Source: Christiangramia sp.
Lineage (GTDB): Bacteria > Bacteroidota > Bacteroidia > Flavobacteriales > Flavobacteriaceae
Assembly (NCBI RefSeq): GCF_029937855.1
Contig: NZ_JAPYPC010000002.1
Coordinates: 62,001-126,000 of the forward strand
DNA: 64,000 nucleotides
Direction: 5' to 3'
The position numbers and the translations under genes were made by a program. The notes below the pieces were generated by a model. The model ran no database searches and was not told the DNA's origin. It was given only the letters and a program-made list of their open reading frames with translations. Below, piece after piece: positions 1 through 64,000 of this stretch; position 1 is the first letter of the stretch, and each line of letters opens with the position of its first letter.

Positions 1-1
1 A

Positions 2-274
2 GAGCATCTTTATTCAACAGAAGAGATTAGTCTTAGCACAGCAGCTTTAGGTGGGGAAATACAGGTTAGGACTTTTGATGGGGAAGTAAAATTGAAGGTA
101 AAGCCAGGTACGCAAAACGATAGCAGAGTGAAATTGAAAGGCAAAGGTTTCCCTAAGTATAAAAAAGAAAATCAGTTTGGAGATCTTTATATTAACTATA
201 AAGTGAAAGTGCCGGAAAATTTAACCGATAGGCAAAAGGAATTATTTCAGGAACTTAAAAAAACGGGAATATGA
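2..274 (+). CDS. DnaJ/CbpA-type co-chaperone, C-terminal part (partial)
   Basis: The frame is open from base 2, so this is the 3' end of a longer gene; the listed ORF start at 92 is only an internal methionine codon. About 90 residues are visible. They fit the C-terminal substrate-binding and dimerisation region of DnaJ family proteins: LGGEIQVRTFDGEVKLKVKPG, then KLKGKGFP, then GDLYINYKVKVPENLT. The family acts as an Hsp70 (DnaK) co-chaperone. The stop overlaps the start of the next gene (ATGA), which encodes a CbpM-like protein, so this is more likely a CbpA-type DnaJ than the main DnaJ of a dnaK-dnaJ operon. The J domain lies outside the window. Confidence 0.85.
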   Translation, partial: EHLYSTEEISLSTAALGGEIQVRTFDGEVKLKVKPGTQNDSRVKLKGKGFPKYKKENQFGDLYINYKVKVPENLTDRQKELFQELKKTGI

Positions 275-561
275 AAAATGAAGATCTCATTCCTGCAGAA
301 GAAATTTGTATGCATTATGAAGTAGAGCGACAATTTGTAAGTTCACTTTATGAAAGCGGAATTATAGAAATTATAACCATTCAGGAAACTGAATATATTC
401 ACTGTGATCATCTGGCGAATCTGGAAAGGATGATGCGGTTGCACCAGGATCTGGATATAAGTCTTGAAGGTCTGGAAGCTATAAATCATCTGCTGGAAAA
501 AATTGGTGAACTACAAAAAGAAAATATGGGATTAAAGAATCGTTTAAATCTTTACGAATAA
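271..561 (+). CDS. CbpM-like chaperone modulator (MerR-like HTH family)
   Basis: A 96-residue protein translationally coupled to the preceding DnaJ-type gene by an ATGA overlap. The N-terminal half looks like the small MerR-like fold of CbpM: a predicted helix-turn-helix around residues 8-35 followed by the strand pair EIITIQETEYIHCDHL. The C-terminal half (about 60-96) is a predicted helix or coiled coil (LEKIGELQKENMGLKNRL). CbpM is known to bind the J domain of CbpA and inhibit it, so a role as partner or inhibitor of the upstream co-chaperone is inferred from family and position. It could instead be a small MerR-type DNA-binding protein. Confidence 0.7.
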   Translation: MKNEDLIPAEEICMHYEVERQFVSSLYESGIIEIITIQETEYIHCDHLANLERMMRLHQDLDISLEGLEAINHLLEKIGELQKENMGLKNRLNLYE

Positions 562-668
562 TTAATGATATACAATTTTTCTTGTTTCCATATTTCATAA
601 GACGTATTCGTATATTCGGGATCCTGTAAAATTTTAATCCCTTTTTTAGCATTTGCGTTTAATTCCTT

Positions 669-676
669 TAATTTTG
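669..676 (+). promoter_or_regulatory. Putative Bacteroidetes-type -7 box (TAATTTTG) for pepP
   Basis: TAATTTTG matches the TAnnTTTG -7 element of Bacteroidetes primary promoters and lies 22 bases before the pepP ATG. No clear -33 TTG stands at the usual distance, so support is moderate. Confidence 0.45.
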
Positions 677-698
677 AAGAAATTGAAATGAATTATAT

Positions 699-1991
699 AT
701 GAAATATGACAGAATAGACTCGAAACTCTTTATAAAAAACCGTAAAAACTTCATGGAAAAGATGAAGCCGAAAAGTCTGGCGGTTTTTAATTCGAATGAT
801 ATTTATCCTATTGGTGCAGATAGCACCATGCCTTTCCAGCAAAATCGTGATATATTTTATTTAAGTGGTGTGGATCAGGATGAAAGTATCCTGGTATTAT
901 TTCCTGATGCTCCTGAAGAAAAGCATCGCGAGATCCTTTTTTTAACCGAAACCAATGAGCATATTGCCGTTTGGGAAGGCGCTAAACTTACTAAAGATAA
1001 TGCTTTTGAAGTAAGTGGAATCAAAACCGTTTACTGGATGAAAGATTTCGAAAAGATCTTTTTTGAGGTAATGACGCAGTGTGATACAGTATATTTTAAT
1101 ACGAATGAGCATTACAGGGCGAATCATCAAACCGAAACCAGGGATGATCGTTTTATAAAATGGTGTAAGGAGAAATATCCTGCTCACCAGGTGGCCAAAG
1201 CAAACCCCATTTTGCAGAGATTACGTTCGGTAAAAGATCCTCTAGAACTGGAACTTATGCAAAAAGCCTGTGATATTACTGAGAAAGCTTTTCGAAGAAC
1301 TTTAAAATTCGTCAAACCGGGAGTGTGGGAATACGAAATTGAAGCGGAGTACTATCACGAAATGATAAGAAACAGGTCTAAAGGTTTTGCATATACCCCC
1401 ATTATCGCCAGTGGTAATAATGCGAACGTGCTACATTATATTGAGAACAGACACCAATGTAAAGAGGGAGATCTTATTCTTCTGGATACTGGAGCGGAGT
1501 ATGCGAACTATTCCAGTGACCTAAGTAGAACAATTCCTGTTTCAGGAAGGTATTCAGATAGGCAAAAACAAGTTTATAATGCCGTGAACAAGGTAAAAAA
1601 GGATGCTACCAAAATGTTGGTTCCTGGCACTATGTGGAAAGAGTATCATGTTGAGGTTGGTAAAATGATGACTTCAGAATTGTTGGATCTGGGATTACTG
1701 GACAAGGCAGATGTTCAGAATGAGGATCCAGACTGGCCTGCTTATAAGAAATATTTTATGCATGGAACTTCGCACCATATAGGATTGGATACACACGATT
1801 ATGGTATTCTCACGGAACCTATGAGGGCAAACCAGGTATTTACCGTGGAGCCCGGAATTTATCTACCCGATGAAGGTTTTGGAATTCGCCTGGAAGATGA
1901 TGTGGTAATTCAGGAAAAAGGCGATCCCTTTAATTTAATGAGAAATATTCCTATTGAAATTGAGGAGATAGAGGATATAATGAATTCCTAG
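699..1991 (+). CDS. pepP: Xaa-Pro aminopeptidase (aminopeptidase P, M24B)
   Basis: A 430-residue cytosolic metalloenzyme that removes N-terminal residues preceding proline. The first ~170 residues form the AMP_N domain (PMPFQQNRDIFYLSG-like region). The C-terminal pita-bread domain carries the dimetal ligands: Asp in LLDTGAEY, Asp in YSSDLSRT, His in HGTSHHIGLD, Glu in TVEPGIYL and Glu in IRLEDDVV. Length matches the PepP family (about 430-440). It is preceded by its own promoter-like box and followed after 37 bases by a hairpin terminator, so it is probably monocistronic. Confidence 0.95.
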   Translation: MKYDRIDSKLFIKNRKNFMEKMKPKSLAVFNSNDIYPIGADSTMPFQQNRDIFYLSGVDQDESILVLFPDAPEEKHREILFLTETNEHIAVWEGAKLTKDNAFEVSGIKTVYWMKDFEKIFFEVMTQCDTVYFNTNEHYRANHQTETRDDRFIKWCKEKYPAHQVAKANPILQRLRSVKDPLELELMQKACDITEKAFRRTLKFVKPGVWEYEIEAEYYHEMIRNRSKGFAYTPIIASGNNANVLHYIENRHQCKEGDLILLDTGAEYANYSSDLSRTIPVSGRYSDRQKQVYNAVNKVKKDATKMLVPGTMWKEYHVEVGKMMTSELLDLGLLDKADVQNEDPDWPAYKKYFMHGTSHHIGLDTHDYGILTEPMRANQVFTVEPGIYLPDEGFGIRLEDDVVIQEKGDPFNLMRNIPIEIEEIEDIMNS

Positions 1992-2028
1992 TTCTTAGCT
2001 TTTTAAGGATAATTAAAACAATAACATT

Positions 2029-2073
2029 AACCGCGAATTCCTGAATTTCTATTCTGGGTTCGCGGTTTTTTTA
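2029..2073 (+). terminator. Rho-independent terminator after pepP
   Basis: AACCGCGAA pairs with TTCGCGGTT across a roughly 20-base loop and is followed by a T run. It separates pepP from the hydrolase gene, whose ATG lies only 9 bases beyond. Confidence 0.75.
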
Positions 2074-2082
2074 ATTTTTAGA

Positions 2083-2862
2083 ATGAGTGAAATAATTTTT
2101 AAAGGATCGAGGATTCATTTCAGCGTTGAAGGTCAGGGTGAGAAAATGCCCCTGGTGCTTCTGCATGGCTTTTTGGAAGATTCCAGCATATGGGAGCCTA
2201 TTGTTAAAGAACTCCAAAAAGAACGGCAGATTATTTGCATTGATTTGCCTGGTCATGGAAAGTCTGAAGGGCTGGCCAAAGAACATAATATGCGGCTCAT
2301 GGCGGAGGTGGTTCGGGAAGTGTTGAAAGCACTAGAGACCCAGGATATTAGTATCGCGGGACATAGTATGGGCGGTTATGTAAGTTTGGAATTCCTTAAA
2401 AATTTTCCTATGATGGTAAAGAGCATTATGTTGATTAATTCAACACCGATTGATGATACTGTGGAAAGACGTAAAATTCGTGAAAGATCTGTTAAACTGG
2501 TAGGAAAGAATAAAGAGGCGTATATAAGTATGGCTATTACTAATTTGTTCCCGAAGGAGAGCAAAGAGAATTTTGCTAAAGAAATTGAAAATTTGGAATC
2601 CCGGGCGATAAAGATGAATACAGAGAATGTGCAGGCTGCTCTAATTGGTATGAAGAACCGGATGGATTATTCTGAAATATTGAAAAATTTTTCCGGACAG
2701 AAGATTATTGCGGCTGGAGAACAGGATCCAATGATAGAGATTTCCCAGATCGAGCAAATTTCCACATTGTGTAATTGTGAGTTTTACATCATGAAAAACG
2801 GGCATAATTCTTATATAGAAGATATGAACAGTTTAAGAACAATTAAGCATTTCATCGATTAA
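2083..2862 (+). CDS. Alpha/beta-fold hydrolase
   Basis: A 259-residue alpha/beta hydrolase. Visible features are the oxyanion-hole region LLHGFLEDSSIW (about residue 27), the nucleophile elbow GHSMGGY (Ser near residue 95), a likely acidic residue in GEQDPMIE (near 212) and the catalytic His in KNGHNSYIED (near 240). There is no signal peptide, so it is probably cytosolic. The substrate cannot be read from sequence; related proteins include BioH-like, MenH-like and lactonase-like enzymes, and no biotin or menaquinone genes lie nearby. Confidence 0.85.
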   Translation: MSEIIFKGSRIHFSVEGQGEKMPLVLLHGFLEDSSIWEPIVKELQKERQIICIDLPGHGKSEGLAKEHNMRLMAEVVREVLKALETQDISIAGHSMGGYVSLEFLKNFPMMVKSIMLINSTPIDDTVERRKIRERSVKLVGKNKEAYISMAITNLFPKESKENFAKEIENLESRAIKMNTENVQAALIGMKNRMDYSEILKNFSGQKIIAAGEQDPMIEISQIEQISTLCNCEFYIMKNGHNSYIEDMNSLRTIKHFID

Positions 2863-2934
2863 TCAACGCATTTTGTCGAATTATTAACTTTTTATTATAT
2901 TTTAGTAAACTAGAAACCAGAAATTTAACCTTAT

Positions 2935-3186
2935 ATGAAAAAATTGACCCCTACTTTATTTTCATTTGCAAAGGTTTATTGCAATCTTTTCGGCCATAAA
3001 TTAAGAGTGTCTAAAAACATTACCAATCACGTACATGAGTATACCTGCAAAAAATGTGGGATGGAAATGACAGATACTGCAGATGGGCTATTAGCCAGAT
3101 TAACTCCGAGATTCAAAGAAACTAACAGGTACCTTGCCAAAATTCACGAGAAGCGAAAAAGGGTATTTTTCGCAAAGGCTTCTTAG
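2935..3186 (+). CDS. Small conserved protein with a CxxC motif
   Basis: An 83-residue basic protein of unknown function. The middle carries YTCKKCGMEMTD, a CxxC pair that with GHK or a nearby His could form a small zinc ribbon. The ATG at 2935 is the first in frame. The gene converges on thiL and their stop codons overlap by 3-4 bases (TAG and TTA in the same TTAG). Confidence 0.6.
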   Translation: MKKLTPTLFSFAKVYCNLFGHKLRVSKNITNHVHEYTCKKCGMEMTDTADGLLARLTPRFKETNRYLAKIHEKRKRVFFAKAS

Positions 3187-4238
3187 TCTTTTTTATTCTC
3201 CATCGAATTCCAGCCTCTTGCAATCAAAGGTAATTTTTGATTGGCTCGGGTCACCAGGTGCATACCTTCACTTTCTTGGGTCATGTGGCCAATCACCGTT
3301 AAGTGCGGATTTCCCTTTATTTTATCGTAATCTTCCTGTGCGATTGTAAAAAGCAGCTCATAGTCTTCCCCACCGCTTAGTGCGATCATGGTGCTATCTA
3401 TTTCAAATTCTTCACAAACTGAAATTACCGCAGGATCTAACGGAATTTTCTCTTCATACAGGTTAGCGCCCAATTTAGAGTTTTTACAAAGATGGATCAC
3501 TTCAGAAGAAAGTCCGTCGCTAATATCTATCATGGAGGTTGGAAGTACTCCCAGATCTTTTAAAAGTGGCGGAATGTCTTTTCTGGCTTCTGGCTTCAAT
3601 TGCCTTTCAATCAAATAGGTGTATTGATCGAGATCTGGTTGGGAATTTGGATTCGCTTTAAAAACTTCTTTTTCCCGTTCCAATACCTGTAAACCCATGT
3701 ATGCAGCTCCAAGATCACCTGTCACTACCAAAAGATCGTTTGCTTTAGCTCCGTTACGGTAAACAATTTCTTCTTTTTCAGCAATTCCCAACGCTGTAAT
3801 ACTAATCAGCAATCCGGAAGTAGAGGAAGTGGTATCCCCACCAATAACATCCACATTGTATATTTTAGAAGCCAGCTGAATTCCAGCATATAGTTCTTCC
3901 AGCGCTTCTACCGGAAAACGGTTCGAAACGGCTATGGAAACCGTGATTTGAGTGGCTTTTCCATTCATGGCGTAAACGTCTGAAAGGTTTACCATAACGG
4001 CTTTATATCCCAAATGCTTTAAAGGCATATACGCCAAGTCAAAATGAACGCCTTCTACGAGCAAATCTGTGGTAATTATGCTCTGCTTGTTTTTAAAATC
4101 CAGAACTGCAGCATCGTCACCAATCGCTTTAATGGTGGAATCTAACTTTGGTTTAAAATTCTTAGTTAAGTGATCTATTAAACCAAATTCACCTAATTCT
4201 GAAAGGTTTGTCTTATTTTCCTGACTATTTTCAAACAT
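3183..4238 (-). CDS. thiL: Thiamine-monophosphate kinase
   Basis: A 351-residue kinase that phosphorylates thiamine monophosphate to thiamine diphosphate, the last step of TPP synthesis. It has the PurM/ThiL fold: AIGDDAAVLDF near residue 41, TTDLLVEGVHFD near 60, NLSDVYAMNG near 84, the GGDTTSS segment near 135, and DISDGLSSEV near 235. Length and motif order fit ThiL. It is a lone gene on the minus strand with no TPP riboswitch visible upstream. Its product would feed TPP-dependent enzymes such as SucA, also in this window. Confidence 0.95.
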   Translation of the reverse strand: MFENSQENKTNLSELGEFGLIDHLTKNFKPKLDSTIKAIGDDAAVLDFKNKQSIITTDLLVEGVHFDLAYMPLKHLGYKAVMVNLSDVYAMNGKATQITVSIAVSNRFPVEALEELYAGIQLASKIYNVDVIGGDTTSSTSGLLISITALGIAEKEEIVYRNGAKANDLLVVTGDLGAAYMGLQVLEREKEVFKANPNSQPDLDQYTYLIERQLKPEARKDIPPLLKDLGVLPTSMIDISDGLSSEVIHLCKNSKLGANLYEEKIPLDPAVISVCEEFEIDSTMIALSGGEDYELLFTIAQEDYDKIKGNPHLTVIGHMTQESEGMHLVTRANQKLPLIARGWNSMENKKD

Positions 4239-4426
4239 GCAATTGAATTTTAAAATACAAAAGTACGATTATAAAATTCAATGAAGAAAATGAAGTTAAA
4301 GCATTGCTGGTGGAATTAGGAGTCTTTTAAATAGGGGAAAATTAGGTTATAAATTCTAATTGAAGACCTCTATAATTCAATTCTTAAAACATATGCTTAG
4401 TCTATGGTAAAACACATGCATTGTAG

Positions 4427-4434
4427 TATATTTG
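4427..4434 (+). promoter_or_regulatory. Putative promoter (-7 TATATTTG) of the iron-sulfur locus
   Basis: TATATTTG matches TAnnTTTG and lies 30 bases before the ATG of the A-type carrier gene. It is the best candidate for the main promoter of the suf locus; no good -33 TTG is visible. Confidence 0.5.
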
Positions 4435-4464
4435 TGCACAATTTAGAATTAATCTTTATAGGTT

Positions 4465-4794
4465 ATGATTAAAGTTAGCGAAGAGGCTAAAAGAAAAATT
4501 TCCACATTGATGTCTGAAGAAGGTTTTAACCCAGTTGCAGACTATGTTCGCGTAGGTGTGAAGAGTGGAGGTTGTTCTGGTTTATCTTACGAATTAAATT
4601 TTGATAAAAGCCAGGAGGAAGGTGATAAGATTTTTGAAGACAATGATGTTAAGATCGTTGTGGATAAGCGTAGTGTTCTGTATTTAGCAGGAACTATCCT
4701 TGAATATTCAGGAGGATTAAATGGCAAAGGATTTGTATTTAATAATCCTAATGCTCAAAGAACCTGCGGTTGCGGGGAGAGTTTTTCATTGTAA
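4465..4794 (+). CDS. A-type iron-sulfur carrier (IscA/SufA/ErpA family)
   Basis: A 109-residue HesB/IscA family protein. The three family cysteines are present: one in GGCSGLSY (about residue 36) and two in the C-terminal CGCGESF (about 103-105). The family receives Fe-S clusters from the scaffold and passes them to client proteins. It heads the suf locus and is separated from sufB by a four-helix-bundle gene. SufA versus ErpA cannot be decided from sequence alone. Confidence 0.92.
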   Translation: MIKVSEEAKRKISTLMSEEGFNPVADYVRVGVKSGGCSGLSYELNFDKSQEEGDKIFEDNDVKIVVDKRSVLYLAGTILEYSGGLNGKGFVFNNPNAQRTCGCGESFSL

Positions 4795-4821
4795 AGTGAA
4801 AAAGTTTAAAGTGCGAAAGTT
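4795..4821 (+). repeat. AAAGTGAAAAAGTTTAAAGTG spacer repeat, left of the four-helix-bundle gene
   Basis: The spacer before the inserted four-helix-bundle gene is built from short AAAGT(T)GAAAAGTT-like units. Read on the opposite strand, the spacer after that gene (5201-5222) has similar units, so the gene sits between imperfect inverted repeats. Confidence 0.4.
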
Positions 4822-4831
4822 CATAATGTAG

Positions 4832-5200
4832 ATGTCGAAATTTAGTTCTTTTGAAGAAATTAAAGCATGGCAAAAGGCTAGAGAATTAAATTCTGAAATC
4901 TATGAAATTAGTAACGATGGTCTGTTCAAAACAGATTTTGATTTAAAAAGTCAAATAAGAAGATCCAGTATTTCAATCTCTTCAAATATTGCTGAAGGAT
5001 TTGAAAGAGGGACGATAAAAGAATTTATTCGTTTTTTATATATAGCAAAAGCTTCGGCTGGCGAATTTAGATCTCAGCTATATTTAGCCTACGATTTAAG
5101 ATATATAAAGGATGAGAATTTTGAAAGGTTGAACTCCAGGGTGAGTGATATTTCGAAAATGATAAGTGGATTGATAAAATATTTAAATACCACTTTATAG
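4832..5200 (+). CDS. Four-helix-bundle protein (23S rRNA-intervening-sequence / S23 family)
   Basis: A 122-residue helical protein of the S23-like four-helix-bundle family (TIGR02436 type). The family signature is visible: FEEIKAWQKARELNSEIYEI at the N-terminus, then SQIRRSSISISSNIAEGFER (about residues 47-66) and FIRFLYIAKASAGEFRSQL. The family was first seen in intervening sequences of 23S rRNA and is scattered through Bacteroidetes; its function is not established. It interrupts the suf locus between the A-type carrier and sufB and is flanked by repeat-like spacers, which suggests insertion. Confidence 0.85.
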   Translation: MSKFSSFEEIKAWQKARELNSEIYEISNDGLFKTDFDLKSQIRRSSISISSNIAEGFERGTIKEFIRFLYIAKASAGEFRSQLYLAYDLRYIKDENFERLNSRVSDISKMISGLIKYLNTTL

Positions 5201-5222
5201 CGTTCAACTTTTCAACTTTAAA
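5201..5222 (-). repeat. Inverted counterpart of the 4795 spacer repeat
   Basis: CGTTCAACTTTTCAACTTTA reads on the minus strand as AAAGTTGAAAAGTTGAACG, similar to the AAAGTGAAAAAGTTTAAAGTG left of the four-helix-bundle gene. Low-complexity similarity, so confidence is limited. Confidence 0.35.
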
Positions 5223-5230
5223 AACAGAAT

Positions 5231-6676
5231 ATGGCATATACTGAAGATGATTTAAAGAAAGAGCTCGAAACCAAAGAGTATGAGTATGGGTTTTATACAG
5301 ATATAGAATCTGATACTTTTCCTGTGGGCTTGAACGAAGATATCGTAAGGGCAATTTCTAAAAAGAAAGAAGAACCGGAGTGGATGACACAGTGGCGGTT
5401 GGAAGCATACCGCGCCTGGGAAGAAATGATCGAACCGCAGTGGGCCAATGTGAAATATCCAAAACCAGACTTTCAAAATATATCTTATTACTCGGCACCT
5501 AATAAAAAGCCGAAATACGAAAGTTTGGATGAGGTAGATCCAGAATTGCTGGACACATTCAAAAAATTGGGGATCTCTCTGGACGAGCAGAAGAAACTGG
5601 CCGGAGTCGCGGTAGATGTAGTAATGGATTCAGTTTCTGTAACTACTACTTTTAAAAAGACATTGGCTGAAAAAGGGATTATTTTCTGTTCTATTTCTGA
5701 AGCAATTAAGGAGCATCCTGAACTGGTAAAGAAATATTTGGGAACCGTGGTTCCGAAGAAAGATAACTTTTATGCAGCTTTGAACTCGGCGGTATTCAGT
5801 GACGGCTCTTTTTGCTATATCCCTAAAGGAGTGCGTTGCCCAATGGAGCTTTCCACTTATTTCAGAATTAACCAGGCAGGTACAGGTCAGTTTGAAAGAA
5901 CCCTTGTGGTTGCAGATGAAGATAGTTATGTAAGTTATCTGGAAGGTTGTACTGCACCTTCACGTGATGAAAATCAATTGCATGCTGCCGTTGTAGAGCT
6001 TGTGGCCTTAGATGGTTCAGAAATTAAATACAGTACCGTTCAAAACTGGTTTCCCGGGAACAAAGAAGGTAAGGGAGGAGTTTTCAATTTTGTTACTAAA
6101 AGAGGCCTTTGCGAGAAAAACGCGAAGATCTCCTGGACACAGGTGGAGACAGGTTCAGCAGTAACCTGGAAATACCCTAGTTGTATTTTAAAAGGAGATA
6201 ACTCTGTTGGTGAATTCTATTCTATTGCAGTTACTAATAACTGGCAACAGGCAGATACAGGAACGAAGATGATCCATCTTGGAAAGAATACCAAAAGTAC
6301 CATCATTTCTAAAGGTATTTCGGCAGGACAATCTCAGAATTCCTATCGGGGGCTTGTTCAGATAAATGGACGAGCGCATAACGCCAGAAACTTTTCACAA
6401 TGTGATTCCCTCTTAATGGGTAACAAATGTGGAGCGCATACCTTCCCATATATAGAAGTTAAAAATAAATCGGCTCAGGTTGAGCACGAGGCGACGACGA
6501 GTAAAATTGGAGAAGACCAGATATTCTATTGTAATCAGCGTGGGATTGATACTGAAAAAGCAATAGCCTTAATTGTGAATGGGTTTAGTAAGGAAGTATT
6601 AAATAAACTGCCCATGGAGTTTGCAGTAGAAGCTCAGAAATTACTTGAAATTTCGCTGGAAGGTTCCGTTGGATAA
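5231..6676 (+). CDS. sufB: Fe-S cluster assembly scaffold SufB
   Basis: A 481-residue SufB, the scaffold subunit of the SufBCD complex on which Fe-S clusters are built in the cytosol. The long family-typical N-terminus is followed by the beta-helix core, with conserved segments such as [39 protein letters not shown] and the C-terminal [20 protein letters not shown]. Length matches SufB (about 480), and it starts 30 bases after the four-helix-bundle gene. Works with SufC and SufD downstream and receives sulfur from SufS/SufE. Confidence 0.98.
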
Positions 6677-6697
6677 ACCCCAGCGCTAAAAACTGTT

Positions 6698-7081
6698 ATG
6701 AAGAAGTTATTTGGAGTATTGATATTGAGCCTGGTTCTTTTTTCCTGTCAGGATTACGAAAGAAAAGAATTATTAGATCAGCCCCAGGCTGAAAAAGTAA
6801 GGGATAGTATTCAGGTTTTGGAAGGAGAAGTTGTTTACGGTGGTGAGTCTGCGGTGATGCGAGGTGAGAATTTTGTTTATGGGATCACTTTAGATTCAAC
6901 TTCGAAAGTTCTTTCAGAAAGAATCGCTCCTTTAAAATCTGATGATTTTGAAATGATCCCGGTTAAGGTGAAAGCTCAGATAAGGCCAAATCCACGACAG
7001 GAAGGATGGGAAGAAGTGATTGAAATTTTAGAAATCCTTGAGGTTCCTGAGGGAGCAAAAGTATCAGACTCAATAAAATAA
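6698..7081 (+). CDS. Small lipoprotein inside the suf operon
   Basis: A 127-residue putative lipoprotein of unknown function. Residues 1-17 form a lipoprotein signal (MKKLFGVLILSLVLFSC, lipobox Cys at 17). The remainder is charged, with a likely small beta domain (VYGITLDSTSKVL, KVKAQIRPNPRQEGWEEVIEILEI). It lies between sufB (21-base gap) and sufC (51-base gap) and is co-directional, so it is probably transcribed with them. A periplasmic lipoprotein is not expected in a cytosolic cluster-assembly machine, so co-transcription need not mean shared function. Confidence 0.7.
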   Translation: MKKLFGVLILSLVLFSCQDYERKELLDQPQAEKVRDSIQVLEGEVVYGGESAVMRGENFVYGITLDSTSKVLSERIAPLKSDDFEMIPVKVKAQIRPNPRQEGWEEVIEILEILEVPEGAKVSDSIK

Positions 7082-7101
7082 TAAATAGAAAAAATAAATC
7101 C

Positions 7102-7117
7102 ATCTGCCAAAGCAGAT
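7102..7117 (+). repeat. Short hairpin in the sufB-sufC spacer
   Basis: ATCTGC and GCAGAT form a perfect 6-bp stem around CAAA, directly before the sufC start. It has no T run, so it is not an ordinary terminator; it may be an mRNA-processing or attenuation hairpin, or a small dispersed palindrome. Confidence 0.35.
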
Positions 7118-7132
7118 TCAGAATTGATAAAC

Positions 7133-7885
7133 ATGCTTAAAATAAAGAATTTACACGCCAGCATAGAAGATAAAGAAATCTTAAAAGGAATTAACCTTGA
7201 GATTAATCCGGGAGAAGTACATGCGATCATGGGACCCAATGGGTCAGGAAAGAGTACTTTATCTTCAGTAATTGCAGGAAGAGAGGAATATGAAATGACC
7301 GAGGGTGAAATGATCTTCGAAGGTGCAGATCTTCAGGAGATGGACCCCGAAGAAAGGTCTCACAAAGGCATTTTCCTTTCTTTTCAATATCCTGTGGAAA
7401 TTCCGGGAGTTTCAGTAACCAACTTTATCAAAACAGCGATCAATGCACAGCGTAAAGCACATGGTAAAGAGGATATGCCGGCGAATGAAATGCTGAAGAT
7501 GATTCGTGAGAAGTCTGAATCGCTGGAAATCGACCGTAAGTTTTTATCACGTTCCCTAAATCAGGGATTCTCCGGAGGAGAGAAAAAGCGTAATGAGATC
7601 TTCCAGATGGCAGTATTAGATCCAAAATTATCTATTCTGGACGAAACAGATTCAGGTCTGGATATCGATGCTTTAAAGGTAGTGGCCAATGGAGTGAACA
7701 AGCTTAGAAGAGAAGATAATGCCGTATTGCTTATTACCCACTACCAGAGATTATTGAATTATATCGTACCAGATGTGGTGCATGTAATGATAGACGGGAA
7801 AATTGTGAAATCTGGAGGGAAAGAGCTAGCTCACGAACTGGAAGAAAGAGGTTACGACTGGATAAAGGCAGAGAAAACCGTTTAA
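7133..7885 (+). CDS. sufC: Fe-S assembly ATPase SufC
   Basis: A 250-residue ABC-type ATPase that drives conformational change in SufBCD. Walker A is GPNGSGKST (near residue 35), the signature FSGGEKKRNE (near 147), Walker B LSILDETDSGLDID (near 166) and the switch His in LLITHYQ (near 200). I chose ATG 7133 (MLKIKNLHAS) over the TTG at 7124 in the ORF track, because SufC proteins start at this point. Same operon as sufB and sufD. Confidence 0.97.
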   Translation: MLKIKNLHASIEDKEILKGINLEINPGEVHAIMGPNGSGKSTLSSVIAGREEYEMTEGEMIFEGADLQEMDPEERSHKGIFLSFQYPVEIPGVSVTNFIKTAINAQRKAHGKEDMPANEMLKMIREKSESLEIDRKFLSRSLNQGFSGGEKKRNEIFQMAVLDPKLSILDETDSGLDIDALKVVANGVNKLRREDNAVLLITHYQRLLNYIVPDVVHVMIDGKIVKSGGKELAHELEERGYDWIKAEKTV

Positions 7886-7911
7886 TCAATTTGAAAATTC
7901 GTCAATTTGAT
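7886..7911 (+). repeat. Tandem TCAATTTGA repeat in the sufC-sufD spacer
   Basis: Two copies of TCAATTTGA start 16 bases apart at 7886 and 7902, followed by TAATTGAATAA. The 103-base spacer holds no ORF. Its significance is unclear; AT-rich repeated spacers of this kind could be decayed dispersed repeats. Confidence 0.35.
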
Positions 7912-7988
7912 AATTGAATAAGTTGATTGTTTAAAAAACACCTTTTACAGAGTTAAATTTTAAACCTTGAACTTTAAATTTAAAAAGA

Positions 7989-9305
7989 ATGGAATTAAAA
8001 GATAAACTTATCTCATCATTTTTAGCTTTTGAAGAAGGGCTGGAGCCAGATAAAGGAATGGATTCTATCAGAAATGAAGCTATCAGGGAATTTGAAAACC
8101 TGGGCTTTCCGAATAGAAAAGATGAGAACTGGAAATATACTTCGCTTAATGCTATATTAAAGCATGACTATACTATATTTCCGAAGAAAGAAGATGCGAT
8201 AGAATATCGTGATATTAAGAAATATCTTATTCATGATATAGATACTTACGATCTTGTATTTATTGATGGGATCTTTTCTTCACACTTGTCTCAAACCACA
8301 CACGATAAGATCGATGTTTGTTTAATGTCTTCAGCATTAACGCAGGATAAATACAGACCGGTAATAGATAATTACTTTAATAAGATAGCGCCAAAATCTG
8401 GTTTGAATTCTTTGAACACAGCTTTTGCAAGAGAAGGTGCATTTATCCATATCCATAAGAATAAGCAGGCAGATAAACCTATACAGATCATCAATTTCGC
8501 CACGGGAAATGAATCTTCTTTACTGCTTCAGCCAAGAAATCTGGTAGTGGTAGAAGAGAATTCTCATGTTCAGATTATTGAAAGACACCAAAGTCTTACA
8601 GAGCATCCGGTACTTACCAATTCTTTGACGGAGATCTATGCCGATAGAAGGGCAATGGTAGATTATTACAAGATTCAGAATGATAAAGGTTCGGCGTCTT
8701 TAATAGACAACACCTTTATAGATCAGAAAGATGAAAGTAATGTATCTGTGCATACTTTCTCATTCGGAGGAAAACTGACCCGTAACAACCTCAATTTTTA
8801 TCAAAATGGTGAGCGTATAGACTCTACCATGAAAGGGGTTACCATCATTGAAGGTAAACAGCATGTAGATCATAATACTTTAGTACACCATATTGAACCG
8901 AATTGTGAAAGTCATCAGGATTATAAAGGTATTTTTGGTGACAGTTCTACTGGAGTTTTCAACGGAAAGGTTTTAGTGGAAAAAGAAGCTCAGAAAACAA
9001 ATGCCTACCAGTCTAATAACAATATCCTTGCAGACGATAAAGCAACGATAAACTCTAAACCACAATTGGAGATCTTTGCAGATGATGTCGCCTGTAGTCA
9101 TGGATGTACTATTGGTCAATTGGATGAGGAAGCATTATTTTATCTCCAATCCAGGGGAATTCCGAGAAAAGAAGCAAGGGGACTAATGCTGTATGCTTTT
9201 GCAAATAACGTTTTGGAAAGTGTAAAGATTCCTGAAGTTAAGAAGAGAATCAATAAATTGATCGCTTCCAAGCTAGAGGTAGATCTTGGTTTTAATAACC
9301 TGTAA
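7989..9305 (+). CDS. sufD: Fe-S cluster assembly protein SufD
   Basis: A 438-residue SufD, the partner of SufB in the SufBC2D scaffold complex. It has the SufB/SufD beta-helix core in the middle and a C-terminal helical region with CSHGCTIGQLDEEALFYLQS (about residues 370-389) followed by RGIPRKEARGLM, both family hallmarks. The N-terminus contains FENLGFPNRKDENWKYTSL, typical of SufD. It lies 103 bases after sufC and 24 bases before sufS. Confidence 0.97.
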   Translation: MELKDKLISSFLAFEEGLEPDKGMDSIRNEAIREFENLGFPNRKDENWKYTSLNAILKHDYTIFPKKEDAIEYRDIKKYLIHDIDTYDLVFIDGIFSSHLSQTTHDKIDVCLMSSALTQDKYRPVIDNYFNKIAPKSGLNSLNTAFAREGAFIHIHKNKQADKPIQIINFATGNESSLLLQPRNLVVVEENSHVQIIERHQSLTEHPVLTNSLTEIYADRRAMVDYYKIQNDKGSASLIDNTFIDQKDESNVSVHTFSFGGKLTRNNLNFYQNGERIDSTMKGVTIIEGKQHVDHNTLVHHIEPNCESHQDYKGIFGDSSTGVFNGKVLVEKEAQKTNAYQSNNNILADDKATINSKPQLEIFADDVACSHGCTIGQLDEEALFYLQSRGIPRKEARGLMLYAFANNVLESVKIPEVKKRINKLIASKLEVDLGFNNL

Positions 9306-9329
9306 TATAAATTCAAAAAAATTTTAAGG

Positions 9330-10568
9330 ATGAGTCAGCAAACCCAGGCTAAGACCTTTGAGGTTGAAAAGATTCGAAAAGATTTTCCAATCCTTAACCG
9401 GAAGGTTAACGGCTATCCTTTGGTTTATTTTGATAATGCAGCCACCTCCCAAACGCCGAAACAGGTGATGGATGCGATCGTGGATTATTATTCCAATTAC
9501 AACGCAAATATCCATAGGGGTGTTCACTCTTTATCTCAGGAGGCTACAGATAAATATGAAGAGGCGAGGATAAAAATTCAGAAGCATTTTAATGCTGAAA
9601 AGGCTCATGAAATTATATTCACTTCAGGGACTACGCATGGAATTAACCTGGTAGCAAATGGTTTTTCTTCTTTATTGGAAGAAGGAGATGAAATTTTGGT
9701 TTCAGCCATGGAACATCATTCCAATATTGTTCCCTGGCAAATGCTTTGCGAAAAGACTGGCGCCAAACTTAAGGTCATTCCTATGGATCTTAAGGGTGAA
9801 CTTATTTATTCAGAATTCGAAAAATTGGTAAGTTCCAAAACCAAACTTGTATTTCTAAATCATGTTTCCAATGCTTTGGGAACTGTAAATCCTATTGAAA
9901 GAATCATTAAAAAGGCTCACGAAAATGCTGCGGCAGTTTTAATAGATGGTGCACAGGCAGCTCCTCATATTAAAGCCGATGTACAGGCTCTGGATGTTGA
10001 CTTTTATGTGGTCTCTGCACATAAAATGTGTGGCCCTACTGGCGTTGGAGTGCTCTACGGAAAAGAAGAATGGCTGGAAAAATTGCCTCCTTATCAGGGA
10101 GGTGGAGAGATGATTGCCACGGTTTCCTTTGAGAAAACTACCTATGCCGGACTTCCTCATAAATTTGAAGCCGGAACCCCTAATATCTGTGGTGGAATTG
10201 CTTTTGGTGCTGCCATAGATTATATGAATAAGATAGGCTTTAATGAAATTGCAGCTTATGAACACGAACTTCTGGTATATGCAACCCAAAAGCTAAAAGA
10301 AATCGAAGGCATGAAGATCTACGGCGAAGCCCTGGATAAAACAGCAGTAATTTCTTTTAATATTGAGGGCTTACACCCTTATGATATAGGAACTCTTCTG
10401 GATAAAATGGGAATTGCAGTGCGTACAGGACATCATTGTGCGCAACCAATCATGGATTTCTTTAAAATCCCTGGAACTGTAAGAGCCTCTTTTTCTTTTT
10501 ATAATACTTTCAGTGAAATTGACAGGTTTATCGAAGCGGTGAAAAAGGCCAAAATGATGCTTCAGTAG
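9330..10568 (+). CDS. sufS: Cysteine desulfurase SufS
   Basis: A 412-residue PLP-dependent class II cysteine desulfurase (SufS/CsdA type) that mobilises sulfur from cysteine. The PLP lysine lies in VSAHKMCGPTGVG (about residue 231) and the active-site cysteine in RTGHHCAQP (about residue 370). It also has the NAATSQTPKQVMDAI start region and the HHSNIVPW segment near residue 130. SufE, its sulfur acceptor, is encoded 560 bases downstream. A terminator follows, closing this transcription unit. Confidence 0.97.
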   Translation: MSQQTQAKTFEVEKIRKDFPILNRKVNGYPLVYFDNAATSQTPKQVMDAIVDYYSNYNANIHRGVHSLSQEATDKYEEARIKIQKHFNAEKAHEIIFTSGTTHGINLVANGFSSLLEEGDEILVSAMEHHSNIVPWQMLCEKTGAKLKVIPMDLKGELIYSEFEKLVSSKTKLVFLNHVSNALGTVNPIERIIKKAHENAAAVLIDGAQAAPHIKADVQALDVDFYVVSAHKMCGPTGVGVLYGKEEWLEKLPPYQGGGEMIATVSFEKTTYAGLPHKFEAGTPNICGGIAFGAAIDYMNKIGFNEIAAYEHELLVYATQKLKEIEGMKIYGEALDKTAVISFNIEGLHPYDIGTLLDKMGIAVRTGHHCAQPIMDFFKIPGTVRASFSFYNTFSEIDRFIEAVKKAKMMLQ

Positions 10569-10597
10569 ATCAAATTCACGAGTTAATAATAATTTAA

Positions 10598-10625
10598 AAA
10601 GGCACCTTTGAGGTGTCTTTTTTTG
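10598..10625 (+). terminator. Rho-independent terminator after sufS
   Basis: AAGGCACC pairs with GGTGTCTT across TTTGA, one G-T pair, followed by a T run. It lies 30 bases after the sufS stop. Confidence 0.75.
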
Positions 10626-10655
10626 TATTATGTCAATTGAAAAAAATAGGGAAAT

Positions 10656-11087
10656 ATGAAAACTGCCATTTTTGCCATTATAATAATGTTTTTTTCTGCA
10701 GATACCTGTTCAAAACAGGAAATGAATTCTATTGAATCTTTTAATTATGAAACCTTCACCAGGGGCTCTACGACCATGTACACAGTTACCTCAGAGAACG
10801 TAAAAGTAAAAAGTTCAGATTTAAATTCTAAGGAGAAATCAAAGAGTATCACTGCGGAAGAATGGAACTTTTTAATTGGGAGCGCTAATAAAATAGAGGC
10901 TTCAAAAATGAGCCAGTTAAAGGCGCCAACAAATTCAAGAGTTTCAGATGAGGCGCTACATGCGATCTTAAGTATTCGTAAGAATGACACTATTTATAAG
11001 ACTAACAGCTTTGATCACGGAAATCCACCAGCAGAAGTAAAGCCATTAGTTGAGGCTATTCTAAGATTGGCAGAAAATGTTGAATAG
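10656..11087 (+). CDS. Small secreted protein or lipoprotein, unknown function
   Basis: A 143-residue protein with an N-terminal hydrophobic export signal (MKTAIFAIIIMFFSADTC); the Cys at 18 could be a lipobox cysteine although the preceding residues are not ideal. The mature part has no motif I recognise. It sits between sufS and sufE but after a terminator, so it is probably separately expressed. The same pattern, a small exported protein within the suf locus, occurs between sufB and sufC. Confidence 0.6.
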   Translation: MKTAIFAIIIMFFSADTCSKQEMNSIESFNYETFTRGSTTMYTVTSENVKVKSSDLNSKEKSKSITAEEWNFLIGSANKIEASKMSQLKAPTNSRVSDEALHAILSIRKNDTIYKTNSFDHGNPPAEVKPLVEAILRLAENVE

Positions 11088-11110
11088 CACTGCTTCTTAT
11101 TGTACTTTTG
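11080..11110 (+). promoter_or_regulatory. Bacteroidetes-type promoter of sufE (TTG-N20-TACTTTTG)
   Basis: TTG at 11080 is followed after 20 bases by TACTTTTG at 11103, matching the -33/-7 pair of Bacteroidetes primary promoters. The box ends 14 bases before the sufE ATG and overlaps the 3' end of the previous gene's trailer. One of the best promoter matches in the window. Confidence 0.65.
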
Positions 11111-11124
11111 CATAAAATTGAAAT

Positions 11125-11547
11125 ATGACGATTCAGGAGAAACAACAGGAAGTGGTAGAGGAGTTTTCAATGTTTGATGACTGGATGCAGCGTTATGAAT
11201 ATATGATAGAGCTGGGGAAATCGCTTCCGCTTATTCAGGAGAAATATAAGATTGATGAAAATCTAATCAAAGGTTGTCAAAGTAAGGTGTGGGTTCATGC
11301 AGAACTGGAAGGTGATAAATTAGCTTTTACCGCAGATAGTGATGCGATCATAACCAAGGGCATTGTGGCAATACTGATTAGGGTATTTTCAGATCAACAT
11401 CCTTCAGAAATCATTGAAGCCGATACAAAATTTATAGATGAAATTGGTTTAAAGGAGCATTTATCACCAACCAGAGCCAATGGATTAGTGAGTATGGTGA
11501 AACAGTTAAAAATGTATGCGGTAGCATATCAAACTCAATTAAATTAA
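11125..11547 (+). CDS. sufE: SufE, sulfur acceptor for SufS
   Basis: A 140-residue SufE family protein. It accepts persulfide sulfur from SufS and passes it to SufB. The active cysteine is in LIKGCQSKVWV (about residue 51). The start MTIQEKQQEVVEEFSMFDDW is typical. It opens a second suf transcription unit with its own promoter-like sequence and is followed after 1 base by the sufT-like gene. Confidence 0.95.
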   Translation: MTIQEKQQEVVEEFSMFDDWMQRYEYMIELGKSLPLIQEKYKIDENLIKGCQSKVWVHAELEGDKLAFTADSDAIITKGIVAILIRVFSDQHPSEIIEADTKFIDEIGLKEHLSPTRANGLVSMVKQLKMYAVAYQTQLN

Positions 11548-11548
11548 A

Positions 11549-11872
11549 ATGGAACAGGAAATTAATACACAGGAATTAGGAGAGAAGATTGTAACTGTTC
11601 TTAAAACAATATACGATCCGGAAATTCCGGTAGATATATATGAGCTGGGACTTATTTACGACGTAATGGTAAGTACAGATTACGATGTTAAAATTTTAAT
11701 GACGCTTACCACTCCCAATTGTCCGGTTGCTGAAACTTTGCCTTTAGAGGTGGAAGAAAAGGTAAAATCACTGGATATGGTGAAAGATGCGGAAGTAGAA
11801 ATTACTTTTGATCCGCCTTGGAGCCAGGATCTTATGAGTGAGGGGGCCAAGCTGGAACTCGGACTTTTATAA
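11549..11872 (+). CDS. SufT-like MIP18 family protein (DUF59)
   Basis: A 107-residue protein of the MIP18/DUF59 family, associated with Fe-S cluster assembly and maturation. Visible hallmarks are IYDPEIPVDIYELGLIYDV (about residues 22-40), TTPNCPVAETLP (about 68-79, with the conserved Cys) and the C-terminal DPPWSQDLMSEGAKLELG. Tightly packed between sufE (1-base gap) and the DUF2480 gene (9-base gap), so it belongs to this operon and probably assists cluster delivery. Confidence 0.93.
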   Translation: MEQEINTQELGEKIVTVLKTIYDPEIPVDIYELGLIYDVMVSTDYDVKILMTLTTPNCPVAETLPLEVEEKVKSLDMVKDAEVEITFDPPWSQDLMSEGAKLELGLL

Positions 11873-11881
11873 TTTCAGGTT

Positions 11882-12394
11882 ATGGCGGAAGAGATTTTAA
11901 ATCGGGTCGCTCAGAGCAAATTGATCACCTTTAACCTTGAAGATCATTATCCAAAAGGAGAAAGGGAGCTTTTTGATCTTAGTAAGTGGCTTCTTGAAGG
12001 TTTTGTATTAAAAGAAAAAGATTTTAGAGACCAGGCGAAAGCGCACCACTGGTCACAGTACAATGATAAGTTTATAGCGTTACATTGTGCTACAGATGCC
12101 ATTGTACCTGCATGGGCATACATGCTTATAAGCACTTATCTTCAACCCTATGCCAGGAAAGTGGTGATAGGAGATTTGGAAAACCTGGAAAGCCATTTGT
12201 ACCAGGAGGTGATCCAGCAGTTGGATGTTTCAGATTTTAAGGATAAATCGGTGATTGTTAAGGGTTGTTCCAATAAACCTGTTCCGAAGAATGCTTATAT
12301 TTTCTTAATACAAAAACTACAACCTGTAGTGAAAAGCCTTATGTATGGTGAAGCATGTTCATCGGTTCCATTATATAAAAAATCAAAAAAATAG
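11882..12394 (+). CDS. DUF2480 family protein
   Basis: A 170-residue cytosolic protein resembling the Bacteroidetes-restricted DUF2480 family (start like MAEEILNRVAQSKLITFNLED; DLSKWLLEGFVLKEKDFR; IVKGCSNKPVPKNAYIFL). It has two noteworthy cysteines, in KGCSNKP (about 137) and in GEACSSVPLYK near the C-terminus, plus FIALHCATDAIVPAWAYML mid-protein. Function is not known. Placement directly after sufE and the sufT-like gene suggests a link to Fe-S assembly; this is inference from context. Confidence 0.8.
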   Translation: MAEEILNRVAQSKLITFNLEDHYPKGERELFDLSKWLLEGFVLKEKDFRDQAKAHHWSQYNDKFIALHCATDAIVPAWAYMLISTYLQPYARKVVIGDLENLESHLYQEVIQQLDVSDFKDKSVIVKGCSNKPVPKNAYIFLIQKLQPVVKSLMYGEACSSVPLYKKSKK

Positions 12395-12396
12395 AA

Positions 12397-13296
12397 ATGA
12401 AGAAAACTTTACTCGTTGCATTTTCATTAATGTTCAGTATAACGATTTCCTACGCACAAGATGAAGAAAACGATACCATTCCAAATGGCTGGAAAAAAGA
12501 GGGAAATGTGCAGCTGCTTTTTAATCAGTCGGCTTTTAATAAAGAATGGACTGGGGGAGGAACATCCAGTATCGCCGGAAACCTTTCAGTAGATTACCAG
12601 TTCAATTATAAAATGGATGATTTTTCCTGGAACAACAGGATTTTCGGAAATTATGGTCTTACTAAGGTAAAAGATGATGAATTTATAAGAAAAACGAGTG
12701 ATCGTCTTGAATTGAATTCTATTGCAGGAAAAAAAATTCAGGAATCAAATTATTACTATTCCTGGTTTTTAAATTTTAGAACGCAATTTGCAAAAGGATA
12801 TGAGTTTAGTGAAGATGCTGAAACCGGGAAAACCCTCAGGACAGAAATTTCAGATTTTATGTCACCAGGGTATCTACAAACCGGTCCTGGCATTATGTGG
12901 AAAAAAAATGATGACCTGGTGATCAATTTCGCCCCTGCCACTGCACGGTTTATTTTTGTAAATAAGGACTTTACTACAGGACCTGATTATGTTGATGGGG
13001 ATTACTTTGGCGTAGATGAAGGTAAAGCCATGAGATTTGAATTAGGCGCTTCCCTAAGCGGGTATTTTAAATATGGAATTATGGAGAATGTGGCTATGGA
13101 ACATACCTTATCTTTATATTCCAATTATCTGGATAAACCGGGCAATATAGATATAGATTATTTGCTGAATGTAGAAATGGGGATCAATGATTATCTTTCT
13201 GCGAACCTCGTTTTTCAAGCCGTTTATGATGATAATGCCGTTGGGGCATTTCAGATTAGGGAAGTATTTGGTTTAGGAATTAATTTCGGATTCTAG
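12397..13296 (+). CDS. DUF3078 family outer-membrane beta-barrel protein
   Basis: A 299-residue exported protein. Residues 1-20 form a signal peptide (MKKTLLVAFSLMFSITISYA). The mature part is rich in alternating aromatic strands and resembles DUF3078, a Bacteroidetes family of predicted outer-membrane beta-barrels (NQSAFNKEWTGGGTSSIAGN; FLNFRTQFAKGYEF; VFGLGINFGF at the C-terminus, ending in Phe as barrels often do). It starts 2 bases after the DUF2480 stop, so it is the last gene of the sufE operon; a terminator follows 24 bases after its stop. Confidence 0.8.
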   Translation: MKKTLLVAFSLMFSITISYAQDEENDTIPNGWKKEGNVQLLFNQSAFNKEWTGGGTSSIAGNLSVDYQFNYKMDDFSWNNRIFGNYGLTKVKDDEFIRKTSDRLELNSIAGKKIQESNYYYSWFLNFRTQFAKGYEFSEDAETGKTLRTEISDFMSPGYLQTGPGIMWKKNDDLVINFAPATARFIFVNKDFTTGPDYVDGDYFGVDEGKAMRFELGASLSGYFKYGIMENVAMEHTLSLYSNYLDKPGNIDIDYLLNVEMGINDYLSANLVFQAVYDDNAVGAFQIREVFGLGINFGF

Positions 13297-13320
13297 AATT
13301 TGAATTTATAAAAATATCGA

Positions 13321-13346
13321 GGCTCGCAAATGTGCGAGCCTTTTTC
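13321..13346 (+). terminator. Rho-independent terminator closing the sufE operon
   Basis: GGCTCGCA and TGCGAGCC form a perfect 8-bp stem around AATG, followed by five T. Confidence 0.88.
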
Positions 13347-13400
13347 AGTTAAATTTTTGTTGAAGTCTGTAAGCTGCTAATACCGTAGCTATGTATTGTT

Positions 13401-13408
13401 TACCTTTG
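13401..13408 (+). promoter_or_regulatory. Putative hflX promoter box (TACCTTTG), leaderless arrangement
   Basis: TACCTTTG matches the -7 consensus and ends only 5 bases before ATG 13414. A transcript starting at the usual distance would begin at or next to the start codon. It also shows that the TTG start at 13396 used by the ORF track, which lies upstream of the box, is wrong. Confidence 0.5.
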
Positions 13409-13413
13409 TATTT

Positions 13414-14637
13414 ATGATTGAAAAAACAGATCTATCTTTTGAAAGGGCTGTTCTGGTTGGTATAGTTACCAAAGAACAGGACGAAGATAAACTTGACGAA
13501 TATCTGGATGAACTTGAATTCCTAACCTATACGGCGGGAGGGGAAGTGATCAAACGGTTTTCTCAAAAATTGGAGAAACCCAATCCCAAGACCTTTATAG
13601 GTACAGGGAAGATGGAAGACGTAAGGGAATTTGTGAAAGAAAATGAAATTGGCGCGGTTATTTTTGATGATGAACTTTCGCCCGCACAGCAAAAAAATAT
13701 AGAAAAAATCCTTAAATGTAAGATCCTGGATCGTACCAATCTTATCCTGGATATTTTCGCGCAGCGAGCAAAGACAAGTTATGCAAGAACCCAGGTGGAA
13801 CTTGCCCAATATGAATATTTACTTCCCAGGCTTGCAGGAATGTGGACTCACCTGGAAAGACAGCGAGGTGGTATTGGGATGCGTGGCCCCGGGGAAACAG
13901 AAATTGAGACCGACCGTAGGATAGTTCGGGATAAGATCTCTTTACTGAAGAAAAAGCTGGAAACCATAGATAAACAAATGGAAGTGCAGCGTGGAAATCG
14001 CGGACAGCTGGTTCGTGTGGCCCTGGTGGGATACACAAATGTTGGGAAATCTACCTTAATGAACGTGATTAGCAAAAGTGATGTCTTTGCTGAAAACAAA
14101 TTATTTGCGACTTTAGACACTACCGTGCGAAAGGTAGTGATACGCAACCTGCCATTTTTATTAAGTGATACCGTAGGATTTATAAGAAAATTACCTACGC
14201 AGCTGGTAGAATCCTTTAAATCTACGCTTGATGAGGTACGGGAAGCTGATCTTTTACTGCATGTGGTGGATATTTCACATCCCAACTTTGAAGATCATAT
14301 TGATTCTGTAAACCAGATTCTTACCGAGATTGAAACTATAGGTAAGCCAACGATCATGGTTTTTAATAAGATTGATGCTTATAAGCCTGAAAAGATCGAT
14401 GAAGATGATTTAATGACTGAAAAGACTTCAGCACATTATACGCTAAAGGAATGGAAGCGTACCTGGATGAATAGAATGGGTGATAATGTTCTGTTTATTT
14501 CAGCTCTGAATAAGGAAAATATGGAAGATTTCCGAAAGAAAGTATATGAAGCCGTGAGGGAAATTCATATTACTCGCTTTCCTTACAATAATTTCCTCTA
14601 TCCTGAATATGATAAATACGGCGAGCAAAAAGAATAG
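13414..14637 (+). CDS. hflX: GTPase HflX
   Basis: A 407-residue ribosome-associated GTPase, in this family involved in splitting or rescuing stalled ribosomes. The N-terminal HflX domain (about 1-180) includes FIGTGKMEDVREF and a central coiled coil after the GPGETEIETDRR motif. The G domain has G1 GYTNVGKST (near residue 209), G3 DTVGFIRKLP (near 254) and G4 FNKIDAYK (near 319). I prefer ATG 13414 (MIEKTDLSFERA) to the upstream TTG because the latter precedes the promoter box. Confidence 0.95.
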   Translation: MIEKTDLSFERAVLVGIVTKEQDEDKLDEYLDELEFLTYTAGGEVIKRFSQKLEKPNPKTFIGTGKMEDVREFVKENEIGAVIFDDELSPAQQKNIEKILKCKILDRTNLILDIFAQRAKTSYARTQVELAQYEYLLPRLAGMWTHLERQRGGIGMRGPGETEIETDRRIVRDKISLLKKKLETIDKQMEVQRGNRGQLVRVALVGYTNVGKSTLMNVISKSDVFAENKLFATLDTTVRKVVIRNLPFLLSDTVGFIRKLPTQLVESFKSTLDEVREADLLLHVVDISHPNFEDHIDSVNQILTEIETIGKPTIMVFNKIDAYKPEKIDEDDLMTEKTSAHYTLKEWKRTWMNRMGDNVLFISALNKENMEDFRKKVYEAVREIHITRFPYNNFLYPEYDKYGEQKE

Positions 14638-14703
14638 CTTAGTAAAGCTTTAACTATTTTTTAAAATCATCTTTTTAAATTTATGAGTATCAAAAACTTA
14701 TAG

Positions 14704-15432
14704 ATGATGAGAAGCTTGTCTATTTTAATAATCGCCTTAGCCGTAAGTTTAAATTTAAAGGCACAATCTCTTGAAGGTTCCTGGAAACTGGTGGAAGAAA
14801 ATGGAAGAAAAATAACCGATAAAGAAGTGGTTAGGATCTACCAGGATAATTATTTTGCTGAAGGAGCCAAAGAGTTAAGTTCCAACGAATTTTTATGGGC
14901 CCTTGGCGGAGAATATGATTCAGAGGATTATTCGGTAACACTTGATTTTAATACAAAATCTCCGGAAATGGTAGGTGACAGCATAGATCCAAAGCTTACA
15001 TTTATTAACGAGAATAAGATCAGGATCAATGAGGTAGATGAAGTGCAGGTTTGGGATAAAATATCTTCCGAAGAAAATGCATTAGATGGTAATTGGGTGA
15101 TCACTGGTAGAAAGCGTAATGGAGAGATGAACCGAATGACGCCCGGCGCGAGGCGTACTGTTAAAATCCTGGGAGGTGACCACTTTCAGTGGATTGCTTT
15201 TAACTCAGAAACACGGGAATTTTCAGGTACCGGAGGCGGTACTTATACTTCTGAAGATGGTAAGAATACCGAAAATATAGAATTTTTCTCCAGGGATAAA
15301 AACAGGGTTGGAGCCAGTCTTGGATTCGATTATGAATTAAAAGACGGAGAATGGCATCATTCCGGTAAAAGTTCTAAAGGTGATCCTATCTACGAGATCT
15401 GGTCTCCTTATGCTGAGGCCTATTCAAAATAA
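14704..15432 (+). CDS. Secreted two-repeat lipocalin-like protein, unknown function
   Basis: A 242-residue exported protein with a signal peptide (MMRSLSILIIALAVSLNLKAQ). The mature part has two similar halves: LEGSWKLVEENGRK near residue 23 and LDGNWVITGRKRNGE near 128, each opening a beta-rich segment. This start is typical of lipocalin-like domains in Bacteroidetes, so two tandem lipocalin-like barrels are likely. Ligand unknown. It converges with the minus-strand SDR gene, leaving 2 bases between the stops. Confidence 0.65.
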   Translation: MMRSLSILIIALAVSLNLKAQSLEGSWKLVEENGRKITDKEVVRIYQDNYFAEGAKELSSNEFLWALGGEYDSEDYSVTLDFNTKSPEMVGDSIDPKLTFINENKIRINEVDEVQVWDKISSEENALDGNWVITGRKRNGEMNRMTPGARRTVKILGGDHFQWIAFNSETREFSGTGGGTYTSEDGKNTENIEFFSRDKNRVGASLGFDYELKDGEWHHSGKSSKGDPIYEIWSPYAEAYSK

Positions 15433-15434
15433 AT

Positions 15435-16241
15435 CTACCAGATAGCTTTGGAAAATTTAAAATCCAGTTCTTTCCTGAGCTTTTCAGAACTTATCTTTTT
15501 TCCTTTTGAGGATTCAGAAATATCAAATTGAGGCACTTCGAGTCCGCGATCTGTGGCTATTTTGGAATAATATTCTTTTTTAGCTGGATGGTCGGGGTAG
15601 ACCAGATTCCAGACCGAATTATCTTTGTCTTTTTTCATTAATGTAAAGATCGCCTGGATACAATCTTCCTGGTGCACGAGGTTTATAGGTGCTTCGGGAT
15701 TTTTTACTCCGGTTTTTCCTGAAAGGTGATTTACAGGATGCCTTTTTTCTCCAATTAATCCTCCAAATCTTATAATAGAAGCATTGAAATTTTCATTATT
15801 TAAAAACAATAATTCCACATTGCGCAGTTGTACTGAAACATTCTTGGAATTATCTGTATTTGAATTTTCATCATATGTGGTGAAATCTTCGGTATCCTTA
15901 TACACCGAAGTGGAACTTGTAAAGATCACTTTTTGAAGGTGTGACTTTTCTATATAAGGGATGAGGTTTTTAATCTTTTTTACGAAGTTGATATCTGGAT
16001 TTTTTCTCAAACCCGGCGGAACGTCAACAATAAGTAAATCTGTTCCTGAAAGAAAAGACCTTATATCTCCCTGTATCCCTTTTTCAAAAAGTTTGATGGA
16101 ATAGGGAACGATACCAGCAGCCCGGACTTCAGCGAACTTTTCCATGCTGGTTACCGAGCCCCTAACTTCGTGGTTCTCCTTTCGAAGCCTTTTTCCAAGT
16201 TCCATTCCCAGCCATCCGCACCCAAGTATCGATATTTTCAT
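15435..16241 (-). CDS. SDR/NAD-dependent epimerase-like protein (YeeZ-like)
   Basis: A 268-residue Rossmann-fold protein. The N-terminal dinucleotide site is SILGCGWLGMELGKRL, a GxGxxG pattern with bulky residues as in YeeZ-type proteins, followed by VIFTSSTSVYKDTEDF near residue 110 with the usual SDR Ser and Tyr. No substrate can be assigned. It starts 1 base after the M28 peptidase stop and is probably co-transcribed with it. Confidence 0.8.
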   Translation of the reverse strand: MKISILGCGWLGMELGKRLRKENHEVRGSVTSMEKFAEVRAAGIVPYSIKLFEKGIQGDIRSFLSGTDLLIVDVPPGLRKNPDINFVKKIKNLIPYIEKSHLQKVIFTSSTSVYKDTEDFTTYDENSNTDNSKNVSVQLRNVELLFLNNENFNASIIRFGGLIGEKRHPVNHLSGKTGVKNPEAPINLVHQEDCIQAIFTLMKKDKDNSVWNLVYPDHPAKKEYYSKIATDRGLEVPQFDISESSKGKKISSEKLRKELDFKFSKAIW

Positions 16242-16242
16242 A

Positions 16243-18564
16243 TTAGTCTTTAATTCTTATAGTTTTTTTTAAAATTGTTGCATCGTTCAATACAAATGGC
16301 CTGGGAATCATTGCTTCGGACCGGGCCTCAACTTTTAAATCTTTATGCCCTATAAGGTCGTAAGTAGATTCATATAAAACAAATTCCGGGAGATCGCCTT
16401 TTTCTACACTAAATTCAATACGCAGGGTGTCCTGGTTAGAAGCGTAATAGGTTAATAAACGCTCTCTCCAGCGTCTTTTGAACATATGAAAGGCATTTTC
16501 CCCAAGATATATTTCATCGGCCTCTAAACCATTTACTTTGAATTGTTTAAAATCCACATCTTTTGTTTCATAGATTTCCATTCGGTTTATTTTCCTGTTC
16601 GGTGCGATCTTCAGTGAGTAAATTTGGTTCTTCAAACTATCTATTCCCTTCTTTTCAATAATTATCTCCGGTTCAGGAATATTGATTAAAGGGGCTTCAG
16701 AATTAAAGGTAAAACTACTGCCGTATTTACTGCTGAAGTTAGATTCGGTATGGGAATTTTCAACCGGGTCTTCTCCAAAAAATTCTGCGGTCCACTCATC
16801 AACTATCAGATCATAAGAGTACCATGTCGCTGTGTTCTCATCAAGATCCTGCAAATAAACCAGGCTGTTAGGCTTAGGCCTTTCAACATTGAAATCAGAA
16901 TTAAAATGCGCTATAAAAATGAGTATATTAAAAATGAGGAAACACAGAACGGCAAAGGACTTCAAACGCCTAAAATAACCGAATAGCGGTAAGAAAAGAA
17001 AAAATAATAAACTGGTTATAATAGCCGTGACAAATAACATTTTTAGACCTAAAGCCACCGGCAGGTTCCATATAAAAGGTAATAAAATAAAAATGGCAGG
17101 AGCTGAAAGCACCACCATTAGTATTCGGTTTGGTTTTTCCTGGCGTATCATCACAAATAATTGCACTAAACCAAAATAAACCGGAATTATAAAATAAGCC
17201 GCGCCTTTTAAGTAGACCGAAATCAGGGCGCAAATTATAAGCCACAAAGTTAAGGGAGCGATGAATACAGAGGCTGTTCTTAAACTCTTTCTCAATAAAT
17301 GGTACATCAAAAAGCAAACTGCCAGTGCCAGAAATATTGAAATGGCGATATACCAGTAGCCGTTATAAGTAAAACCCTGCTCCATTTCACCATATTCCGG
17401 ATAAATAAAAAGACAGAATTGCCAGAAGGCCCAAACCAGTAATCCGGAAATAACCAGGCTAAGCAGCAGAGGGATAAAGCCTTTAAGGATTCCTATGAAA
17501 TCTAACCGGCCTCGTCTTATTCCATAAATGATCAGAACAATAAAAAGGATAACTGCCAGGATGAGCATAGGGCCTATCCAGTTAAATGGGTATTTTACGA
17601 AGCCTCCAAAGGGCAGAGAAAAATAGATGAGATCCCTGTCGCTAGAAAGATTTTCTATCTCTGAATTGCTGAAATAATCTAAAAGCGGCATTAAATAACT
17701 CCCCTGGTGGGCGAGTGTTTCCTTATCGAGATTTTCAGGAATATCGGTGGCCGTATGATAATCATAATGATCATCTATAAATGCAAAATTGTACCCGTTT
17801 ATATTAGCCTGTTCCCTTAAAACCGTGAGATCAGTATCATTGGGAAGCATTTTGTAAATGCTATAAGCAAGAGAGTTGGTCACTGGATATTGAATATCAG
17901 CCTCCTGAAAAGCTTCAATCAAACGGGCATTTTTATCATTGGTTTCCAGGAGCATAAATGGGTTTCCCCCACTTCCTCTTGCCTCAAAGTTTAAAGCAAG
18001 TTTTACATCCTTGGCCCAGGGGTGGTCTTTTACAAACAAGCCGGCACCATTGAGTCCCAATTCTTCCGCATCTGTAAATAGAAGAATAATATCATTCCGC
18101 GAAGTACGATCCTTCTCCAAAAATGCTCTTATACCTTCCAGTATGGTTGCAACTCCACTTCCGGCATCGCTGGCACCATAAGAAGAGTGCATGGCGCTAT
18201 CATAGTGGGTCATCAAAACCAACGCATCGCCGTCACCAGAACCTTCAATTCTTGCAAGAATATTTTGAGGGTTCACCAAAACCCCGTTTTTGTTAAGATG
18301 GTAAGCTTCCTGAGTCTGAACTTCCAGACCCACACTTTGGAGTTGATCTACGATATAATTTCTCACCTGGCTATGAGCTGGACTGCCCAAATAATGGGGT
18401 TTCTTTGCTATCTCTTCTACATGTTCAAAGGCACGTGTGGTAGAAAATTCAGTTAAAGGTTTGGAGTTATCAGGTTCAAAATCGGGCTGATCAAAATTAA
18501 AACTGACCCAAACGGTGAGAATGATTAGGAGAAAGGCAATTAAGCCGGTAAATCGGTTATTCAT
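16243..18564 (-). CDS. Membrane-anchored M28 family zinc peptidase
   Basis: A 773-residue M28 (aminopeptidase Y/S-like) metallopeptidase with an N-terminal membrane segment (FTGLIAFLLIILTVWVSF), a catalytic domain at about residues 40-300, and a C-terminal part with around nine predicted membrane helices (about 325-560) followed by a large soluble domain. Zinc-site residues are visible: His in LMTHYDSAMHSSYG, Asp in GASDAGSGVA, the Glu pair in FTDAEELGLNGAG and Asp in ALNFEARGS-region context. It resembles Fxna/ERMP1-like M28 proteins. Heads a two-gene operon with the SDR gene. Confidence 0.88.
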   Translation of the reverse strand: MNNRFTGLIAFLLIILTVWVSFNFDQPDFEPDNSKPLTEFSTTRAFEHVEEIAKKPHYLGSPAHSQVRNYIVDQLQSVGLEVQTQEAYHLNKNGVLVNPQNILARIEGSGDGDALVLMTHYDSAMHSSYGASDAGSGVATILEGIRAFLEKDRTSRNDIILLFTDAEELGLNGAGLFVKDHPWAKDVKLALNFEARGSGGNPFMLLETNDKNARLIEAFQEADIQYPVTNSLAYSIYKMLPNDTDLTVLREQANINGYNFAFIDDHYDYHTATDIPENLDKETLAHQGSYLMPLLDYFSNSEIENLSSDRDLIYFSLPFGGFVKYPFNWIGPMLILAVILFIVLIIYGIRRGRLDFIGILKGFIPLLLSLVISGLLVWAFWQFCLFIYPEYGEMEQGFTYNGYWYIAISIFLALAVCFLMYHLLRKSLRTASVFIAPLTLWLIICALISVYLKGAAYFIIPVYFGLVQLFVMIRQEKPNRILMVVLSAPAIFILLPFIWNLPVALGLKMLFVTAIITSLLFFLFLPLFGYFRRLKSFAVLCFLIFNILIFIAHFNSDFNVERPKPNSLVYLQDLDENTATWYSYDLIVDEWTAEFFGEDPVENSHTESNFSSKYGSSFTFNSEAPLINIPEPEIIIEKKGIDSLKNQIYSLKIAPNRKINRMEIYETKDVDFKQFKVNGLEADEIYLGENAFHMFKRRWRERLLTYYASNQDTLRIEFSVEKGDLPEFVLYESTYDLIGHKDLKVEARSEAMIPRPFVLNDATILKKTIRIKD

Positions 18565-18687
18565 TAAATTAGATTCAGAAATCTTAAAGTTAAATAAGTT
18601 TTTGATTTTTGAGCAAAGAATTTACGCTAGTAGTTACTAAAGTAAAAATTCATATATTTAAGTAATTAGGAATCAAAAACTTAAAAT

Positions 18688-19155
18688 ATGGGTATCAAGA
18701 GTTTTATGGGAAAGCGGGCGGCACCAGAAAAGCCTGCGGAAACCCCAATTACAGTAAGGGATTACATGACCGAGAACCTGGTGACTTTCAGGGAAACCGA
18801 TAATATTATGGATGTAATGGAAAAACTAATAAAACATGGTATTTCGGGTGGTTGTGTGGTGAACGAGAAACAGGAATTATTGGGTATTATCTCTGAGGGG
18901 GATTGTATGAAACAAATTTCAGACAGCCGTTATTATAATATGCCTATGAGTGATCTTAACGTTGGGAAACGCATGAATTGTAGGGTGGAAACCATTGATG
19001 GCAATATGAATGTCTTGGAAGCAGCAAAGAAATTCATAGAATTAAAATTCCGAAGATTTCCCATTGTGGAGAATGGTAGGCTTATAGGGCAATTAAGTCA
19101 GAGAGATGTTCTAAGGGCTGCTTTAAAATTAAAGGGACAAACCTGGACGCATTAA
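18688..19155 (+). CDS. Tandem CBS-domain protein
   Basis: A 155-residue cytosolic protein made of two CBS domains: VRDYMTENLVTFRETDNIMDV through GIISEGDCMKQI (about 24-80), and MNCRVETIDGNMNVLEAAKKF through GQLSQRDVLRAA (about 98-150). Stand-alone CBS pairs usually bind adenosine nucleotides and act as regulators. The partner is not evident. A related CBS pair occurs at the C-terminus of the ClC channel in this window. Confidence 0.9.
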   Translation: MGIKSFMGKRAAPEKPAETPITVRDYMTENLVTFRETDNIMDVMEKLIKHGISGGCVVNEKQELLGIISEGDCMKQISDSRYYNMPMSDLNVGKRMNCRVETIDGNMNVLEAAKKFIELKFRRFPIVENGRLIGQLSQRDVLRAALKLKGQTWTH

Positions 19156-19573
19156 TTATTTCTACACATTTCTGCCTCTCGCATGGACATGGAATCTATG
19201 AGATCAAATAATTTTTTGGTCCCAAGGACATTTTTTGCCTTAATTTTACTCCGCCATCCCGGCCTTTTAATATAACTTCAAATCAGCGCTAGTTTCCTTG
19301 TTATTTTTTAAAACTTCGGAAGTTTTCTATTCTGGTTTTGTGGGCTGGAGTATTCGCTGTCTGCCGCGAAAAGCTTGAAAAAACTTAAGTTTTCTATCCT
19401 TAAAAGTTTTTAAATTATCATTTAAGAACTCTAATTGTTGATCAGGTTCGAGGTATTTTTAGTATTGGTAGAAACCACCAGCAGTCCGTTTTCCATTGAA
19501 ATTTTGACAAGGATTGTGAAGACTTAGAGCTAAATATAAGGAAGAATATTCCGAGAAATTATTCAGAAAATAA
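19156..19573. other. Gene-poor stretch of about 420 bases
   Basis: No ORF with a plausible start, no RNA gene and no clear repeat. A minus-strand fragment near 19440-19520 could be a decayed coding remnant, but I do not consider it supported. Confidence 0.5.
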
Positions 19574-19610
19574 AATATTCCAGAGCAACAAGTGGTCTCG
19601 ACGGAATATT
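19574..19610 (-). terminator. Possible terminator hairpin overlapping the stop of the zinc-ribbon gene
   Basis: AATATTCC and GGAATATT form an 8-bp stem with a 21-base loop; on the minus strand a short T-rich stretch follows. AT-rich and long-looped, so weak. Confidence 0.35.
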
Positions 19611-19956
19611 AATTTTTCCTTACCAAAGCATAAAAATCGTTTTCCAGCTTTAAATAGCCCTGGTCATAAATAAAGAAATATTGATTGCCGGATTTAGTAG
19701 TATAAATACTGGTAAAAAATTCAAAATTGAAGCCTTTAGCTAATAATTTGGTTCTTGAAATAGAAGTTTTTCCTTCCGGATTTAATTCCTCCAGGATCCT
19801 ATAATTTTTGCGAAGAAGGTTGTTAGTATTCCTTATTAATTTTGTAGAATCTTTATTTACGTTATTATGATAGACATTACGGCAATAATCGCTGCAAAAC
19901 TTTTTATCGGTTCGGCCGATGATCTTCTCTCCACATTCCGGGCAGGATTTTTCCAT
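19609..19956 (-). CDS. Small zinc-ribbon protein, unknown function
   Basis: A 115-residue protein. The N-terminus has a four-cysteine zinc-ribbon pattern, CPECGEKI at residues 5-8 and FCSDYCRN at about 21-25, similar to DUF2116-like ribbons that bind nucleic acid or act as structural zinc sites. A helical middle (LIRNTNNLLRKNYRILEELN) is followed by a beta-rich end (NFEFFTSIYTTKSGNQYFFIYDQGY). Proteins like this are common and uncharacterised in Flavobacteria. Lone gene. Confidence 0.7.
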   Translation of the reverse strand: MEKSCPECGEKIIGRTDKKFCSDYCRNVYHNNVNKDSTKLIRNTNNLLRKNYRILEELNPEGKTSISRTKLLAKGFNFEFFTSIYTTKSGNQYFFIYDQGYLKLENDFYALVRKN

Positions 19957-20007
19957 ACTGAAATATATATAAAAAAGTTTGGAGACTGATCAAATTGAAT
20001 TTAGAAA

Positions 20008-20538
20008 TTAATTTCGGGGCCTAAAGGTTCCAGTAGCCATTGCCGTAAAGTTCATTTCAGGTACATTTTCATTAGCTTCTATCATGGCTTCTACATTTAT
20101 AGAAACTCGCCACTGATTATTTCCGGTTTTTTCTCCATTAATTGTCCCGGAAGTTATCTTAAAAAAGCCGGTATTGCCACAAAAACAGAATCTTCCCAGG
20201 TATGCATTTATTCCTTCAAAGTCATTCTCATCAAATGAAAAATCTTCTGTGTTGGCATCCAGTTCAAAATATACTATTTCGGTAAATTCGTCATCGGCAA
20301 TTTCAGGAGCGCCTTCGGTTGAAAATTAATATTCAAATACAAGGTTATTCCCTTCCTCTACTTCTATAAACTTACTATTTTCAGTTTCAATTATATTTAG
20401 GGATGCGTTAGGATAAACTATATAATCACTGCGATCATCATTTCCCCCTTCGTCATCAGATTTGCTACATGAAATTAAAGAGGCGGAGAGGAGAAATAGA
20501 TAAACTAACTTTTTCATGAATGTAATTTTTTTATTCAT
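20008..20538 (-). pseudogene. Lipoprotein gene interrupted by one in-frame TAA
   Basis: The 70-residue ORF in the track (MNKKITFMKKLVYLFLLSASLISCSKSDD..., lipobox Cys near 24) stops at a TAA at 20326-20328. The same frame continues without another stop for 105 codons (FSTEGAPEIADDEFTEIVYF, later GRFCFCGNTGFFKITSG, ending GTFRPRN), which reads like the rest of the same exported protein. The simplest view is a lipoprotein of about 175 residues broken by a single nonsense mutation, or a sequencing error. The family is not recognised. No internal start would allow export of the second part. Confidence 0.75.
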
Positions 20539-20695
20539 TAATAAGATGAGGCAGAGGTAAAATGGTTGCGTTTAAATGATAGTAAATAATTGAAGACTCC
20601 CTTTGTTTCTATATTTTTCTGCCTTTAAGATCTATTTTTATTTCTGATTTTCTTTATAAGGAGAAGGGAAAGGATCATATTTTCGGAGTTTTCTG

Positions 20696-21217
20696 TTAAA
20701 TGAACAACAGTATTAGAGTTAGAATGATACCGCCAATCGTAAAGAAAATACCCTTTCTAAAAATTTTTGTTGAGGGCATAAACATCCAGAAGGCTGATAA
20801 AACGAAAAATAGGAGGGAAAATCCAAATATGATGTTCAGCCAAAAGAGGGGGCGGGTAGTATTTGCCTTATGCAGTTTAGTCATACTTTCCAGGATCACC
20901 GGGAGTTTTTTAACTTCGTAAGTTGCAATTCCGGTTTGTTTATTTAATACTCCTTCTTTAAAGTAGACTTTCTCGGCTTTGGTTTTTTCTATCTCAAAAT
21001 TTTTAATACCTAAGCTTTTTCCCAGTTGTTTTTCGTTTAGGTTTGTTGCTACTTCCTTTTGAAGGGTTTGAGAGAATTTAAAAGCATCTGTATTTCTAAA
21101 GATCAGTACGATTCCACTAATGGCATACATCGCCATGATTCCTGCCAGGAAAAAACCTAAATAGCGATGGTATATTCTTGCTTTATTACTGATCTTACGA
21201 TTATTCATAAACTTCAT
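20696..21217 (-). CDS. PepSY-associated membrane protein
   Basis: A 173-residue inner-membrane protein. It has the start of PepSY-TM proteins (YHRYLGFFLAGIMAMYAISGIVLIF, residues about 17-41), a soluble middle of about 85 residues and two C-terminal membrane helices (LFWLNIIFGFSLLFFVLSAFWMF, FFTIGGIILTLILLFI). Larger relatives are linked to iron-siderophore or ferric reductase systems. The start could also be the internal Met at 21208. Confidence 0.75.
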   Translation of the reverse strand: MKFMNNRKISNKARIYHRYLGFFLAGIMAMYAISGIVLIFRNTDAFKFSQTLQKEVATNLNEKQLGKSLGIKNFEIEKTKAEKVYFKEGVLNKQTGIATYEVKKLPVILESMTKLHKANTTRPLFWLNIIFGFSLLFFVLSAFWMFMPSTKIFRKGIFFTIGGIILTLILLFI

Positions 21218-21418
21218 TTTTCAAGGCTCTAAAATAGAATATCGGGAGAAATATTAATTAAATAATATTGCTAAAACATAGAATATCCATTTTCAAACGT
21301 TTACAAACGAAAGTAAACACATACAAATACTTTCCAGACGAATAAATTAAGTGTCCGGTTACATCTTTGTCCTGTTGAAATGAACGAATGATTTTCAACT
21401 GCAATAAATTCTATAGTT

Positions 21419-21751
21419 ATGAGCACTTTAAGAAACACCGTACAATTAATAGGACATGTAGGTAACGATCCCGAGATCCTAAATCTTGAGTCTGGTAAGA
21501 AACTGGCCAAATTTTCAGTAGCTACAAATGAAAGTTACAAGAATGCAAAAGGAGAGAAGATCACAGATACGCAATGGCATAATATCGTGGCCTGGGGTAA
21601 AACTGCTGAACTTGTTGAAAATTATGTGCCAAAAGGTAAAGAAATTGGGATAGAAGGAAAGTTAACCAGCAGAAGCTATGAAGATAAAGATGGGGTTAAA
21701 AGATATATTACCGAGGTTGTTTGTAACGAATTATTATTACTGGGTAAATAA
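21419..21751 (+). CDS. ssb: Single-stranded DNA-binding protein lacking the acidic tail
   Basis: A 110-residue SSB consisting of little more than the OB-fold: LRNTVQLIGHVGNDPEIL, KFSVATNES, TQWHNIVAWGKTAELVENYV, KGKEIGIEGKLTSRSYEDKDG. The usual glycine-rich linker and acidic tip (DDxxPF type), which recruits repair and replication proteins, are absent and the protein ends ELLLLGK. This is either the short housekeeping form seen in parts of Bacteroidetes or a secondary SSB. It converges on the HDAC-like gene with 9 bases between stops. Confidence 0.9.
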   Translation: MSTLRNTVQLIGHVGNDPEILNLESGKKLAKFSVATNESYKNAKGEKITDTQWHNIVAWGKTAELVENYVPKGKEIGIEGKLTSRSYEDKDGVKRYITEVVCNELLLLGK

Positions 21752-21760
21752 AGCAATGAG

Positions 21761-22663
21761 TTAAAAATAAATTTCCTGGGCCAGTCTGTAAGTATTGGCA
21801 TGAGCTTCAATGATGAGTTTAATATCTTTAGAATATCCGCCGCCCATACTGCATTCCACCGGAATTTGAAGATCGTGGCAGGTTTGTAAAACGAACCTGT
21901 CACGATCTTTACATCCGGCGATAGAACAGGAAAGTCGGCCGAGTTTATCAGTTTCCAGGATATCTACCCCACAGAGATAAAAGATAAAGTTTGGATTTGT
22001 TTTATCAATGAGATCTGGGAGCGTGGATTTTAGTTTTTCGAGATATTCGGCATCTTTGGTACCATCGGGAAGTTCAATATCCAGATCAGAATTTTCTTTT
22101 CTAAAAGGATAATTTCCTTTTCCATGTATAGAAAAAGTAAATACAGAATCATCATTCTGGAAGATCTCTGCCGTTCCGTTTCCCTGATGTACATCGAGGT
22201 CTACTATAAGAATTTTTTTGGCTAAACCTTTTTTCTGAAGATACCTTGCTCCAATGGCCTGGTCATTTAATAAACAAAATGCCTCTGCCCGATTGGTGTA
22301 GGCATGGTGTGTGCCACCAGCTATATTCATCGAAATACCATGTTCCAGAGCGTACTCACAGGCTTTTAGCGTTCCATCGGCAATAATATGTTCCCGGTCT
22401 ACCAATTCCTGGGACAAGGGAAACCCGGAAACCCGAACCTCCTTTTTTGATAATTCGAGGCTTTTTAAACGCTGAACATAATCGGCATCGTGAACGTTTA
22501 AAATATATGATTCATCTGGAAAGTCTGGCGTAAAAAAATTATCCTGCTCACAAGTGCCTTCGTGAAGCAATTGCTTTGGCAATAGATCATACTTTTCCAT
22601 CGGGAACCGGTGGCCTTCAGGTAATGGATGTTTATAAATGGGGTGGAAAGCAATTTTAAGCAT
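21761..22663 (-). CDS. Histone-deacetylase-like amidohydrolase
   Basis: A 300-residue arginase/HDAC-fold zinc hydrolase. The catalytic His pair lies in GGTHHAYTNRAEAFCLLND (about residue 130), a zinc-binding Asp and His in VDLDVHQGNGTAEIF (about 170), and the later metal-site Asp in FYLCGVDILETDKLG (about 255). Bacterial members remove acetyl groups from small amines (polyamines, acetoin-utilisation AcuC-like) or from lysines. Substrate not determinable here. It is read towards ssb. Confidence 0.9.
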   Translation of the reverse strand: MLKIAFHPIYKHPLPEGHRFPMEKYDLLPKQLLHEGTCEQDNFFTPDFPDESYILNVHDADYVQRLKSLELSKKEVRVSGFPLSQELVDREHIIADGTLKACEYALEHGISMNIAGGTHHAYTNRAEAFCLLNDQAIGARYLQKKGLAKKILIVDLDVHQGNGTAEIFQNDDSVFTFSIHGKGNYPFRKENSDLDIELPDGTKDAEYLEKLKSTLPDLIDKTNPNFIFYLCGVDILETDKLGRLSCSIAGCKDRDRFVLQTCHDLQIPVECSMGGGYSKDIKLIIEAHANTYRLAQEIYF

Positions 22664-22689
22664 GAATTGGAAATACCGATTTAAGAAGT

Positions 22690-22720
22690 GTCATCCTGAA
22701 CTTATTTTAGGATCTATTGA
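22690..22720 (+). repeat. Dispersed hairpin repeat, copy 1 (GTCATCCTGAACTTATTTTAGGAT)
   Basis: ATCCTGAA pairs with TTTAGGAT around CTTAT (one G-T pair). A second copy at 57760-57790 differs at several positions but keeps the stem. The sequence resembles a repeat I associate with intergenic regions of Bacteroidetes genomes. It lies just upstream of the HDAC-like gene start, in a spacer of nearly 400 bases. Confidence 0.65.
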
Positions 22721-23013
22721 AATTCATAGCATAAAAGAGAAGCTGAAACCAGTTACCATTGACAAATTTCTGAAAGTAGTAATCATCAGGTTAAATACTT
22801 TATTTTATGAGCCTCTAATTCCCCGGCCTATCGAAAATTTAGGTGCTGAACGAAAATTTAAATAGAGTTTCGTAAGCCTAGCTTTTTTTTTGGTTCGTTT
22901 TTTAATCAATGGAAAAAATGAACAGGTATCTTAATAAAGTATTTCAATTTCCTACGCTAGATAATTTTTTATCATGGGTCTCAGTTTGACCAATATACTT
23001 AAGACAGATTTTA
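22721..23013. other. Intergenic stretch without supported gene
   Basis: About 290 bases between two dispersed hairpins. The 75-codon plus-strand ORF listed across part of this region starts inside the HDAC-like gene and runs through the hairpin repeat, so I do not accept it. Confidence 0.5.
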
Positions 23014-23051
23014 TTTTTGTCACATTTCGACTGCGCTCAATGTGACAAAAA
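23014..23051 (-). terminator. Perfect 13-bp palindrome serving as metG terminator; possible dispersed repeat
   Basis: TTTTTGTCACATT and AATGTGACAAAAA are perfect 13-bp inverted arms around a 12-base loop containing CGACTGCGCTC. It lies 6 bases beyond the metG stop and gives a T run on both strands, so it could terminate in either direction. The loop motif is typical of a palindromic repeat family common in Bacteroidetes. Confidence 0.75.
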
Positions 23052-23056
23052 TTGAA

Positions 23057-25132
23057 TTAATTTATAGTAGTTCCAGCTTTAACTCCTTCTTCATCGGGGT
23101 TAACAAAAACCAGTTTTCCTTCCGCATTTTCAGTCATCAAGATCATGCCTTCACTTTCCACTCCGCGTAGTTTTCTGGGAGCAAGGTTTACTAAAACTGT
23201 CACTTTCTTCCCTATAATATCTTCTGCTTTAAAGTGTTCAGCAATTCCTGAAACCACGGTTCTTTTATCGATTCCGGTATCCACTTTTAAAACCATCAAT
23301 TTTTTAGTCTTCGGCATTTTTTCAGCTTCGACAATAGTTCCAACTCTTAGATCCATTTTAGTGAAATCTTCAAAAGTTGCTGTATCCTTTTGAGGCTCTG
23401 CTTTTTGATCTTCCATTGCATTGGCAGTTTTTGTAGCTTCTAATTTTTCCAGTTGTTTTTCCATTTGTTCATCTTCGATCTTGCTGAACAATAATTCAGC
23501 TTTTCCAATTTGGTGACCTGCCGGAATAAGCGCTTCTTTGGTTGTAATAATATCCCAATCTGGAGTATTATCTGATTTCTCATCTACATGATTCAGCATT
23601 TTTTTAAGTTTTGCCGAGGTAAACGGGAGAAATGGTTCAGAGATAATAGATAATGCTGAAGCGATCTGTAATGCCACATACATTACTGTTTTAGTTCTTT
23701 CCCCATCGGTTTTAATCAGCTTCCAGGGTTCTTCATCTGCTAAATACTTATTTCCTAGTCTGGCCAGGTTCATAAGCTCTCCCTGAGCTTCTCTAAATCT
23801 ATATCTTTCAATGGAGCTGGCGATAACAGAAGGATATGCCTTCAATTCAGCAATGGTCTTTTTGTCTACTTCAGAATATGTGCCCGGTTCAGGAACTATT
23901 CCGTCGTAATATTTATTGGTAAGTACAACGACCCGGTTAATAAAGTTTCCGAAGATAGCTACCAGTTCATTGTTATTTCTTGCCTGAAAATCCTTCCAGG
24001 TAAAGTCATTATCTTTTGTTTCTGGTGCGTTTGCGGTTAATACATATCTTAAAACATCCTGCTTATCTGGAAAGTCTTCCAGGTATTCATGCAGCCAAAC
24101 CGCCCAGTTTTTTGAAGTGGAAAGCTTCTTTCCTTCAAGGTTTAAAAACTCATTTGCCGGAACATTTTCAGGAAGGATATAGTCGCCGTGTGCTTTCAGC
24201 ATGACCGGAAATATGATACAGTGAAAAACGATATTGTCTTTCCCGATAAAGTGAACCAGTTTCGTGTTCTCATCTTTCCAGTAAGGTTCCCAATTTTTAG
24301 CTTCCCGCTCTGCCCATTCTTTGGTAGAGGAAATATAGCCAATAGGCGCATCAAACCATACATATAGCACTTTTCCCTCACCTCCTTTAACCGGAACAGG
24401 GATCCCCCAATCAAGATCACGGGTGACCGCACGGGCACGAAGACCATCGTCTATCCATGATTTCACCTGGCCGTAGACATTCGATTTCCAGTCGGCTTTA
24501 TGTCCTTTCAGGATCCATTCTTTCAGAAAATCTTCATATTGATCTAAAGGAAGAAACCAGTGTCTTGTTTCTTTTAAAGTGGGGACTGCACCGGTGATGG
24601 TGGATTTTGGATTGATAAGATCTGTCGCGTTTAAAGAGGTGCCGCAGCTTTCACATTGATCTCCATAAGCTTCTTCATTTCCGCATTTAGGACAGGTACC
24701 GGTAACAAATCTATCAGCCAGGAATTGTCCTGCTTCCTCATCATATAATTGTTCGGTAGATTCTTCAATGAATTTTCCGTCATCGTACATTTTCTTAAAG
24801 AATGCCGAGGCAGTTTCGTGATGGATTTTTCCAGAAGTCCTGGAGTAATTGTCAAAACTTACCCCAAATTCTTTAAAAGATTTTTTAATGATTCCATCGT
24901 ATTTATCAACTATATCCTGTGGGGTTACCCCTTCTTTTTTTGCTTTTATGGTAATTGGCACACCATGCTCATCACTACCACACACAAAGGCTACATCATG
25001 CCCCTGCATTCGCAGAAATCGGGAATAAATATCTGCCGGAACATAAACGCCGGCTAAATGTCCAATATGTATAGGCCCGTTTGTATAGGGTAAGGCCGCT
25101 GTAATAGTAAATCTCTGAGGATTTTTGTTCAT
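23057..25132 (-). CDS. metG: Methionyl-tRNA synthetase
   Basis: A 691-residue class I aminoacyl-tRNA synthetase charging tRNA-Met. The HIGH motif is in [18 protein letters not shown], the zinc knuckle in [18 protein letters not shown] (about residues 145-162), the KMSKS equivalent is KLSTSKNW (about 335), and a C-terminal EMAP/Trbp111-like tRNA-binding domain begins near residue 590 ([18 protein letters not shown]). I place the start at [19 protein letters not shown] (25132) rather than the 13-codon-longer ORF in the track. The protein starts and ends as bacterial MetG with a dimerisation domain does. Confidence 0.97.
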
Positions 25133-25255
25133 TATAATATGTCCTTTTTTAACAGCCGTAAAGTTAAGCAAAGGCGTTCGATTACGCGTTAAATTCTTGT
25201 AAAAGGCAAAAGCCGTGCAAAATAACTTTCTACTTTTACCTGAAATTGATTTATC

Positions 25256-25837
25256 ATGTGTAAAATATTGATGATAGTGGTCGTGCTTTTTATGGCTGCC
25301 TGTAATTCTGCGAAAAAAGGAACTTTAGGAAGTACTTCCAAGTATACAATAGAAAATCTCGAAAGAATGGATGCTGAAGATCTTTCAAAAAACTATCCTG
25401 ATGCTAATATCCAGGAAGGTACAGATATGTTTGAGGAAGGAACCGATGAACGGCCATTCACAATTTTGTATCCGGGTACCGAAAATGAGTTGCATATCAC
25501 CTGGCAAAATAAAGCCCGAACCAATATTCACGATCTTAGATATTCAAATAAAGGGAAATGGAAATCTGAGACAGGAGTTGATATAGGAACAACTTACGAG
25601 CAACTGAATAAAATGAATGGTAAAAAAATCTCATTTTACGGCTTTGGATGGGATTATAGCGGTGCTGTAGACTGGAATGAAGGCAAACTTGAAAAAAGCG
25701 GACTCCGGGTATTTTTAACACCAAAAGGAGAAACCTCCAATAAATTTTATGGGGATAAAATAATTGAAGCAAGTCAGGAAGAAATTGATGCTTTAGATAT
25801 GGTAGTTGGAGCAATTGTAATTAATTACGCGATTTAA
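25256..25837 (+). CDS. Lipoprotein, unknown function
   Basis: A 193-residue putative lipoprotein ([16 protein letters not shown], lipobox Cys at 16). The mature part has no recognised domain. It includes [20 protein letters not shown], a [14 protein letters not shown] segment and a strand-rich middle, looking like a small soluble beta protein on the outer face of a membrane. Followed 10 bases later by the YraN gene, possibly co-transcribed. Confidence 0.7.
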
Positions 25838-25847
25838 AAAAAATATC

Positions 25848-26207
25848 ATGGCAGAGCATAACCAACTGGGAAGAAAAGGGGAGGAGCTGGCCGTTGAATA
25901 TTTGCGATTAAAGGAATATGAGATTCTCCAGTTAAACTATAGATATCAAAAGGCAGAGGTTGATATTCTTGCCAAAAGAGGAAATTTATTAATTGCTGCC
26001 GAAGTTAAAACCAGAAGTACACCCGAATTTGGCAATCCCCAGGATTTTGTAAAACCCAAACAGATAAAACAGCTGGTAAAAGCCGTGAACCATTTTGTGG
26101 AAGACGAAGAACTGGATGTTGAAGTGAGGTTTGATATTATTGCCATAATTAAAAATAAAGCAGGTACAAAAATTGAACATATCCAGGATGCTTTTCTTTA
26201 TTTTTAG
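25848..26207 (+). CDS. YraN family (UPF0102) endonuclease-like protein
   Basis: A 119-residue protein with the YraN start (LGRKGEELAVEYLRLKEYEIL) and a restriction-endonuclease-like core, where Glu, Asp and Lys positions are visible: ELAVEYL, KAEVDILAKRG, LIAAEVKTRS. The EVK triad is the usual PD-(D/E)xK signature. UPF0102 proteins are associated with DNA repair or recombination, but activity is rarely shown. Confidence 0.92.
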   Translation: MAEHNQLGRKGEELAVEYLRLKEYEILQLNYRYQKAEVDILAKRGNLLIAAEVKTRSTPEFGNPQDFVKPKQIKQLVKAVNHFVEDEELDVEVRFDIIAIIKNKAGTKIEHIQDAFLYF

Positions 26208-26269
26208 GAGACAATATTTCAGTCATTCCCCCCAAAAATAAATCTGCAGTACTGATTTACAACAATTAT

Positions 26270-28423
26270 TTACAGCTCGATCCCCATTTGTTCAAACATA
26301 AAATAATATTCATATAAAAGTTTATCTACATAATCTTCTGGTGCCAATGCGCCGTAATGACCAGATCCCGGTGTTACATATAAATGATAAAGCCCTGAAG
26401 GATCTCCGAGTTCCTGTAGCTTAGCGAGAAATTTAAAGGAATGGTGTGGGGGCACTCGATCATCGGTGTCACCCGTTACCAAAAGGGTATTGGGATATCT
26501 TTTATTTCTAGCAATATTATGAAGTGGAGAGTAAGATTTTAAATTTTTATAATCTTCAATATTTTCGGGAGTTCCAAACTCCTTAAGGTTAGTATCCACA
26601 CTACCAATTGTAAATAAATTAAACCGGAGCATATCATAGGGTCCTGCTTCTGCAATAACTGCCTTAAAGAGTTCGGGACACTGAATAGCTGAAGCTTCTA
26701 CCAATAGTGCTCCATGAGAACCTCCTGAAATCACCAGTTTTTCTGAAGTGGTATAATTATTCTTAATTAAATATTCTCCCGCCGCAATAAAATCGTCTAT
26801 TGCTTTTTGTTTCTGTAATCGCCGGCCTGCCACCGCCCAGTCACTTCCTTTCGCACCACCGCCCCTAACATTTGGAACCGCCAAGATACCTCCATGCGCG
26901 AGTAAAAGTCCTGTAGCTTTATCAAAAGAAGGCTCCACTGTTGTGCCATAACCACCATAAGCATAGATTAAGACAGGGTTGCTTCCGTCTAATACAGTGT
27001 TTTTCTCACAGGTAATGTACATGTCTATATTGGTGCCGTCTTTAGAAGTATAAGTTACATATCTTGTTTCCAGGTTATTAATATCATAGGGTACTGAAAT
27101 GGATTCGGAAGGTTTAAATTCAAGATTTTCGAGATTTAATTGATACCAGGTATTAGGATGAAAAAAAGAACTTATACTAAAATTGGTAATTTTTGCTTCA
27201 TCGTTGTTTTCATAGAAGTGATTTAATTTTTTCCCTTTCGGAAAATTTATTTTTCGAAGCAACTCACCATTCAGATTAAAAATAAGGGCGATGTTCTGAC
27301 CCTCCTTGCGATATACACATGCAAGCTTGTTTTTGCCGAGTTTATTTACATATTGAAGGTTAAGATCATACTCGGGTATAAAGTCACTTAATTCGTTAGG
27401 TTTGTTTAAGTTAGCCAGGAGTAATTTACCATTAGGGGCTCCTATAGTGGTTTTTAAAAAAAGAGAATCACCTTTAATATGAGCAATACTTAACTCTATA
27501 TTATTTTTTGAAGGGTACACCAGGAAATTCCTTGGTTGAAATTGTTTTTTATCAAGATCTGCAATAGATATAGCCTTATACCATGTTCCGCGGGAAAAGA
27601 TAGGATGATATAATTTTAAGTTTTTTTGGTGAATATCATAAGTAAAACTATTGGTGCCAGTGGTATCTGGATTTTTGTAAATTAATTCGGGTCTGGCATT
27701 CAGTTCTTTTAAAGAAAGACGGTATAGTGCTTCGCCAGTAGGCTTATCTAATAGTTCACGACCTACTTTAGGTTTTTTATAGCCTGTATAATAAAGGTCC
27801 CTGCCATTCCATTCGAAATTTGTACCTGTCCTAATATTTTCAAGCGTGTAAGGAAATTTTGAGCCTGTGGTGAGGTCGTACACATGACCCTCTGCCCAAT
27901 CGCTACCGTTTACCGAAATTGCCAGGGCAATGAGGTTCTCATCTTCATTGATGCTTGTACTGCCGTAGAGAACATGTTCTTCACCACTTTTTAGTATATC
28001 TTTTCCTTTAATTAATTTTTTCCAGTTTTTATGCTCTTTTAATTTATATAAAAAATCCATAGAGCCTGTATAAGGATTCCAGTCTATTTTGGTATTAAAT
28101 TTATTTTCAAATTTTGGATCCAGTTCTACATGATCTTCGGTCTTTTCACGGCGAATTCTATACATGGCAGCGATCTGGGCTCTAAGGTCCCAATAGTGAG
28201 TTTGTCTTCTGGATTGCCTTTTGGTTAATTTCGCCTGTTCATCAAGCCAGTCTTTTAGCTGGGGATCATTGGAATCTTCCATCCACTGATATGGATCTTC
28301 AATGACCTCTCCAAAATAGGTGTCAGAGATAGCTAGTTTGGGAGCCTTTGGATATTCCTAATTTTTTTGACTGATAGCGTTGATTCCTGGAAGAAGGAAT
28401 AATAGGAGAACAAAATACTTCAT
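26270..28423 (-). pseudogene. Prolyl oligopeptidase family (S9) gene with an in-frame TAG near its start
   Basis: The 670-residue ORF in the track lacks the true N-terminus. Reading upstream in the same frame gives YPKAPKLAISDTYFGEVIED, the standard opening of secreted prolyl oligopeptidases, preceded by TAG at 28358-28360 and by a signal peptide starting at ATG 28423 (MKYFVLLLFLLPGINAISQ). Catalytic residues are intact: Ser in SGGSHGALLVE, Asp in TGDTDDRVPPH, His in GSGHYGALAPE. The stop is at codon 22, so a full exported enzyme cannot be made without read-through; re-initiation at 28282 would give an unexported, slightly truncated protein. Probably a very recent mutation or a sequencing error. 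Confidence 0.85.
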
Positions 28424-28657
28424 TTTAAGCTTAAAAGGATTCTTTTGAAGGAGGAGTTAGATAGGGCTTTACTCTCGACTTATAAAATTTTTGTTAAAAT
28501 TAACAAATTTTTGAAAACATCAAAGAAGAGCAAAAAAAATCAATTGAATATTTAAGAAGGAGTAGCAGCAATTTATAATAGGAAAATAATATGTATCGAG
28601 TAAAATGCTCTTTTTTGTGTGTGACTTGTCCTTGATTTTAAACTAAAAATTTTCAAT

Positions 28658-28684
28658 AAAAAAGCCGATCGTCAGACCGGCTTT
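28658..28684 (-). terminator. Rho-independent terminator of the M13 peptidase gene
   Basis: On the minus strand AAAGCCG and CGGCTTT form a 7-bp stem followed by six T, 23 bases beyond the stop of the M13 peptidase gene. Confidence 0.8.
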
Positions 28685-28707
28685 ATATTTTATTATGCAC
28701 TATTATG

Positions 28708-30777
28708 TTACCAGATTCTAACTCTTTCTTCGGGTTCTATATACATAGGGTCCCCTTCTTCAATCGCGAAAGCATCATACCATGCATCGATATTTTGAAG
28801 CGGAACATACGCCCTGTACATCCCGGGAGAATGAGAATCAGTTTTAATTTGATTTCTTAAAGCTTCTTCGCGCATTTTTGTACGCCATACAGTTGCCCAG
28901 GAAAGGAAGAAACGTTGTTCAGGGGAAAATCCATCTATTTCTCCAGGATTTCCATTTTCTTCCAAGTGAATCTGGAGTCCGTCGTAAGCAGCATTCACTC
29001 CGCCAAGGTCACCAATGTTTTCTCCAAGAGTGAATTTTCCATTGATAAAAACACTGTCCATGACTTCAATAGCATCGTATTGTTCAGCAAGATCGTTACC
29101 AAGATCCTCAAACTGTTCAAGATCTTTCTCTGTCCACCAATTATTAAGGTTTCCTTCAGCATCAAAACGCGCACCGCTATCATCAAAACCATGAGAGATT
29201 TCGTGACCAATCACGGCTCCAATTCCACCATAATTTACGGCAGCATCAGCTTTATAATCATAGAAAGGAGGCTGTAATATGGCGGCCGGGAAAACAATTT
29301 CGTTATAACGAGGATTGTAATATGCGTTTACGGTTTGCGGAGACATAAACCATTCAGATTTATCTACGGGCTGTCCAAGATCTGCCATATTTTCGGCAAC
29401 TCTCCATTTTTGAGCATTTAACATATTCTGGAAATAAGAACCACCTTCTGTAGGGCTCTGGATCTCCAGATCGCTATAGTCTTTCCATTCATCAGGATAC
29501 CCAATCTTCACGTTGAAAGTACTTAGTTTTTCCAGTGCTTTCTTTTTGGTGTCTTCACTCATCCAGCTGAGGTTGTTTATTCTGTTTTCGTAAGCTTTCA
29601 GGATATTGGCAACCATTTCCTGGGCGGTTTCTTTTGCCTGCGGAGGGAAATGTTCCTCTACATATAATTTTCCAAGAGCCTCTCCTAGAACTCCATTGAT
29701 GCTTCCAAGTGCTCTTTCATCTCTAGGCCGTTGTTCTTTAGCACCTCTCAATGTCTTGCTATAAAATTCCCATGATTCACGCTCTAAATCTGTAGTTAAT
29801 GTGGGTGCAGCACTGTTGAAAAGATCCCATTTTAAATAGGTTTTCCATTCTTCTACAGAGTTTTCAGCTAGAATTTCCTGTAAAGCTTTCATGTAGCCTG
29901 GCTGGGAAACGATGATAGTATCTAAATTTTTAGCTCCAATACCATCAAAATATGCTTCCCATCGCATTGCCGGAACTGTTTTCTGAAGTTGGGCTACGGT
30001 CATTGGGTTATAAGTCTTTCTGGCATCACGACGCTCTACTTTATCCAGGCGGGGTTCAGCAAGTTTTGTTTCAAATTCAAGGATAGTTTCAGCAGCCTTA
30101 GAAGCTTCTTCTTCAGAATAATCTATATACTGGAGCATATCTGTAATATACATTTTATACTTTTCTCTGATGTCTTTAGAATCTGAATCCTGGGTTAGGT
30201 AATAATCCCTTTCCGGAAGGCCCAATCCAGACGGATTTAAATACGCGGCATTCATATCTGAATTCTTACTATCTGCCCCAACTCCAAATGAAAAGAATCC
30301 GGCACTGCCATATTCACTCATTTCCACCAGGAATTTCTGTAGATCTTCTTTAGAATCAATAGCGTCTATTTTTGCCAGATAAGGTTTTACTGGTTCAACA
30401 CCCTGCTCATTTCTACTTACGGTATCCATGATGCTCTTATAAAGGAAAACAGCTTTCCCTGCATCTGTAGATCCGTCTAGACTATCACTTTCTGCTGTTT
30501 TTTCCAGAAGTGCAAGGGCATCCTCGTCAGTTCTTAGACGTAATTCGTTAAAACTTCCCCAGCGGGTTTGATCATTTGGGATTTCAGTACTGTCCAGCCA
30601 GGTTCCGTTAACATACCTGAAAAAGTCTTCATTAGGTGTAGTGGTAGTATCCATATAGGCAAGGTTGATACCATGGATCTCATCATCCTTTTCTTCTACT
30701 TTTTTATCATCGTCACAAGAGCTAAGAAGTCCGGCCCCGACAAAGGATAAAAGAAGAAATCTGTTTATTTTTTTCAT
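28708..30777 (-). CDS. M13 family zinc metallopeptidase (neprilysin/PepO-like), lipoprotein
   Basis: A 689-residue exported zinc endopeptidase. The N-terminus is a lipoprotein signal (MKKINRFLLLSFVGAGLLSSC). The family start NEDFFRYVNGTWLDSTEIP is near residue 50. The catalytic helix HEISH in IGHEISHGFDDSGARFD is near residue 525 and GENIGDLGGVNAAYD provides the third ligand Glu near 585. The C-terminus ends in RVRIW where many members have a Cys-x-x-Trp. Lone gene with a terminator. Confidence 0.95.
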   Translation of the reverse strand: MKKINRFLLLSFVGAGLLSSCDDDKKVEEKDDEIHGINLAYMDTTTTPNEDFFRYVNGTWLDSTEIPNDQTRWGSFNELRLRTDEDALALLEKTAESDSLDGSTDAGKAVFLYKSIMDTVSRNEQGVEPVKPYLAKIDAIDSKEDLQKFLVEMSEYGSAGFFSFGVGADSKNSDMNAAYLNPSGLGLPERDYYLTQDSDSKDIREKYKMYITDMLQYIDYSEEEASKAAETILEFETKLAEPRLDKVERRDARKTYNPMTVAQLQKTVPAMRWEAYFDGIGAKNLDTIIVSQPGYMKALQEILAENSVEEWKTYLKWDLFNSAAPTLTTDLERESWEFYSKTLRGAKEQRPRDERALGSINGVLGEALGKLYVEEHFPPQAKETAQEMVANILKAYENRINNLSWMSEDTKKKALEKLSTFNVKIGYPDEWKDYSDLEIQSPTEGGSYFQNMLNAQKWRVAENMADLGQPVDKSEWFMSPQTVNAYYNPRYNEIVFPAAILQPPFYDYKADAAVNYGGIGAVIGHEISHGFDDSGARFDAEGNLNNWWTEKDLEQFEDLGNDLAEQYDAIEVMDSVFINGKFTLGENIGDLGGVNAAYDGLQIHLEENGNPGEIDGFSPEQRFFLSWATVWRTKMREEALRNQIKTDSHSPGMYRAYVPLQNIDAWYDAFAIEEGDPMYIEPEERVRIW

Positions 30778-30919
30778 TGTTCTATTAGATAATTAAAAAT
30801 ATGTGTGCTAAAGTAAAAAATCTCCTAAAAATTCAAAGGATTTATTAGGAGATCTTCAACCTAAGTATTTGCGTTTCAAAAATTAAGGGAATAGTTGATT
30901 TTGATTTCCTTTAATAAAA

Positions 30920-31450
30920 TTAGTTCTTCTTTAATTTTGAAGTAAGTTTTTCATCAAATTCTTGTTTCATGCTGGTAATTTCATCAACATTATCATTAGG
31001 AATCGTCAGGGAAAGAACGTAGTGGTGAATTTTCCATTTTCCGTTCTCTTTCATTACCACACCAGAACCCCTACAGATCCCCATATGAGTATCTAAAAGT
31101 TCATCAAACCATGCAACCCGTAAATTTTCATGAACGTAGATATTCCTCTCCAGTGTAGAAAAGCTCCAGGCTTTACCAGCATCGAAATAAGGTTTGGAGA
31201 ATTTTTTGAATTCGGGCAATGTCCAGTTTTCTGTAGCAGCGGTACCTATAAATACGGCATCTTCGGTCATCAGGTTAAAGTAATTCTCAAAATTTGCAGA
31301 AGCTGCAGCCTTATGCCATTTACCCAGGCTTTGGTTGATCTGTCTTTTTACAGCATTAAGATTTTCTTCGGTATTCTTAACCTGAGCGATTAGATCTCGT
31401 GCCGAAAGGGATGCCGCAAAAACAATTAAAATGAGCATTAATTTTTTCAT
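30920..31450 (-). CDS. Secreted NTF2-like (SnoaL-type) protein
   Basis: A 176-residue exported protein. I start it at MKKLMLILIVFAASLSARDLIAQ (31450), a clear signal peptide; the 36-codon-longer ORF in the track would overlap the upstream gene. The mature part resembles an NTF2-like fold: AVKRQINQSLGKWHKAAASANFENYFN, MTEDAVFIGTAATENW, and the C-terminal GSGVVMKENGKWKIHHYVLS. Relatives include ketosteroid-isomerase-like and calcium/calmodulin association-like domains. Function unknown. Confidence 0.75.
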   Translation of the reverse strand: MKKLMLILIVFAASLSARDLIAQVKNTEENLNAVKRQINQSLGKWHKAAASANFENYFNLMTEDAVFIGTAATENWTLPEFKKFSKPYFDAGKAWSFSTLERNIYVHENLRVAWFDELLDTHMGICRGSGVVMKENGKWKIHHYVLSLTIPNDNVDEITSMKQEFDEKLTSKLKKN

Positions 31451-31490
31451 TGGTCTAAATTTGTAATAAGTTACGACATTTCGTAGGTGT

Positions 31491-32048
31491 TTAAAAATCT
31501 TCGGAAGTTGAATCCTGCTCTCTTTCCATTTTTTCAAATTCGTCCAATTCTTTTTCAAAATCTTCCAGGGATTTTAAGAATATCTCGTTCATCTGGAGTT
31601 TTAAATTGTTGAATTCCTGGTGAAGTTCTCTCGTGGTTTGTTGAATATCTTCAGCATCTGGTTCCTGTTTTGCAGAATATTGCTTTAAAAGTTGTGCTTT
31701 GGTATTAATTACATTTAACCTCGACTCCACCGGTACCGATTTTAAGCTATCCGGAACCGAATTTTTAAGGGATTCCATAATCTGAGCGATGGCAGGAGCA
31801 TTGTTCATTACCTGATTAATCGTAGCATTCTCCAGTTGCCTTATTTCATTTTGGGCAGTGATGTATTCCACCCAGTTGAGGGCAAATTTTCTAGCGTCTT
31901 CTTCCAGTTTTAATTCGGCTTTTTCAATTTTCAATTCTTTCTGAAATGCGGTTGTGTCCAGTTCATTTTTAATAGAATCCCTGCCATCCTGTTCTGTTCT
32001 GCAGGAAGTCAGTATCAAAATAGAGATAAAATAGATGATAATTTTCAT
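31491..32048 (-). CDS. Lipoprotein with coiled-coil content, unknown function
   Basis: A 185-residue putative lipoprotein; I choose the start MKIIIYFISILILTSC (32048, lipobox Cys at 16) over the longer ORF. The mature protein is helical and charged (KELKIEKAELKLEEDARKFAL near 40, ELHQEFNNLKLQMNEIFLKSLEDFEKELDEFE near the end), consistent with a coiled coil. It precedes the NTF2-like gene by 40 bases and may be co-transcribed. Confidence 0.7.
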   Translation of the reverse strand: MKIIIYFISILILTSCRTEQDGRDSIKNELDTTAFQKELKIEKAELKLEEDARKFALNWVEYITAQNEIRQLENATINQVMNNAPAIAQIMESLKNSVPDSLKSVPVESRLNVINTKAQLLKQYSAKQEPDAEDIQQTTRELHQEFNNLKLQMNEIFLKSLEDFEKELDEFEKMEREQDSTSEDF

Positions 32049-32178
32049 ACGAAGTAATTCAGCTAATACAAAGTTATTCATTATTTGCTGATATGCTTTT
32101 AATAAATTCATATTGCAGGATTCTCAATAAAGAACGTCAAGAAAATACTAAGATTAGGTTTTCCTCTGTATAAATAAA

Positions 32179-32186
32179 TATATTTG
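32179..32186 (+). promoter_or_regulatory. Putative promoter box (TATATTTG) of the threonine dehydrogenase gene
   Basis: TATATTTG matches the TAnnTTTG consensus and ends 15 bases before the ATG. The divergent lipoprotein gene starts about 130 bases upstream. Confidence 0.55.
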
Positions 32187-32201
32187 CAAAAAATTTAATT
32201 T

Positions 32202-33164
32202 ATGGCCGGAAGGATTTTAATAATTGGTGCCTGCGGACAAATTGGTACTGAGTTAACATTGAAATTAAGGGAGATTCATGGCAACGATCAGGTGGTTGCC
32301 AGTGATATAAGGGATGGTGCAAAAGAATTGATGGAGTCTGGCCCTTTCGAGATCTTAAATGCAACCGATGAAACTCATATTAGGCAGATCATAAATGATT
32401 ATAGGGTAAGCGAAGTTTACCTGATGGCAGCGATGTTAAGTGCTACTGCAGAAAAAGCTCCAATGAAAGCCTGGCACCTGAATATGGATTCCTTATTTCA
32501 TATATTAAATATTGCCAAAGAAGGAATCATTAACAAAGTATTCTGGCCTTCAAGTATTGCTGTATTTGGACCTACCACTCCCAAAGAAAGAACACCTCAA
32601 ACCACAGTGATGGAGCCAACAACGGTGTACGGAATAAGTAAACAAACCGGTGAACGCTGGTGTGAATATTACCATAGAAAGTTCGGTGTGGATGTGAGGA
32701 GCATTCGGTATCCCGGTATTATAAGTTATAAAACCCTACCTGGTGGCGGAACTACAGATTATGCTATCGAGATTTTTCACGAAGCAATAAAAAATTCATC
32801 TTATAAAAGTTTCCTTGCGGAAGATGCTGCATTACCTATGATGTATATGGATGATGCTATAAAGGCTACCGTAGATATTATGCAGGCTCCTGCTGAAAAA
32901 ATAAAGATTAGATCCTCCTATAATCTTTCGGCTATGAGTTTTACTCCGGAAATATTAGCCAGTGAAATTAAGAAACATATTGAGAATTTTGAGATTTCTT
33001 ACGAACCCGATTTCAGGCAAAGTATAGCGGAGTCATGGCCTTCCAGTATAAATGATTCTGCTGCCCGGGAAGACTGGGGATGGAAACATGAATTTGATTT
33101 GGAAAAATTGACCGGCACGATGCTTGAAGGTGTTGGAGAGACATTGAAAACCACAAAGAATTAG
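32202..33164 (+). CDS. tdh: L-threonine 3-dehydrogenase, SDR (epimerase-like) type
   Basis: A 320-residue short-chain dehydrogenase that oxidises L-threonine to 2-amino-3-ketobutyrate with NAD. It has the Rossmann start ILIIGACGQIGTELTLKLRE, the catalytic Tyr/Lys in TTVYGISKQTGERW (about 141), and the family-specific VRSIRYPGIISYKTLPGGGTTDYA and MSFTPEILASEIKKHI. It closely resembles SDR-type ThrDH from Flavobacterium, distinct from the zinc-dependent Tdh of E. coli. Monocistronic, with a terminator after it. Confidence 0.9.
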   Translation: MAGRILIIGACGQIGTELTLKLREIHGNDQVVASDIRDGAKELMESGPFEILNATDETHIRQIINDYRVSEVYLMAAMLSATAEKAPMKAWHLNMDSLFHILNIAKEGIINKVFWPSSIAVFGPTTPKERTPQTTVMEPTTVYGISKQTGERWCEYYHRKFGVDVRSIRYPGIISYKTLPGGGTTDYAIEIFHEAIKNSSYKSFLAEDAALPMMYMDDAIKATVDIMQAPAEKIKIRSSYNLSAMSFTPEILASEIKKHIENFEISYEPDFRQSIAESWPSSINDSAAREDWGWKHEFDLEKLTGTMLEGVGETLKTTKN

Positions 33165-33171
33165 AAATAAG

Positions 33172-33195
33172 AAAAGCCGCTGAAAAGCGGCTTTT
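33172..33195. terminator. Bidirectional terminator between tdh and cspA
   Basis: AAAAGCCGC and GCGGCTTTT form a perfect 9-bp stem around TGAAAA, with T runs on either strand, placed between two convergent genes. Confidence 0.85.
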
Positions 33196-33218
33196 ACATT
33201 TTAATCAGAAAAAATATA

Positions 33219-33413
33219 TTATTCGATCACGCGTACATCTGTAGCGTTCACTCCTTTTTTTCCTTCTGTTTCCTCATACTCAACTCTATCTCCTTCTTGA
33301 AGAGTTTCACCGTTTAAACCGGTGATGTGTACGAAAATGTCTCTTTTGGTGTCGTCGTTGGTAATGAATCCATAACCTTTTGATTCATTGAAAAATTTTA
33401 CTGTGCCTTGCAT
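33219..33413 (-). CDS. cspA: Cold-shock domain protein
   Basis: A 64-residue single-domain nucleic-acid chaperone. RNP1 is KGYGFI (about residues 11-16) and RNP2 DIFVHI (about 25-30), with aromatic residues at the usual positions (VKFFNESKGYGF). The start and length are canonical. Followed by a bidirectional terminator. Confidence 0.95.
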   Translation of the reverse strand: MQGTVKFFNESKGYGFITNDDTKRDIFVHITGLNGETLQEGDRVEYEETEGKKGVNATDVRVIE

Positions 33414-33503
33414 AAAAATAATAATTAATAAAGCACAAACATAATAGATAAAATTTTAGAATCGGTTGAATATCAGAATTTTTTATGATTTTTTTGTAGG
33501 TAT

Positions 33504-33743
33504 TTAGTCAATTCCTTTCTCTCTCATTTTCTTCATATTCTCGTCTGAGAGTGTGTAATCTTTCAGTTTTTTACCTCTCCAACGCACTATCAAAAAAATT
33601 GGCATAAGGATAAATGCACTTGCCAGGACTGAAATTCCAATAATTCTGTCCCCTGTTAAAATTCTATCGGTCAACCTGAAATAGAACCCAATGCCTATAG
33701 CGATTAAAATTGCTATTCCGAGTATTTTCATAAATAATTTCAT
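33504..33743 (-). CDS. Small two-helix membrane protein
   Basis: A 79-residue protein with two predicted membrane segments (ILGIAILIAIGIGFYFRL and IIGISVLASAFILMPIFLIV) and a basic, soluble C-terminal tail. It begins 11 bases after the ClC gene stop on the same strand, so it may be co-transcribed. No function assigned. Confidence 0.7.
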   Translation of the reverse strand: MKLFMKILGIAILIAIGIGFYFRLTDRILTGDRIIGISVLASAFILMPIFLIVRWRGKKLKDYTLSDENMKKMREKGID

Positions 33744-33754
33744 TCGTACTTATT

Positions 33755-35545
33755 TTAAACAGTCACTTCTATTAGTTTTTTCCGGTAGGCGGTGAGAAGT
33801 TTTGATTTTGAAATAAATCCGGCATATTTTCCTTTTTCCACGACCGGTAAATTCCAGGCATCACTTTCCTGAAATTTTTTCATAATAGCCTTCATCCTAT
33901 CTGTTTCCATATCAATTATCTCCGGCGCCTGTTGCATGATGTCCTGAACTTTTACTTCATTATATAATTTTTCATTAAACATGATAGAACGAATATCATC
34001 CAATAAGATGATCCCCATAAAATTACGATCTTCATCAATTACAGGAAAGATATTCCGGGAAGATTTTATAACCCCTTCGTGTATCACATCGCCAAGGTTC
34101 ATATCTATTCTCAATGGAATAAAATTCTTCTCGATCACATTCGAAATATTCATCAAAGTTAATACCGTTTGGTCTTTGTCGTGCGTTAAAAGATCACCGC
34201 GCTGGGCCAATTCCATCGTATAAACCGAATGTGGCTGGAATTTACTGGTGATCATATAAGATATGGCCGCTGTGATCATTAAAGGAATAAACAATTCATA
34301 GCCATGGGTAAGTTCAGCAATAAGGAAAATTGCGGTTAAAGGGGCGTGGAGTACACCTGCCATTAATCCGGCCATTCCCACGAGTGTAAAGTTACTTACA
34401 GGGATAGTTTCCTTAAATATACCGAGGTTATTGAGAATTAAGGCAAAACCATGGCCGAGTGCACTGCCCATAAACATTACTGGTGCAAAAATTCCTCCTA
34501 CACCACCTGCACTTAACGTTAAAGATGTAGCAACAATTTTAAAGAGAACAAGTCCCAATAATAAAGAGATCACTACCCAAATATTATCTAGATAGGCGTT
34601 AAAGAGATTAGTGCCCAGCGCTTCCAGATAATTTTCCTGAAGCAGATTATTTACTACACTGTAGCCTTCCCCGTAAAGCGGTGGGATAAAAAATATGATC
34701 AACCCCAGTAAAAGTCCGCAGGTTATCAGTCTTAAAATATTAGACCTAATTCCAGACATTAGCTTGGTAAGCTTAAAATGAACTTTAGAGAAATAAATTG
34801 AAAAAACGGCAGTAACAATTCCTAATAAAATATAATAGGGCACTTCTGAAACTGTAAAAGCCTCTTCCAACTGGAAAGGTAAGATTATCTCACTTCCGAA
34901 GAAAAAATAGGAGGTAAGTACGGCAGAAACAGAGGCGATAAGTAGCGGTAAAAGAGAAGTTAATGTTAGGTCCAGGCTAAAAACCTCAATGGCAAATATA
35001 ATTGCCGCAATGGGAGCATTGAAGATAGAAGACATGGCCCCGGCTGCAGCGCAGCCAATAAGTAATGTCCTCGTGGTTTGGTTTAGTAAGAACATTCTGG
35101 ATAAATTGGAACCTATGGAAGCACCCGTTGCTACGGTAGGAGCCTCTAACCCCACAGATCCTCCAAAACCTACGGTTATGGGAGCTGTAATTAATGAAGA
35201 ATACATCTGGTAACGCTTCATGATTCCTTTTTGTCTGGAAATAGCATAGAGCGTAGCGGGTATTCCCTGTCCTACTTTTCTTCGCAGGATGAATTTGAAG
35301 ATGAGGTATACTATGAGAAGGCCGATTACCGGAAATACAAAATAAAAGGCGTTATGATAACTTATGATGTTATCAGCTTTCAGAAAAACCTGGATGAAAT
35401 GAGTAAGGTTTTTAATGACTACCGCACAAATCCCAGCGATAAAACCAATCAGCGCACTAATAATCATCAGGAATTGACGATGAGAGAGGTTCCTGGACTT
35501 CCAGTTCAAAAACCTGTGTAATAAAGAATTTCTGAATTTAGCCAC
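33755..35545 (-). CDS. ClC-type chloride channel/transporter with CBS domains
   Basis: A 596-residue ClC family protein. The family filter segments are recognisable in variant form: GQGIPATLY (GxGIP), VGLEAPTVATGASIGSN (GxExP, retaining the gating glutamate) and GGVGGIFAPVMFMGSALG (GxFxP). Around 10-12 hydrophobic segments precede a C-terminal pair of CBS domains (about 455-590: DVIHEGVIKSSRNIFPVIDED, DIMQQAPEIIDMETDRM). ClC proteins in bacteria are mostly Cl-/H+ antiporters, some fluoride-selective. The gene is followed by a small membrane protein gene. Confidence 0.92.
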   Translation of the reverse strand: MAKFRNSLLHRFLNWKSRNLSHRQFLMIISALIGFIAGICAVVIKNLTHFIQVFLKADNIISYHNAFYFVFPVIGLLIVYLIFKFILRRKVGQGIPATLYAISRQKGIMKRYQMYSSLITAPITVGFGGSVGLEAPTVATGASIGSNLSRMFLLNQTTRTLLIGCAAAGAMSSIFNAPIAAIIFAIEVFSLDLTLTSLLPLLIASVSAVLTSYFFFGSEIILPFQLEEAFTVSEVPYYILLGIVTAVFSIYFSKVHFKLTKLMSGIRSNILRLITCGLLLGLIIFFIPPLYGEGYSVVNNLLQENYLEALGTNLFNAYLDNIWVVISLLLGLVLFKIVATSLTLSAGGVGGIFAPVMFMGSALGHGFALILNNLGIFKETIPVSNFTLVGMAGLMAGVLHAPLTAIFLIAELTHGYELFIPLMITAAISYMITSKFQPHSVYTMELAQRGDLLTHDKDQTVLTLMNISNVIEKNFIPLRIDMNLGDVIHEGVIKSSRNIFPVIDEDRNFMGIILLDDIRSIMFNEKLYNEVKVQDIMQQAPEIIDMETDRMKAIMKKFQESDAWNLPVVEKGKYAGFISKSKLLTAYRKKLIEVTV

Positions 35546-35570
35546 TCTCTGATAATTAGCCTGTGAATAA

Positions 35571-35592
35571 AAAATCCCGCAATACGCGGGAT
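35571..35592 (-). terminator. Rho-independent terminator of aspS
   Basis: ATCCCGC and GCGGGAT form a perfect 7-bp stem around AATAC; the minus strand continues with T residues. It lies 8 bases beyond the aspS stop. Confidence 0.8.
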
Positions 35593-35599
35593 GTTATTT

Positions 35600-37348
35600 T
35601 TATAATTTCAGCTGAAGATGTAACTCGTTAAGTTGCTCTTCATCAAGTTTTGCAGGAGCATCTATCATTACATCGCGACCTGCATTATTCTTAGGAAATG
35701 CAATGAAATCCCTAATACTTTCCTGGCCTCCTAAAATAGCTACCAGTCTATCGAAGCCAAAAGCGATCCCGCCGTGTGGGGGTGCTCCATATTGAAAAGC
35801 ATCCATCAAAAATCCAAATTGCTCTTTTGCCTCTTCAGGAGTAAAGCCAAGATATTTGAACATTTGAGATTGAGTTTCTTTATCGTGAATTCTGATAGAA
35901 CCACCACCAATTTCGTTACCATTTAATACCAGGTCATAGGCGTTTGCCCGTACTTTTCCCGGTTCAGTTTCCAATAAAGCAAAATCTTCTTTTTTAGGAG
36001 AAGTGAAAGGATGGTGCATGGCGTGGAATCTTTGTGTTTCTTCATCCCACTCCAAAAGAGGGAAATCTACTACCCATAATGGAGCAAATTCATCTGCCTT
36101 TCTTAATGCAAGCTCATTACCTAAATGCATCCTAAGAGCACTTAGCTGAGTTCTTGTTTTTGCGGCATCACCAGCCATGACCAAAATAAGATCACCTGGG
36201 CTTGCTTCGGTTGCCTCTGCCCAATTTTTCAGGTCTTCCTGAGAATAGAATTTATCTACAGAAGATTTTAAGCTTCCATCTTCATTATATTTTACCCAAA
36301 CGAGTCCGTTTGCGCCAACTTGCGGTCTTTTTACCCATGAAATAAGATTGTCAATCTCTTTTCTGGTAAAGCTTGCAGCTCCCGGTACTGATATTCCAAC
36401 TACCAGTTCCTGCTGATCAAATACATTAAAGCCTTTGTTTTTCGCGAGATCATTAAGTTCAGCAAACTCCATCCCGAAACGAATGTCCGGTTTATCATTT
36501 CCATATTTTTTCATGGCCTCTTCAAAGGTCATTCTGGGAAATTCACCTACTTCAACTCCTTTAATTTCTTTCAATAAATGTCTGGTAAGGCCTTCAAAAA
36601 TATTCAGAATATCCTCCTGATCTACAAAAGCCATTTCGCAGTCTATCTGTGTAAATTCCGGCTGACGGTCTGCGCGAAGGTCTTCATCTCTGAAGCATTT
36701 CACGATTTGGAAATATTTATCCATTCCGCCTACCATTAACAACTGCTTAAAAGTTTGAGGAGATTGGGGAAGGGCGTAAAACTGGCCTTCGTTCATTCTA
36801 CTGGGAACTACAAAATCGCGGGCACCTTCAGGAGTAGATTTTATTAGATACGGAGTTTCAATTTCAATGAACCCCTCGTTAGAAAGATAGTTTCTTACTT
36901 TCATTCCCACCTGGTGGCGGAACATTAACTTATTCTTTACCGGATTTCTTCTAATATCAAGATACCTGTATTTCATTCTAAGGTCTTCCCCACCATCAGT
37001 TTCATCTTCAATAGTAAAAGGAGGGGTTTTGGAAGAATTCAGTAATTTAAAGTCTTCTACCAATACTTCAATCTCACCTGTTGGTATATTTGAATTTTTA
37101 GACTCCCTTTCTATCACGGTTCCTTCAACCTGGATTACGAATTCCCGCGCGAGGTTTCCGGCTTTATCCATTAATTCTTTTGAAGAGCGTTCCTCATCAA
37201 ATATTAACTGCGTTAGGCCGTAGCGATCACGAAGATCTACCCAGATCATAAAACCTTTATTTCTAACTTTCTGCACCCATCCGGAGAGGGTCACTTTGTT
37301 ACTGATCTGTTGTGCGCTGAGTTCGCCGCAGGTATGACTTCTGTACAT
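35600..37348 (-). CDS. aspS: Aspartyl-tRNA synthetase
   Basis: A 582-residue class II synthetase of the bacterial type. The N-terminal anticodon-binding OB-fold (about 1-110: [19 protein letters not shown]) is followed by motif 2 ([18 protein letters not shown], near 215), an inserted GAD domain (about 290-400) and motif 3 ([15 protein letters not shown], near 540). I prefer the start [14 protein letters not shown] (37348) to the 9-codon-longer ORF. Its order and length match AspS/AspRS of Bacteroidetes. Confidence 0.97.
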
Positions 37349-37520
37349 TTTATTCTTCGAATTTAGAATGGGCACAAAAGTAAGAAGTTAAACACTTTTA
37401 CTGAACCTTTCCATCTTAAAAATTATATCATTTTATTTCAGCCTTATTCATTATTAACATTGTAAACTGCTGAAAAACAGATTTAAAAGGATTTAATGTT
37501 AAGTTAATGTTATGTAAATA

Positions 37521-37550
37521 TTGATTGTTTGTAAACTTTCACTATATTTG
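37521..37550 (+). promoter_or_regulatory. Bacteroidetes-type promoter (TTG-N19-TATATTTG)
   Basis: TTG at 37521 and TATATTTG at 37543, spaced 19 bases, form the most complete promoter match in the window, 27 bases before the ATG of the YwqK-like gene. Confidence 0.7.
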
Positions 37551-37577
37551 TAATGCTAACGTTAATAGAAAAGAGCT

Positions 37578-37940
37578 ATGAAGACTATAAAAAATATATT
37601 ATTAGCAGGAATATTCCTTATTGGAGGAGTTGCCATGTCGCAAAAAGAAGATAAAAAACCTGTTTTTGAAAAACAGGGGGATTTAATTAAAGGAACGTTT
37701 TATTATGAAGATGGAAGTGTTAGACAGGAAGGTACGTACAAGGACGGTAGACTGCACGGAGAGTGGGTTTCTTACAACAAGAACGGTGAAAAGACAGCCA
37801 TCGCGAATTACGAAAATGGCAAAAAAAGTGGGAAGTGGTTTTTTTGGGCTGAAAATAAACTTACCGAAGTTGACTATCAGAACAGCGTGATCGCTTCTGT
37901 GAATAGCTGGAAAAGTGAAAGTTCACTGGTAAACAACTAA
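37578..37940 (+). CDS. Exported YwqK-like protein with MORN-type repeats
   Basis: A 120-residue exported protein with signal peptide (MKTIKNILLAGIFLIGGVAMS). It carries MORN_2-like repeats: GTFYYEDGSVRQEGTYKDGRLHG then WVSYNKNGEKTAIANYENGKKSG, each an aromatic/Gly-rich beta hairpin. In databases such proteins are often called YwqK family antitoxins, but an exported form in Bacteroidetes need not be one, and no toxin gene adjoins. A strong terminator follows. Confidence 0.8.
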   Translation: MKTIKNILLAGIFLIGGVAMSQKEDKKPVFEKQGDLIKGTFYYEDGSVRQEGTYKDGRLHGEWVSYNKNGEKTAIANYENGKKSGKWFFWAENKLTEVDYQNSVIASVNSWKSESSLVNN

Positions 37941-37962
37941 GAAAATAAATATGTAATAAAAA

Positions 37963-37989
37963 ACCCCGAAGCAGTGCTTCGGGGTTTTT
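37963..37989. terminator. Strong bidirectional terminator
   Basis: CCCCGAAGC and GCTTCGGGG form a perfect 9-bp stem around AGT, with A-run before and T-run after. It separates the YwqK-like gene from the convergent RND efflux operon. Confidence 0.9.
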
Positions 37990-37992
37990 GCT

Positions 37993-40900
37993 TTACAGAT
38001 TCGCCAGTTTCATTTGTTTTTCCTTTTCTTCCAGTTTGGTTTTCTTTCTTTTTTCACGCTTCTCCCTGAATTTGATCTTTGCCCTGTTCACTAAATAAAA
38101 CATTACTGGGATAATCACCAGGGTTAAGAAGGTCGCGAAGATTAATCCGAAGATTACGGTCCAGGCCAATGGCCCCCAGAATATCACGTTGTCACCGCCA
38201 ATATAAATTCCCGGGTCATAATCTGTAAACAAACCAAAGAAGTCTATATTTAACCCTACTGCTAGAGGGATTAGCCCCAGCACCGTTGTAATAGCCGTAA
38301 GCAATACAGGTCTAAGCCGAGATCTGCCTCCTGCAACCACAAGTTCAAAATATTCTTTTCGGCTTAAATATTCGTCATCCCTCATATTCATTTCTTCCTT
38401 CCTTCGGTCAATTAGAATCTGGGTGTAATCAATGAGTACAATAGCATTGTTCACTACAATCCCTGCCAGCGATATAATTCCCATCATGGTCATGATCACC
38501 ACGAAATCCATTCCGAATGTTACAAGCCCAAGAAATACCCCCGCTAAACTCAGGACGATAGCCATAAGGATAATGAGAGGTTTGGAAATTGAATTAAACT
38601 GTGCAACCAGAATAAGTAAAATCCCACCCATGGCATAGAATAAGGCCAATAATAAGAAACTCATGTTATCTGACTGTTCTTCCTGCTCTCCTGTAAAAGA
38701 ATAATCAATGTCTGAAGGCATTTCATAATTCTGCAGTTCATCTTTTAATTCATTAACAATTTCGGTAGGGTTATAGCCGCCTAAAACGTTCGAATACACA
38801 GTAATGATCCTTTTAAGGTCCTTTCGTTTGATAGAACTAAAAGAGGAGGTATTGCTTTTAGTAATTAATGACGAAATAGGAACCTGTATTAATTTTCCAT
38901 TATTATTTCTGAAAGTGACGGGTTGGTTGAAAATTGCGCTTTCATCGTACCGGTATTTATCTGCAAACCGAACGTTTATGGGATAGTCATCATCTCCTTC
39001 TTTATAGGTAGATATTTCTTCCCCGTAAATAGACCTTCTTAAGGTTTGTCCCACTGCAGCAGTAGATACTCCTAGCTGTCCCGCTTTTTGACGATCTACT
39101 TCCACATCCATTTCTGGCTTGGATTTATTTACATCTATTTTAAGTTCTTCAATTCCGGCAATATTGAGTTCTTCGATAAAATTTCGCATGTTTTCAGCTT
39201 CACGCAACATGTCTTCATAGTTATCCCCGCTTAATTCAATATTAATAGGATATCCGGTTGGAGGTCCCGCAGCATCTTTTTCAACAATAATGGAAGCTCC
39301 CGGAAAACCTTTTACTGCATCCCTAACTTCTGAAAGAACCTTGCTACTTTTTACTCCTCTACGAAGCTGGAATTCACGCATGGAAAGTGTAATCTTCCCT
39401 TTGTGCGGCATTGCATTGGACTGGCCGGCATCGGTTTGGGGGTTTCCAGCACCCTCACCAACCTGAGAAATAGCAGACTCCACCATATAATTATATCCAT
39501 CTTCATCCTCATATTTTTTGATAGCACTAAATACCCGCTCTTCAATTTTCTTGGTAAGCTCATTGGTTTTTTTAATATCGGTTCCCTGAGGATATTCTAT
39601 ATAGGTGATAATTTGATTTGGTTCATTCTCCGGAAAGAATAATACATCCGGTTGCGCTACTGCCACCAGAAAGAAGGATAGAATAAGCACTCCAAATGTT
39701 CCGAAGAAAAATGCATATGCTTTTCTTCCTCTTAGCGCATATTTAAGAAAGCCTTCATAAAGATTTTCTAATTTTTTTAAAGCTCTAAACTGAAAATATT
39801 CTACAGCTCCGGCGAGGAAATATTTATATACCCACAACATAATTGCAGTAAGGATACTTAGATTACCTATACCACGAAGTCCTGCTATGTTCAACACATA
39901 TCCTGCAATGAGTAAAACTGCTCCAACACCAGCCAAAATTAAGCTCCATCTAACTAATTTCTTTTTTGTGAGCGAGTTTTCTTCCGTTTCCATAAACTTG
40001 GAAGTAAGCATGGAGTTGATGATCAGGGCTACAAATAAAGAGGAGCCAAGCACAACCGAAAGTGTAATTGGGAAATAGATCATGAATTTACCAATTAAGC
40101 CGGGCCATAAACCCAGTGGGAAAAAGGCTGCAAGAGTGGTGGCCGTGGAAGCAATAATAGGCCAGGCAATTTCGCCCATCCCCTGTTTGGCGGCTTTCAT
40201 CCTGGGCATTCCCTGACTCATAAGGGAGTAGACATTTTCTACCACCACAATTCCGTTGTCCACGAGCATTCCCAATCCCATTACCAAACCAAATAGTACC
40301 ATGGTGTTCATGGTAAAGCCCAGTGATGATAATATAAATAAGGACATCAACATGGAAAGCGGAATGGCAAATCCTACAAAGAGTGCATTTCTAAAGCCCA
40401 GGAAGAACATAAGTACCAGCACTACCAGGATCACTCCAAAAATGATATTATTCACCAGGTCATCTACCTGATTTTGCGTTTTTATAGACTGGTCATTAGT
40501 TAAGGAAATATGCAGATCTTCCGGAAGATAGTTTTCCTGTTCTTTCTTTATGATCTCTTTAATGCTTTCAACGGCTTCGATCATATTTTTACCAGCCCGT
40601 TTTTTAATGTCCAGCATGACTACGGGTTCTCCATATTCCCTGGCGTAGGTCGTAGGATCCTGATTTTTGAAATTAATACTTGCAATATCCCTTAGAAAAA
40701 TATTGCCGCCGTCAGTTTTTACCACCACATTCTTAAGATCATCCGGATCTTCAATTTCTCCAAGGATCCTAATATTTTTCTGAACACCATTGCTAATAAC
40801 ATTTCCTCCTGAAATAGTGTTATTTTCAGCCCGAACAGCATTGATGATATTATCAAAATTTACCTGTGAAGCGGTCATTTTATAAACATCAACCGCAACT

Positions 40901-41493
40901 TCTACTTCCTGATCTTCAACACCTCTAATACTCGCCTCTTTAATTGGCTGAAGTAATTCAATCTTATCCTGAAGATATTCAGCATAATCTTTTAGCTGCT
41001 GAATGGGATAATTTCCGGTAAGGTTTATGTTTAAGATGGGCTGTTCTTCAGAAAGGTTAAGATCAAAAACATTAGGTTCTACTTTGGCGCCATTATCCAA
41101 TGTGGGCCAGGTGGTTTCGGCTTTTACCTGGTCTACCTTGTCTTTTACCCGTTGCTTGGCCACCGGGATTTCAACATCTTCTTCAAATTCTACAATTACC
41201 ATAGAGTAATCCTGAAGAGTAGTGGAGCTAATTTCGCGTACGCCCCCAATATTGTTAAATTCCTCTTCGAGTGGTTCGGTGATGAATTTCTCTACATCTT
41301 CCGCCGAGTTCCCTGGATTTACAGAGCTAACATAAATTTTAGTCTCTATAATTTCAGGAAAGGATTCTCTTGGCATCGTGTAATAGGAGAAAACCCCTAA
41401 AAATAGGATGATGGCAATAATGACATAGACCGTCATTTTATTTTCGATCGCCCAGGAGGATATACTAAATTCTTTATAAGTGTTCTTGCCCAT
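37993..41493 (-). CDS. RND efflux transporter, inner-membrane permease
   Basis: A 1166-residue RND permease of the AcrB-like (HAE1/heavy-metal-type) superfamily that exports substrates from the periplasm or inner membrane using the proton gradient. It has the N-terminal helix (TVYVIIAIILFLGVFSYYTMPRESFPEI), two large periplasmic domains and about 12 membrane helices, including GLVMGLGMLVDNGIVVVENVY and GIISLAGIVVNNAIVLIDYTQ, the two pseudo-symmetric helix motifs around the proton-relay positions. It is longer than AcrB (about 1050) through extra loops and a basic tail. Last gene of the TetR-TolC-HlyD-RND operon. Confidence 0.95.
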   Translation of the reverse strand: MGKNTYKEFSISSWAIENKMTVYVIIAIILFLGVFSYYTMPRESFPEIIETKIYVSSVNPGNSAEDVEKFITEPLEEEFNNIGGVREISSTTLQDYSMVIVEFEEDVEIPVAKQRVKDKVDQVKAETTWPTLDNGAKVEPNVFDLNLSEEQPILNINLTGNYPIQQLKDYAEYLQDKIELLQPIKEASIRGVEDQEVEVAVDVYKMTASQVNFDNIINAVRAENNTISGGNVISNGVQKNIRILGEIEDPDDLKNVVVKTDGGNIFLRDIASINFKNQDPTTYAREYGEPVVMLDIKKRAGKNMIEAVESIKEIIKKEQENYLPEDLHISLTNDQSIKTQNQVDDLVNNIIFGVILVVLVLMFFLGFRNALFVGFAIPLSMLMSLFILSSLGFTMNTMVLFGLVMGLGMLVDNGIVVVENVYSLMSQGMPRMKAAKQGMGEIAWPIIASTATTLAAFFPLGLWPGLIGKFMIYFPITLSVVLGSSLFVALIINSMLTSKFMETEENSLTKKKLVRWSLILAGVGAVLLIAGYVLNIAGLRGIGNLSILTAIMLWVYKYFLAGAVEYFQFRALKKLENLYEGFLKYALRGRKAYAFFFGTFGVLILSFFLVAVAQPDVLFFPENEPNQIITYIEYPQGTDIKKTNELTKKIEERVFSAIKKYEDEDGYNYMVESAISQVGEGAGNPQTDAGQSNAMPHKGKITLSMREFQLRRGVKSSKVLSEVRDAVKGFPGASIIVEKDAAGPPTGYPINIELSGDNYEDMLREAENMRNFIEELNIAGIEELKIDVNKSKPEMDVEVDRQKAGQLGVSTAAVGQTLRRSIYGEEISTYKEGDDDYPINVRFADKYRYDESAIFNQPVTFRNNNGKLIQVPISSLITKSNTSSFSSIKRKDLKRIITVYSNVLGGYNPTEIVNELKDELQNYEMPSDIDYSFTGEQEEQSDNMSFLLLALFYAMGGILLILVAQFNSISKPLIILMAIVLSLAGVFLGLVTFGMDFVVIMTMMGIISLAGIVVNNAIVLIDYTQILIDRRKEEMNMRDDEYLSRKEYFELVVAGGRSRLRPVLLTAITTVLGLIPLAVGLNIDFFGLFTDYDPGIYIGGDNVIFWGPLAWTVIFGLIFATFLTLVIIPVMFYLVNRAKIKFREKREKRKKTKLEEKEKQMKLANL

Positions 41494-41508
41494 AATGCAA
41501 TCTATTTT

Positions 41509-42669
41509 CTAATTTTTGGTAGTCACTCGTTGACCGTCGCGTACGCTTTTTGCGCCTTCAATAATCACAACGTCACCATCGTTTAAACCGCTTTTTACTT
41601 CAATCTGGTTCCCGTAATTTAAACCGATCTCGAGTTTAACTCGTTTTGCAACTCCTATAGAATCGCTTTGTGGTTGGTACAAATAGGCGATAGTTTCGCC
41701 TTCAGCATTTTCCTGAAGGATATTTTCGGGGATTGTGATTGCATTTTCATTGGTGTAATCATTCACCTTTACCGTGGCAATAAGGTTTGGTTTAACCTGT
41801 CCGTTTTTATTCGGAATGTCAATTTCCACATCAAAAGTCCTGTTGTCTGGGTTAATATAATTACCTACCTGCCGAACAGTTCCTTTAAATTCCTGTCCTA
41901 TTGAGGAGAGATTAATGCTTACCTCGGTGCCAACCCGGATATTATTCAAGTAATTCTCAGGTAAAGAAGCTTTTACATACATATCACTAAGGTCTACCAG
42001 TCTGATCACTTGAGTTTGCCCCTGATTTACCACCTGGCCCTGTTCGGCCATCACATTATCAATCACACCGCTAAAAGGTGCCTTAATAACAGTTTTGGCT
42101 AATTGGGATTTAAGCTGGTTCGTCGCATCTAAAGAAGCTTCGTAATTAGCTTTGGCTTCTAAAAATTGAATTTCTGAACCTATCTTTTGATCCCATAAGC
42201 GTTTTCTTCTTTCGTAAGTAGTTTTGGCAAGAGCCGTTTGGGTTTCCTGCTGGGCTACCTGGCTACTAAGACCGCCATCATCTATTTTGGCCAATCTTTG
42301 CCCTTTAGAGACTCGTTGTCCTTCATTTACATAAACCTTGGTGAGTACTCCGGAATATTCCGGATAGATAATAATATTTTGATCGGTTTCCACATTTCCC
42401 TGTACTTCCACAAAATGTTTAAAAATAGTATCATTGAGCGTTTCCGTAGAAACCAGAATTGCCGCCTGTTTCTTCTCTTTTTTCTGAATAAAATTGTTCA
42501 GTTTCTCGATTTCGGCTTTTAATTCCCGCTGCTGGTTGCTCAATTCGGTTTTTCTGGCTTTAATGGCAGAAAGATCCCCATTATCAATAAGTGTATCTGC
42601 AGATTTATCTTCATCTCCGCAGGAGCTAAAGAAAAGCGCAGCAATAAGTATGAATAGAAACTTTTTCAT
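41509..42669 (-). CDS. RND efflux periplasmic adaptor (HlyD/MFP family), lipoprotein
   Basis: A 386-residue membrane fusion protein linking the inner-membrane RND permease to the TolC-like channel. I start it at MKKFLFILIAALFFSSC (42669, lipobox Cys at 17), avoiding the longer ORF that overlaps the TolC gene. The coiled-coil hairpin region is split around the lipoyl half-motifs (YSGVLTKVYVNEGQRVSKGQRLAKID near 105; VIKAPFSGVIDNVMAEQGQVV near 200), followed by a beta-barrel domain. Downstream of tolC-like (22-base gap) and 15 bases upstream of the permease gene. Confidence 0.95.
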   Translation of the reverse strand: MKKFLFILIAALFFSSCGDEDKSADTLIDNGDLSAIKARKTELSNQQRELKAEIEKLNNFIQKKEKKQAAILVSTETLNDTIFKHFVEVQGNVETDQNIIIYPEYSGVLTKVYVNEGQRVSKGQRLAKIDDGGLSSQVAQQETQTALAKTTYERRKRLWDQKIGSEIQFLEAKANYEASLDATNQLKSQLAKTVIKAPFSGVIDNVMAEQGQVVNQGQTQVIRLVDLSDMYVKASLPENYLNNIRVGTEVSINLSSIGQEFKGTVRQVGNYINPDNRTFDVEIDIPNKNGQVKPNLIATVKVNDYTNENAITIPENILQENAEGETIAYLYQPQSDSIGVAKRVKLEIGLNYGNQIEVKSGLNDGDVVIIEGAKSVRDGQRVTTKN

Positions 42670-42691
42670 GGAAATATAGTTACTAAGTTGT

Positions 42692-44077
42692 TTAATTGTC
42701 ATAATATTCAGAATAAGTAGTGGTGTCTAACAGATTTTCTAATTTGGCTTTTTGGGTGATTACATCCAACATTGCCTGCAAATACTCCTGTTGTGCCTGG
42801 TATAACTGTCTTTGTGCCTCACTAAGTTCGAAACTGGTAGCTAAGCCTTCAAAGAATTTAATCTGGTTTTTATTTTCCATTCGCTCTGCCAGCTCCAGGT
42901 TCTGTTTCTTATTTTGGTAGTTTTCAAGGCTAAAACTATAATCGTTCTTCGCGGTTTGGATATCGAGTTTTATCCTATTTTTAGTTTGCTCCAGTTCAAG
43001 AAGGGATTGTTCGTAAGCAAGTTCTTTTTGTGCAGTTCTGGCACTTCGCATCCCGCTGCTAAAAATTGGTATATTTAAACTAAGGCCCAGAACAGACTGG
43101 TCAAAATAGATCTGGTTATTGGTGAAAAATGTAAACTCATCGCTATTGCCCTGGGCTCCGTAATTTACAAAAGCTGAAAGGCTAGGTAAAGCTTTACTTT
43201 TTTCCAGTTTTACTTCAACTTCGGCACTGTTTGCCTGATCTTCAGCAATACGATAATCTATATTCTTTTCTACATTTATTTCTTTGGAAAGCAATAAAAG
43301 GTCAAAATTTTCCATGCTTAACTGGTTAAGATCATCTTCTACCTGTATAGGTCTTTCTACAGGGATTCCCATCGTTACTTTTAGCATATCATAGGCAACG
43401 TCTTCCATTCGCACGGCATTATTTAAATTTACCTGTAGCCCCAGGGAGGTGATTTTTAGTTGTTCCACCTCTTCTTCTTCTGCCAGTCCATTTTCAAAAA
43501 TTTTCTCGGTATCATTGAGATTTTTTTCAACTGTTTCTAAATTTCTTTCCAGAATGGCGACACTTTCCTTGGCTAATAAAACATTGCCATAAGCATCTGT
43601 AATGGCTTTCTTTACTTCCAAATCTGTTTTTATCTTAGCGTTTTCTGTTATTTGAAGCAGGGTTTTGGCAGATTGGATCCCTACAATATAGGAGCCATCA
43701 AATATTAATTGATTCCATGTAGCCGTAGCTGTAAGATTTTGTTTTGTGCCAAAAGTAACGGGTACAAATGTTCCAGGTGCACCGCCAGCGATTTCGCCAG
43801 GTAAAAGTGTCACTGGTTGAATTAGATTATTTCGGTATTCGGCATTCGCGCTAATTTGAGGTAAGCCCTGTGAAATTATTTCCCATTTTTGTTTTAAGGC
43901 AATCGCCACATCCTTACTGGCAATCTGGGAATTGTAGGCATTTTCCAGTCCATATCTTACCGCTTCTTCCAGGCTAAAACTATATTCGGGGTTAGGAAGT
44001 GTATCCTGAGCATACAGGCTCAAGTTTAAAGATACTCCTACGAGAAGTAGGATTTTTTTTATAATTGAAATACTCAT
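42692..44077 (-). CDS. TolC-type outer-membrane efflux channel
   Basis: A 461-residue outer-membrane factor with a signal peptide (MSISIIKKILLLVGVSLNLSLYAQ) and the two-repeat, helix-rich architecture of TolC: the first half from SLEEAVRYGLENAYNSQIA (about residue 35), the second around QSVLGLSLNIPIFSSGMRSARTAQ (about 325). Long helices predict the periplasmic tunnel. The start codon overlaps the TetR gene's stop (ATGA), showing translational coupling. Confidence 0.95.
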   Translation of the reverse strand: MSISIIKKILLLVGVSLNLSLYAQDTLPNPEYSFSLEEAVRYGLENAYNSQIASKDVAIALKQKWEIISQGLPQISANAEYRNNLIQPVTLLPGEIAGGAPGTFVPVTFGTKQNLTATATWNQLIFDGSYIVGIQSAKTLLQITENAKIKTDLEVKKAITDAYGNVLLAKESVAILERNLETVEKNLNDTEKIFENGLAEEEEVEQLKITSLGLQVNLNNAVRMEDVAYDMLKVTMGIPVERPIQVEDDLNQLSMENFDLLLLSKEINVEKNIDYRIAEDQANSAEVEVKLEKSKALPSLSAFVNYGAQGNSDEFTFFTNNQIYFDQSVLGLSLNIPIFSSGMRSARTAQKELAYEQSLLELEQTKNRIKLDIQTAKNDYSFSLENYQNKKQNLELAERMENKNQIKFFEGLATSFELSEAQRQLYQAQQEYLQAMLDVITQKAKLENLLDTTTYSEYYDN

Positions 44078-44673
44078 GAGGTTGCTATAAATTCTTCTAA
44101 AGTTTTAATTCCTTTTGGGGTGCATATTGCCCGTAGGTGGTAGTTCAGGAATTCTTCGGTGAGATCCTGTTCGCTAAATTCCTCCAGCGGAAACATTTCT
44201 TTGTCTTTTATTCCCATCATTCCTACAAAATGGATGCGGGTCACAAAGGGGACATTGATTTTTTTCCGGTAATACCCCAGTTCAATCCCACGTCCAATAT
44301 TATCTTCCACACAATCCTCCAGCACATTAAATTGTTCTTCTATAAGATTTTCAAAGATTTTAGGATAATACTTCTTTAACTGAAAATGAGGAGAGGTTTG
44401 CTCCCCTTTTAAATGCTGATTTACAAAACGTTTAATCTCAAAATTTTCAATAACCGGGTTGAGGTTTCTTGCTCTCACTTTATTGATGCCTTCAGAAATA
44501 GTTTTTAATAAGTGGGATCCACTGGCCTGCACCAATTTATTTTTTGTAGAATAATGGGCATATATAGTTTTCTTGGATATCCCCAGTTTTTCTGCAATAT
44601 CGTCCATGGTCACACTCTTAAAACCAAAACTCAGGAACATCTCGGTAGCCGTATTCAGTATTTTTTCTTCCAA
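44074..44673 (-). CDS. TetR/AcrR family transcriptional regulator of the efflux operon
   Basis: A 199-residue TetR-type repressor. The N-terminal helix-turn-helix (about residues 8-50) includes MDDIAEKLGISKKTIYAHYSTKNKLV. The C-terminal ligand domain is divergent. It is the first gene of the efflux operon and lies 27 bases downstream of a 17-bp perfect inverted repeat, probably its own operator, so it likely autoregulates the whole operon and responds to an exported compound. Confidence 0.93.
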   Translation of the reverse strand: MEEKILNTATEMFLSFGFKSVTMDDIAEKLGISKKTIYAHYSTKNKLVQASGSHLLKTISEGINKVRARNLNPVIENFEIKRFVNQHLKGEQTSPHFQLKKYYPKIFENLIEEQFNVLEDCVEDNIGRGIELGYYRKKINVPFVTRIHFVGMMGIKDKEMFPLEEFSEQDLTEEFLNYHLRAICTPKGIKTLEEFIATS

Positions 44674-44699
44674 CGCTTTCTTTAAATTTTTGGCAAATA

Positions 44700-44743
44700 T
44701 AAACTATGGAAACTTTAGAAACAATAAAAGTTTCCATAGTTTA
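44700..44743. promoter_or_regulatory. Long palindromic operator upstream of the TetR-RND operon
   Basis: TAAACTATGGAAACTTT and AAAGTTTCCATAGTTTA are perfect 17-bp inverted arms separated by 10 bases, positioned 27 bases before the TetR start. Each arm could hold one or two TetR half-sites; full length (44 bases) is enough for two dimers. Overlap with the promoter is inferred. Confidence 0.8.
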
Positions 44744-44815
44744 CTATTATTTAACATTGGAAGAGAATTTGAATTACTTTCATTTATGGTATTTTAGCGG
44801 AAAATTTATTACTTC

Positions 44816-45790
44816 ATGCATGCCATTTCCCAGTATCGAGAAGCTATAATCGACTATCTGCACGAAAAGATTAAAATAAAGGAACCTGTAAATTTATATG
44901 AACCAATGGTTTATATACTGGAACAGGGAGGGAAAAGATTAAGACCGGTTTTGGTATTAATGGCGACTGAAATTTTTGACTGCAACTACAAAAAGGCATT
45001 GGATGCGGCCTTAGCGATCGAGGTATTTCATAATTTTTCCCTGGTACATGACGATATTATGGACGATGCTCCTATAAGAAGAGGCAAGGAAACGGTGCAT
45101 GAAAAATGGGATATCAATACAGGAATTCTTTCTGGTGATGCTATGCTCATAAACGCCTATCAGCTTTTTGAGAATTATGAAGGCGAAACTTTTAAAGAAT
45201 TATCTTCTTTATTTACTAAAACTGCCATCCAGGTTTGTGAAGGTCAGCAGTATGATATTGATTTTGAAACCCGGGATAATGTGAGTATTGAGGATTATCT
45301 GCTGATGATTGAATATAAGACGGCCGTATTAGTGGGAGCTTCGTTACAAATGGGCGCAATTGTGGCACAAACCTCTCAGCAATGTAAAGAGGCCATTTAT
45401 CAATATGGCAGGTTATTGGGTATAGCATTTCAGCTTCAGGACGATTATCTCGATGCTTTTGGCGATCCCGAAACTTTTGGTAAACAGCCGGGAGGAGATA
45501 TCATTGAAAACAAAAAAACATTCCTTTATCTTAAAACGCTGGAGCTTGCCAGCAGGAGCGAAGCCATACAGCTGGAGCATTTATATAGTATTTCTCCTGT
45601 AGAAAATTCCGGAAAAATTGAAGCCGTAAAATCACTTTTTGAAAGTAGTGGTGCGGCAGAACTTACCAGAAAAGAAATAGTAGATTATACCGATAAGGCC
45701 TTTAAGATTCTGGATAAAATTCAGTTACCCGAAGAAAAGAAGCAACCCTTGAGAAAATTCGGAGAAATGCTTATGGATCGCCAGGTTTAG
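44816..45790 (+). CDS. Polyprenyl diphosphate synthase
   Basis: A 324-residue trans-isoprenyl diphosphate synthase. The first aspartate-rich motif is DDIMDDAP (about residue 83, after FHNFSLVH) and the second DDYLDAFGDPETFGKQ (about 210). The family makes geranylgeranyl, octaprenyl or similar diphosphates for quinones, carotenoids or cell-wall lipids; product length is not readable here. Transcribed divergently from the efflux operon. Confidence 0.93.
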   Translation: MHAISQYREAIIDYLHEKIKIKEPVNLYEPMVYILEQGGKRLRPVLVLMATEIFDCNYKKALDAALAIEVFHNFSLVHDDIMDDAPIRRGKETVHEKWDINTGILSGDAMLINAYQLFENYEGETFKELSSLFTKTAIQVCEGQQYDIDFETRDNVSIEDYLLMIEYKTAVLVGASLQMGAIVAQTSQQCKEAIYQYGRLLGIAFQLQDDYLDAFGDPETFGKQPGGDIIENKKTFLYLKTLELASRSEAIQLEHLYSISPVENSGKIEAVKSLFESSGAAELTRKEIVDYTDKAFKILDKIQLPEEKKQPLRKFGEMLMDRQV

Positions 45791-45803
45791 CTATCAATAA
45801 TCG

Positions 45804-45888
45804 ATGTCCGATAAAATTTTGAAGAACGAACCTGAATCCGGCTTCTTATTTATAAAAGCGAAGCGCTCTGGTATCTTTAACCGGACAT
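45804..45888. repeat. MITE-like 85-bp element with inverted ends
   Basis: Left end ATGTCCGATAAAA and right end (reverse complement ATGTCCGGTTAAA) match at 11 of 13 positions. The interior has no ORF but contains a small hairpin AGCGAAGCGCT. It lies in the spacer between the polyprenyl synthase gene and sucA. A related TGTCCGGTTA occurs at 21352. No obvious target duplication. Confidence 0.5.
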
Positions 45889-46008
45889 GAAAATTTTCAA
45901 TATGAATTAAATTCTTAGTGAATCTGTTCATTTTCAGGCAGTGTTAAAATTCCTATAATCATATAGAGAATTATCATAATGCCTGCAAGCTGTTTTTTTT
46001 AAAAATTG

Positions 46009-46016
46009 TATTTTTG
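46009..46016 (+). promoter_or_regulatory. Putative sucA promoter box (TATTTTTG)
   Basis: TATTTTTG matches the TAnnTTTG consensus, 40 bases before ATG 46057. It overlaps the first codons of the longer ORF in the track, supporting the later start. Confidence 0.5.
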
Positions 46017-46056
46017 CTATGTTTCTAAAAACAGAAGAGACATTTGTTTCAATTTT

Positions 46057-48837
46057 ATGGATAGATTTTCATTTCTAAACGCTGCTCATACTGCTTATTT
46101 CGCAGAACTTTACGATCAATATTTAAAATATCCTGATAGTGTGGAGCCTAGTTGGCGGGCATTTTTCCAGGGTTTTGATTTTGGAATGCAACAAGATGGT
46201 GTTGCGGAAGAAGTTTTGGGGGAAGCTCCTGTAGATTTTGCTGAAGGAGAAATACCCTCGTATGTAATTAAGGAATTCCAGGTAATTCGATTGATTGATG
46301 GTTACAGGACCAGAGGTCACTTATTCACTAAAACGAATCCTGTAAGAGAACGTAGGAAATATGTTCCATCACTTGATATTTCAAATTTCGGACTTGAGGA
46401 AGCAGATCTTGATACGACCTTTAATGCGGGTGATATTCTTGGGATTGGGCCCACTTCTTTAAAGGAGATTATCAGACATCTGGAGAAAATTTATTGTGAC
46501 TCGATCGGGATCGAATACATGTATATTCGAAAACCTGAAGAGATAGAATGGATTCAGAATAAACTGAACGTTAATGAGAATCATCCTGACTTTAATGAAT
46601 CTCAAAAGAAACAAATACTTAAAAAGCTTAATGAGGCGGTTTCCTTTGAAAGTTTTCTACATACCAAATATGTAGGGCAAAAGCGTTTTTCACTGGAAGG
46701 TGGGGAAAGTTTAATTCCGGCCCTTGACGCGCTTATAGAAAAAGCTGCTGAATTTGGAGTAAAGGAATTCGTTATGGGAATGGCGCACCGTGGAAGGTTG
46801 AACACACTTACCAATATCTTCGGAAAAAGTGCCAAGGATATTTTTAGCGAATTTGACGGCAAGGATTACGAACAGGATATTTTTGATGGCGATGTGAAAT
46901 ATCACCTTGGTTGGACTTCCTGCCGCACTACCGATAACGGAAACGAAATAAACATAAATATAGCACCTAACCCTTCCCACCTGGAAACTGTGGGGGCGGT
47001 TGTTGAAGGTATAACCCGTGCAAAACAGGATCGCCGTTACGAAGGTGATAACTCTAAGGTTTTACCAATTCTGGTACATGGTGATGCCGCCATTGCAGGA
47101 CAGGGACTAGTTTATGAATTAGTACAAATGGCTCAGTTGGAGGGTTATCAAACCGGCGGAACCATTCATATTGTTGTTAATAACCAGATTGGATTTACCA
47201 CGAATTATCTTGATGCAAGAAGTTCTACTTATTGCACAGATGTAGGAAAAGTGACACTTTCTCCTGTACTACACGTCAATGCAGATGATGCAGAAGCAGT
47301 GGTGCATGCTATACTCTTCGCATTGGATTTCAGGATGAAATTTAAAAGAGATGTATTTATAGACCTTCTGGGATACAGGAAATATGGACATAATGAAGGG
47401 GATGAACCAAGATTTACCCAACCAAAATTATATAAAGCAATTTCCAAGCATGAAAATGCGCGGGATATTTATTTTGAGAAGCTTAAAAAACAGGGAGTAG
47501 CTGATGATGAATATTTAAAGAAACTTGAGGAAACCTATAAAGCCGCCCTGGAAGAAAAACTGGAAGATTCCAGAAAAGAAGAAACTACCAGAATTACCCC
47601 TTTCATGCAGGATGAGTGGGAAGGTTTTGAAAATGTGCAGGAAGATGAGATGATGTCGAATATTGATACCACATTCGATCTGGAAAAACTGGATAAGGTA
47701 GCAGAAGCTATTTCTCAATTGCCCGAGGGCAAGAAGTTTATGAGAAAGATCAAAAAGATCATAGACGGGAGAAAGAAAATGTATTTTGAAGATAATAAGT
47801 TGGATTGGTCTATGGCAGAACATCTTGCTTATGGATCTTTAATGGCTGAAGGCTATAATATAAGAATAAGCGGTCAGGATAGTGAGCGCGGAACTTTTTC
47901 CCACCGCCATGCTGTAGTGAAAGTAGAAGATAGTGAAGAAGAGATCATTCTACACAATAATATAAAAGAAAGAGATGGCGATTTCTTTATTTATAACTCA
48001 TTACTTTCAGAATATGGAGTGGTAGGTTTTGATTATGGTTATGCCATGGCAAGTCCAACTACCCTGGCCATCTGGGAGGCTCAGTTCGGAGATTTTGTCA
48101 ATGGGGCCCAAATTATGATAGATCAGTATATTTCTGCTGCAGAAGACAAATGGAAACTTCAAAACGGATTGGTAATGTTGTTGCCTCATGGCTATGAAGG
48201 TCAGGGAGCAGAGCATTCTTCAGGAAGAATGGAACGCTTTCTTCAGCTATGTGCGAAGGATAATATGTACGTGGCAGATATTTCCACTCCTGCGAACATG
48301 TTCCATATTCTAAGGAGACAGATGAAAGCTAAATTTAGAAAACCTCTTATCATTTTTACACCTAAAAGCTTACTTCGTCATCCAAAAGTCATCTCTACAA
48401 AAGAAGAGTTTGCAACAGGAAGTTTTCAGCCAGTAATTGATGATAGTGAGGCAAAAGTGGAAAATACTAAAACCTTAGTATTCTGTACCGGTAAATTCTA
48501 CTATGATCTTTTGAAGCACAGGGAAGAAAATGAGAGAGATGATGTTGCTTTGGTAAGGATAGAACAATTATTTCCCTTACCTATTTCAAAGATGAAAGAG
48601 GTAATGGATAAGTATAAAAACGCAGATGATGTAGTGTGGGCGCAGGAAGAACCTCGAAATATGGGGGCTTATGCTCATTTGTTGCTTCATTTTGAAGAAG
48701 CGCGAAAATTCAGGGTATGCAGTCGTAAATTTTACGGATCCCCAGCAGCCGGGAGTTCGGTGCGTTTCAAGAAACGTCACGAACGTGTCATAAACAGCGT
48801 TTTTGATAAGAATTTAAACGAAGAAGAAAATAATTAA
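46057..48837 (+). CDS. sucA: 2-oxoglutarate dehydrogenase E1 component
   Basis: A 926-residue thiamine-diphosphate-dependent E1 of the 2-oxoglutarate dehydrogenase complex of the TCA cycle. I start it at MDRFSFLNAAHTAYFAELYD (46057), because the 17-codon extension in the track begins upstream of the promoter box. The N-terminal peripheral-subunit-type segment, the RHG-like active-site region (MGMAHRGRLNTL, near 250), the ThDP site GDAAIAGQGLVYE (near 347) and the C-terminal transketolase-like domain (LLPHGYEGQGAEHSSGRMERF) are visible. Followed after 44 bases by odhB. Confidence 0.97.
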   Translation: MDRFSFLNAAHTAYFAELYDQYLKYPDSVEPSWRAFFQGFDFGMQQDGVAEEVLGEAPVDFAEGEIPSYVIKEFQVIRLIDGYRTRGHLFTKTNPVRERRKYVPSLDISNFGLEEADLDTTFNAGDILGIGPTSLKEIIRHLEKIYCDSIGIEYMYIRKPEEIEWIQNKLNVNENHPDFNESQKKQILKKLNEAVSFESFLHTKYVGQKRFSLEGGESLIPALDALIEKAAEFGVKEFVMGMAHRGRLNTLTNIFGKSAKDIFSEFDGKDYEQDIFDGDVKYHLGWTSCRTTDNGNEININIAPNPSHLETVGAVVEGITRAKQDRRYEGDNSKVLPILVHGDAAIAGQGLVYELVQMAQLEGYQTGGTIHIVVNNQIGFTTNYLDARSSTYCTDVGKVTLSPVLHVNADDAEAVVHAILFALDFRMKFKRDVFIDLLGYRKYGHNEGDEPRFTQPKLYKAISKHENARDIYFEKLKKQGVADDEYLKKLEETYKAALEEKLEDSRKEETTRITPFMQDEWEGFENVQEDEMMSNIDTTFDLEKLDKVAEAISQLPEGKKFMRKIKKIIDGRKKMYFEDNKLDWSMAEHLAYGSLMAEGYNIRISGQDSERGTFSHRHAVVKVEDSEEEIILHNNIKERDGDFFIYNSLLSEYGVVGFDYGYAMASPTTLAIWEAQFGDFVNGAQIMIDQYISAAEDKWKLQNGLVMLLPHGYEGQGAEHSSGRMERFLQLCAKDNMYVADISTPANMFHILRRQMKAKFRKPLIIFTPKSLLRHPKVISTKEEFATGSFQPVIDDSEAKVENTKTLVFCTGKFYYDLLKHREENERDDVALVRIEQLFPLPISKMKEVMDKYKNADDVVWAQEEPRNMGAYAHLLLHFEEARKFRVCSRKFYGSPAAGSSVRFKKRHERVINSVFDKNLNEEENN

Positions 48838-48881
48838 GAATCAAATTCCTGAAATTTCGGGAACCAAAATAGATAACAATC

Positions 48882-50165
48882 ATGGCCTTAGAAATGAAAG
48901 TTCCTTCACCCGGGGAATCCATCACTGAAGTTGAAATAGCACAGTGGCTGGTAGAAGACGGGGATTACGTTGAAAAAGATCAGGCAGTTGCCGAAGTGGA
49001 TAGTGATAAAGCAACCCTCGAACTTCCTGCGGAAGCAAGTGGAATTATTACTTTAAAGGCAGAAGAAGGTGATGTGGTAGCAGTTGGTGAGGTAGTATGT
49101 TTAATCGATACTGACGCTGATAAACCAGGTGGAGGTGATGATGACAGTTCTGATGATGATAAATCTGCTGAAAAAGAAGAGCAGGAACGCCAGGAAAAGA
49201 CAGAAGATAAGAAAGATAGCAAAAAGGCGGAAGCTAAAACCGAAGAGCCATCCAAATCAAGCACTCCTGGTCAGAAACAGGATACCTATGCCACTGGAAG
49301 TCCTTCTCCGGCTGCAAAGAAGATTCTTGATGAAAAAGGGATTGATTCAAAAGAAGTCAAAGGGTCGGGTAAAGACGGTCGGGTTACTAAACAAGATGCG
49401 GTTGAGGCTAAAGCTTCTATGGGAACTCCTGGAACAGGTACTAGAGGAGAAGAGAAGAAAAAAATGTCTATGTTTCGCCGTAAACTGGCAGAACGTCTGG
49501 TGAGCGCCAAGAATGATACAGCGATGCTAACTACTTTTAATGAAGTAGACATGTCTCCAATCTTCGAACTAAGAAAAAAATATAAAGAGGAATTTAAGGA
49601 TAAACATGGAGTGAGTTTAGGATTTATGTCTTTCTTTACTCTCGCAGTAATCAGGGCTTTAGACGAATATCCTGCAGTGAATTCCATGATAGACGGGGAT
49701 TATCAGATAAGTTATGACTATAAAGATATTAGTATTGCAGTTTCTGGACCCAAAGGTTTAACAGTGCCTGTGATTAGGAATGCTGAAAACTTAAGTTTCC
49801 GCGGAGTGGAGGCTGAGGTGAAACGCCTCGCTATTAGAGCTCGTGACGGTAAGATTACCGTAGACGAAATGACCGGAGGAACTTTTACCATAACAAATGG
49901 TGGAGTGTTTGGATCTATGTTGTCTACCCCCATAATAAATCCTCCCCAAAGTGCAATCCTTGGAATGCATAATATCGTGGAGCGACCAGTGGCTATTGAT
50001 GGCCATGTGGAGATAAGACCAATTATGTACGTTGCCCTGTCTTATGACCACAGGATAATTGACGGAAAAGAATCAGTTGGTTTCCTTGTGGCAGTAAAAG
50101 AAGCATTGGAAAATCCGGAAGAATTATTGATGGATCAGGATGTGAAAAGGGCTCTGGAATTATAG
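48882..50165 (+). CDS. odhB: Dihydrolipoyl succinyltransferase (2-oxoglutarate dehydrogenase E2)
   Basis: A 427-residue E2 component that transfers succinyl groups to CoA. Domains in order: lipoyl domain (1-75, lipoyl Lys in [11 protein letters not shown] near residue 43), an acidic/lysine-rich linker (about 85-135), an E3/E1-binding domain ([29 protein letters not shown], about 145-175) and the catalytic CAT domain (about 195-427) with [11 protein letters not shown] near residue 387. Operonic with sucA; E3 is not in the window. The long, DDDSSDDD-containing linker is low complexity and varies between species. Confidence 0.97.
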
Positions 50166-50190
50166 AGTTTTTTTAAAATAAATAAAAAAA

Positions 50191-50217
50191 AGGGTTTGCG
50201 AAAGCAGACCCTTTTTT
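50191..50217 (+). terminator. Rho-independent terminator after odhB
   Basis: GGGTTTGC and GCAGACCC form an 8-bp stem (one G-T pair) with a GAAA tetraloop, followed by a T run. Confidence 0.85.
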
Positions 50218-50490
50218 ATCTCTAACAAAAATTAAAACAAAACTACCAAACGAAAAACGTTCATAGCTAAGACCGTCAAGACTGAAATAGCCAGGATAAA
50301 AAAAATGAGCTGAGAAAAAATTTTAGTTTTGATATGAAGCTGATTTAAACACTCAAATCTACTTTTTTAAACTATTGTCGTCCAGGGGATTTTTCCCCTT
50401 ATTATTTTTCATAATTACGGTGAATTTTTTGTGTTTACTACGTAAATACTTTTTTAACAGGAATTTAGAATCCTAAAATCATAGCTTTTG
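50218..50490. other. Intergenic stretch of about 270 bases
   Basis: No ORF with a normal start. A minus-strand open frame ending at 50232 would encode a membrane-helix-like peptide but has no ATG upstream of the hydrophobic part, so I do not call it. Confidence 0.5.
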
Positions 50491-50498
50491 TAAGTTTG
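50491..50498 (+). promoter_or_regulatory. Putative promoter box (TAAGTTTG)
   Basis: TAAGTTTG matches TAnnTTTG and lies 22 bases before the ATG of the coiled-coil lipoprotein gene. Confidence 0.5.
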
Positions 50499-50520
50499 AG
50501 TAAACCAAAAAAACATAAAA

Positions 50521-51015
50521 ATGAAGAAGTATTTAATAATTTTTAGTGTTGCTTTTTTAGCACTTACGGCATGTGAAGATCAGAACAACAAAGTTCAGGA
50601 AGATATGGATAAGTTGATGACTCAGAATGACAGTATAGAAAAAGTACATTCAACTTTTGAAAGAAAGCATCAGGAAATGACCGGAGAATACGAGGATCTA
50701 TCTCAAAAACTTCAGAATATGGAGGTGAAAGATTCTACAGTACTGGAGAACCTTGCTTCTAAAGAAGTTATGCTGAAAAAACATGAAGCCTTGATGAGTT
50801 CTCATAAGGAAATGATTTCTGCACACAAAGATCTTAAATCTGATTTTGAAGGTATGAGTGATGCAGAAAAACAAGCTCAAATCTCAGAAATGAAGAAACA
50901 ACATCAGACGATCATGTCTGAGCATGAAAAAATGCGCAGTGAACATGAGCAGATGATGAAGGATTTTGAAGAAATGAGCAAGACGCTTAGCGATACTACG
51001 CAAAAAAAGTCATAG
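50521..51015 (+). CDS. Coiled-coil lipoprotein, unknown function
   Basis: A 164-residue putative lipoprotein (MKKYLIIFSVAFLALTAC, lipobox Cys at 18). Nearly all of the mature protein is predicted coiled coil, rich in Met, His, Glu and Lys (for example VMLKKHEALMSSHKEMISAHK, then MKKQHQTIMSEHEKMRSEHEQMMKDFEEM), with recurring SxHE/HxxM units. The His/Met density hints at metal binding, which is speculation. Own promoter-like box and terminator. Confidence 0.75.
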   Translation: MKKYLIIFSVAFLALTACEDQNNKVQEDMDKLMTQNDSIEKVHSTFERKHQEMTGEYEDLSQKLQNMEVKDSTVLENLASKEVMLKKHEALMSSHKEMISAHKDLKSDFEGMSDAEKQAQISEMKKQHQTIMSEHEKMRSEHEQMMKDFEEMSKTLSDTTQKKS

Positions 51016-51039
51016 AAAACATAATTCAGTAAGAATGGA

Positions 51040-51068
51040 AAACCCACTGTTTAAGTGGGTTTTTTTAT
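51040..51068 (+). terminator. Rho-independent terminator after the coiled-coil lipoprotein gene
   Basis: AAACCCACT and AGTGGGTTT form a perfect 9-bp stem around GTTTA, followed by a T run. Confidence 0.85.
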
Positions 51069-51085
51069 CTAATAAATAGAAGTTG

Positions 51086-51520
51086 CTATTTTAAATAAAG
51101 CGCCTTGTTTTTGTAGTCTATCACAGCCTTTCCTTTTTTGAGGATATCTGCACCAATGATACCATGCACTTTTTCTGCTTTATGGTTAATAAGTGCTTCA
51201 TTTACATGTTTTAGGTCAAATAATACCAGATCTATCTTTTTCTTGTTCCAGGTAAAGATATCAATCCGATTCTTCTGAGAGATTTGAGTAAGCATATTAG
51301 TTGCTCCAGCTCCTGCAGCCTTAACATCACTATCTTCTGAAAGTAAATCGAAATGTTCTACCGCATCGATTCCTACACAGGTGCTGGAAGCTCCGGTGTC
51401 TAAAATAAAATTCCCTTCAATATCATTGATTTTCGCAACTATTTCCAGATGATTCGTTTTGGTAAACTTCATCTTAATACGATGATATCCTTTCTCTTCT
51501 AATAGCTTCTTTAAAGACAT
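51086..51520 (-). CDS. Retropepsin-like aspartic protease family protein
   Basis: A 144-residue protein with one aspartic-protease-like domain. The catalytic motif is FILDTGASSTCVG (about residues 38-50) and the flap-side/hydrophobic strand region is VHGIIGADILKKGKAVIDY (about 118-136). No signal peptide. Single-domain members act as dimers, like retroviral proteases. Substrate unknown. Lone minus-strand gene. Confidence 0.88.
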   Translation of the reverse strand: MSLKKLLEEKGYHRIKMKFTKTNHLEIVAKINDIEGNFILDTGASSTCVGIDAVEHFDLLSEDSDVKAAGAGATNMLTQISQKNRIDIFTWNKKKIDLVLFDLKHVNEALINHKAEKVHGIIGADILKKGKAVIDYKNKALYLK

Positions 51521-51613
51521 GTTTTTTTTACAAATATATAATTATAGGGATAGCTAAAGGGGAAAGGTTTTTCCAAAGTTATTTTCATCTAAAGAATTAG
51601 AAAAAATACATGG

Positions 51614-51621
51614 TATCTTTG
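51614..51621 (+). promoter_or_regulatory. Putative promoter box (TATCTTTG), leaderless arrangement
   Basis: TATCTTTG matches the -7 consensus and ends 6 bases before ATG 51628. The upstream ATG at 51610 used by the track would lie before the transcription start. Confidence 0.5.
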
Positions 51622-51627
51622 AAGCCT

Positions 51628-53193
51628 ATGAGCACATTGGTACAAATCACAGCCTTGCCACAGGAATTAGAGGACCGTCACCTTTTGTTGAATAGAGTGG
51701 TGAAGAAATCCAAAATTCGTAAGGATGATATTAAAGATTGGCGCATAAGGAAACGTTCTATAGATGCTCGAAATAAACCTGTGAGATTCACCCTGCAAAT
51801 AGAAGTATGGAATCATGGTGAAGAAAAAAAGCCTCTTACACCGTTTATATTGCAGGATGTTTCCAAAGGCAGGAAAATTGCTATAATTGGTGCGGGTCCG
51901 GCAGGTTTATATGCAGCTCTTCGTGCTGTTGAAGCCGGTATAAAACCGGTGGTTTTTGAACGTGGTAAAGATGTTAGGTCCAGAAGATTTGACCTTGCAA
52001 AAATCAATAAAGATCATATTGTAAATCCTGAATCTAATTATTGTTTTGGCGAAGGTGGTGCAGGAACCTATTCTGATGGGAAATTATATACACGTTCCAA
52101 AAAAAGGGGAAATGTTTTAAAAGCCCTGGAATGGTTTGTGAATTTTGGTGCCGATCCCGACATACTTGTAGATGCTCATCCGCATATTGGCACGAATAAA
52201 CTACCAAAGATTATCACCGCCATGCGGGAAGCGGTTATTGAGGCTGGCGGGGAAGTACATTTTAATTCTAAGCTCACCGATCTTAAACTGAACGGAGATC
52301 GCATGGAGGCGATTGAGATCAATGCTGAAAAATGGTTTTCTTTTGAGGATTTGATTCTGGCAACGGGACATTCTGCCAGGGATATTTTCTATCTCCTGCA
52401 TTATAAAAACATTAAAATCGAAGCCAAGCCATTTGCTTTAGGTGTTCGTATTGAGCACCAACAAAAATTGATAGATCAGATACAGTATCATGGTGAGAAT
52501 GATAATCCCTATTTGCCACCGGCTTCTTATAGCCTGGTAGAGCAGGTGGATGGCATGGGTGTGTATTCGTTTTGTATGTGTCCCGGAGGGATAATCGCTC
52601 CCTGTGCTACAGAGCAGCAGGAAGTGGTGACTAATGGCTGGAGCCCGAGTAAGCGCAATAATCCGTATTCAAACTCCGGGATCGTGGTTAGTATAGCACC
52701 GTCAGATCTTCCAGCGTTTAAACCGGAAGATCCTTTTGTTTGTCTTGATTTTCAGAAACTGGTGGAAAAAAATTGCTGGGAGGCAGCGGGAAAGACACAA
52801 CAGGTACCCGCGCAACGAATGAAAGATTTTGTGGAAGGAAAGCTTTCAAAAGATTTTCCGAAAACATCCTATCAACCCGGAATTGTGAGTGTAGATTTAA
52901 ATAAAGTACTTCCAGATCTTATAGCGCGACGGTTGCGGAAAGCTTTTGTGCAATTCGGAAGAAAGCTGAAAGGATATTACACGAACGATGCGGTTTTACA
53001 TGCGCCTGAAAGCAGGACTTCCTCCCCGGTTTTAATCCCGCGTGATTCCGATTCACTTGAACATGTAGAGGTAAAAGGACTTTATCCCTGTGGAGAAGGT
53101 GCCGGTTATGCCGGCGGGATCATTTCCGCAGCGATAGACGGAATTAATTGTGTGGATGCAATTGCGAAAAAATATCAAAATATTCAGGACTAA
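51628..53193 (+). CDS. FAD-dependent dehydrogenase (COG2509 type)
   Basis: A 521-residue flavoprotein of the uncharacterised COG2509 family. The FAD Rossmann motif is IAIIGAGPAGLYAALRAVEAG (near residue 90), followed by FGEGGAGTYSDGKLYTR (near 143) and ATGHSARDIFYLL (near 250). The C-terminus has GLYPCGEGAGYAGGIISAA. An N-terminal domain of about 80 residues precedes the FAD fold. The physiological substrate is unknown. I start at MSTLVQITALPQELED (51628) because of the promoter box. Confidence 0.85.
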   Translation: MSTLVQITALPQELEDRHLLLNRVVKKSKIRKDDIKDWRIRKRSIDARNKPVRFTLQIEVWNHGEEKKPLTPFILQDVSKGRKIAIIGAGPAGLYAALRAVEAGIKPVVFERGKDVRSRRFDLAKINKDHIVNPESNYCFGEGGAGTYSDGKLYTRSKKRGNVLKALEWFVNFGADPDILVDAHPHIGTNKLPKIITAMREAVIEAGGEVHFNSKLTDLKLNGDRMEAIEINAEKWFSFEDLILATGHSARDIFYLLHYKNIKIEAKPFALGVRIEHQQKLIDQIQYHGENDNPYLPPASYSLVEQVDGMGVYSFCMCPGGIIAPCATEQQEVVTNGWSPSKRNNPYSNSGIVVSIAPSDLPAFKPEDPFVCLDFQKLVEKNCWEAAGKTQQVPAQRMKDFVEGKLSKDFPKTSYQPGIVSVDLNKVLPDLIARRLRKAFVQFGRKLKGYYTNDAVLHAPESRTSSPVLIPRDSDSLEHVEVKGLYPCGEGAGYAGGIISAAIDGINCVDAIAKKYQNIQD

Positions 53194-53251
53194 AAAATAT
53201 TTCTAAAAGGAGTTCATTTCTAACAAAATCGAGGGATCACTTTAAGTTTCC

Positions 53252-53259
53252 TAAATTTG
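53252..53259 (+). promoter_or_regulatory. Putative promoter box (TAAATTTG)
   Basis: TAAATTTG matches TAnnTTTG and lies 14 bases before the ATG of the ketopantoate reductase-like gene. No clear -33. Confidence 0.45.
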
Positions 53260-53273
53260 AAAAAAAGTAAACA

Positions 53274-54203
53274 ATGGAAATACTTGTTTATGGAATCGGA
53301 GGTGTAGGGGGTTATTTTGGCGGAAACCTGGCCAATGCAGGATTCAATGTAAGTATGATAGCCAGGGGGCAGCATTTAAAGCAGATCCAAAAACACGGAC
53401 TTAAAGTTGATAGCATTAAAGGTGATTTTAAGGTAATACCTAAAGTTGCGACTTCAGAAGTTTCTGAAGTTCCAAAACCAGATCTTATTATTCTCGGAAT
53501 TAAATCCTGGCAGATTCCATCTGTCGCTGCTGAAATAAAACCGATAATGGGAGAAAATACAGTTGTGCTTCCATTGCAAAATGGCGCTGATAATTACGAG
53601 AAATTAATAGAAATATTACCAAAGGAAAATGTGCTCGCGGGTCTTTGTTTCATTGTAAGTTTTATAGAAAAACCAGGTAAAATAAAACATGCGGCTTATG
53701 AACCAAAGATCATGTTTGGGGAAGTTGATAATTCAAAGTCAGATCGAGTAATGAAAATTCATGATATTCTTAATGAGGCGGGAATTGAAAATAATATTCC
53801 GGATAATATTCAGCTGGAGATTTGGAAAAAGTTCCTCTTTATTTGTACCATTAGTGGTATTGGCGGTCTCACTCGTGTACCCATAAATAAGATCAGGGAA
53901 AGTGAATTCCTTTACGAAATGATGAGAAAATCGGCTAAGGAGATTATTGAAGTGGGCAAGGCAAAAGGTGTTCCGTTTACCAATGAACATTTAGAAATGG
54001 TATTCGAGATCATTAATGGGCAACCCGAAGGAACTACCGCTTCCACACAAAGGGATATCATGAATGGCAAAGCTTCAGAATTGGGAAATTTCAATGGATT
54101 TATCGTTAAGGAAGGAGAAAAGTTAGGTATTGAAACTCCAGTGAACAGGTATATCCATGAGTGCCTGAAACCTATGGAAGCCGCCGCCCGAAAATCAAAG
54201 TAA
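53274..54203 (+). CDS. 2-dehydropantoate 2-reductase (ketopantoate reductase) family protein
   Basis: A 309-residue NADPH-dependent reductase. The nucleotide site is VYGIGGVGGYFGGNLANAGF (residues 4-23), with VVLPLQNGADN near 100 and a catalytic-type Lys near LEIWKKFLFICTIS (about 186). The family reduces ketopantoate to pantoate for CoA synthesis, but many paralogues exist and no pantothenate gene adjoins, so panE is not asserted. Confidence 0.85.
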   Translation: MEILVYGIGGVGGYFGGNLANAGFNVSMIARGQHLKQIQKHGLKVDSIKGDFKVIPKVATSEVSEVPKPDLIILGIKSWQIPSVAAEIKPIMGENTVVLPLQNGADNYEKLIEILPKENVLAGLCFIVSFIEKPGKIKHAAYEPKIMFGEVDNSKSDRVMKIHDILNEAGIENNIPDNIQLEIWKKFLFICTISGIGGLTRVPINKIRESEFLYEMMRKSAKEIIEVGKAKGVPFTNEHLEMVFEIINGQPEGTTASTQRDIMNGKASELGNFNGFIVKEGEKLGIETPVNRYIHECLKPMEAAARKSK

Positions 54204-54242
54204 TAGAACTTCCAATCCTTCCCTATAAGTCTTTTAAAATTG

Positions 54243-54250
54243 TATTTTTG
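54243..54250 (+). promoter_or_regulatory. Putative leuS promoter box (TATTTTTG)
   Basis: TATTTTTG matches TAnnTTTG. If used, it gives leuS an untranslated leader of about 120 bases that contains the 74-bp repeat element. Confidence 0.5.
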
Positions 54251-54269
54251 CAGGCAATTAGTGATTAAC

Positions 54270-54343
54270 GTCACTGCGAAGGAGGGAAACTACTGAAGTA
54301 GCCTCAGGGAATAAAGAGATTGCGTCGCTACGCTCGCAATGAC
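54270..54343. repeat. REP-like 74-bp element in the leuS leader
   Basis: GTCACTGCGA at the left and TCGCAATGAC at the right are 10-bp inverted ends with one mismatch. The interior contains CTACTGAAGTAG (a small hairpin) and GCGTCGCTACGCTCGC. The same pattern is a common dispersed palindrome in Bacteroidetes genomes (family memory, not a search). The ORF-track start for leuS (54320) lies inside it. Confidence 0.65.
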
Positions 54344-54376
54344 TCCTATGATAATTGGATAATAGTAAGACAGAAA

Positions 54377-57300
54377 ATGAGTTACCACTTTAATAAGATC
54401 GAAAAAAAATGGCAGAAATACTGGGCAGAAAACCAGACATTCAAGGCACAAAACCCTCCGCTTTCGGGGGAGATGGAGGGGGCTCCGAAATATTACGTGT
54501 TGGACATGTTTCCTTATCCTTCGGGGGCGGGCCTACATGTTGGGCATCCGTTAGGTTATATCGCCAGTGATATCTATGCAAGGTTTAAACGTCACAAAGG
54601 TTTTAACGTGTTGCATCCCCAGGGTTATGATAGTTTCGGACTTCCGGCGGAGCAATACGCCATTCAAACCGGTCAGCATCCTGCGGTAACTACTGAAAAT
54701 AATATCGCCCGTTATCGGGAGCAGTTAGATAAGATCGGTTTTTCGTTTGACTGGAGTCGGGAAGTGAGAACTAGCGAGCCGGATTATTATAAGTGGACGC
54801 AATGGATCTTTATTCAGCTTTTTGAAAGCTGGTATGATAGAGAAACGGAGAAGTCCCGCCCGATATCCGAACTTGAAGCTGTTTTTTCTTCGGAAGGTAA
54901 CTCGAGGATAAATGCTGCATGTGATGATGATGTGGAGCAATTTTCAGCTGAAGAATGGAATAAATACTCTCAGGACGAGAAAGAGCAGATCCTGTTAAAA
55001 TACCGTTTGACATACCTCGCGGAAGCTGAAGTCAACTGGTGTCCACAACTTGGAACTGTTTTAGCGAACGATGAGATCGTAAATGGTGTTTCGGAACGTG
55101 GAGGATATCCTGTTGTAAGAAAGAAAATGACGCAATGGAGCATGCGAATTTCTGCGTTTGCCGAAAGACTGCTTCAGGATCTAAATAAAATCGACTGGAC
55201 AGAAAGTTTAAAGGAGAGTCAGCGAAACTGGATAGGGAAATCTGTAGGAGCGATGGTTGAATTCCCCATCCTATCCTTCCCCGAGGGGGAAGAGAAAACA
55301 GAACCGGGATATATGACTGGTGGTAATAATTCTCATTTACTACTTGAAAAAGCCAGGGAAAACAGGAATAATCCCACTGATGCTGAAAAGTTGTTATGGA
55401 ATAATTTAAGAAATAGGAACTTAGGTTATAAATTTCGGCAGCAACATTTAATTGATCATTTTATTGTTGATTTCGTGTGTCTCTCCAAAAGATTGGTTGT
55501 TGAAGTTGATGGAACTATTCATGATTCCCAGGTTCAGGAAGATAGGGAGCGGACACAAATAATTGAGCGCAAAGGATTCAAGGTTATTAGGTTTAGAGAT
55601 GAAGAGGTTATTGGGGATATTGAGGCGGTTCTGGAGAAAATAAAAATAAATCTTTCTAAACAACCTACTGCCACTCAAAATTCACATGAAACTCCCCCTT
55701 CGGTGGCCGGGGGGATTAAGGTTTTCACCACCCGTCCAGATACCATTTTTGGGGTTACTTTTCTAACGCTTGCCCCGGAGCATGACCTGGTGAAAGAAAT
55801 AACAACTGCCGGGCAACGTGAAGAGGTCGAGGCTTATATACAAGCCAGTGCAAAACGAAGTGAACGTGAGCGTATGGCTGATGTTAAAACCATTAGTGGC
55901 GTATTTACCGGTGCTTATGCCGAACATCCTTTCACTAAGGAACCAGTGCCAATCTGGATTGGGGATTATGTACTTGCAGGTTACGGAACCGGAGCGGTAA
56001 TGGCTGTTCCATGTGGTGACCAGCGGGATCATGATTTCGCAAGACATTTCGATTTGCCAATTACTAATATTTTTGAAAATGTAGATGTTTCTCAGGAAGC
56101 CTATGCGGGTAAAGAAGGCACGGTAATCGCAAATTCAGATTTCCTTAGCGGACTAGAATATAAAGAAGCACTGAATAAAGTGATCCTGGAACTTGAAAAA
56201 ACCGGCCAGGGTTATGGAAAGACTAATTACAGGCTTAGAGATGCGGTGTTTAGCCGACAAAGATATTGGGGGGAGCCCTTCCCGGTATATTACGTGAATG
56301 GTCTGCCTAAAACGATAGACCTTGAGCATCTCCCTTTAAGATTGCCTGAAGTGGAGAAATATCTTCCAACTGAAACCGGGGAGCCGCCATTAGGTAATGC
56401 TACCGATTGGGCCTGGGATACCCAGAAAAATGAAGTAGTTTCAAATGATAAGATTGACGATAAAACGGTCTTCCCATTAGAGCTGAATACCATGCCGGGG
56501 TGGGCAGGAAGCAGCTGGTACCTTTTCAGGTATATGGATGCCGGGAACCCTGACCGCTTTGTTTCCGAAGAAGCCCAGAAATACTGGGAAAATGTAGATT
56601 TGTATATTGGCGGAAGCGAGCATGCCACGGGGCACCTTTTATATTCCCGTTTCTGGACTAAATTTTTACATGACCGCGGGTGGTTGACTGTCGAAGAGCC
56701 CTTCAAAAAGCTGATCAACCAGGGGATGATCCTTGGGACCAGTGCTTTTGTGTACCGACTGGAAGGAGAAAATGTGTTTGTTTCCAAAAATCAGATCAAA
56801 GGAAATAGCGTTCAGCCAATACATGCTGATGTTTCTTTAATTAATTCATCAAATGAACTGGATATCGATGGCTTTAAAAAATGGCGACCAGAATTTGCCG
56901 ATGCCAAATTTGTTTTAGATAATGGAGAAGTTTACGATGCCAACTCCTCTCCTTCGGGGAGGCCGGATGGGGCTTACATTGTTGGTAGGGAAGTGGAGAA
57001 AATGTCTAAATCCAAATATAACGTGGTAAATCCTGATGAGATCTGCCATGATTATGGAGCAGATACTTTAAGAATGTATGAAATGTTCCTGGGGCCGCTG
57101 GAGCAGGCGAAACCCTGGAATACTGCGGGAATCACCGGAGTGCATAATTTCCTAAAAAAGTTTTGGAAATTATATCATTCCGGCCCGGAAGGCTCGTTTT
57201 ATGTTGAAGATTCCCAGGCTTCGGAGAGGATAGAAGGGGGGCTTAAAACCTTGCATAAAACCATCAAAAAGGTGACCGAGGATATTGAGAATTTCAGCTT

Positions 57301-57694
57301 TAATACTTCTGTGTCCACTTTTATGATCTGCGTAAATGAGTTAACCGCGCAGAAATGTAATAGCAGAGAGGTTCTTGAACCGCTTGTGATCTTAATTGCG
57401 CCTTACGCTCCTCACATAGCGGAAGAACTATGGGAGAGATTAGGCCATTCGGAATCTATTACTACCGCAAAATATCCAGAATTTGAGGAAAAATATCTGG
57501 TGGAAAGTGTAAAGAATTATCCTGTTTCTTTTAATGGGAAGATGAGGTTTACGATGGAGCTGCCGTTAGATATGAGTAAAGATGAAATAGAGAAGACTGT
57601 CCTGGCAGATGAGCGGACGCAAAAACAACTGGATGGACGTACTCCTAAAAAAGTAATCGTAGTGCCTGGAAAAATTGTGAATATTGTAGGCTAA
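54377..57694 (+). CDS. leuS: Leucyl-tRNA synthetase with an inserted DUF559 nuclease domain
   Basis: A 1105-residue class I synthetase; usual length in the phylum is about 920-950. The catalytic motifs are intact: the HIGH-type motif in GAGLHVGHPLGY (near residue 55) and KMSKS in VEKMSKSKYNVV (near 875). The CP1 editing domain has its Thr-rich motif FTTRPDTIFG (near 448) and the conserved Asp region VPCGDQRDHDFA (near 545). About 150 extra residues (roughly 297-446) lie between VGAMVEFP and KVFTTRPD and hold a DUF559 domain. Two smaller in-frame inserts (NPPLSGEMEG, near residue 28; ANSSPSGRPDG, near 858) come from the same palindromic element. The start is MSYHFNKIEKKWQKYW; the 19-codon-longer ORF begins inside an upstream repeat. 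Confidence 0.97.
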   Translation: MSYHFNKIEKKWQKYWAENQTFKAQNPPLSGEMEGAPKYYVLDMFPYPSGAGLHVGHPLGYIASDIYARFKRHKGFNVLHPQGYDSFGLPAEQYAIQTGQHPAVTTENNIARYREQLDKIGFSFDWSREVRTSEPDYYKWTQWIFIQLFESWYDRETEKSRPISELEAVFSSEGNSRINAACDDDVEQFSAEEWNKYSQDEKEQILLKYRLTYLAEAEVNWCPQLGTVLANDEIVNGVSERGGYPVVRKKMTQWSMRISAFAERLLQDLNKIDWTESLKESQRNWIGKSVGAMVEFPILSFPEGEEKTEPGYMTGGNNSHLLLEKARENRNNPTDAEKLLWNNLRNRNLGYKFRQQHLIDHFIVDFVCLSKRLVVEVDGTIHDSQVQEDRERTQIIERKGFKVIRFRDEEVIGDIEAVLEKIKINLSKQPTATQNSHETPPSVAGGIKVFTTRPDTIFGVTFLTLAPEHDLVKEITTAGQREEVEAYIQASAKRSERERMADVKTISGVFTGAYAEHPFTKEPVPIWIGDYVLAGYGTGAVMAVPCGDQRDHDFARHFDLPITNIFENVDVSQEAYAGKEGTVIANSDFLSGLEYKEALNKVILELEKTGQGYGKTNYRLRDAVFSRQRYWGEPFPVYYVNGLPKTIDLEHLPLRLPEVEKYLPTETGEPPLGNATDWAWDTQKNEVVSNDKIDDKTVFPLELNTMPGWAGSSWYLFRYMDAGNPDRFVSEEAQKYWENVDLYIGGSEHATGHLLYSRFWTKFLHDRGWLTVEEPFKKLINQGMILGTSAFVYRLEGENVFVSKNQIKGNSVQPIHADVSLINSSNELDIDGFKKWRPEFADAKFVLDNGEVYDANSSPSGRPDGAYIVGREVEKMSKSKYNVVNPDEICHDYGADTLRMYEMFLGPLEQAKPWNTAGITGVHNFLKKFWKLYHSGPEGSFYVEDSQASERIEGGLKTLHKTIKKVTEDIENFSFNTSVSTFMICVNELTAQKCNSREVLEPLVILIAPYAPHIAEELWERLGHSESITTAKYPEFEEKYLVESVKNYPVSFNGKMRFTMELPLDMSKDEIEKTVLADERTQKQLDGRTPKKVIVVPGKIVNIVG
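54452..54482 (+). repeat. GC-rich palindromic element, copy A (in frame in leuS)
   Basis: Begins AACCCTCCGCTTTCGGGGGA and ends in ATGGAGGGGG. CCTCCG pairs with CGGGGG around CTTT. Translated as NPPLSGEMEGA in a variable N-terminal linker of LeuRS. Same orientation and layout as copies C and D. Confidence 0.7.
55264..55294 (-). repeat. GC-rich palindromic element, copy B (inverted; left boundary of the DUF559 cassette)
   Basis: Begins CCCCATCCTATCCTTCCCCG. CTTCCCC pairs with GGGGAAG around GAG. Read on the minus strand it aligns with copies C and D (CCCCCTCGGGGAAGG...GGATGGGG). Translated here as FPILSFPEGEE. Confidence 0.7.
55690..55714 (+). repeat. GC-rich palindromic element, copy C (right boundary of the DUF559 cassette)
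   Basis: AACTCCCCCTTCGGTGGCCG then GGGGG. CCCCC pairs with GGGGG. Translated as TPPSVAGG. Strongly similar to copy D (AACTCC...CTTCGG...GGCCGG...GGGG) and inverted relative to copy B. Confidence 0.7.
56942..56972 (+). repeat. GC-rich palindromic element, copy D (in frame in leuS)
   Basis: Begins AACTCCTCTCCTTCGGGGAG and ends GGCCGGATGGGG. CTCTCC pairs with GGGGAG around TTC. Translated as NSSPSGRPDGA just before the KMSKS region, at a surface loop position in a typical LeuRS. Confidence 0.7.
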
Positions 57695-57722
57695 GCTTAT
57701 ATAACAAATAAATATCCAAAAG

Positions 57723-57749
57723 CCACTTTCGAAAGGGAGTGGTTTTTTT
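57723..57749 (+). terminator. Rho-independent terminator after leuS
   Basis: CCACTTTC and GGGAGTGG form an 8-bp stem (two G-T pairs) with a GAAA tetraloop, followed by seven T. Confidence 0.85.
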
Positions 57750-57759
57750 ATTGATTATC

Positions 57760-57790
57760 GTCATGCTGAACTCATTTCAGCATCTCTTGT
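57760..57790 (+). repeat. Dispersed hairpin repeat, copy 2 (GTCATGCTGAACTCATTTCAG)
   Basis: ATGCTGAA pairs perfectly with TTCAGCAT around CTCAT. Compared with copy 1 (22690) the stem bases C/G have become G/C on both sides, preserving pairing. Lies between the leuS terminator and the rimM stop. Confidence 0.65.
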
Positions 57791-57817
57791 AGATAAAATT
57801 GAGATGAGGAGAGGTAG

Positions 57818-58345
57818 CTAATCCAAATAAAGGTCAATCAAGCCTTCAGGAGTGATTACTTTGATCTCTTTATTTTTTTTGTCTACTTTTTCAATGAATT
57901 CGTCATTCATGGGAATCAGTATCTGCTTTCCGTCTTTTTCAATTTCGAATAAAGCCTGGGCAGTAGAATCATTGATGGAAACTAATTTCCCAATATTGCC
58001 ATGTTCCGTATCGATCACATCAAAACCAATGATCTCGTGGAAATAGAATTTATCCTCAGACAGTTCGGGAAGCATGGTCAAAGGCAGGTATACTTCAGCG
58101 CCAATCATATCTTCTGCATCTTCTTCTGTATCGATATCTTCAAATTTAGCACGTAATAAGGTGCTTTTATGCAGATAGGATCTTTCAATAAAAAATGGAA
58201 CCAGGTTTTCGTTGTATTCAACAAAAACTGATTCCATTTCTGTGTAAGTTTCAGGTTCATCGGTGTCCAGTTTAATGAGCACCTCTCCCTTAAAGCTAAA
58301 TTTCCCTACGATTCTTCCCAGGTAGAAGCATTCTTCCTTAGTCAT
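57818..58345 (-). CDS. rimM: Ribosome maturation factor RimM
   Basis: A 175-residue 30S maturation factor that binds S19 and assists 16S rRNA 3'-domain folding. The N-terminal beta-barrel starts CFYLGRIVGKFSFKGEVLIK; the PRC-barrel-like C-terminal half includes FYFHEIIGFDVIDTEHGNIGKL. It follows rpsP by 14 bases on the same strand, a widespread order. trmD is not adjacent here. Confidence 0.95.
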   Translation of the reverse strand: MTKEECFYLGRIVGKFSFKGEVLIKLDTDEPETYTEMESVFVEYNENLVPFFIERSYLHKSTLLRAKFEDIDTEEDAEDMIGAEVYLPLTMLPELSEDKFYFHEIIGFDVIDTEHGNIGKLVSINDSTAQALFEIEKDGKQILIPMNDEFIEKVDKKNKEIKVITPEGLIDLYLD

Positions 58346-58359
58346 CGTGGGTAGGTGTT

Positions 58360-58944
58360 TTAAGCGTCTTTTTTCTCTTCAGTAGAAGCTTCGTCTGCAG
58401 TTGCAGCACCAACTTCTTCTTCAGCGTTTTCTACAGTAGCCTCATCTGTAGCTTCAGCCGTTCTTTCGGCTTCAGCGGCGGCAGCAGCTTCTTCAGCTTC
58501 TTTGAATTCCGCTTCACGCTTAGCGTTTGCTTCTTTCTCTGCTTCTAATGCTTTTGTTTTTTCAGCTTCCTGAGCTTTGCTCAAAGATTCTTTTTTAGCT
58601 CCGATCTTTCCTTCTTTTTCTTCTAACCATGCTTGGAATTTCTCTTCAGCCTGCTCTTCAGTTAAAGCTCCTTTTTGCACACCTACTGCAAGGTGTTTCT
58701 TAAGAAGGGCTCCTTTGTAAGAAAGGATAGCACGAGCGGTATCTGTTGGTTGGGCACCATTTTGTAACCACTTAACAGCTCCGTCTACATCAAGTTCGAT
58801 AGTAGCAGGATTCGTGTTAGGGTTGTAGATTCCCAATTTGTCCAAAAATTTACCGTCTCTTTTAGCGCGGGTATCCGCAGCTACGATCCAGAAAAAAGGT
58901 TTTCCTTTTTTACCGTGTCTTTGTAGTCTTATTTTTACTGGCAT
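58360..58944 (-). CDS. rpsP: 30S ribosomal protein S16 with long C-terminal extension
   Basis: A 194-residue S16. The first ~80 residues are the conserved domain ([37 protein letters not shown], and [17 protein letters not shown]). The remainder (about residues 115-194) is a low-complexity Glu/Ala/Lys-rich tail ([32 protein letters not shown]), typical of Bacteroidetes S16 though long. Operonic with rimM. Confidence 0.96.
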
Positions 58945-59211
58945 AAAAATTAAATTTTGGGGTTCTCGACCCCGATTATTAATAAGTGTGCAAAGATACT
59001 ACATTTTTCTAATATCCAAGCTTTTCGGTAGTTATTTTCAACTAGGTTGTCCGTTCCAAATCCTCTCGATGAAAACTTAATTAGGAATCTTTTTAGTTAA
59101 AAATCGACCTTGCTGTTAAAAGAGGTTAATTAGTGCTAAACCCTGTTAAATAGGTTGTTGAGACGATTTTAGGAGCTTATATTTACTCGAACAAAAAATA
59201 AAAATTAAGCT

Positions 59212-59658
59212 ATGAGTTATTCAAATGAAATTTCCAAAAAACTAAATGAGTTACTGGAAAAAAATTATGACGCTGAAAAAGGATATAAACTAGCAGCAGA
59301 AAAAGTTAAGGATGAAAGATTAAAAAACTTTTTCTCTCAACGCGCACAGGAACGATATGATTTTGGACACGAACTGAAGTCGGAAATCAAAAATTTTGGG
59401 GAAACCCCAAATAAGGGATCCAGCCTTGCGGGAGATGCCCATAGATCCTGGATGAATTTAAAAGCCAGTCTTTCCAGTGATAAAGATGAATCGATCCTTG
59501 AGGAAACGATTCGTGGAGAAAAAGCTGCTGTAGAAGAATATGAAGATATCTTGAAGGAATCTGAAATTCCTGCTTCTACAGGAAATATACTTATGAAACA
59601 GAAAAACGCCATAGTAGCATCTTTAAACGAAGTGAAAACTCTTGAAAAACAAGCCTAG
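59212..59658 (+). CDS. Ferritin-like four-helix protein (DUF2383/PA2169 type)
   Basis: A 148-residue helical protein resembling the PA2169/DUF2383 family: LNELLEKNYDAEKGYKLAAEKV, FFSQRAQERYDFGHELKSEIKNFGE, SLAGDAHRSWMNLKASL, and EETIRGEKAAVEEYEDILKE. The repeated Glu/His spacing is ferritin-like, but metal binding is not proven. Family members are often stress induced; no regulatory signal is visible here. Confidence 0.8.
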   Translation: MSYSNEISKKLNELLEKNYDAEKGYKLAAEKVKDERLKNFFSQRAQERYDFGHELKSEIKNFGETPNKGSSLAGDAHRSWMNLKASLSSDKDESILEETIRGEKAAVEEYEDILKESEIPASTGNILMKQKNAIVASLNEVKTLEKQA

Positions 59659-59744
59659 AACGAGATTCTTACTAAGAATCGCAATTTATAAAATTGATGC
59701 GAGCAATGTTTGATTGAAGTAGTAGTTTTTAGTGTTCGTATCAG

Positions 59745-59790
59745 GCCTCACAAATTATCTGAATTTTCAGGTTTTTGTGAGGCTTTTTTT
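59745..59790 (+). terminator. Rho-independent terminator after the DUF2383-like gene
   Basis: GCCTCACAAA and TTTGTGAGGC form a perfect 10-bp stem; the loop contains a second small hairpin (CTGAATTTTCAG). Followed by seven T. Confidence 0.85.
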
Positions 59791-59911
59791 GTGGTTGATA
59801 ATTCCTGAAAACTAAGTTTTCTTTCAGCTGAAAAGTTCCTTATTTTAGCCCAGATGATTCAATCTGCTGAATCCTATAATTTTCTTCTGAAAAGGCATAA
59901 AATACTACTGA

Positions 59912-62900
59912 ATGTACCTCATTTTTGATACCGAAACTACCGGACTTCCCAAGCGCTGGGATGCACCATTAACCGATTCTGATAACTGGCCGCGATGTAT
60001 ACAGATCGCCTGGCAGGTGCATGATGAAATGGGGAATCTTGTTGAAAATCAGGATTATTTAATTCAGCCTGAAGGTTTTGATATTCCATATGATTCTGAG
60101 CGTATCCACGGGATCTCTACAGATCTTGCGAAAGAGCAGGGAATTCCCCTTGAAGAGGTGTTGGAAAAGTTCAATGCAGCCCTTCGGAAATCAAAATTTG
60201 TGGTAGGACAAAATGTGGGGTTTGATCTTAACATTATGGGTGCCGAATTCTTCAGGAGAAATTTTGAAAATTCACTTCAGGAAATGCCGGTGTTGGATAC
60301 CTGTACTGAAAGAACGGCAGAGCTGTGTAAAATTCCCGGTGGTCGTGGTGGGAAATTCAAATTACCCACACTTACTGAGTTACATGAATTTTTATTTGAT
60401 GAGGCATTTGCAGAAGCGCATAATGCTACTGCCGATGTGGAAGCAACAACACGTTGCTTTCTTGAATTAATCAGGCAAAGAATTTATACTATCGAGGAGC
60501 TGGATGTTCCTTCAGATTATTTCGAAAACTTTTCAGAAGAAAATCCACAGAGGATTGAGCTGATCGGGCTGAAGCATGTAAATCTAAAAAAAGCTTCAGA
60601 TAAGATCAGGGAAAGGCTGGAAAAACAGCAGCCTTCAGATGATATCTCCAATGAAGAGATCCAGGAAAACCTGGAGAAACTTGATGAGATTCCATTCGCA
60701 CATTTGCATAACCACTCCCAATTTTCCGTGTTACAGTCCACTATAAGTATTCCAGATCTGGTTGCTGCAGCGGCTGAAGAGGATATGAATGCCGTGGCTC
60801 TTACAGATCATGCGAACATGATGGGGGCTTTTCATTTTGTAAAAGAAGTGGGTGCCTATAATAAGAATATCAAAGAGTATAATGCAACTGCGGAAGAAAA
60901 TGGAGAAGACCTAAAAAAGCCATTAAAGGGAATTGTTGGATGTGAATTCTTCGTCTGTGAAAATCATACAGATAAGACCAGGAAAGATAATGGGTATCAG
61001 GTGGTAATGCTGGCCAAGAACAAAAAAGGATATCATAATCTGGCTAAAATGTCCTCTAAAGCCTATACCGACGGGTTCTATTATGTGCCGCGTATAGATA
61101 AAGAGGTTATTAAACAATATAAAGAGGATGTGATCGTCCTTACCGGAAACCTTTATGGAGAGGTTCCCAGTAAGATTTTAAATGTAGGAGAAAAGCAAGC
61201 TGAAGAAGCGTTGCTTTGGTGGAAAACTGAATTTGGTGACGATCTGTATATCGAATTAATGCGTCATGATCAGGAAGATGAAAACCGGGTAAATCCTGTG
61301 CTGGTTGAATTTTCCAAAAAGCATGACGTGAAATTGATCGCGACCAATAATACTTATTATTGGAAACAGGAAGATGCTAATGCTCACGATATTTTACTCT
61401 GTGTAAAGGACGGTGAGAAGCAGGCAACTCCTATTGGCCGTGGCCGTGGTTACAGGTACGGATTACCAAATGAAGAATATTACTTCAAATCTGGAAGCGA
61501 GATGAAAAAGCTGTTTAAGGATTTACCCGAGGCTATTAGTAATATTCAGGAGATCGTAGATAAGATAGAACCTTTTGAACTCGCCAGAGATGTACTACTT
61601 CCGGCTTTTGAGATTCCGGAAGAATTCCAGAGCGAAGAAGATCTTGTTGATGGAGGTAAAAGAGGAGAAAATGCCTATTTAAAGCATATCACTTTTGAAG
61701 GTGCTAAAAAACGATATCCAGAGATCACCCCGGAAATAGAAGACCGATTAAATTTCGAATTATCGGTAATTGAAAATACGGGATATCCCGGTTACTTCCT
61801 TATTGTGGAAGATTTCATTCGGGCGGCCAGGGAGATGGGCGTTTCGGTGGGGCCGGGACGTGGATCGGCTGCGGGATCTGTGGTGGCCTATTGCCTCTGG
61901 ATTACCAATATCGATCCTATTAAATACGATCTGCTTTTTGAGAGATTCTTAAATCCGGATCGTGTAAGTATGCCCGATATTGATATCGATTTTGATGATG
62001 AAGGTAGAAGCCGGGTAATGGACTATGTGATCGAGAAATATGGAGCGAATCAGGTGGCGCAGATCATTACCTATGGTACTATGGCTGCAAAATCTTCAAT
62101 TCGAGATACGGCGCGAGTTCTGGATCTTCCTTTGATGGATTCTGATAGGATTGCGAAGCTTATTCCCAATACGAAGCTTGGAAAGCTATTCGCTATGGAT
62201 GATAAGACGATCAAGTCTAAATTTCGAGGGGATGAAATTGAGAAGATAAACGAACTATTTAATATTTCTGAAGGAGACGACCTGGAGGCACAAACGGTGA
62301 ACCAGGCTCGAATTCTAGAAGGTTCAGTTAGAAATACTGGTATTCACGCTTGTGGGGTAATCATTACTCCGGGAGATATTACCAATTATGTACCCGTCTC
62401 GGTGGCAAAAGATTCCGATCTGTATGTTACCCAGTTTGATAACTCGGTCGTAGAAAGTGCGGGTCTGCTAAAAATGGATTTCCTGGGTTTAAAAACTTTA
62501 ACCTTAATTAAAGATACGGTGAAGATCGTCAAAGGAAGACATGATATAGATCTGGATCCGGATAGTTTTCCGCTTGACGATGAGGAAACTTATAAACTTT
62601 TCCAACGTGGAGAGACCATCGGGATTTTCCAGTATGAATCTCCGGGGATGCAAAAACACATGCAGTCACTAAAACCAACGGTTTTTGATGACCTTATTGC
62701 GATGAACGCTTTATATCGTCCTGGTCCAATGGAATATATTCCAAGTTTCATTGCCCGTAAACATGGAGATGAGGAGATCGCTTATGACCTTCCCGAAATG
62801 GAAGAATATCTGGAAGAAACCTATGGGATTACAGTTTACCAGGAGCAGGTGATGCTTTTATCGCAAAAGTTAGCTGGTTTTTCCAAAGGTGAAGCCGATA

Positions 62901-64000
62901 TGCTTCGTAAGGCTATGGGTAAAAAGATCGCCTCCTTACTGGCAGAATTAAAACCAAAATTTATTGGTGGAGGAAAAGAAAAAGGTCACCCGGAAGATAT
63001 TCTTGAAAAAATCTGGAAAGATTGGGAGGCTTTTGCTTCATACGCCTTTAATAAGTCCCACTCTACCTGTTATGCGTGGATCGCGTACCAGACTGCTTAT
63101 TTAAAAGCGCATTATCCTGCGGAATATATGGCGGCGGTTCTTTCCAATAATATGAATGACATTAAACAGGTGACCTTCTTCATGGAGGAATGTAAGCGTA
63201 TGAAGCTGAATGTTCTTGGGCCCGATGTTAATGAATCTTACTATAAATTCTCTGTAAATAAGGATAATGCCGTTCGTTTTGGAATGGGAGCCATAAAAGG
63301 AGTTGGCTCGGGAGCTGTAAAAACCATTGTTGAGAACAGAAAAACAAAAGAAGGTGCGTATCGATCAATTTTCGATATGGCTAAAAGGATAGATCTTAGG
63401 GCGGCTAATAAAAAAGCTTTTGAAAATCTTGCTTTGGCAGGAGGCTTTGATGGATTTGGGAGCACTCATCGCGCCCAGTATTTCCATGATGATGGTAGTG
63501 GAATGGTTTTTCTTGAAAAAGTGGTGAAATATGCTCAAAAATTTCAGGAGAATCAAAATTCTTCTCAGGTGAGCCTGTTTGGGGAAGCCAGTGATGTGCA
63601 AATTCCGGAACCTGAAGTGCCGCCCTGTGAAGAATGGGGTACCATGGAAAAACTTCGCCGTGAAAAAGAAGTGGTGGGGATATATATTTCCGGACACCCT
63701 TTGGATGATTTCAAGATCGAGATGAACTATTTCTGTAACGGGAAACTTTCAGATTGTAGAAATTTGGAAGCTATTGTGAATAGGGAGCTTACCATGGGTT
63801 GTGTAGTGGTGGATGTACAGCATAGAACTTCTAAAAACGGAAAAGGCTGGGCGATCTTTACCGTAGAAGATTATGACGAATCTTACGAGTTCAAGATCTT
63901 TGGGGAAGAATATTTGAGGATGAAGCATTTCTTTGTTCCGAATAATTTTATTCACATGAAAATATTTGTGAAGGAAGGCTGGACAAATAAGGATACTGGT
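59912..64000 (+). CDS. dnaE: DNA polymerase III alpha subunit with fused 3'-5' exonuclease (partial)
   Basis: The frame is open from ATG 59912 to the window end (1363 codons shown; C-terminus missing). Not in the ORF track because it runs off the end. The N-terminal ~190 residues are a DnaQ-type exonuclease (MYLIFDTETTGLPKRW; GQNVGFDLNIMG; AEAHNATADVEATT, giving the DEDDh set). The PHP domain follows from about residue 260 (FAHLHNHSQFSVLQ; ALTDHANMMG). The polymerase core has GPGRGSAAGSVVAYCLW near 646 and the catalytic Asp pair in PDIDIDFDDEGR near 688. A helix-hairpin-helix and OB-fold region is reached near the end. The fusion is established for Bacteroidetes replicative polymerases. Confidence 0.95.
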   Translation, partial: MYLIFDTETTGLPKRWDAPLTDSDNWPRCIQIAWQVHDEMGNLVENQDYLIQPEGFDIPYDSERIHGISTDLAKEQGIPLEEVLEKFNAALRKSKFVVGQNVGFDLNIMGAEFFRRNFENSLQEMPVLDTCTERTAELCKIPGGRGGKFKLPTLTELHEFLFDEAFAEAHNATADVEATTRCFLELIRQRIYTIEELDVPSDYFENFSEENPQRIELIGLKHVNLKKASDKIRERLEKQQPSDDISNEEIQENLEKLDEIPFAHLHNHSQFSVLQSTISIPDLVAAAAEEDMNAVALTDHANMMGAFHFVKEVGAYNKNIKEYNATAEENGEDLKKPLKGIVGCEFFVCENHTDKTRKDNGYQVVMLAKNKKGYHNLAKMSSKAYTDGFYYVPRIDKEVIKQYKEDVIVLTGNLYGEVPSKILNVGEKQAEEALLWWKTEFGDDLYIELMRHDQEDENRVNPVLVEFSKKHDVKLIATNNTYYWKQEDANAHDILLCVKDGEKQATPIGRGRGYRYGLPNEEYYFKSGSEMKKLFKDLPEAISNIQEIVDKIEPFELARDVLLPAFEIPEEFQSEEDLVDGGKRGENAYLKHITFEGAKKRYPEITPEIEDRLNFELSVIENTGYPGYFLIVEDFIRAAREMGVSVGPGRGSAAGSVVAYCLWITNIDPIKYDLLFERFLNPDRVSMPDIDIDFDDEGRSRVMDYVIEKYGANQVAQIITYGTMAAKSSIRDTARVLDLPLMDSDRIAKLIPNTKLGKLFAMDDKTIKSKFRGDEIEKINELFNISEGDDLEAQTVNQARILEGSVRNTGIHACGVIITPGDITNYVPVSVAKDSDLYVTQFDNSVVESAGLLKMDFLGLKTLTLIKDTVKIVKGRHDIDLDPDSFPLDDEETYKLFQRGETIGIFQYESPGMQKHMQSLKPTVFDDLIAMNALYRPGPMEYIPSFIARKHGDEEIAYDLPEMEEYLEETYGITVYQEQVMLLSQKLAGFSKGEADMLRKAMGKKIASLLAELKPKFIGGGKEKGHPEDILEKIWKDWEAFASYAFNKSHSTCYAWIAYQTAYLKAHYPAEYMAAVLSNNMNDIKQVTFFMEECKRMKLNVLGPDVNESYYKFSVNKDNAVRFGMGAIKGVGSGAVKTIVENRKTKEGAYRSIFDMAKRIDLRAANKKAFENLALAGGFDGFGSTHRAQYFHDDGSGMVFLEKVVKYAQKFQENQNSSQVSLFGEASDVQIPEPEVPPCEEWGTMEKLRREKEVVGIYISGHPLDDFKIEMNYFCNGKLSDCRNLEAIVNRELTMGCVVVDVQHRTSKNGKGWAIFTVEDYDESYEFKIFGEEYLRMKHFFVPNNFIHMKIFVKEGWTNKDTG

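Follow-up and report, generated by a model that had tools for sequence, protein, structure and literature searches.

The window, a stretch of 64,000 nt from a Christiangramia sp. contig, carries an S23-family gene between sufA and sufB, bounded on either side by short repeats. The features are as follows.

4465..4794, + strand: sufA/IscA-type Fe-S carrier gene, the upstream host (TIGR00049, E = 1.2e-33); it precedes sufB in 24/24 same-genus genomes
4793..4821, + strand: left arm, an imperfect array of AAAGTGA/AAAAGTT-like units that begins within the sufA stop codon (from the sequence and the inverted match to the right arm; missing from empty sites)
4832..5200, + strand: S23 / 23S_rRNA_IVP four-helix-bundle gene, 122 aa (PF05635, E = 2.4e-36; TIGR02436, E = 1e-36; AlphaFold model)
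5202..5224, + strand: right arm GTTCAACTTTTCAACTTTAAAAA, the reverse complement of the left-arm unit type (from the sequence and the inverted match to the left arm)
5231..6676, + strand: sufB, the downstream host gene (NF008773/PRK11814, E = 3e-275)

An earlier note on this DNA had proposed that an S23 gene was inserted in the suf locus between repeat-like flanks of opposite orientation. The open reading frame at 4832-5200 is that gene, with bit scores above the curated cut-offs of both families (PF05635, 124.6 vs 33.8; TIGR02436, 125.5 vs 24), and it has the sufA-type gene on one side and sufB on the other. The left flank TAAAGTGAAAAAGTTTAAAGTGCGAAAGTT and the right flank GTTCAACTTTTCAACTTTAAAA run in opposite orientation, and the arm unit at this copy is AAAGT(T)GAAAAGTT-like. 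Pairing between the two arms is moderate, with a duplex energy of -14.2 kcal/mol. S23 is the only complete gene inside the cassette, which encodes no Y1 (HUH) transposase, and no reverse transcriptase gene is present at the suf locus. Window positions 3000-8500 gave no Rfam match; the cassette lies between sufA and sufB, not in a 16S or 23S rRNA gene.

The AlphaFold prediction for the S23 product (pLDDT 93.7) has four helices. The closest PDB structures to this model are 2GSC (TM 0.85-0.89) and 2RLD (TM 0.81-0.91), followed by Avd (4DWL) and the RNPs of diversity-generating retroelements (DGRs), with TM of ~0.74-0.83 at ~11% identity. The modelled structure shows the four-helix bundle of 2GSC/2RLD (pentamer) and the Avd fold. 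The S23 family was first recognised inside bacterial rRNA; structures of its members have been solved, and we know of no function for them.

Comparison with relatives revealed that in 10 of 24 same-genus genomes sufA and sufB are separated by an empty slot of 53-65 bp. The remaining 14 genomes carry an S23 gene or remnant of one of three types, each with its own flank unit: type A, which is the window's copy, in four genomes (decayed in one); type B in nine (a 141-bp remnant in one, frameshifted in some); and type C in one. In the S23 protein tree, type A does not group with type B as its sister. On a tree of sufA and sufB, the distribution of filled and empty states is patchy and requires 10 changes, and one supported sister pair (L015/L013, support 96/92) consists of a filled and an empty locus. 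Given that the slot is empty in 10 genomes and holds three types with their own flanks in 14, we conclude that the S23 gene is an optional cassette. The gene is therefore not conserved across the family at this position, in agreement with the cassette-like history that the earlier note had considered plausible.

The empty suf spacers (L013-L033) contain a short hairpin of unconserved sequence (z of about -0.5 to -2.5), followed by AATTAGAATTA ahead of sufB. These small hairpins prompted the idea that insertion needs a pre-existing hairpin; it does not hold generally, since other empty sites, such as site 8, have a gap of only ~3 bp and no hairpin. Elsewhere in the operon, window positions 6698-7081 encode a 127-aa putative lipoprotein between sufB and sufC, with a signal ending in FSCQD and no Pfam match. 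The sufB-sufC distance is nearly constant among 24 genus genomes (451-466 nt), and this insert, unlike S23, seems fixed. A further genome of the class has an S23 cassette between sufB and sufC (L209), so that the suf operon has been hit at more than one place. In the window's sufC-sufD spacer (7886-7988) there are heptad-like tracts, CAATTTGAAAATTCGTCAATTTGATAATTG ... TTAAACCTTGAACTTTAAATTT, but no gene; comparable inverted pairs lacking a gene are present at this position in several relatives, and in one (G022, L036) the gap is 56 bp.

The window's genome contains 11 PF05635 matches, two of which have stops and one of which spans only half the model. Across the genus there are 128 distinct near-complete S23 copies, which represent 25 sites. 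In both flanks of the genus copies, the lag spectrum has peaks only at 7, 14 and 21 nt (0.43, 0.38 and 0.36, vs ~0.29), and the matched left and right flanks of a copy are inverted-complementary, scoring 15.9 against 10.0-10.8 for mismatched, direct and mirror controls. The same was found with one copy per site: lag-7 identity was 0.41 vs 0.29 at other lags, and matched arms scored 16.2 vs 9.9 for permuted pairs (z 11.8), which places the inverted flanks beyond chance over the 25 genus sites. Among 83 operon-internal control genes of 300-800 nt, we detected neither a heptad period nor matched inverted arms.

The repeat unit varies between S23 copies and agrees between the left and right arms of a copy. 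A flank sequence common to all copies was rejected; they have only period and orientation in common. The AAAGT(T)-like units noted earlier are therefore present and inverted at the suf copy, but they are locus-specific and do not represent one repeat family, and the genome's other S23 genes resemble it in having inverted arms of 7-nt period, each copy with its own unit, rather than in flank sequence. At site 0, three S23 lineages with ~25-35% mutual identity each have a different arm unit, and even orthologues differ in their arm sequence. We considered three further regularities. The S23 protein lineage has only a slight effect on the arm unit across sites; arm polarity does not track the host operon, the G-rich arm lying on average at the S23 5' side in either host-operon direction; and strict covariation of the stem among orthologues is weak (15.8 vs 15.1, 12/17 sites). 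Predicted arm duplexes are moderately better than shuffled ones (mean -26 vs -19.5 kcal/mol). Arm pairs without a gene are found at several places, among them site 13 and the sufC-sufD gap, and are only scattered in the window's genus.

Two S23 genes of a divergent subfamily lie in the his operon of the window's genome and of another species (L009, L010, L150), one before hisA and the other between hisA and hisF. At site 14, one S23 copy (L129, genome G007) lies between direct repeats AACTCAACACTAAAAACT where its orthologues have inverted ones, possibly through partial rearrangement or duplication.

At each of the 25 genus sites the neighbouring genes are codirectional (baseline 0.73, p = 4e-4), and S23 is in sense at 24 of these sites (p = 8e-7), with orientations taken from a simple ORF caller that may misjudge single genes, particularly in GC-rich genomes. 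Site 3 is the single antisense site, with S23 antisense to its neighbours in 10/10 genomes. The insertions are old (dS ~1.1), and S23 lineages are locked to their sites with rare jumps: the tree carries 28 site changes, where the minimum is 24 and the shuffled mean 92. Taken together, the cassette is an optional, operon-internal and sense-oriented element, in which inverted arrays of a locus-specific ~7-nt unit surround one S23 gene under purifying selection.

The arms extend well beyond the genus. When scored with the genus measures, 30 class-level S23 loci gave z 14.7 with a lag-7 identity of 0.42, and 47 loci from phyla other than Bacteroidota, from which Xanthomonadales accB-S23-accC copies had also been removed, gave z 22.1 and 0.41; these samples are biased to high-scoring S23 genes, and the frequency of heptad arms in them is not transferable to all S23 genes. 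Twelve S23 copies on cyanobacterial plasmids had lag-7 identities of 0.51 and 0.48 and matched-arm scores of 18.8 vs 10.4, with examples including cas6-S23-cas4 and an nrdB-S23-nrdA arrangement with GGGAGTA arms. The S23 genes between cas6 and cas4 belong to CRISPR operons on Pseudanabaena and Anabaena plasmids (L337, L339). No S23 gene was found in a phage collection at E 1e-4, and no rRNA family matched at the 20 S23 loci tested, where one tRNA was the only match. As heptad arms of this kind surround S23 relatives in many phyla, the suf cassette seems to belong to a widespread but so far unrecognised class of selfish cassettes that inhabit protein operons.

We counted the pattern GGGAWTCGGGAWTCGGG in five Xanthomonadales genomes, each of which has one or two S23 genes, and obtained 152, 101, 2, 39 and 119 occurrences; the reversed control gave 0. 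The four high-count genomes have one S23 gene each and, among the places listed, many dispersed arrays with the unit of their own S23 arm: GGGATTC in Rhodanobacter and mostly in Dokdonella, and GGGAATC in Luteimonas. For Xanthomonas, we infer the array unit from the published genus repeat GGGAATC, not from listed places. Dyella, whose S23 arms are GGGAATA, nearly lacks the pattern. Seven of 16 inspected Xanthomonadales arrays have an inverted partner within 400 bp and no S23 gene.

The explanation we favour, and consider probable, is that the suf feature is a selfish cassette of the intervening sequence (IVS) type that has come to reside in a protein operon rather than in rRNA; its arms would fold, its S23 protein would bind and the cassette would spread. 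Speaking for it are the polymorphic suf slot with three S23 types and their own flanks, the site-locked lineages, the heptad period and matched inverted arms in four independent sets but not in control genes, the codirectional and sense setting of the genus sites, the low dN/dS (median 0.09), the dispersed arrays of the four Xanthomonadales genomes, the heptamers and RNase III cut of the Coxiella rRNA IVS (PMC4990558), and the protein fold. The arms would fold the operon transcript, or single-stranded DNA, back on itself, leaving the S23 reading frame in the loop as in 23S rRNA IVSs. Such folding could render the insert tolerable to sufA and sufB, through RNase III trimming or simple insulation. 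An S23 oligomer would bind the heptad arms, and this binding may help the cassette, and gene-less arm pairs with the same unit, to persist or spread. Since duplex energies are only moderately better than shuffled and covariation is weak, RNase III excision from the transcript, proved for rRNA IVSs, is no more than possible for the suf cassette. The weak covariation, the modest suf stem, the old insertions and the hairpin-free empty sites all count against the IVS-type reading, as do the lack of a target duplication and of a recombinase (no dedicated one was found for S23 cassettes). In addition, none of the S23 loci examined is itself an rRNA IVS, and the link to rRNA comes from published work (PMC4990558).

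A broader proposal, which we put forward only tentatively, is that S23/IVP proteins supply the trans-acting factors of a hitherto unrecognised and near-universal system in bacteria, one that generates and disperses inverted heptanucleotide arrays. An S23 gene with heptad arms would be its autonomous form; arm pairs that lack a gene, among them the Xanthomonas GGGAATC repeats and the short tandem repeats of heterocystous cyanobacteria, would be its non-autonomous progeny. What is recognised would be the 7-nt periodicity, not a fixed sequence, and no known recombinase would be needed.

Inverted arms, patchy presence and gene-less arm pairs would also be expected of a non-autonomous DNA element (IS/MITE/RAYT-like), with the arms as terminal inverted repeats cut by a trans-acting transposase and S23 as a passenger, and the dispersed inverted pairs resemble REP/REPIN sets. 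However, arms that differ even between site 0 orthologues are a poor fit to a sequence-specific transposase, and visual comparison of sites revealed no target-site duplication. Furthermore, Y1 transposase is absent from 17/25 same-genus genomes, including the S23-rich G010, G015, G018 and G021. We consider this explanation unlikely.

Somewhat less likely again is a host-useful regulatory module, in which S23 binds the heptad arms of the mRNA as operator sites and tunes expression of its own operon. The S23 gene is under strong purifying selection (median dN/dS 0.09 over 33 orthologue pairs), and this, together with its sense position within operons and its long-term retention at given sites, is what a regulator would predict. 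However, the host genes have no functional relation, ranging over suf, his, acyl-CoA metabolism, accBC, cas, nrd and plasmid transfer; the slot is empty in close relatives; several S23 copies have decayed; and a regulator of its own operon is hard to reconcile with the antisense gene in all ten genomes at site 3.

The heptads might instead be ordinary simple repeats made by slippage, with S23 genes merely persisting in repeat-rich intergenic gaps; in many genomes no 5-11-nt repeat is commoner than the heptamer, and an origin by slippage has been proposed, according to work cited in PMC4679880. Slippage leaves unexplained why the same unit recurs in inverted left and right arms (z 12-22), and heptads are missing from the empty suf sites and from the control genes. 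Moreover, few heptad windows are seen elsewhere (one genome has 6 per 400 kb at a threshold passed by 43% of left flanks), and we regard this account as improbable. The least likely is a retroelement, in which S23, as a relative of Avd, recruits a cellular reverse transcriptase, heptads arise from reverse-transcription slippage and insertion follows mRNA sense: the Avd-like fold and the sense bias fit, but reverse transcriptase (PF00078) is absent from 17/25 same-genus genomes, including the S23-rich G003, G007, G008, G010 and G013, and none is linked to cassettes. With each missing in 17/25 genomes, neither reverse transcriptase nor Y1 transposase is a constant companion, and the data do not support either as an obligate partner.

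Under the IVS-type reading, what is new is that an element of this type lies outside rRNA, and there is a realistic prospect that a wider new system lies behind it. The data tie S23 proteins to heptanucleotide repeats across phyla, the repeats being the arms of S23 cassettes, and a direct, testable route is opened to the binding targets of S23, the movement of IVSs and the origin of heptad repeats. Many genes annotated as 'four helix bundle protein' within operons are likely inserts, not pathway genes.

Heptanucleotide repeats are common in bacteria and, to our knowledge, unexplained; a relationship of the suf cassette's arms to them is the best reading of our data. Published heptanucleotide SSRs include GGGAATC of Xanthomonas and GGGGA(C/T)T of Nostoc; X. 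campestris has 186 sets, 70 of them inverted pairs, mostly between codirectional genes and with function unknown, and S23 is mentioned for neither genus (PMC4692102). TAACTGA arrays have been described in Beggiatoaceae, in cyanobacteria and in some Bacteroidetes, Gramella among them (PMC4679880). In the open-access literature, we found no link of S23 genes to heptads outside the Coxiella rRNA IVS. The S23 cassettes resemble the SSRs in their 7-nt unit and in being intergenic, mostly between codirectional genes and rarely between divergent ones; with the Xanthomonas SSRs they have in common many inverted pairs, and Xanthomonadales S23 arms bear the same units. Unlike the cassettes, most SSR arrays hold no gene.

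Similarity to RAYT/REP (REPIN) systems lies in a gene flanked by inverted short repeats with relatives dispersed intergenically in the same genome, as in the four Xanthomonadales genomes, but S23 is a four-helix bundle, not a Y1 HUH transposase, and its unit varies by locus. DGR Avd has the same fold (4DWL and DGR RNP structures), but identity is ~11% and the suf locus has no reverse transcriptase gene. IS elements differ in that arm sequence here varies between copies and orthologues and target duplication is not apparent. The 23S rRNA IVSs of Leptospira and Coxiella are matched in an S23 ORF of ~120 codons, an element of ~430 nt, complementary termini, sense position in the host transcript and sporadic occurrence at a given site. 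A further likeness is to the Coxiella IVS, in which three tandem GACAGAT heptamers precede the S23 ORF and RNase III cuts at the first of them (PMC4990558). The suf cassette differs from the 23S rRNA IVSs in that its host is a protein-coding operon, its stem is weaker and excision by RNase III is only possible.

Follow-up and report, generated by a model that had tools for sequence, protein, structure and literature searches.

Selfish palindromic DNA lies in frame in many protein genes of Rickettsia (Rickettsia palindromic elements, RPEs; reviewed in PMC10969869). RPEs are ~150 bp long and contribute a peptide only, and that review reports no nuclease for them. REP sequences form inverted pairs and an autonomous, gene-bearing form exists alongside short non-autonomous doublets and singlets (PMC3116915, PMC8266576). 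The movement of REPs and REPINs is thought to depend on RAYT transposases (PMC3116915), and the dissemination of REPs is still called poorly understood. Nucleases can also reside in frame in conserved housekeeping proteins, as do the homing endonucleases nested in inteins. EDxHD/Vsr-type homing endonucleases are represented by I-Bth0305I (3r3p; PMC3943268), and the DUF559/Vsr-like endonucleases NGO0050 (3hrl) and Caulobacter VsrA (PMC12907096) are free proteins.

In this study we describe an element in the leucyl-tRNA synthetase (LeuRS) gene of a Christiangramia sp. that shares features with each of these systems. The window referred to below is the whole stretch of 64 000 nucleotides that was analysed. 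By their description, RPEs resemble the leuS element in that in-frame palindromes occur in unrelated protein genes and are retained in the protein, but in leuS the palindromes bound a nuclease gene, and the phylum is a different one. With REPIN/RAYT systems the element has in common the inverted REP pairs and the coexistence of a gene-bearing form with short doublets and singlets. In contrast to these systems, its enzyme is PD-(D/E)xK-like, of the EDxHD/Vsr type, rather than an HUH Y1 transposase, it lies inside coding genes, and its REP sequence differs from the local RAYT-linked one. The catalytic fold, sequence similarity and allele-linked patchiness are those of I-Bth0305I-type enzymes, but the DUF559 insert lies outside any intron or intein, has no splicing element, is bounded by REPs and occupies many unrelated hosts. 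Stand-alone DUF559/Vsr-like endonucleases belong to the same Pfam family and share the fold, whereas the embedded copies fall into a clade of their own, marked by a Y-x-T motif and by linkers encoded by REPs. Unlike inteins, the insert has no splicing domain, replaces host residues and retains its linkers.

Results

The leuS gene (positions 54377..57694, plus strand) is a single open frame from the ATG at 54377 to the stop at 57694 and encodes 1105 aa with in-frame insertions. Its product matches TIGR00396 (leuS_bact) with 904 bits (cut-off 548), and LeuRS is covered end to end. No second leuS was found in the window's genome at E 1e-50. Pfam places a DUF559 domain (PF04480) at LeuRS residues 324-425 (55346..55651, plus strand; E 4e-33, 114 bits compared with a curated cut-off of 20.6). 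The first-pass annotation had described an uninterrupted leuS frame carrying a complete DUF559 domain, with ~150 residues inserted where the chain enters the CP1 editing domain, and these observations were confirmed.

The limits of the insert were fixed by alignment with close relatives. The CP1 hinge was readable in 24 of the 25 genomes of the genus, and the loop was measured between the anchors NWIGKSxGAxV and VFTTRPDT. There are 154 residues between the anchors in the window's LeuRS and 12-29 in the 21 sister genomes with an empty site. Compared with these empty LeuRS, the insert begins after GAMVEF and ends before VFTTRPDT, so that the whole insertion comprises residues 297-448 (55265..55720, plus strand) in place of a loop of ~10 residues. 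This short loop, of the KIKDTDHKVG type, has been replaced and not cleanly interrupted. Only three genomes have an occupied site (the window's genome, G220 and G208), each with ~155-160 residues including DUF559. Neither a duplication of the target nor the exact mode of integration was readable from the empty sister sites, which are too diverged, the loop moreover being replaced by the insert. The same kind of insert is present in the sister assembly G220 and in dozens of unrelated assemblies, and the leuS insert is therefore not an assembly artefact. The sister genomes also rule out that these residues are a normal LeuRS segment, the other caveat attached to the initial description.

Six residues of the domain (LeuRS numbering: E337, D365, E376, D378, H382 and D389) are invariant in 60 embedded elements from ten hosts. 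In insert numbering, the invariant positions of these 60 elements are T18, E41, W45, R58, D69, F70, E80, D82, G83, H86, D93, R96 and F110. The conserved E, D, H and D probably correspond to the EDxHD motif; the first-pass annotation had noted the residues expected of a PD-(D/E)xK nuclease. The dN/dS ratio of the inserts is 0.09-0.29, demonstrating purifying selection, and at the protein level the inserts evolve faster than LeuRS. The structure model of the insert has a core with a pLDDT of ~95 and floppy linkers. Foldseek retrieved the DUF559 protein 3hrl (1.1e-6) and the catalytic domain of the homing endonuclease I-Bth0305I (3r3p, 6e-5), which come closest among solved structures in both fold and profile. 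We saw no sign of an additional DNA-binding domain in the insert. In a model of the full LeuRS, the prediction proposed by the first-pass annotation, DUF559 appears as a domain tethered via disordered segments (residues 302-316 and 432-444); the mean pLDDT of this model, which was built from only 21 sequences, is 72.

Pfam and NCBIfam scans of the leuS product gave no match to the intein splicing domain (Hint), and Rfam gave no match of any kind up to E 1 in 54000-58000, and hence none to group I or group II intron RNA. We conclude that the insert is neither an intein nor an intron, and the protein presumably retains the domain unspliced.

The insert is bounded on either side by a palindromic C/G hairpin, a feature that the first-pass annotation had overlooked (border DNA: left, ttccccatcctatccttccccgagggggaagag; right, actcccccttcggtggccggggggatt). 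The left end (55262..55296, plus strand) consists of a REP-like tail followed by a hairpin (tccttcccc gag ggggaaga) and is translated as FPILSFPEGEE. The right end (55692..55717, plus strand), a REP-like hairpin followed by a tail, is inverted relative to the left end and translated as PPSVAGG. Its stem is slightly decayed in the window's copy (ggtgg) and intact in the sister locus L034. The two ends recur in other hosts: the left is a C-rich tail plus hairpin, and the right, a hairpin plus G-rich tail, is the reverse complement of the left. Translation yields recurring linkers (left, FPKGEE or PTLSKGEG; right, PPSGARG or LPSGEGxGE).

In 96 embedded elements the median best hairpin was -7.5 kcal/mol at the left end and -7.6 kcal/mol at the right end, compared with -3.5 in the DUF559 core and -3.8 and -4.4 in the host. 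Hairpins with z<-2 were found at 50% of left and 42% of right ends, and in 4% of cores and 6% and 8% of host segments. In the same elements, the left end scored higher against the reverse complement of the right end than in direct or shuffled comparisons. Near-perfect inverted repeats also surround the free DUF559 copies L236 and L238 (the latter in G254, ~31 bp), and L210 is a further free copy of the embedded type. The DUF559 elements have terminal inverted repeats, as MITEs and transposons do, and an inverted pair of REP hairpins is present in several copies, as in REPINs.

Two more palindromes of the same kind as the border hairpins lie alone in the leuS frame. One (54454..54486, plus strand; PPLSGEMEGAP), near the LeuRS N-terminus, is missing from all but one of 20 other aligned LeuRS; the other (56944..56973, plus strand; NSSPSGRPDG), before KMSKS, is missing from all 20. 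These solo palindromes at 54454 and 56944 are in-frame palindromic inserts in a protein gene, as RPEs are. The REP motif has a low copy number in the window's genome (~9 sites; reversed control, 0). Here, REP pairs lacking DUF559 occur in intergenic DNA (L058, L062, L067) and REP singlets inside coding frames (L059, L061). In sister genomes, the locus of the L058 REPIN is a convergent intergenic region with other palindromic families or nothing, too diverged for a duplication to be read.

Across 201 Flavobacteriaceae genomes, at least three REP copies were present in 12 of the 22 with embedded DUF559, in 5 of the 43 with only other DUF559 and in 2 of the 136 without DUF559; these are raw genome counts that ignore kinship and to which embedded copies add their own ends, a contribution that the copy thresholds of 3 and 6 were chosen to soften. 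Some genomes with embedded DUF559 lack the REP variant used as query.

Other LeuRS or essential proteins with an internal DUF559, for which a search had been suggested, do exist. Queried with the LeuRS inserts, the genome collection yielded 560 relatives. We examined 80 of these, most of which lie inside long host frames; the counts are of loci and not of independent events, because some loci come from the same species. Besides LeuRS, the Pfam-confirmed hosts are MetH, a UvrD/RecB-like helicase, IleRS, RecG, RecJ, PurL, acetyl-CoA synthetase (Acs) and methylmalonyl-CoA mutase (MCM), each with one or a few recurrent in-frame sites. LeuRS itself has three: the CP1 hinge, a second in Prevotella and a third before ELTTMPGWAGSSWY. 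The hosts are mostly Bacteroidota; outside this phylum, the insert is present in two candidate-phylum LeuRS (L149, L155), again at the CP1 hinge. Of 396 Bacteroidota genomes, 162 encode a DUF559 that matches the profile of the embedded copies at 1e-15, many of these copies being stand-alone. In the window's genome, metH also carries an insert (L001) and a single stand-alone copy lies between REP-like repeats; G381 has four copies with the same ends, one of them inside a helicase gene. Near-identical copies within one genome were absent from the genomes checked (best, 61% identity in G381). Carriage by phages or plasmids was considered and rejected: the plasmid DUF559 relatives are all distant (<60% identity), and only two weak phage matches were obtained.

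In a tree of 110 DUF559 domains, embedded copies and a few others were separated from most stand-alone and HemD-fused ones. Host-gene clades were starred for MetH, RecJ and MCM and weaker for RecG and the helicase. Such clades suggest that most inheritance occurs within one gene, as expected for homing or for plain vertical descent. A single clade of all LeuRS inserts was rejected, however (AU p 0.0041): the candidate-phylum LeuRS inserts grouped with those of RecJ and Acs, the Flammeovirgaceae LeuRS inserts lay near MCM, and the helicase clade was nested in LeuRS inserts. LeuRS has been entered repeatedly, and at different sites. Within the genus, the inserts of G208 and the window share 48% identity, compared with 89% for the host proteins, and the tree places the G208 insert away from the window's; forcing the three genus inserts together was not rejected (AU p 0.145).

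Transfer with sharp boundaries was clear in one case. In L086 and L088, from two Dokdonia species, insert dS is 0.057 and host leuS dS 0.73-0.93; identity is 98-100% in the insert and ~87% outside (P about 2e-18), and mismatches restart at the outer edges of both hairpins. Co-conversion of flanking leuS is absent from this one pair. RecG and RecJ pairs gave weaker cases. Insert dS was lower than host dS in most other pairs as well, to which base-composition effects could contribute. Taken together, mobility of the element is well supported, from one host gene to another as well as from one leuS allele to another.

Discussion

Our data show a DUF559 nuclease gene that lies in frame between inverted REP-like hairpins, recurs in many genes and is missing from the corresponding sites of close relatives. 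We favour, as the probable explanation, that the insert is a REP-bounded mobile element whose spread is driven by its EDxHD/Vsr-like nuclease and which the host tolerates as a tethered extra domain. The nuclease gene of the element has neither start nor stop codon of its own, and the nuclease would be made within the LeuRS chain, tethered by flexible linkers. The predicted nuclease may cut DNA at the hairpin ends, the empty target or both, and repair of the break would copy the element in. The short REP doublets that lack DUF559 but share the element's ends may be passengers mobilized in trans, and solo palindromes may be remnants of such doublets. The surviving copies would be those whose landing in a surface loop kept the frame and left the host enzyme functional. 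The hairpins are translated as soft Pro/Ser/Gly/Glu linkers, which would allow the element to remain in essential genes without splicing. The first-pass annotation had proposed a silent passenger or a bifunctional enzyme; the domain is indeed intact inside a complete LeuRS, but it is not a one-off and instead represents one copy of a widespread REP-ended element found in many housekeeping genes. A simple domain fusion is excluded by the hairpin borders, by the same unit in about ten hosts and by transfer confined to this unit.

The main rival is homing in the strict sense, in which an unspliced homing endonuclease would cut the insert-free host allele, homologous repair would copy the insert, and the palindromes would be tolerated linkers or leftovers of recombination. 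Clades specific to MetH, RecJ, RecG and the helicase, the recurrent site per gene, empty alleles at a fixed site (3 occupied and 21 empty in the genus), the lower dS of inserts in most pairs and the match to I-Bth0305I in sequence and fold would all agree with it. Homing would not, however, predict movement between unrelated genes, inverted hairpin ends that recur across hosts and free copies, or REP doublets that have the same ends but lack DUF559. Moreover, the tract shared by the Dokdonia alleles stops at the hairpins, with no co-conversion of flanking leuS, and the insert has no apparent additional DNA-binding domain. We consider homing a possible but rather unlikely explanation.

It is improbable, though less so than the readings discussed below, that the REPs are mobilized by another enzyme, RAYT or other, with DUF559 as cargo captured between two of them. 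The RAYT dependence ascribed to REP/REPIN movement (PMC3116915) and the two Y1_Tnp genes of the window's genome would fit this idea. The RAYT-type gene of that genome (L158), however, adjoins a different palindrome (ggtgYgcgattgtatcgcgttc), which speaks against RAYT-driven REPs, and the C/G-run hairpin is near neither Y1_Tnp gene. Catalytic residues invariant in 60 elements from ten hosts would be unexpected for idle cargo, and REP copy number tracks DUF559. Purifying selection, the intact active site and a domain that is modelled as folding independently on flexible linkers could also indicate domestication, with LeuRS-DUF559 being a bifunctional enzyme kept for the benefit of the cell, e.g. 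as a stress or phage-defence nuclease. This is very unlikely, given that the insert is missing from 21 of the 24 genus genomes resolved at the site, that the same domain occurs in about ten functionally unrelated hosts and that the insert proteins evolve faster than LeuRS. The partly degraded right-end stem of the window's copy could be taken as a sign of a decayed passenger or an assembly artefact, but the open frame, the invariant catalytic residues and the sister assembly with the same insert make the probability of either negligible.

Each component of the preferred REP-bounded element has a precedent, in RPEs, in REPIN/RAYT systems and in EDxHD homing nucleases; we did not find them combined in the open-access literature, and the DUF559 element shows the full set of defining features of no known family. 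Within that literature we found no description of a nuclease insert in LeuRS, as the first-pass annotation had supposed, nor of DUF559 insertions or in-frame palindromes in Bacteroidetes. The chances seem about even that we are dealing with a new class of mobile elements whose EDxHD/Vsr-type DUF559 nuclease acts on REP-like hairpin ends and which have non-autonomous REPINs of their own and specialize in living in frame and unspliced in essential proteins, the palindromic ends serving as translated linkers.

The leuS element offers a nuclease gene between palindromes whose presence, absence and transfer can be traced among close relatives, and it leads one to expect that REP-like DNA has an enzyme that is not of the HUH type. 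LeuRS, IleRS, MetH and RecG emerge as essential proteins able to accommodate an entire nuclease domain within a loop. These findings bear on gene annotation, on insertion-tolerant sites for protein engineering and on how selfish DNA may persist without splicing.

DUF559 and REP-coded peptides in other proteins

A separate clade of DUF559 domains was joined to the N-terminus of a HemD-like protein at five loci (L007, L013, L018, L024 and L025). The fusion partner looks like HemD, the uroporphyrinogen-III synthase, and REP-coded linkers were again present. At L012, a HisD-like protein carried DUF559 at its C-terminus.

Outside the genus, the CP1 hinge of a Prevotella LeuRS (L156) holds a solo REP-coded peptide, and the DUF559 element occupies a different loop of this protein. 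LeuRS with the DUF559 insert at the CP1 site used in the window was also found in two candidate-phylum genomes, Staskawiczbacteria and Paceibacterota (L149 and L155); both are metagenome bins, so the assignment of the contigs is provisional.

Palindromic repeats in the genus and at the CP1 hinge

In the window, leuS is flanked by other palindromic repeats, attgcgtcgctacgctcgcaatgac upstream (54318-54345) and gtcatgctgaactcatttcagcatct downstream (57760-57790), which apparently represent two further repeat families. Elsewhere in this genome, a RAYT-type gene (Y1_Tnp; L158, G000:C59:203454) adjoins its own palindrome, gctggtgYgcgattgtatcgcgttc, which differs from the DUF559 REPs. At the convergent intergenic site where this genome carries a pair of DUF559-free REPs (L058), the palindromic repeat family varies among species of the genus, or there is none (L167-L183).

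Four loci of sister species (L040, L041, L042 and L054) contain a short insert at the same leuS CP1 hinge as the DUF559 insert of the window. Three of these inserts are a clearly different palindromic repeat, ...GAGACCCTGAAACAAGTTCAGGGTGAC..., translated as GETLKQVQGD, and the LeuRS CP1 hinge is thus a hot spot where palindromes of more than one family occur.
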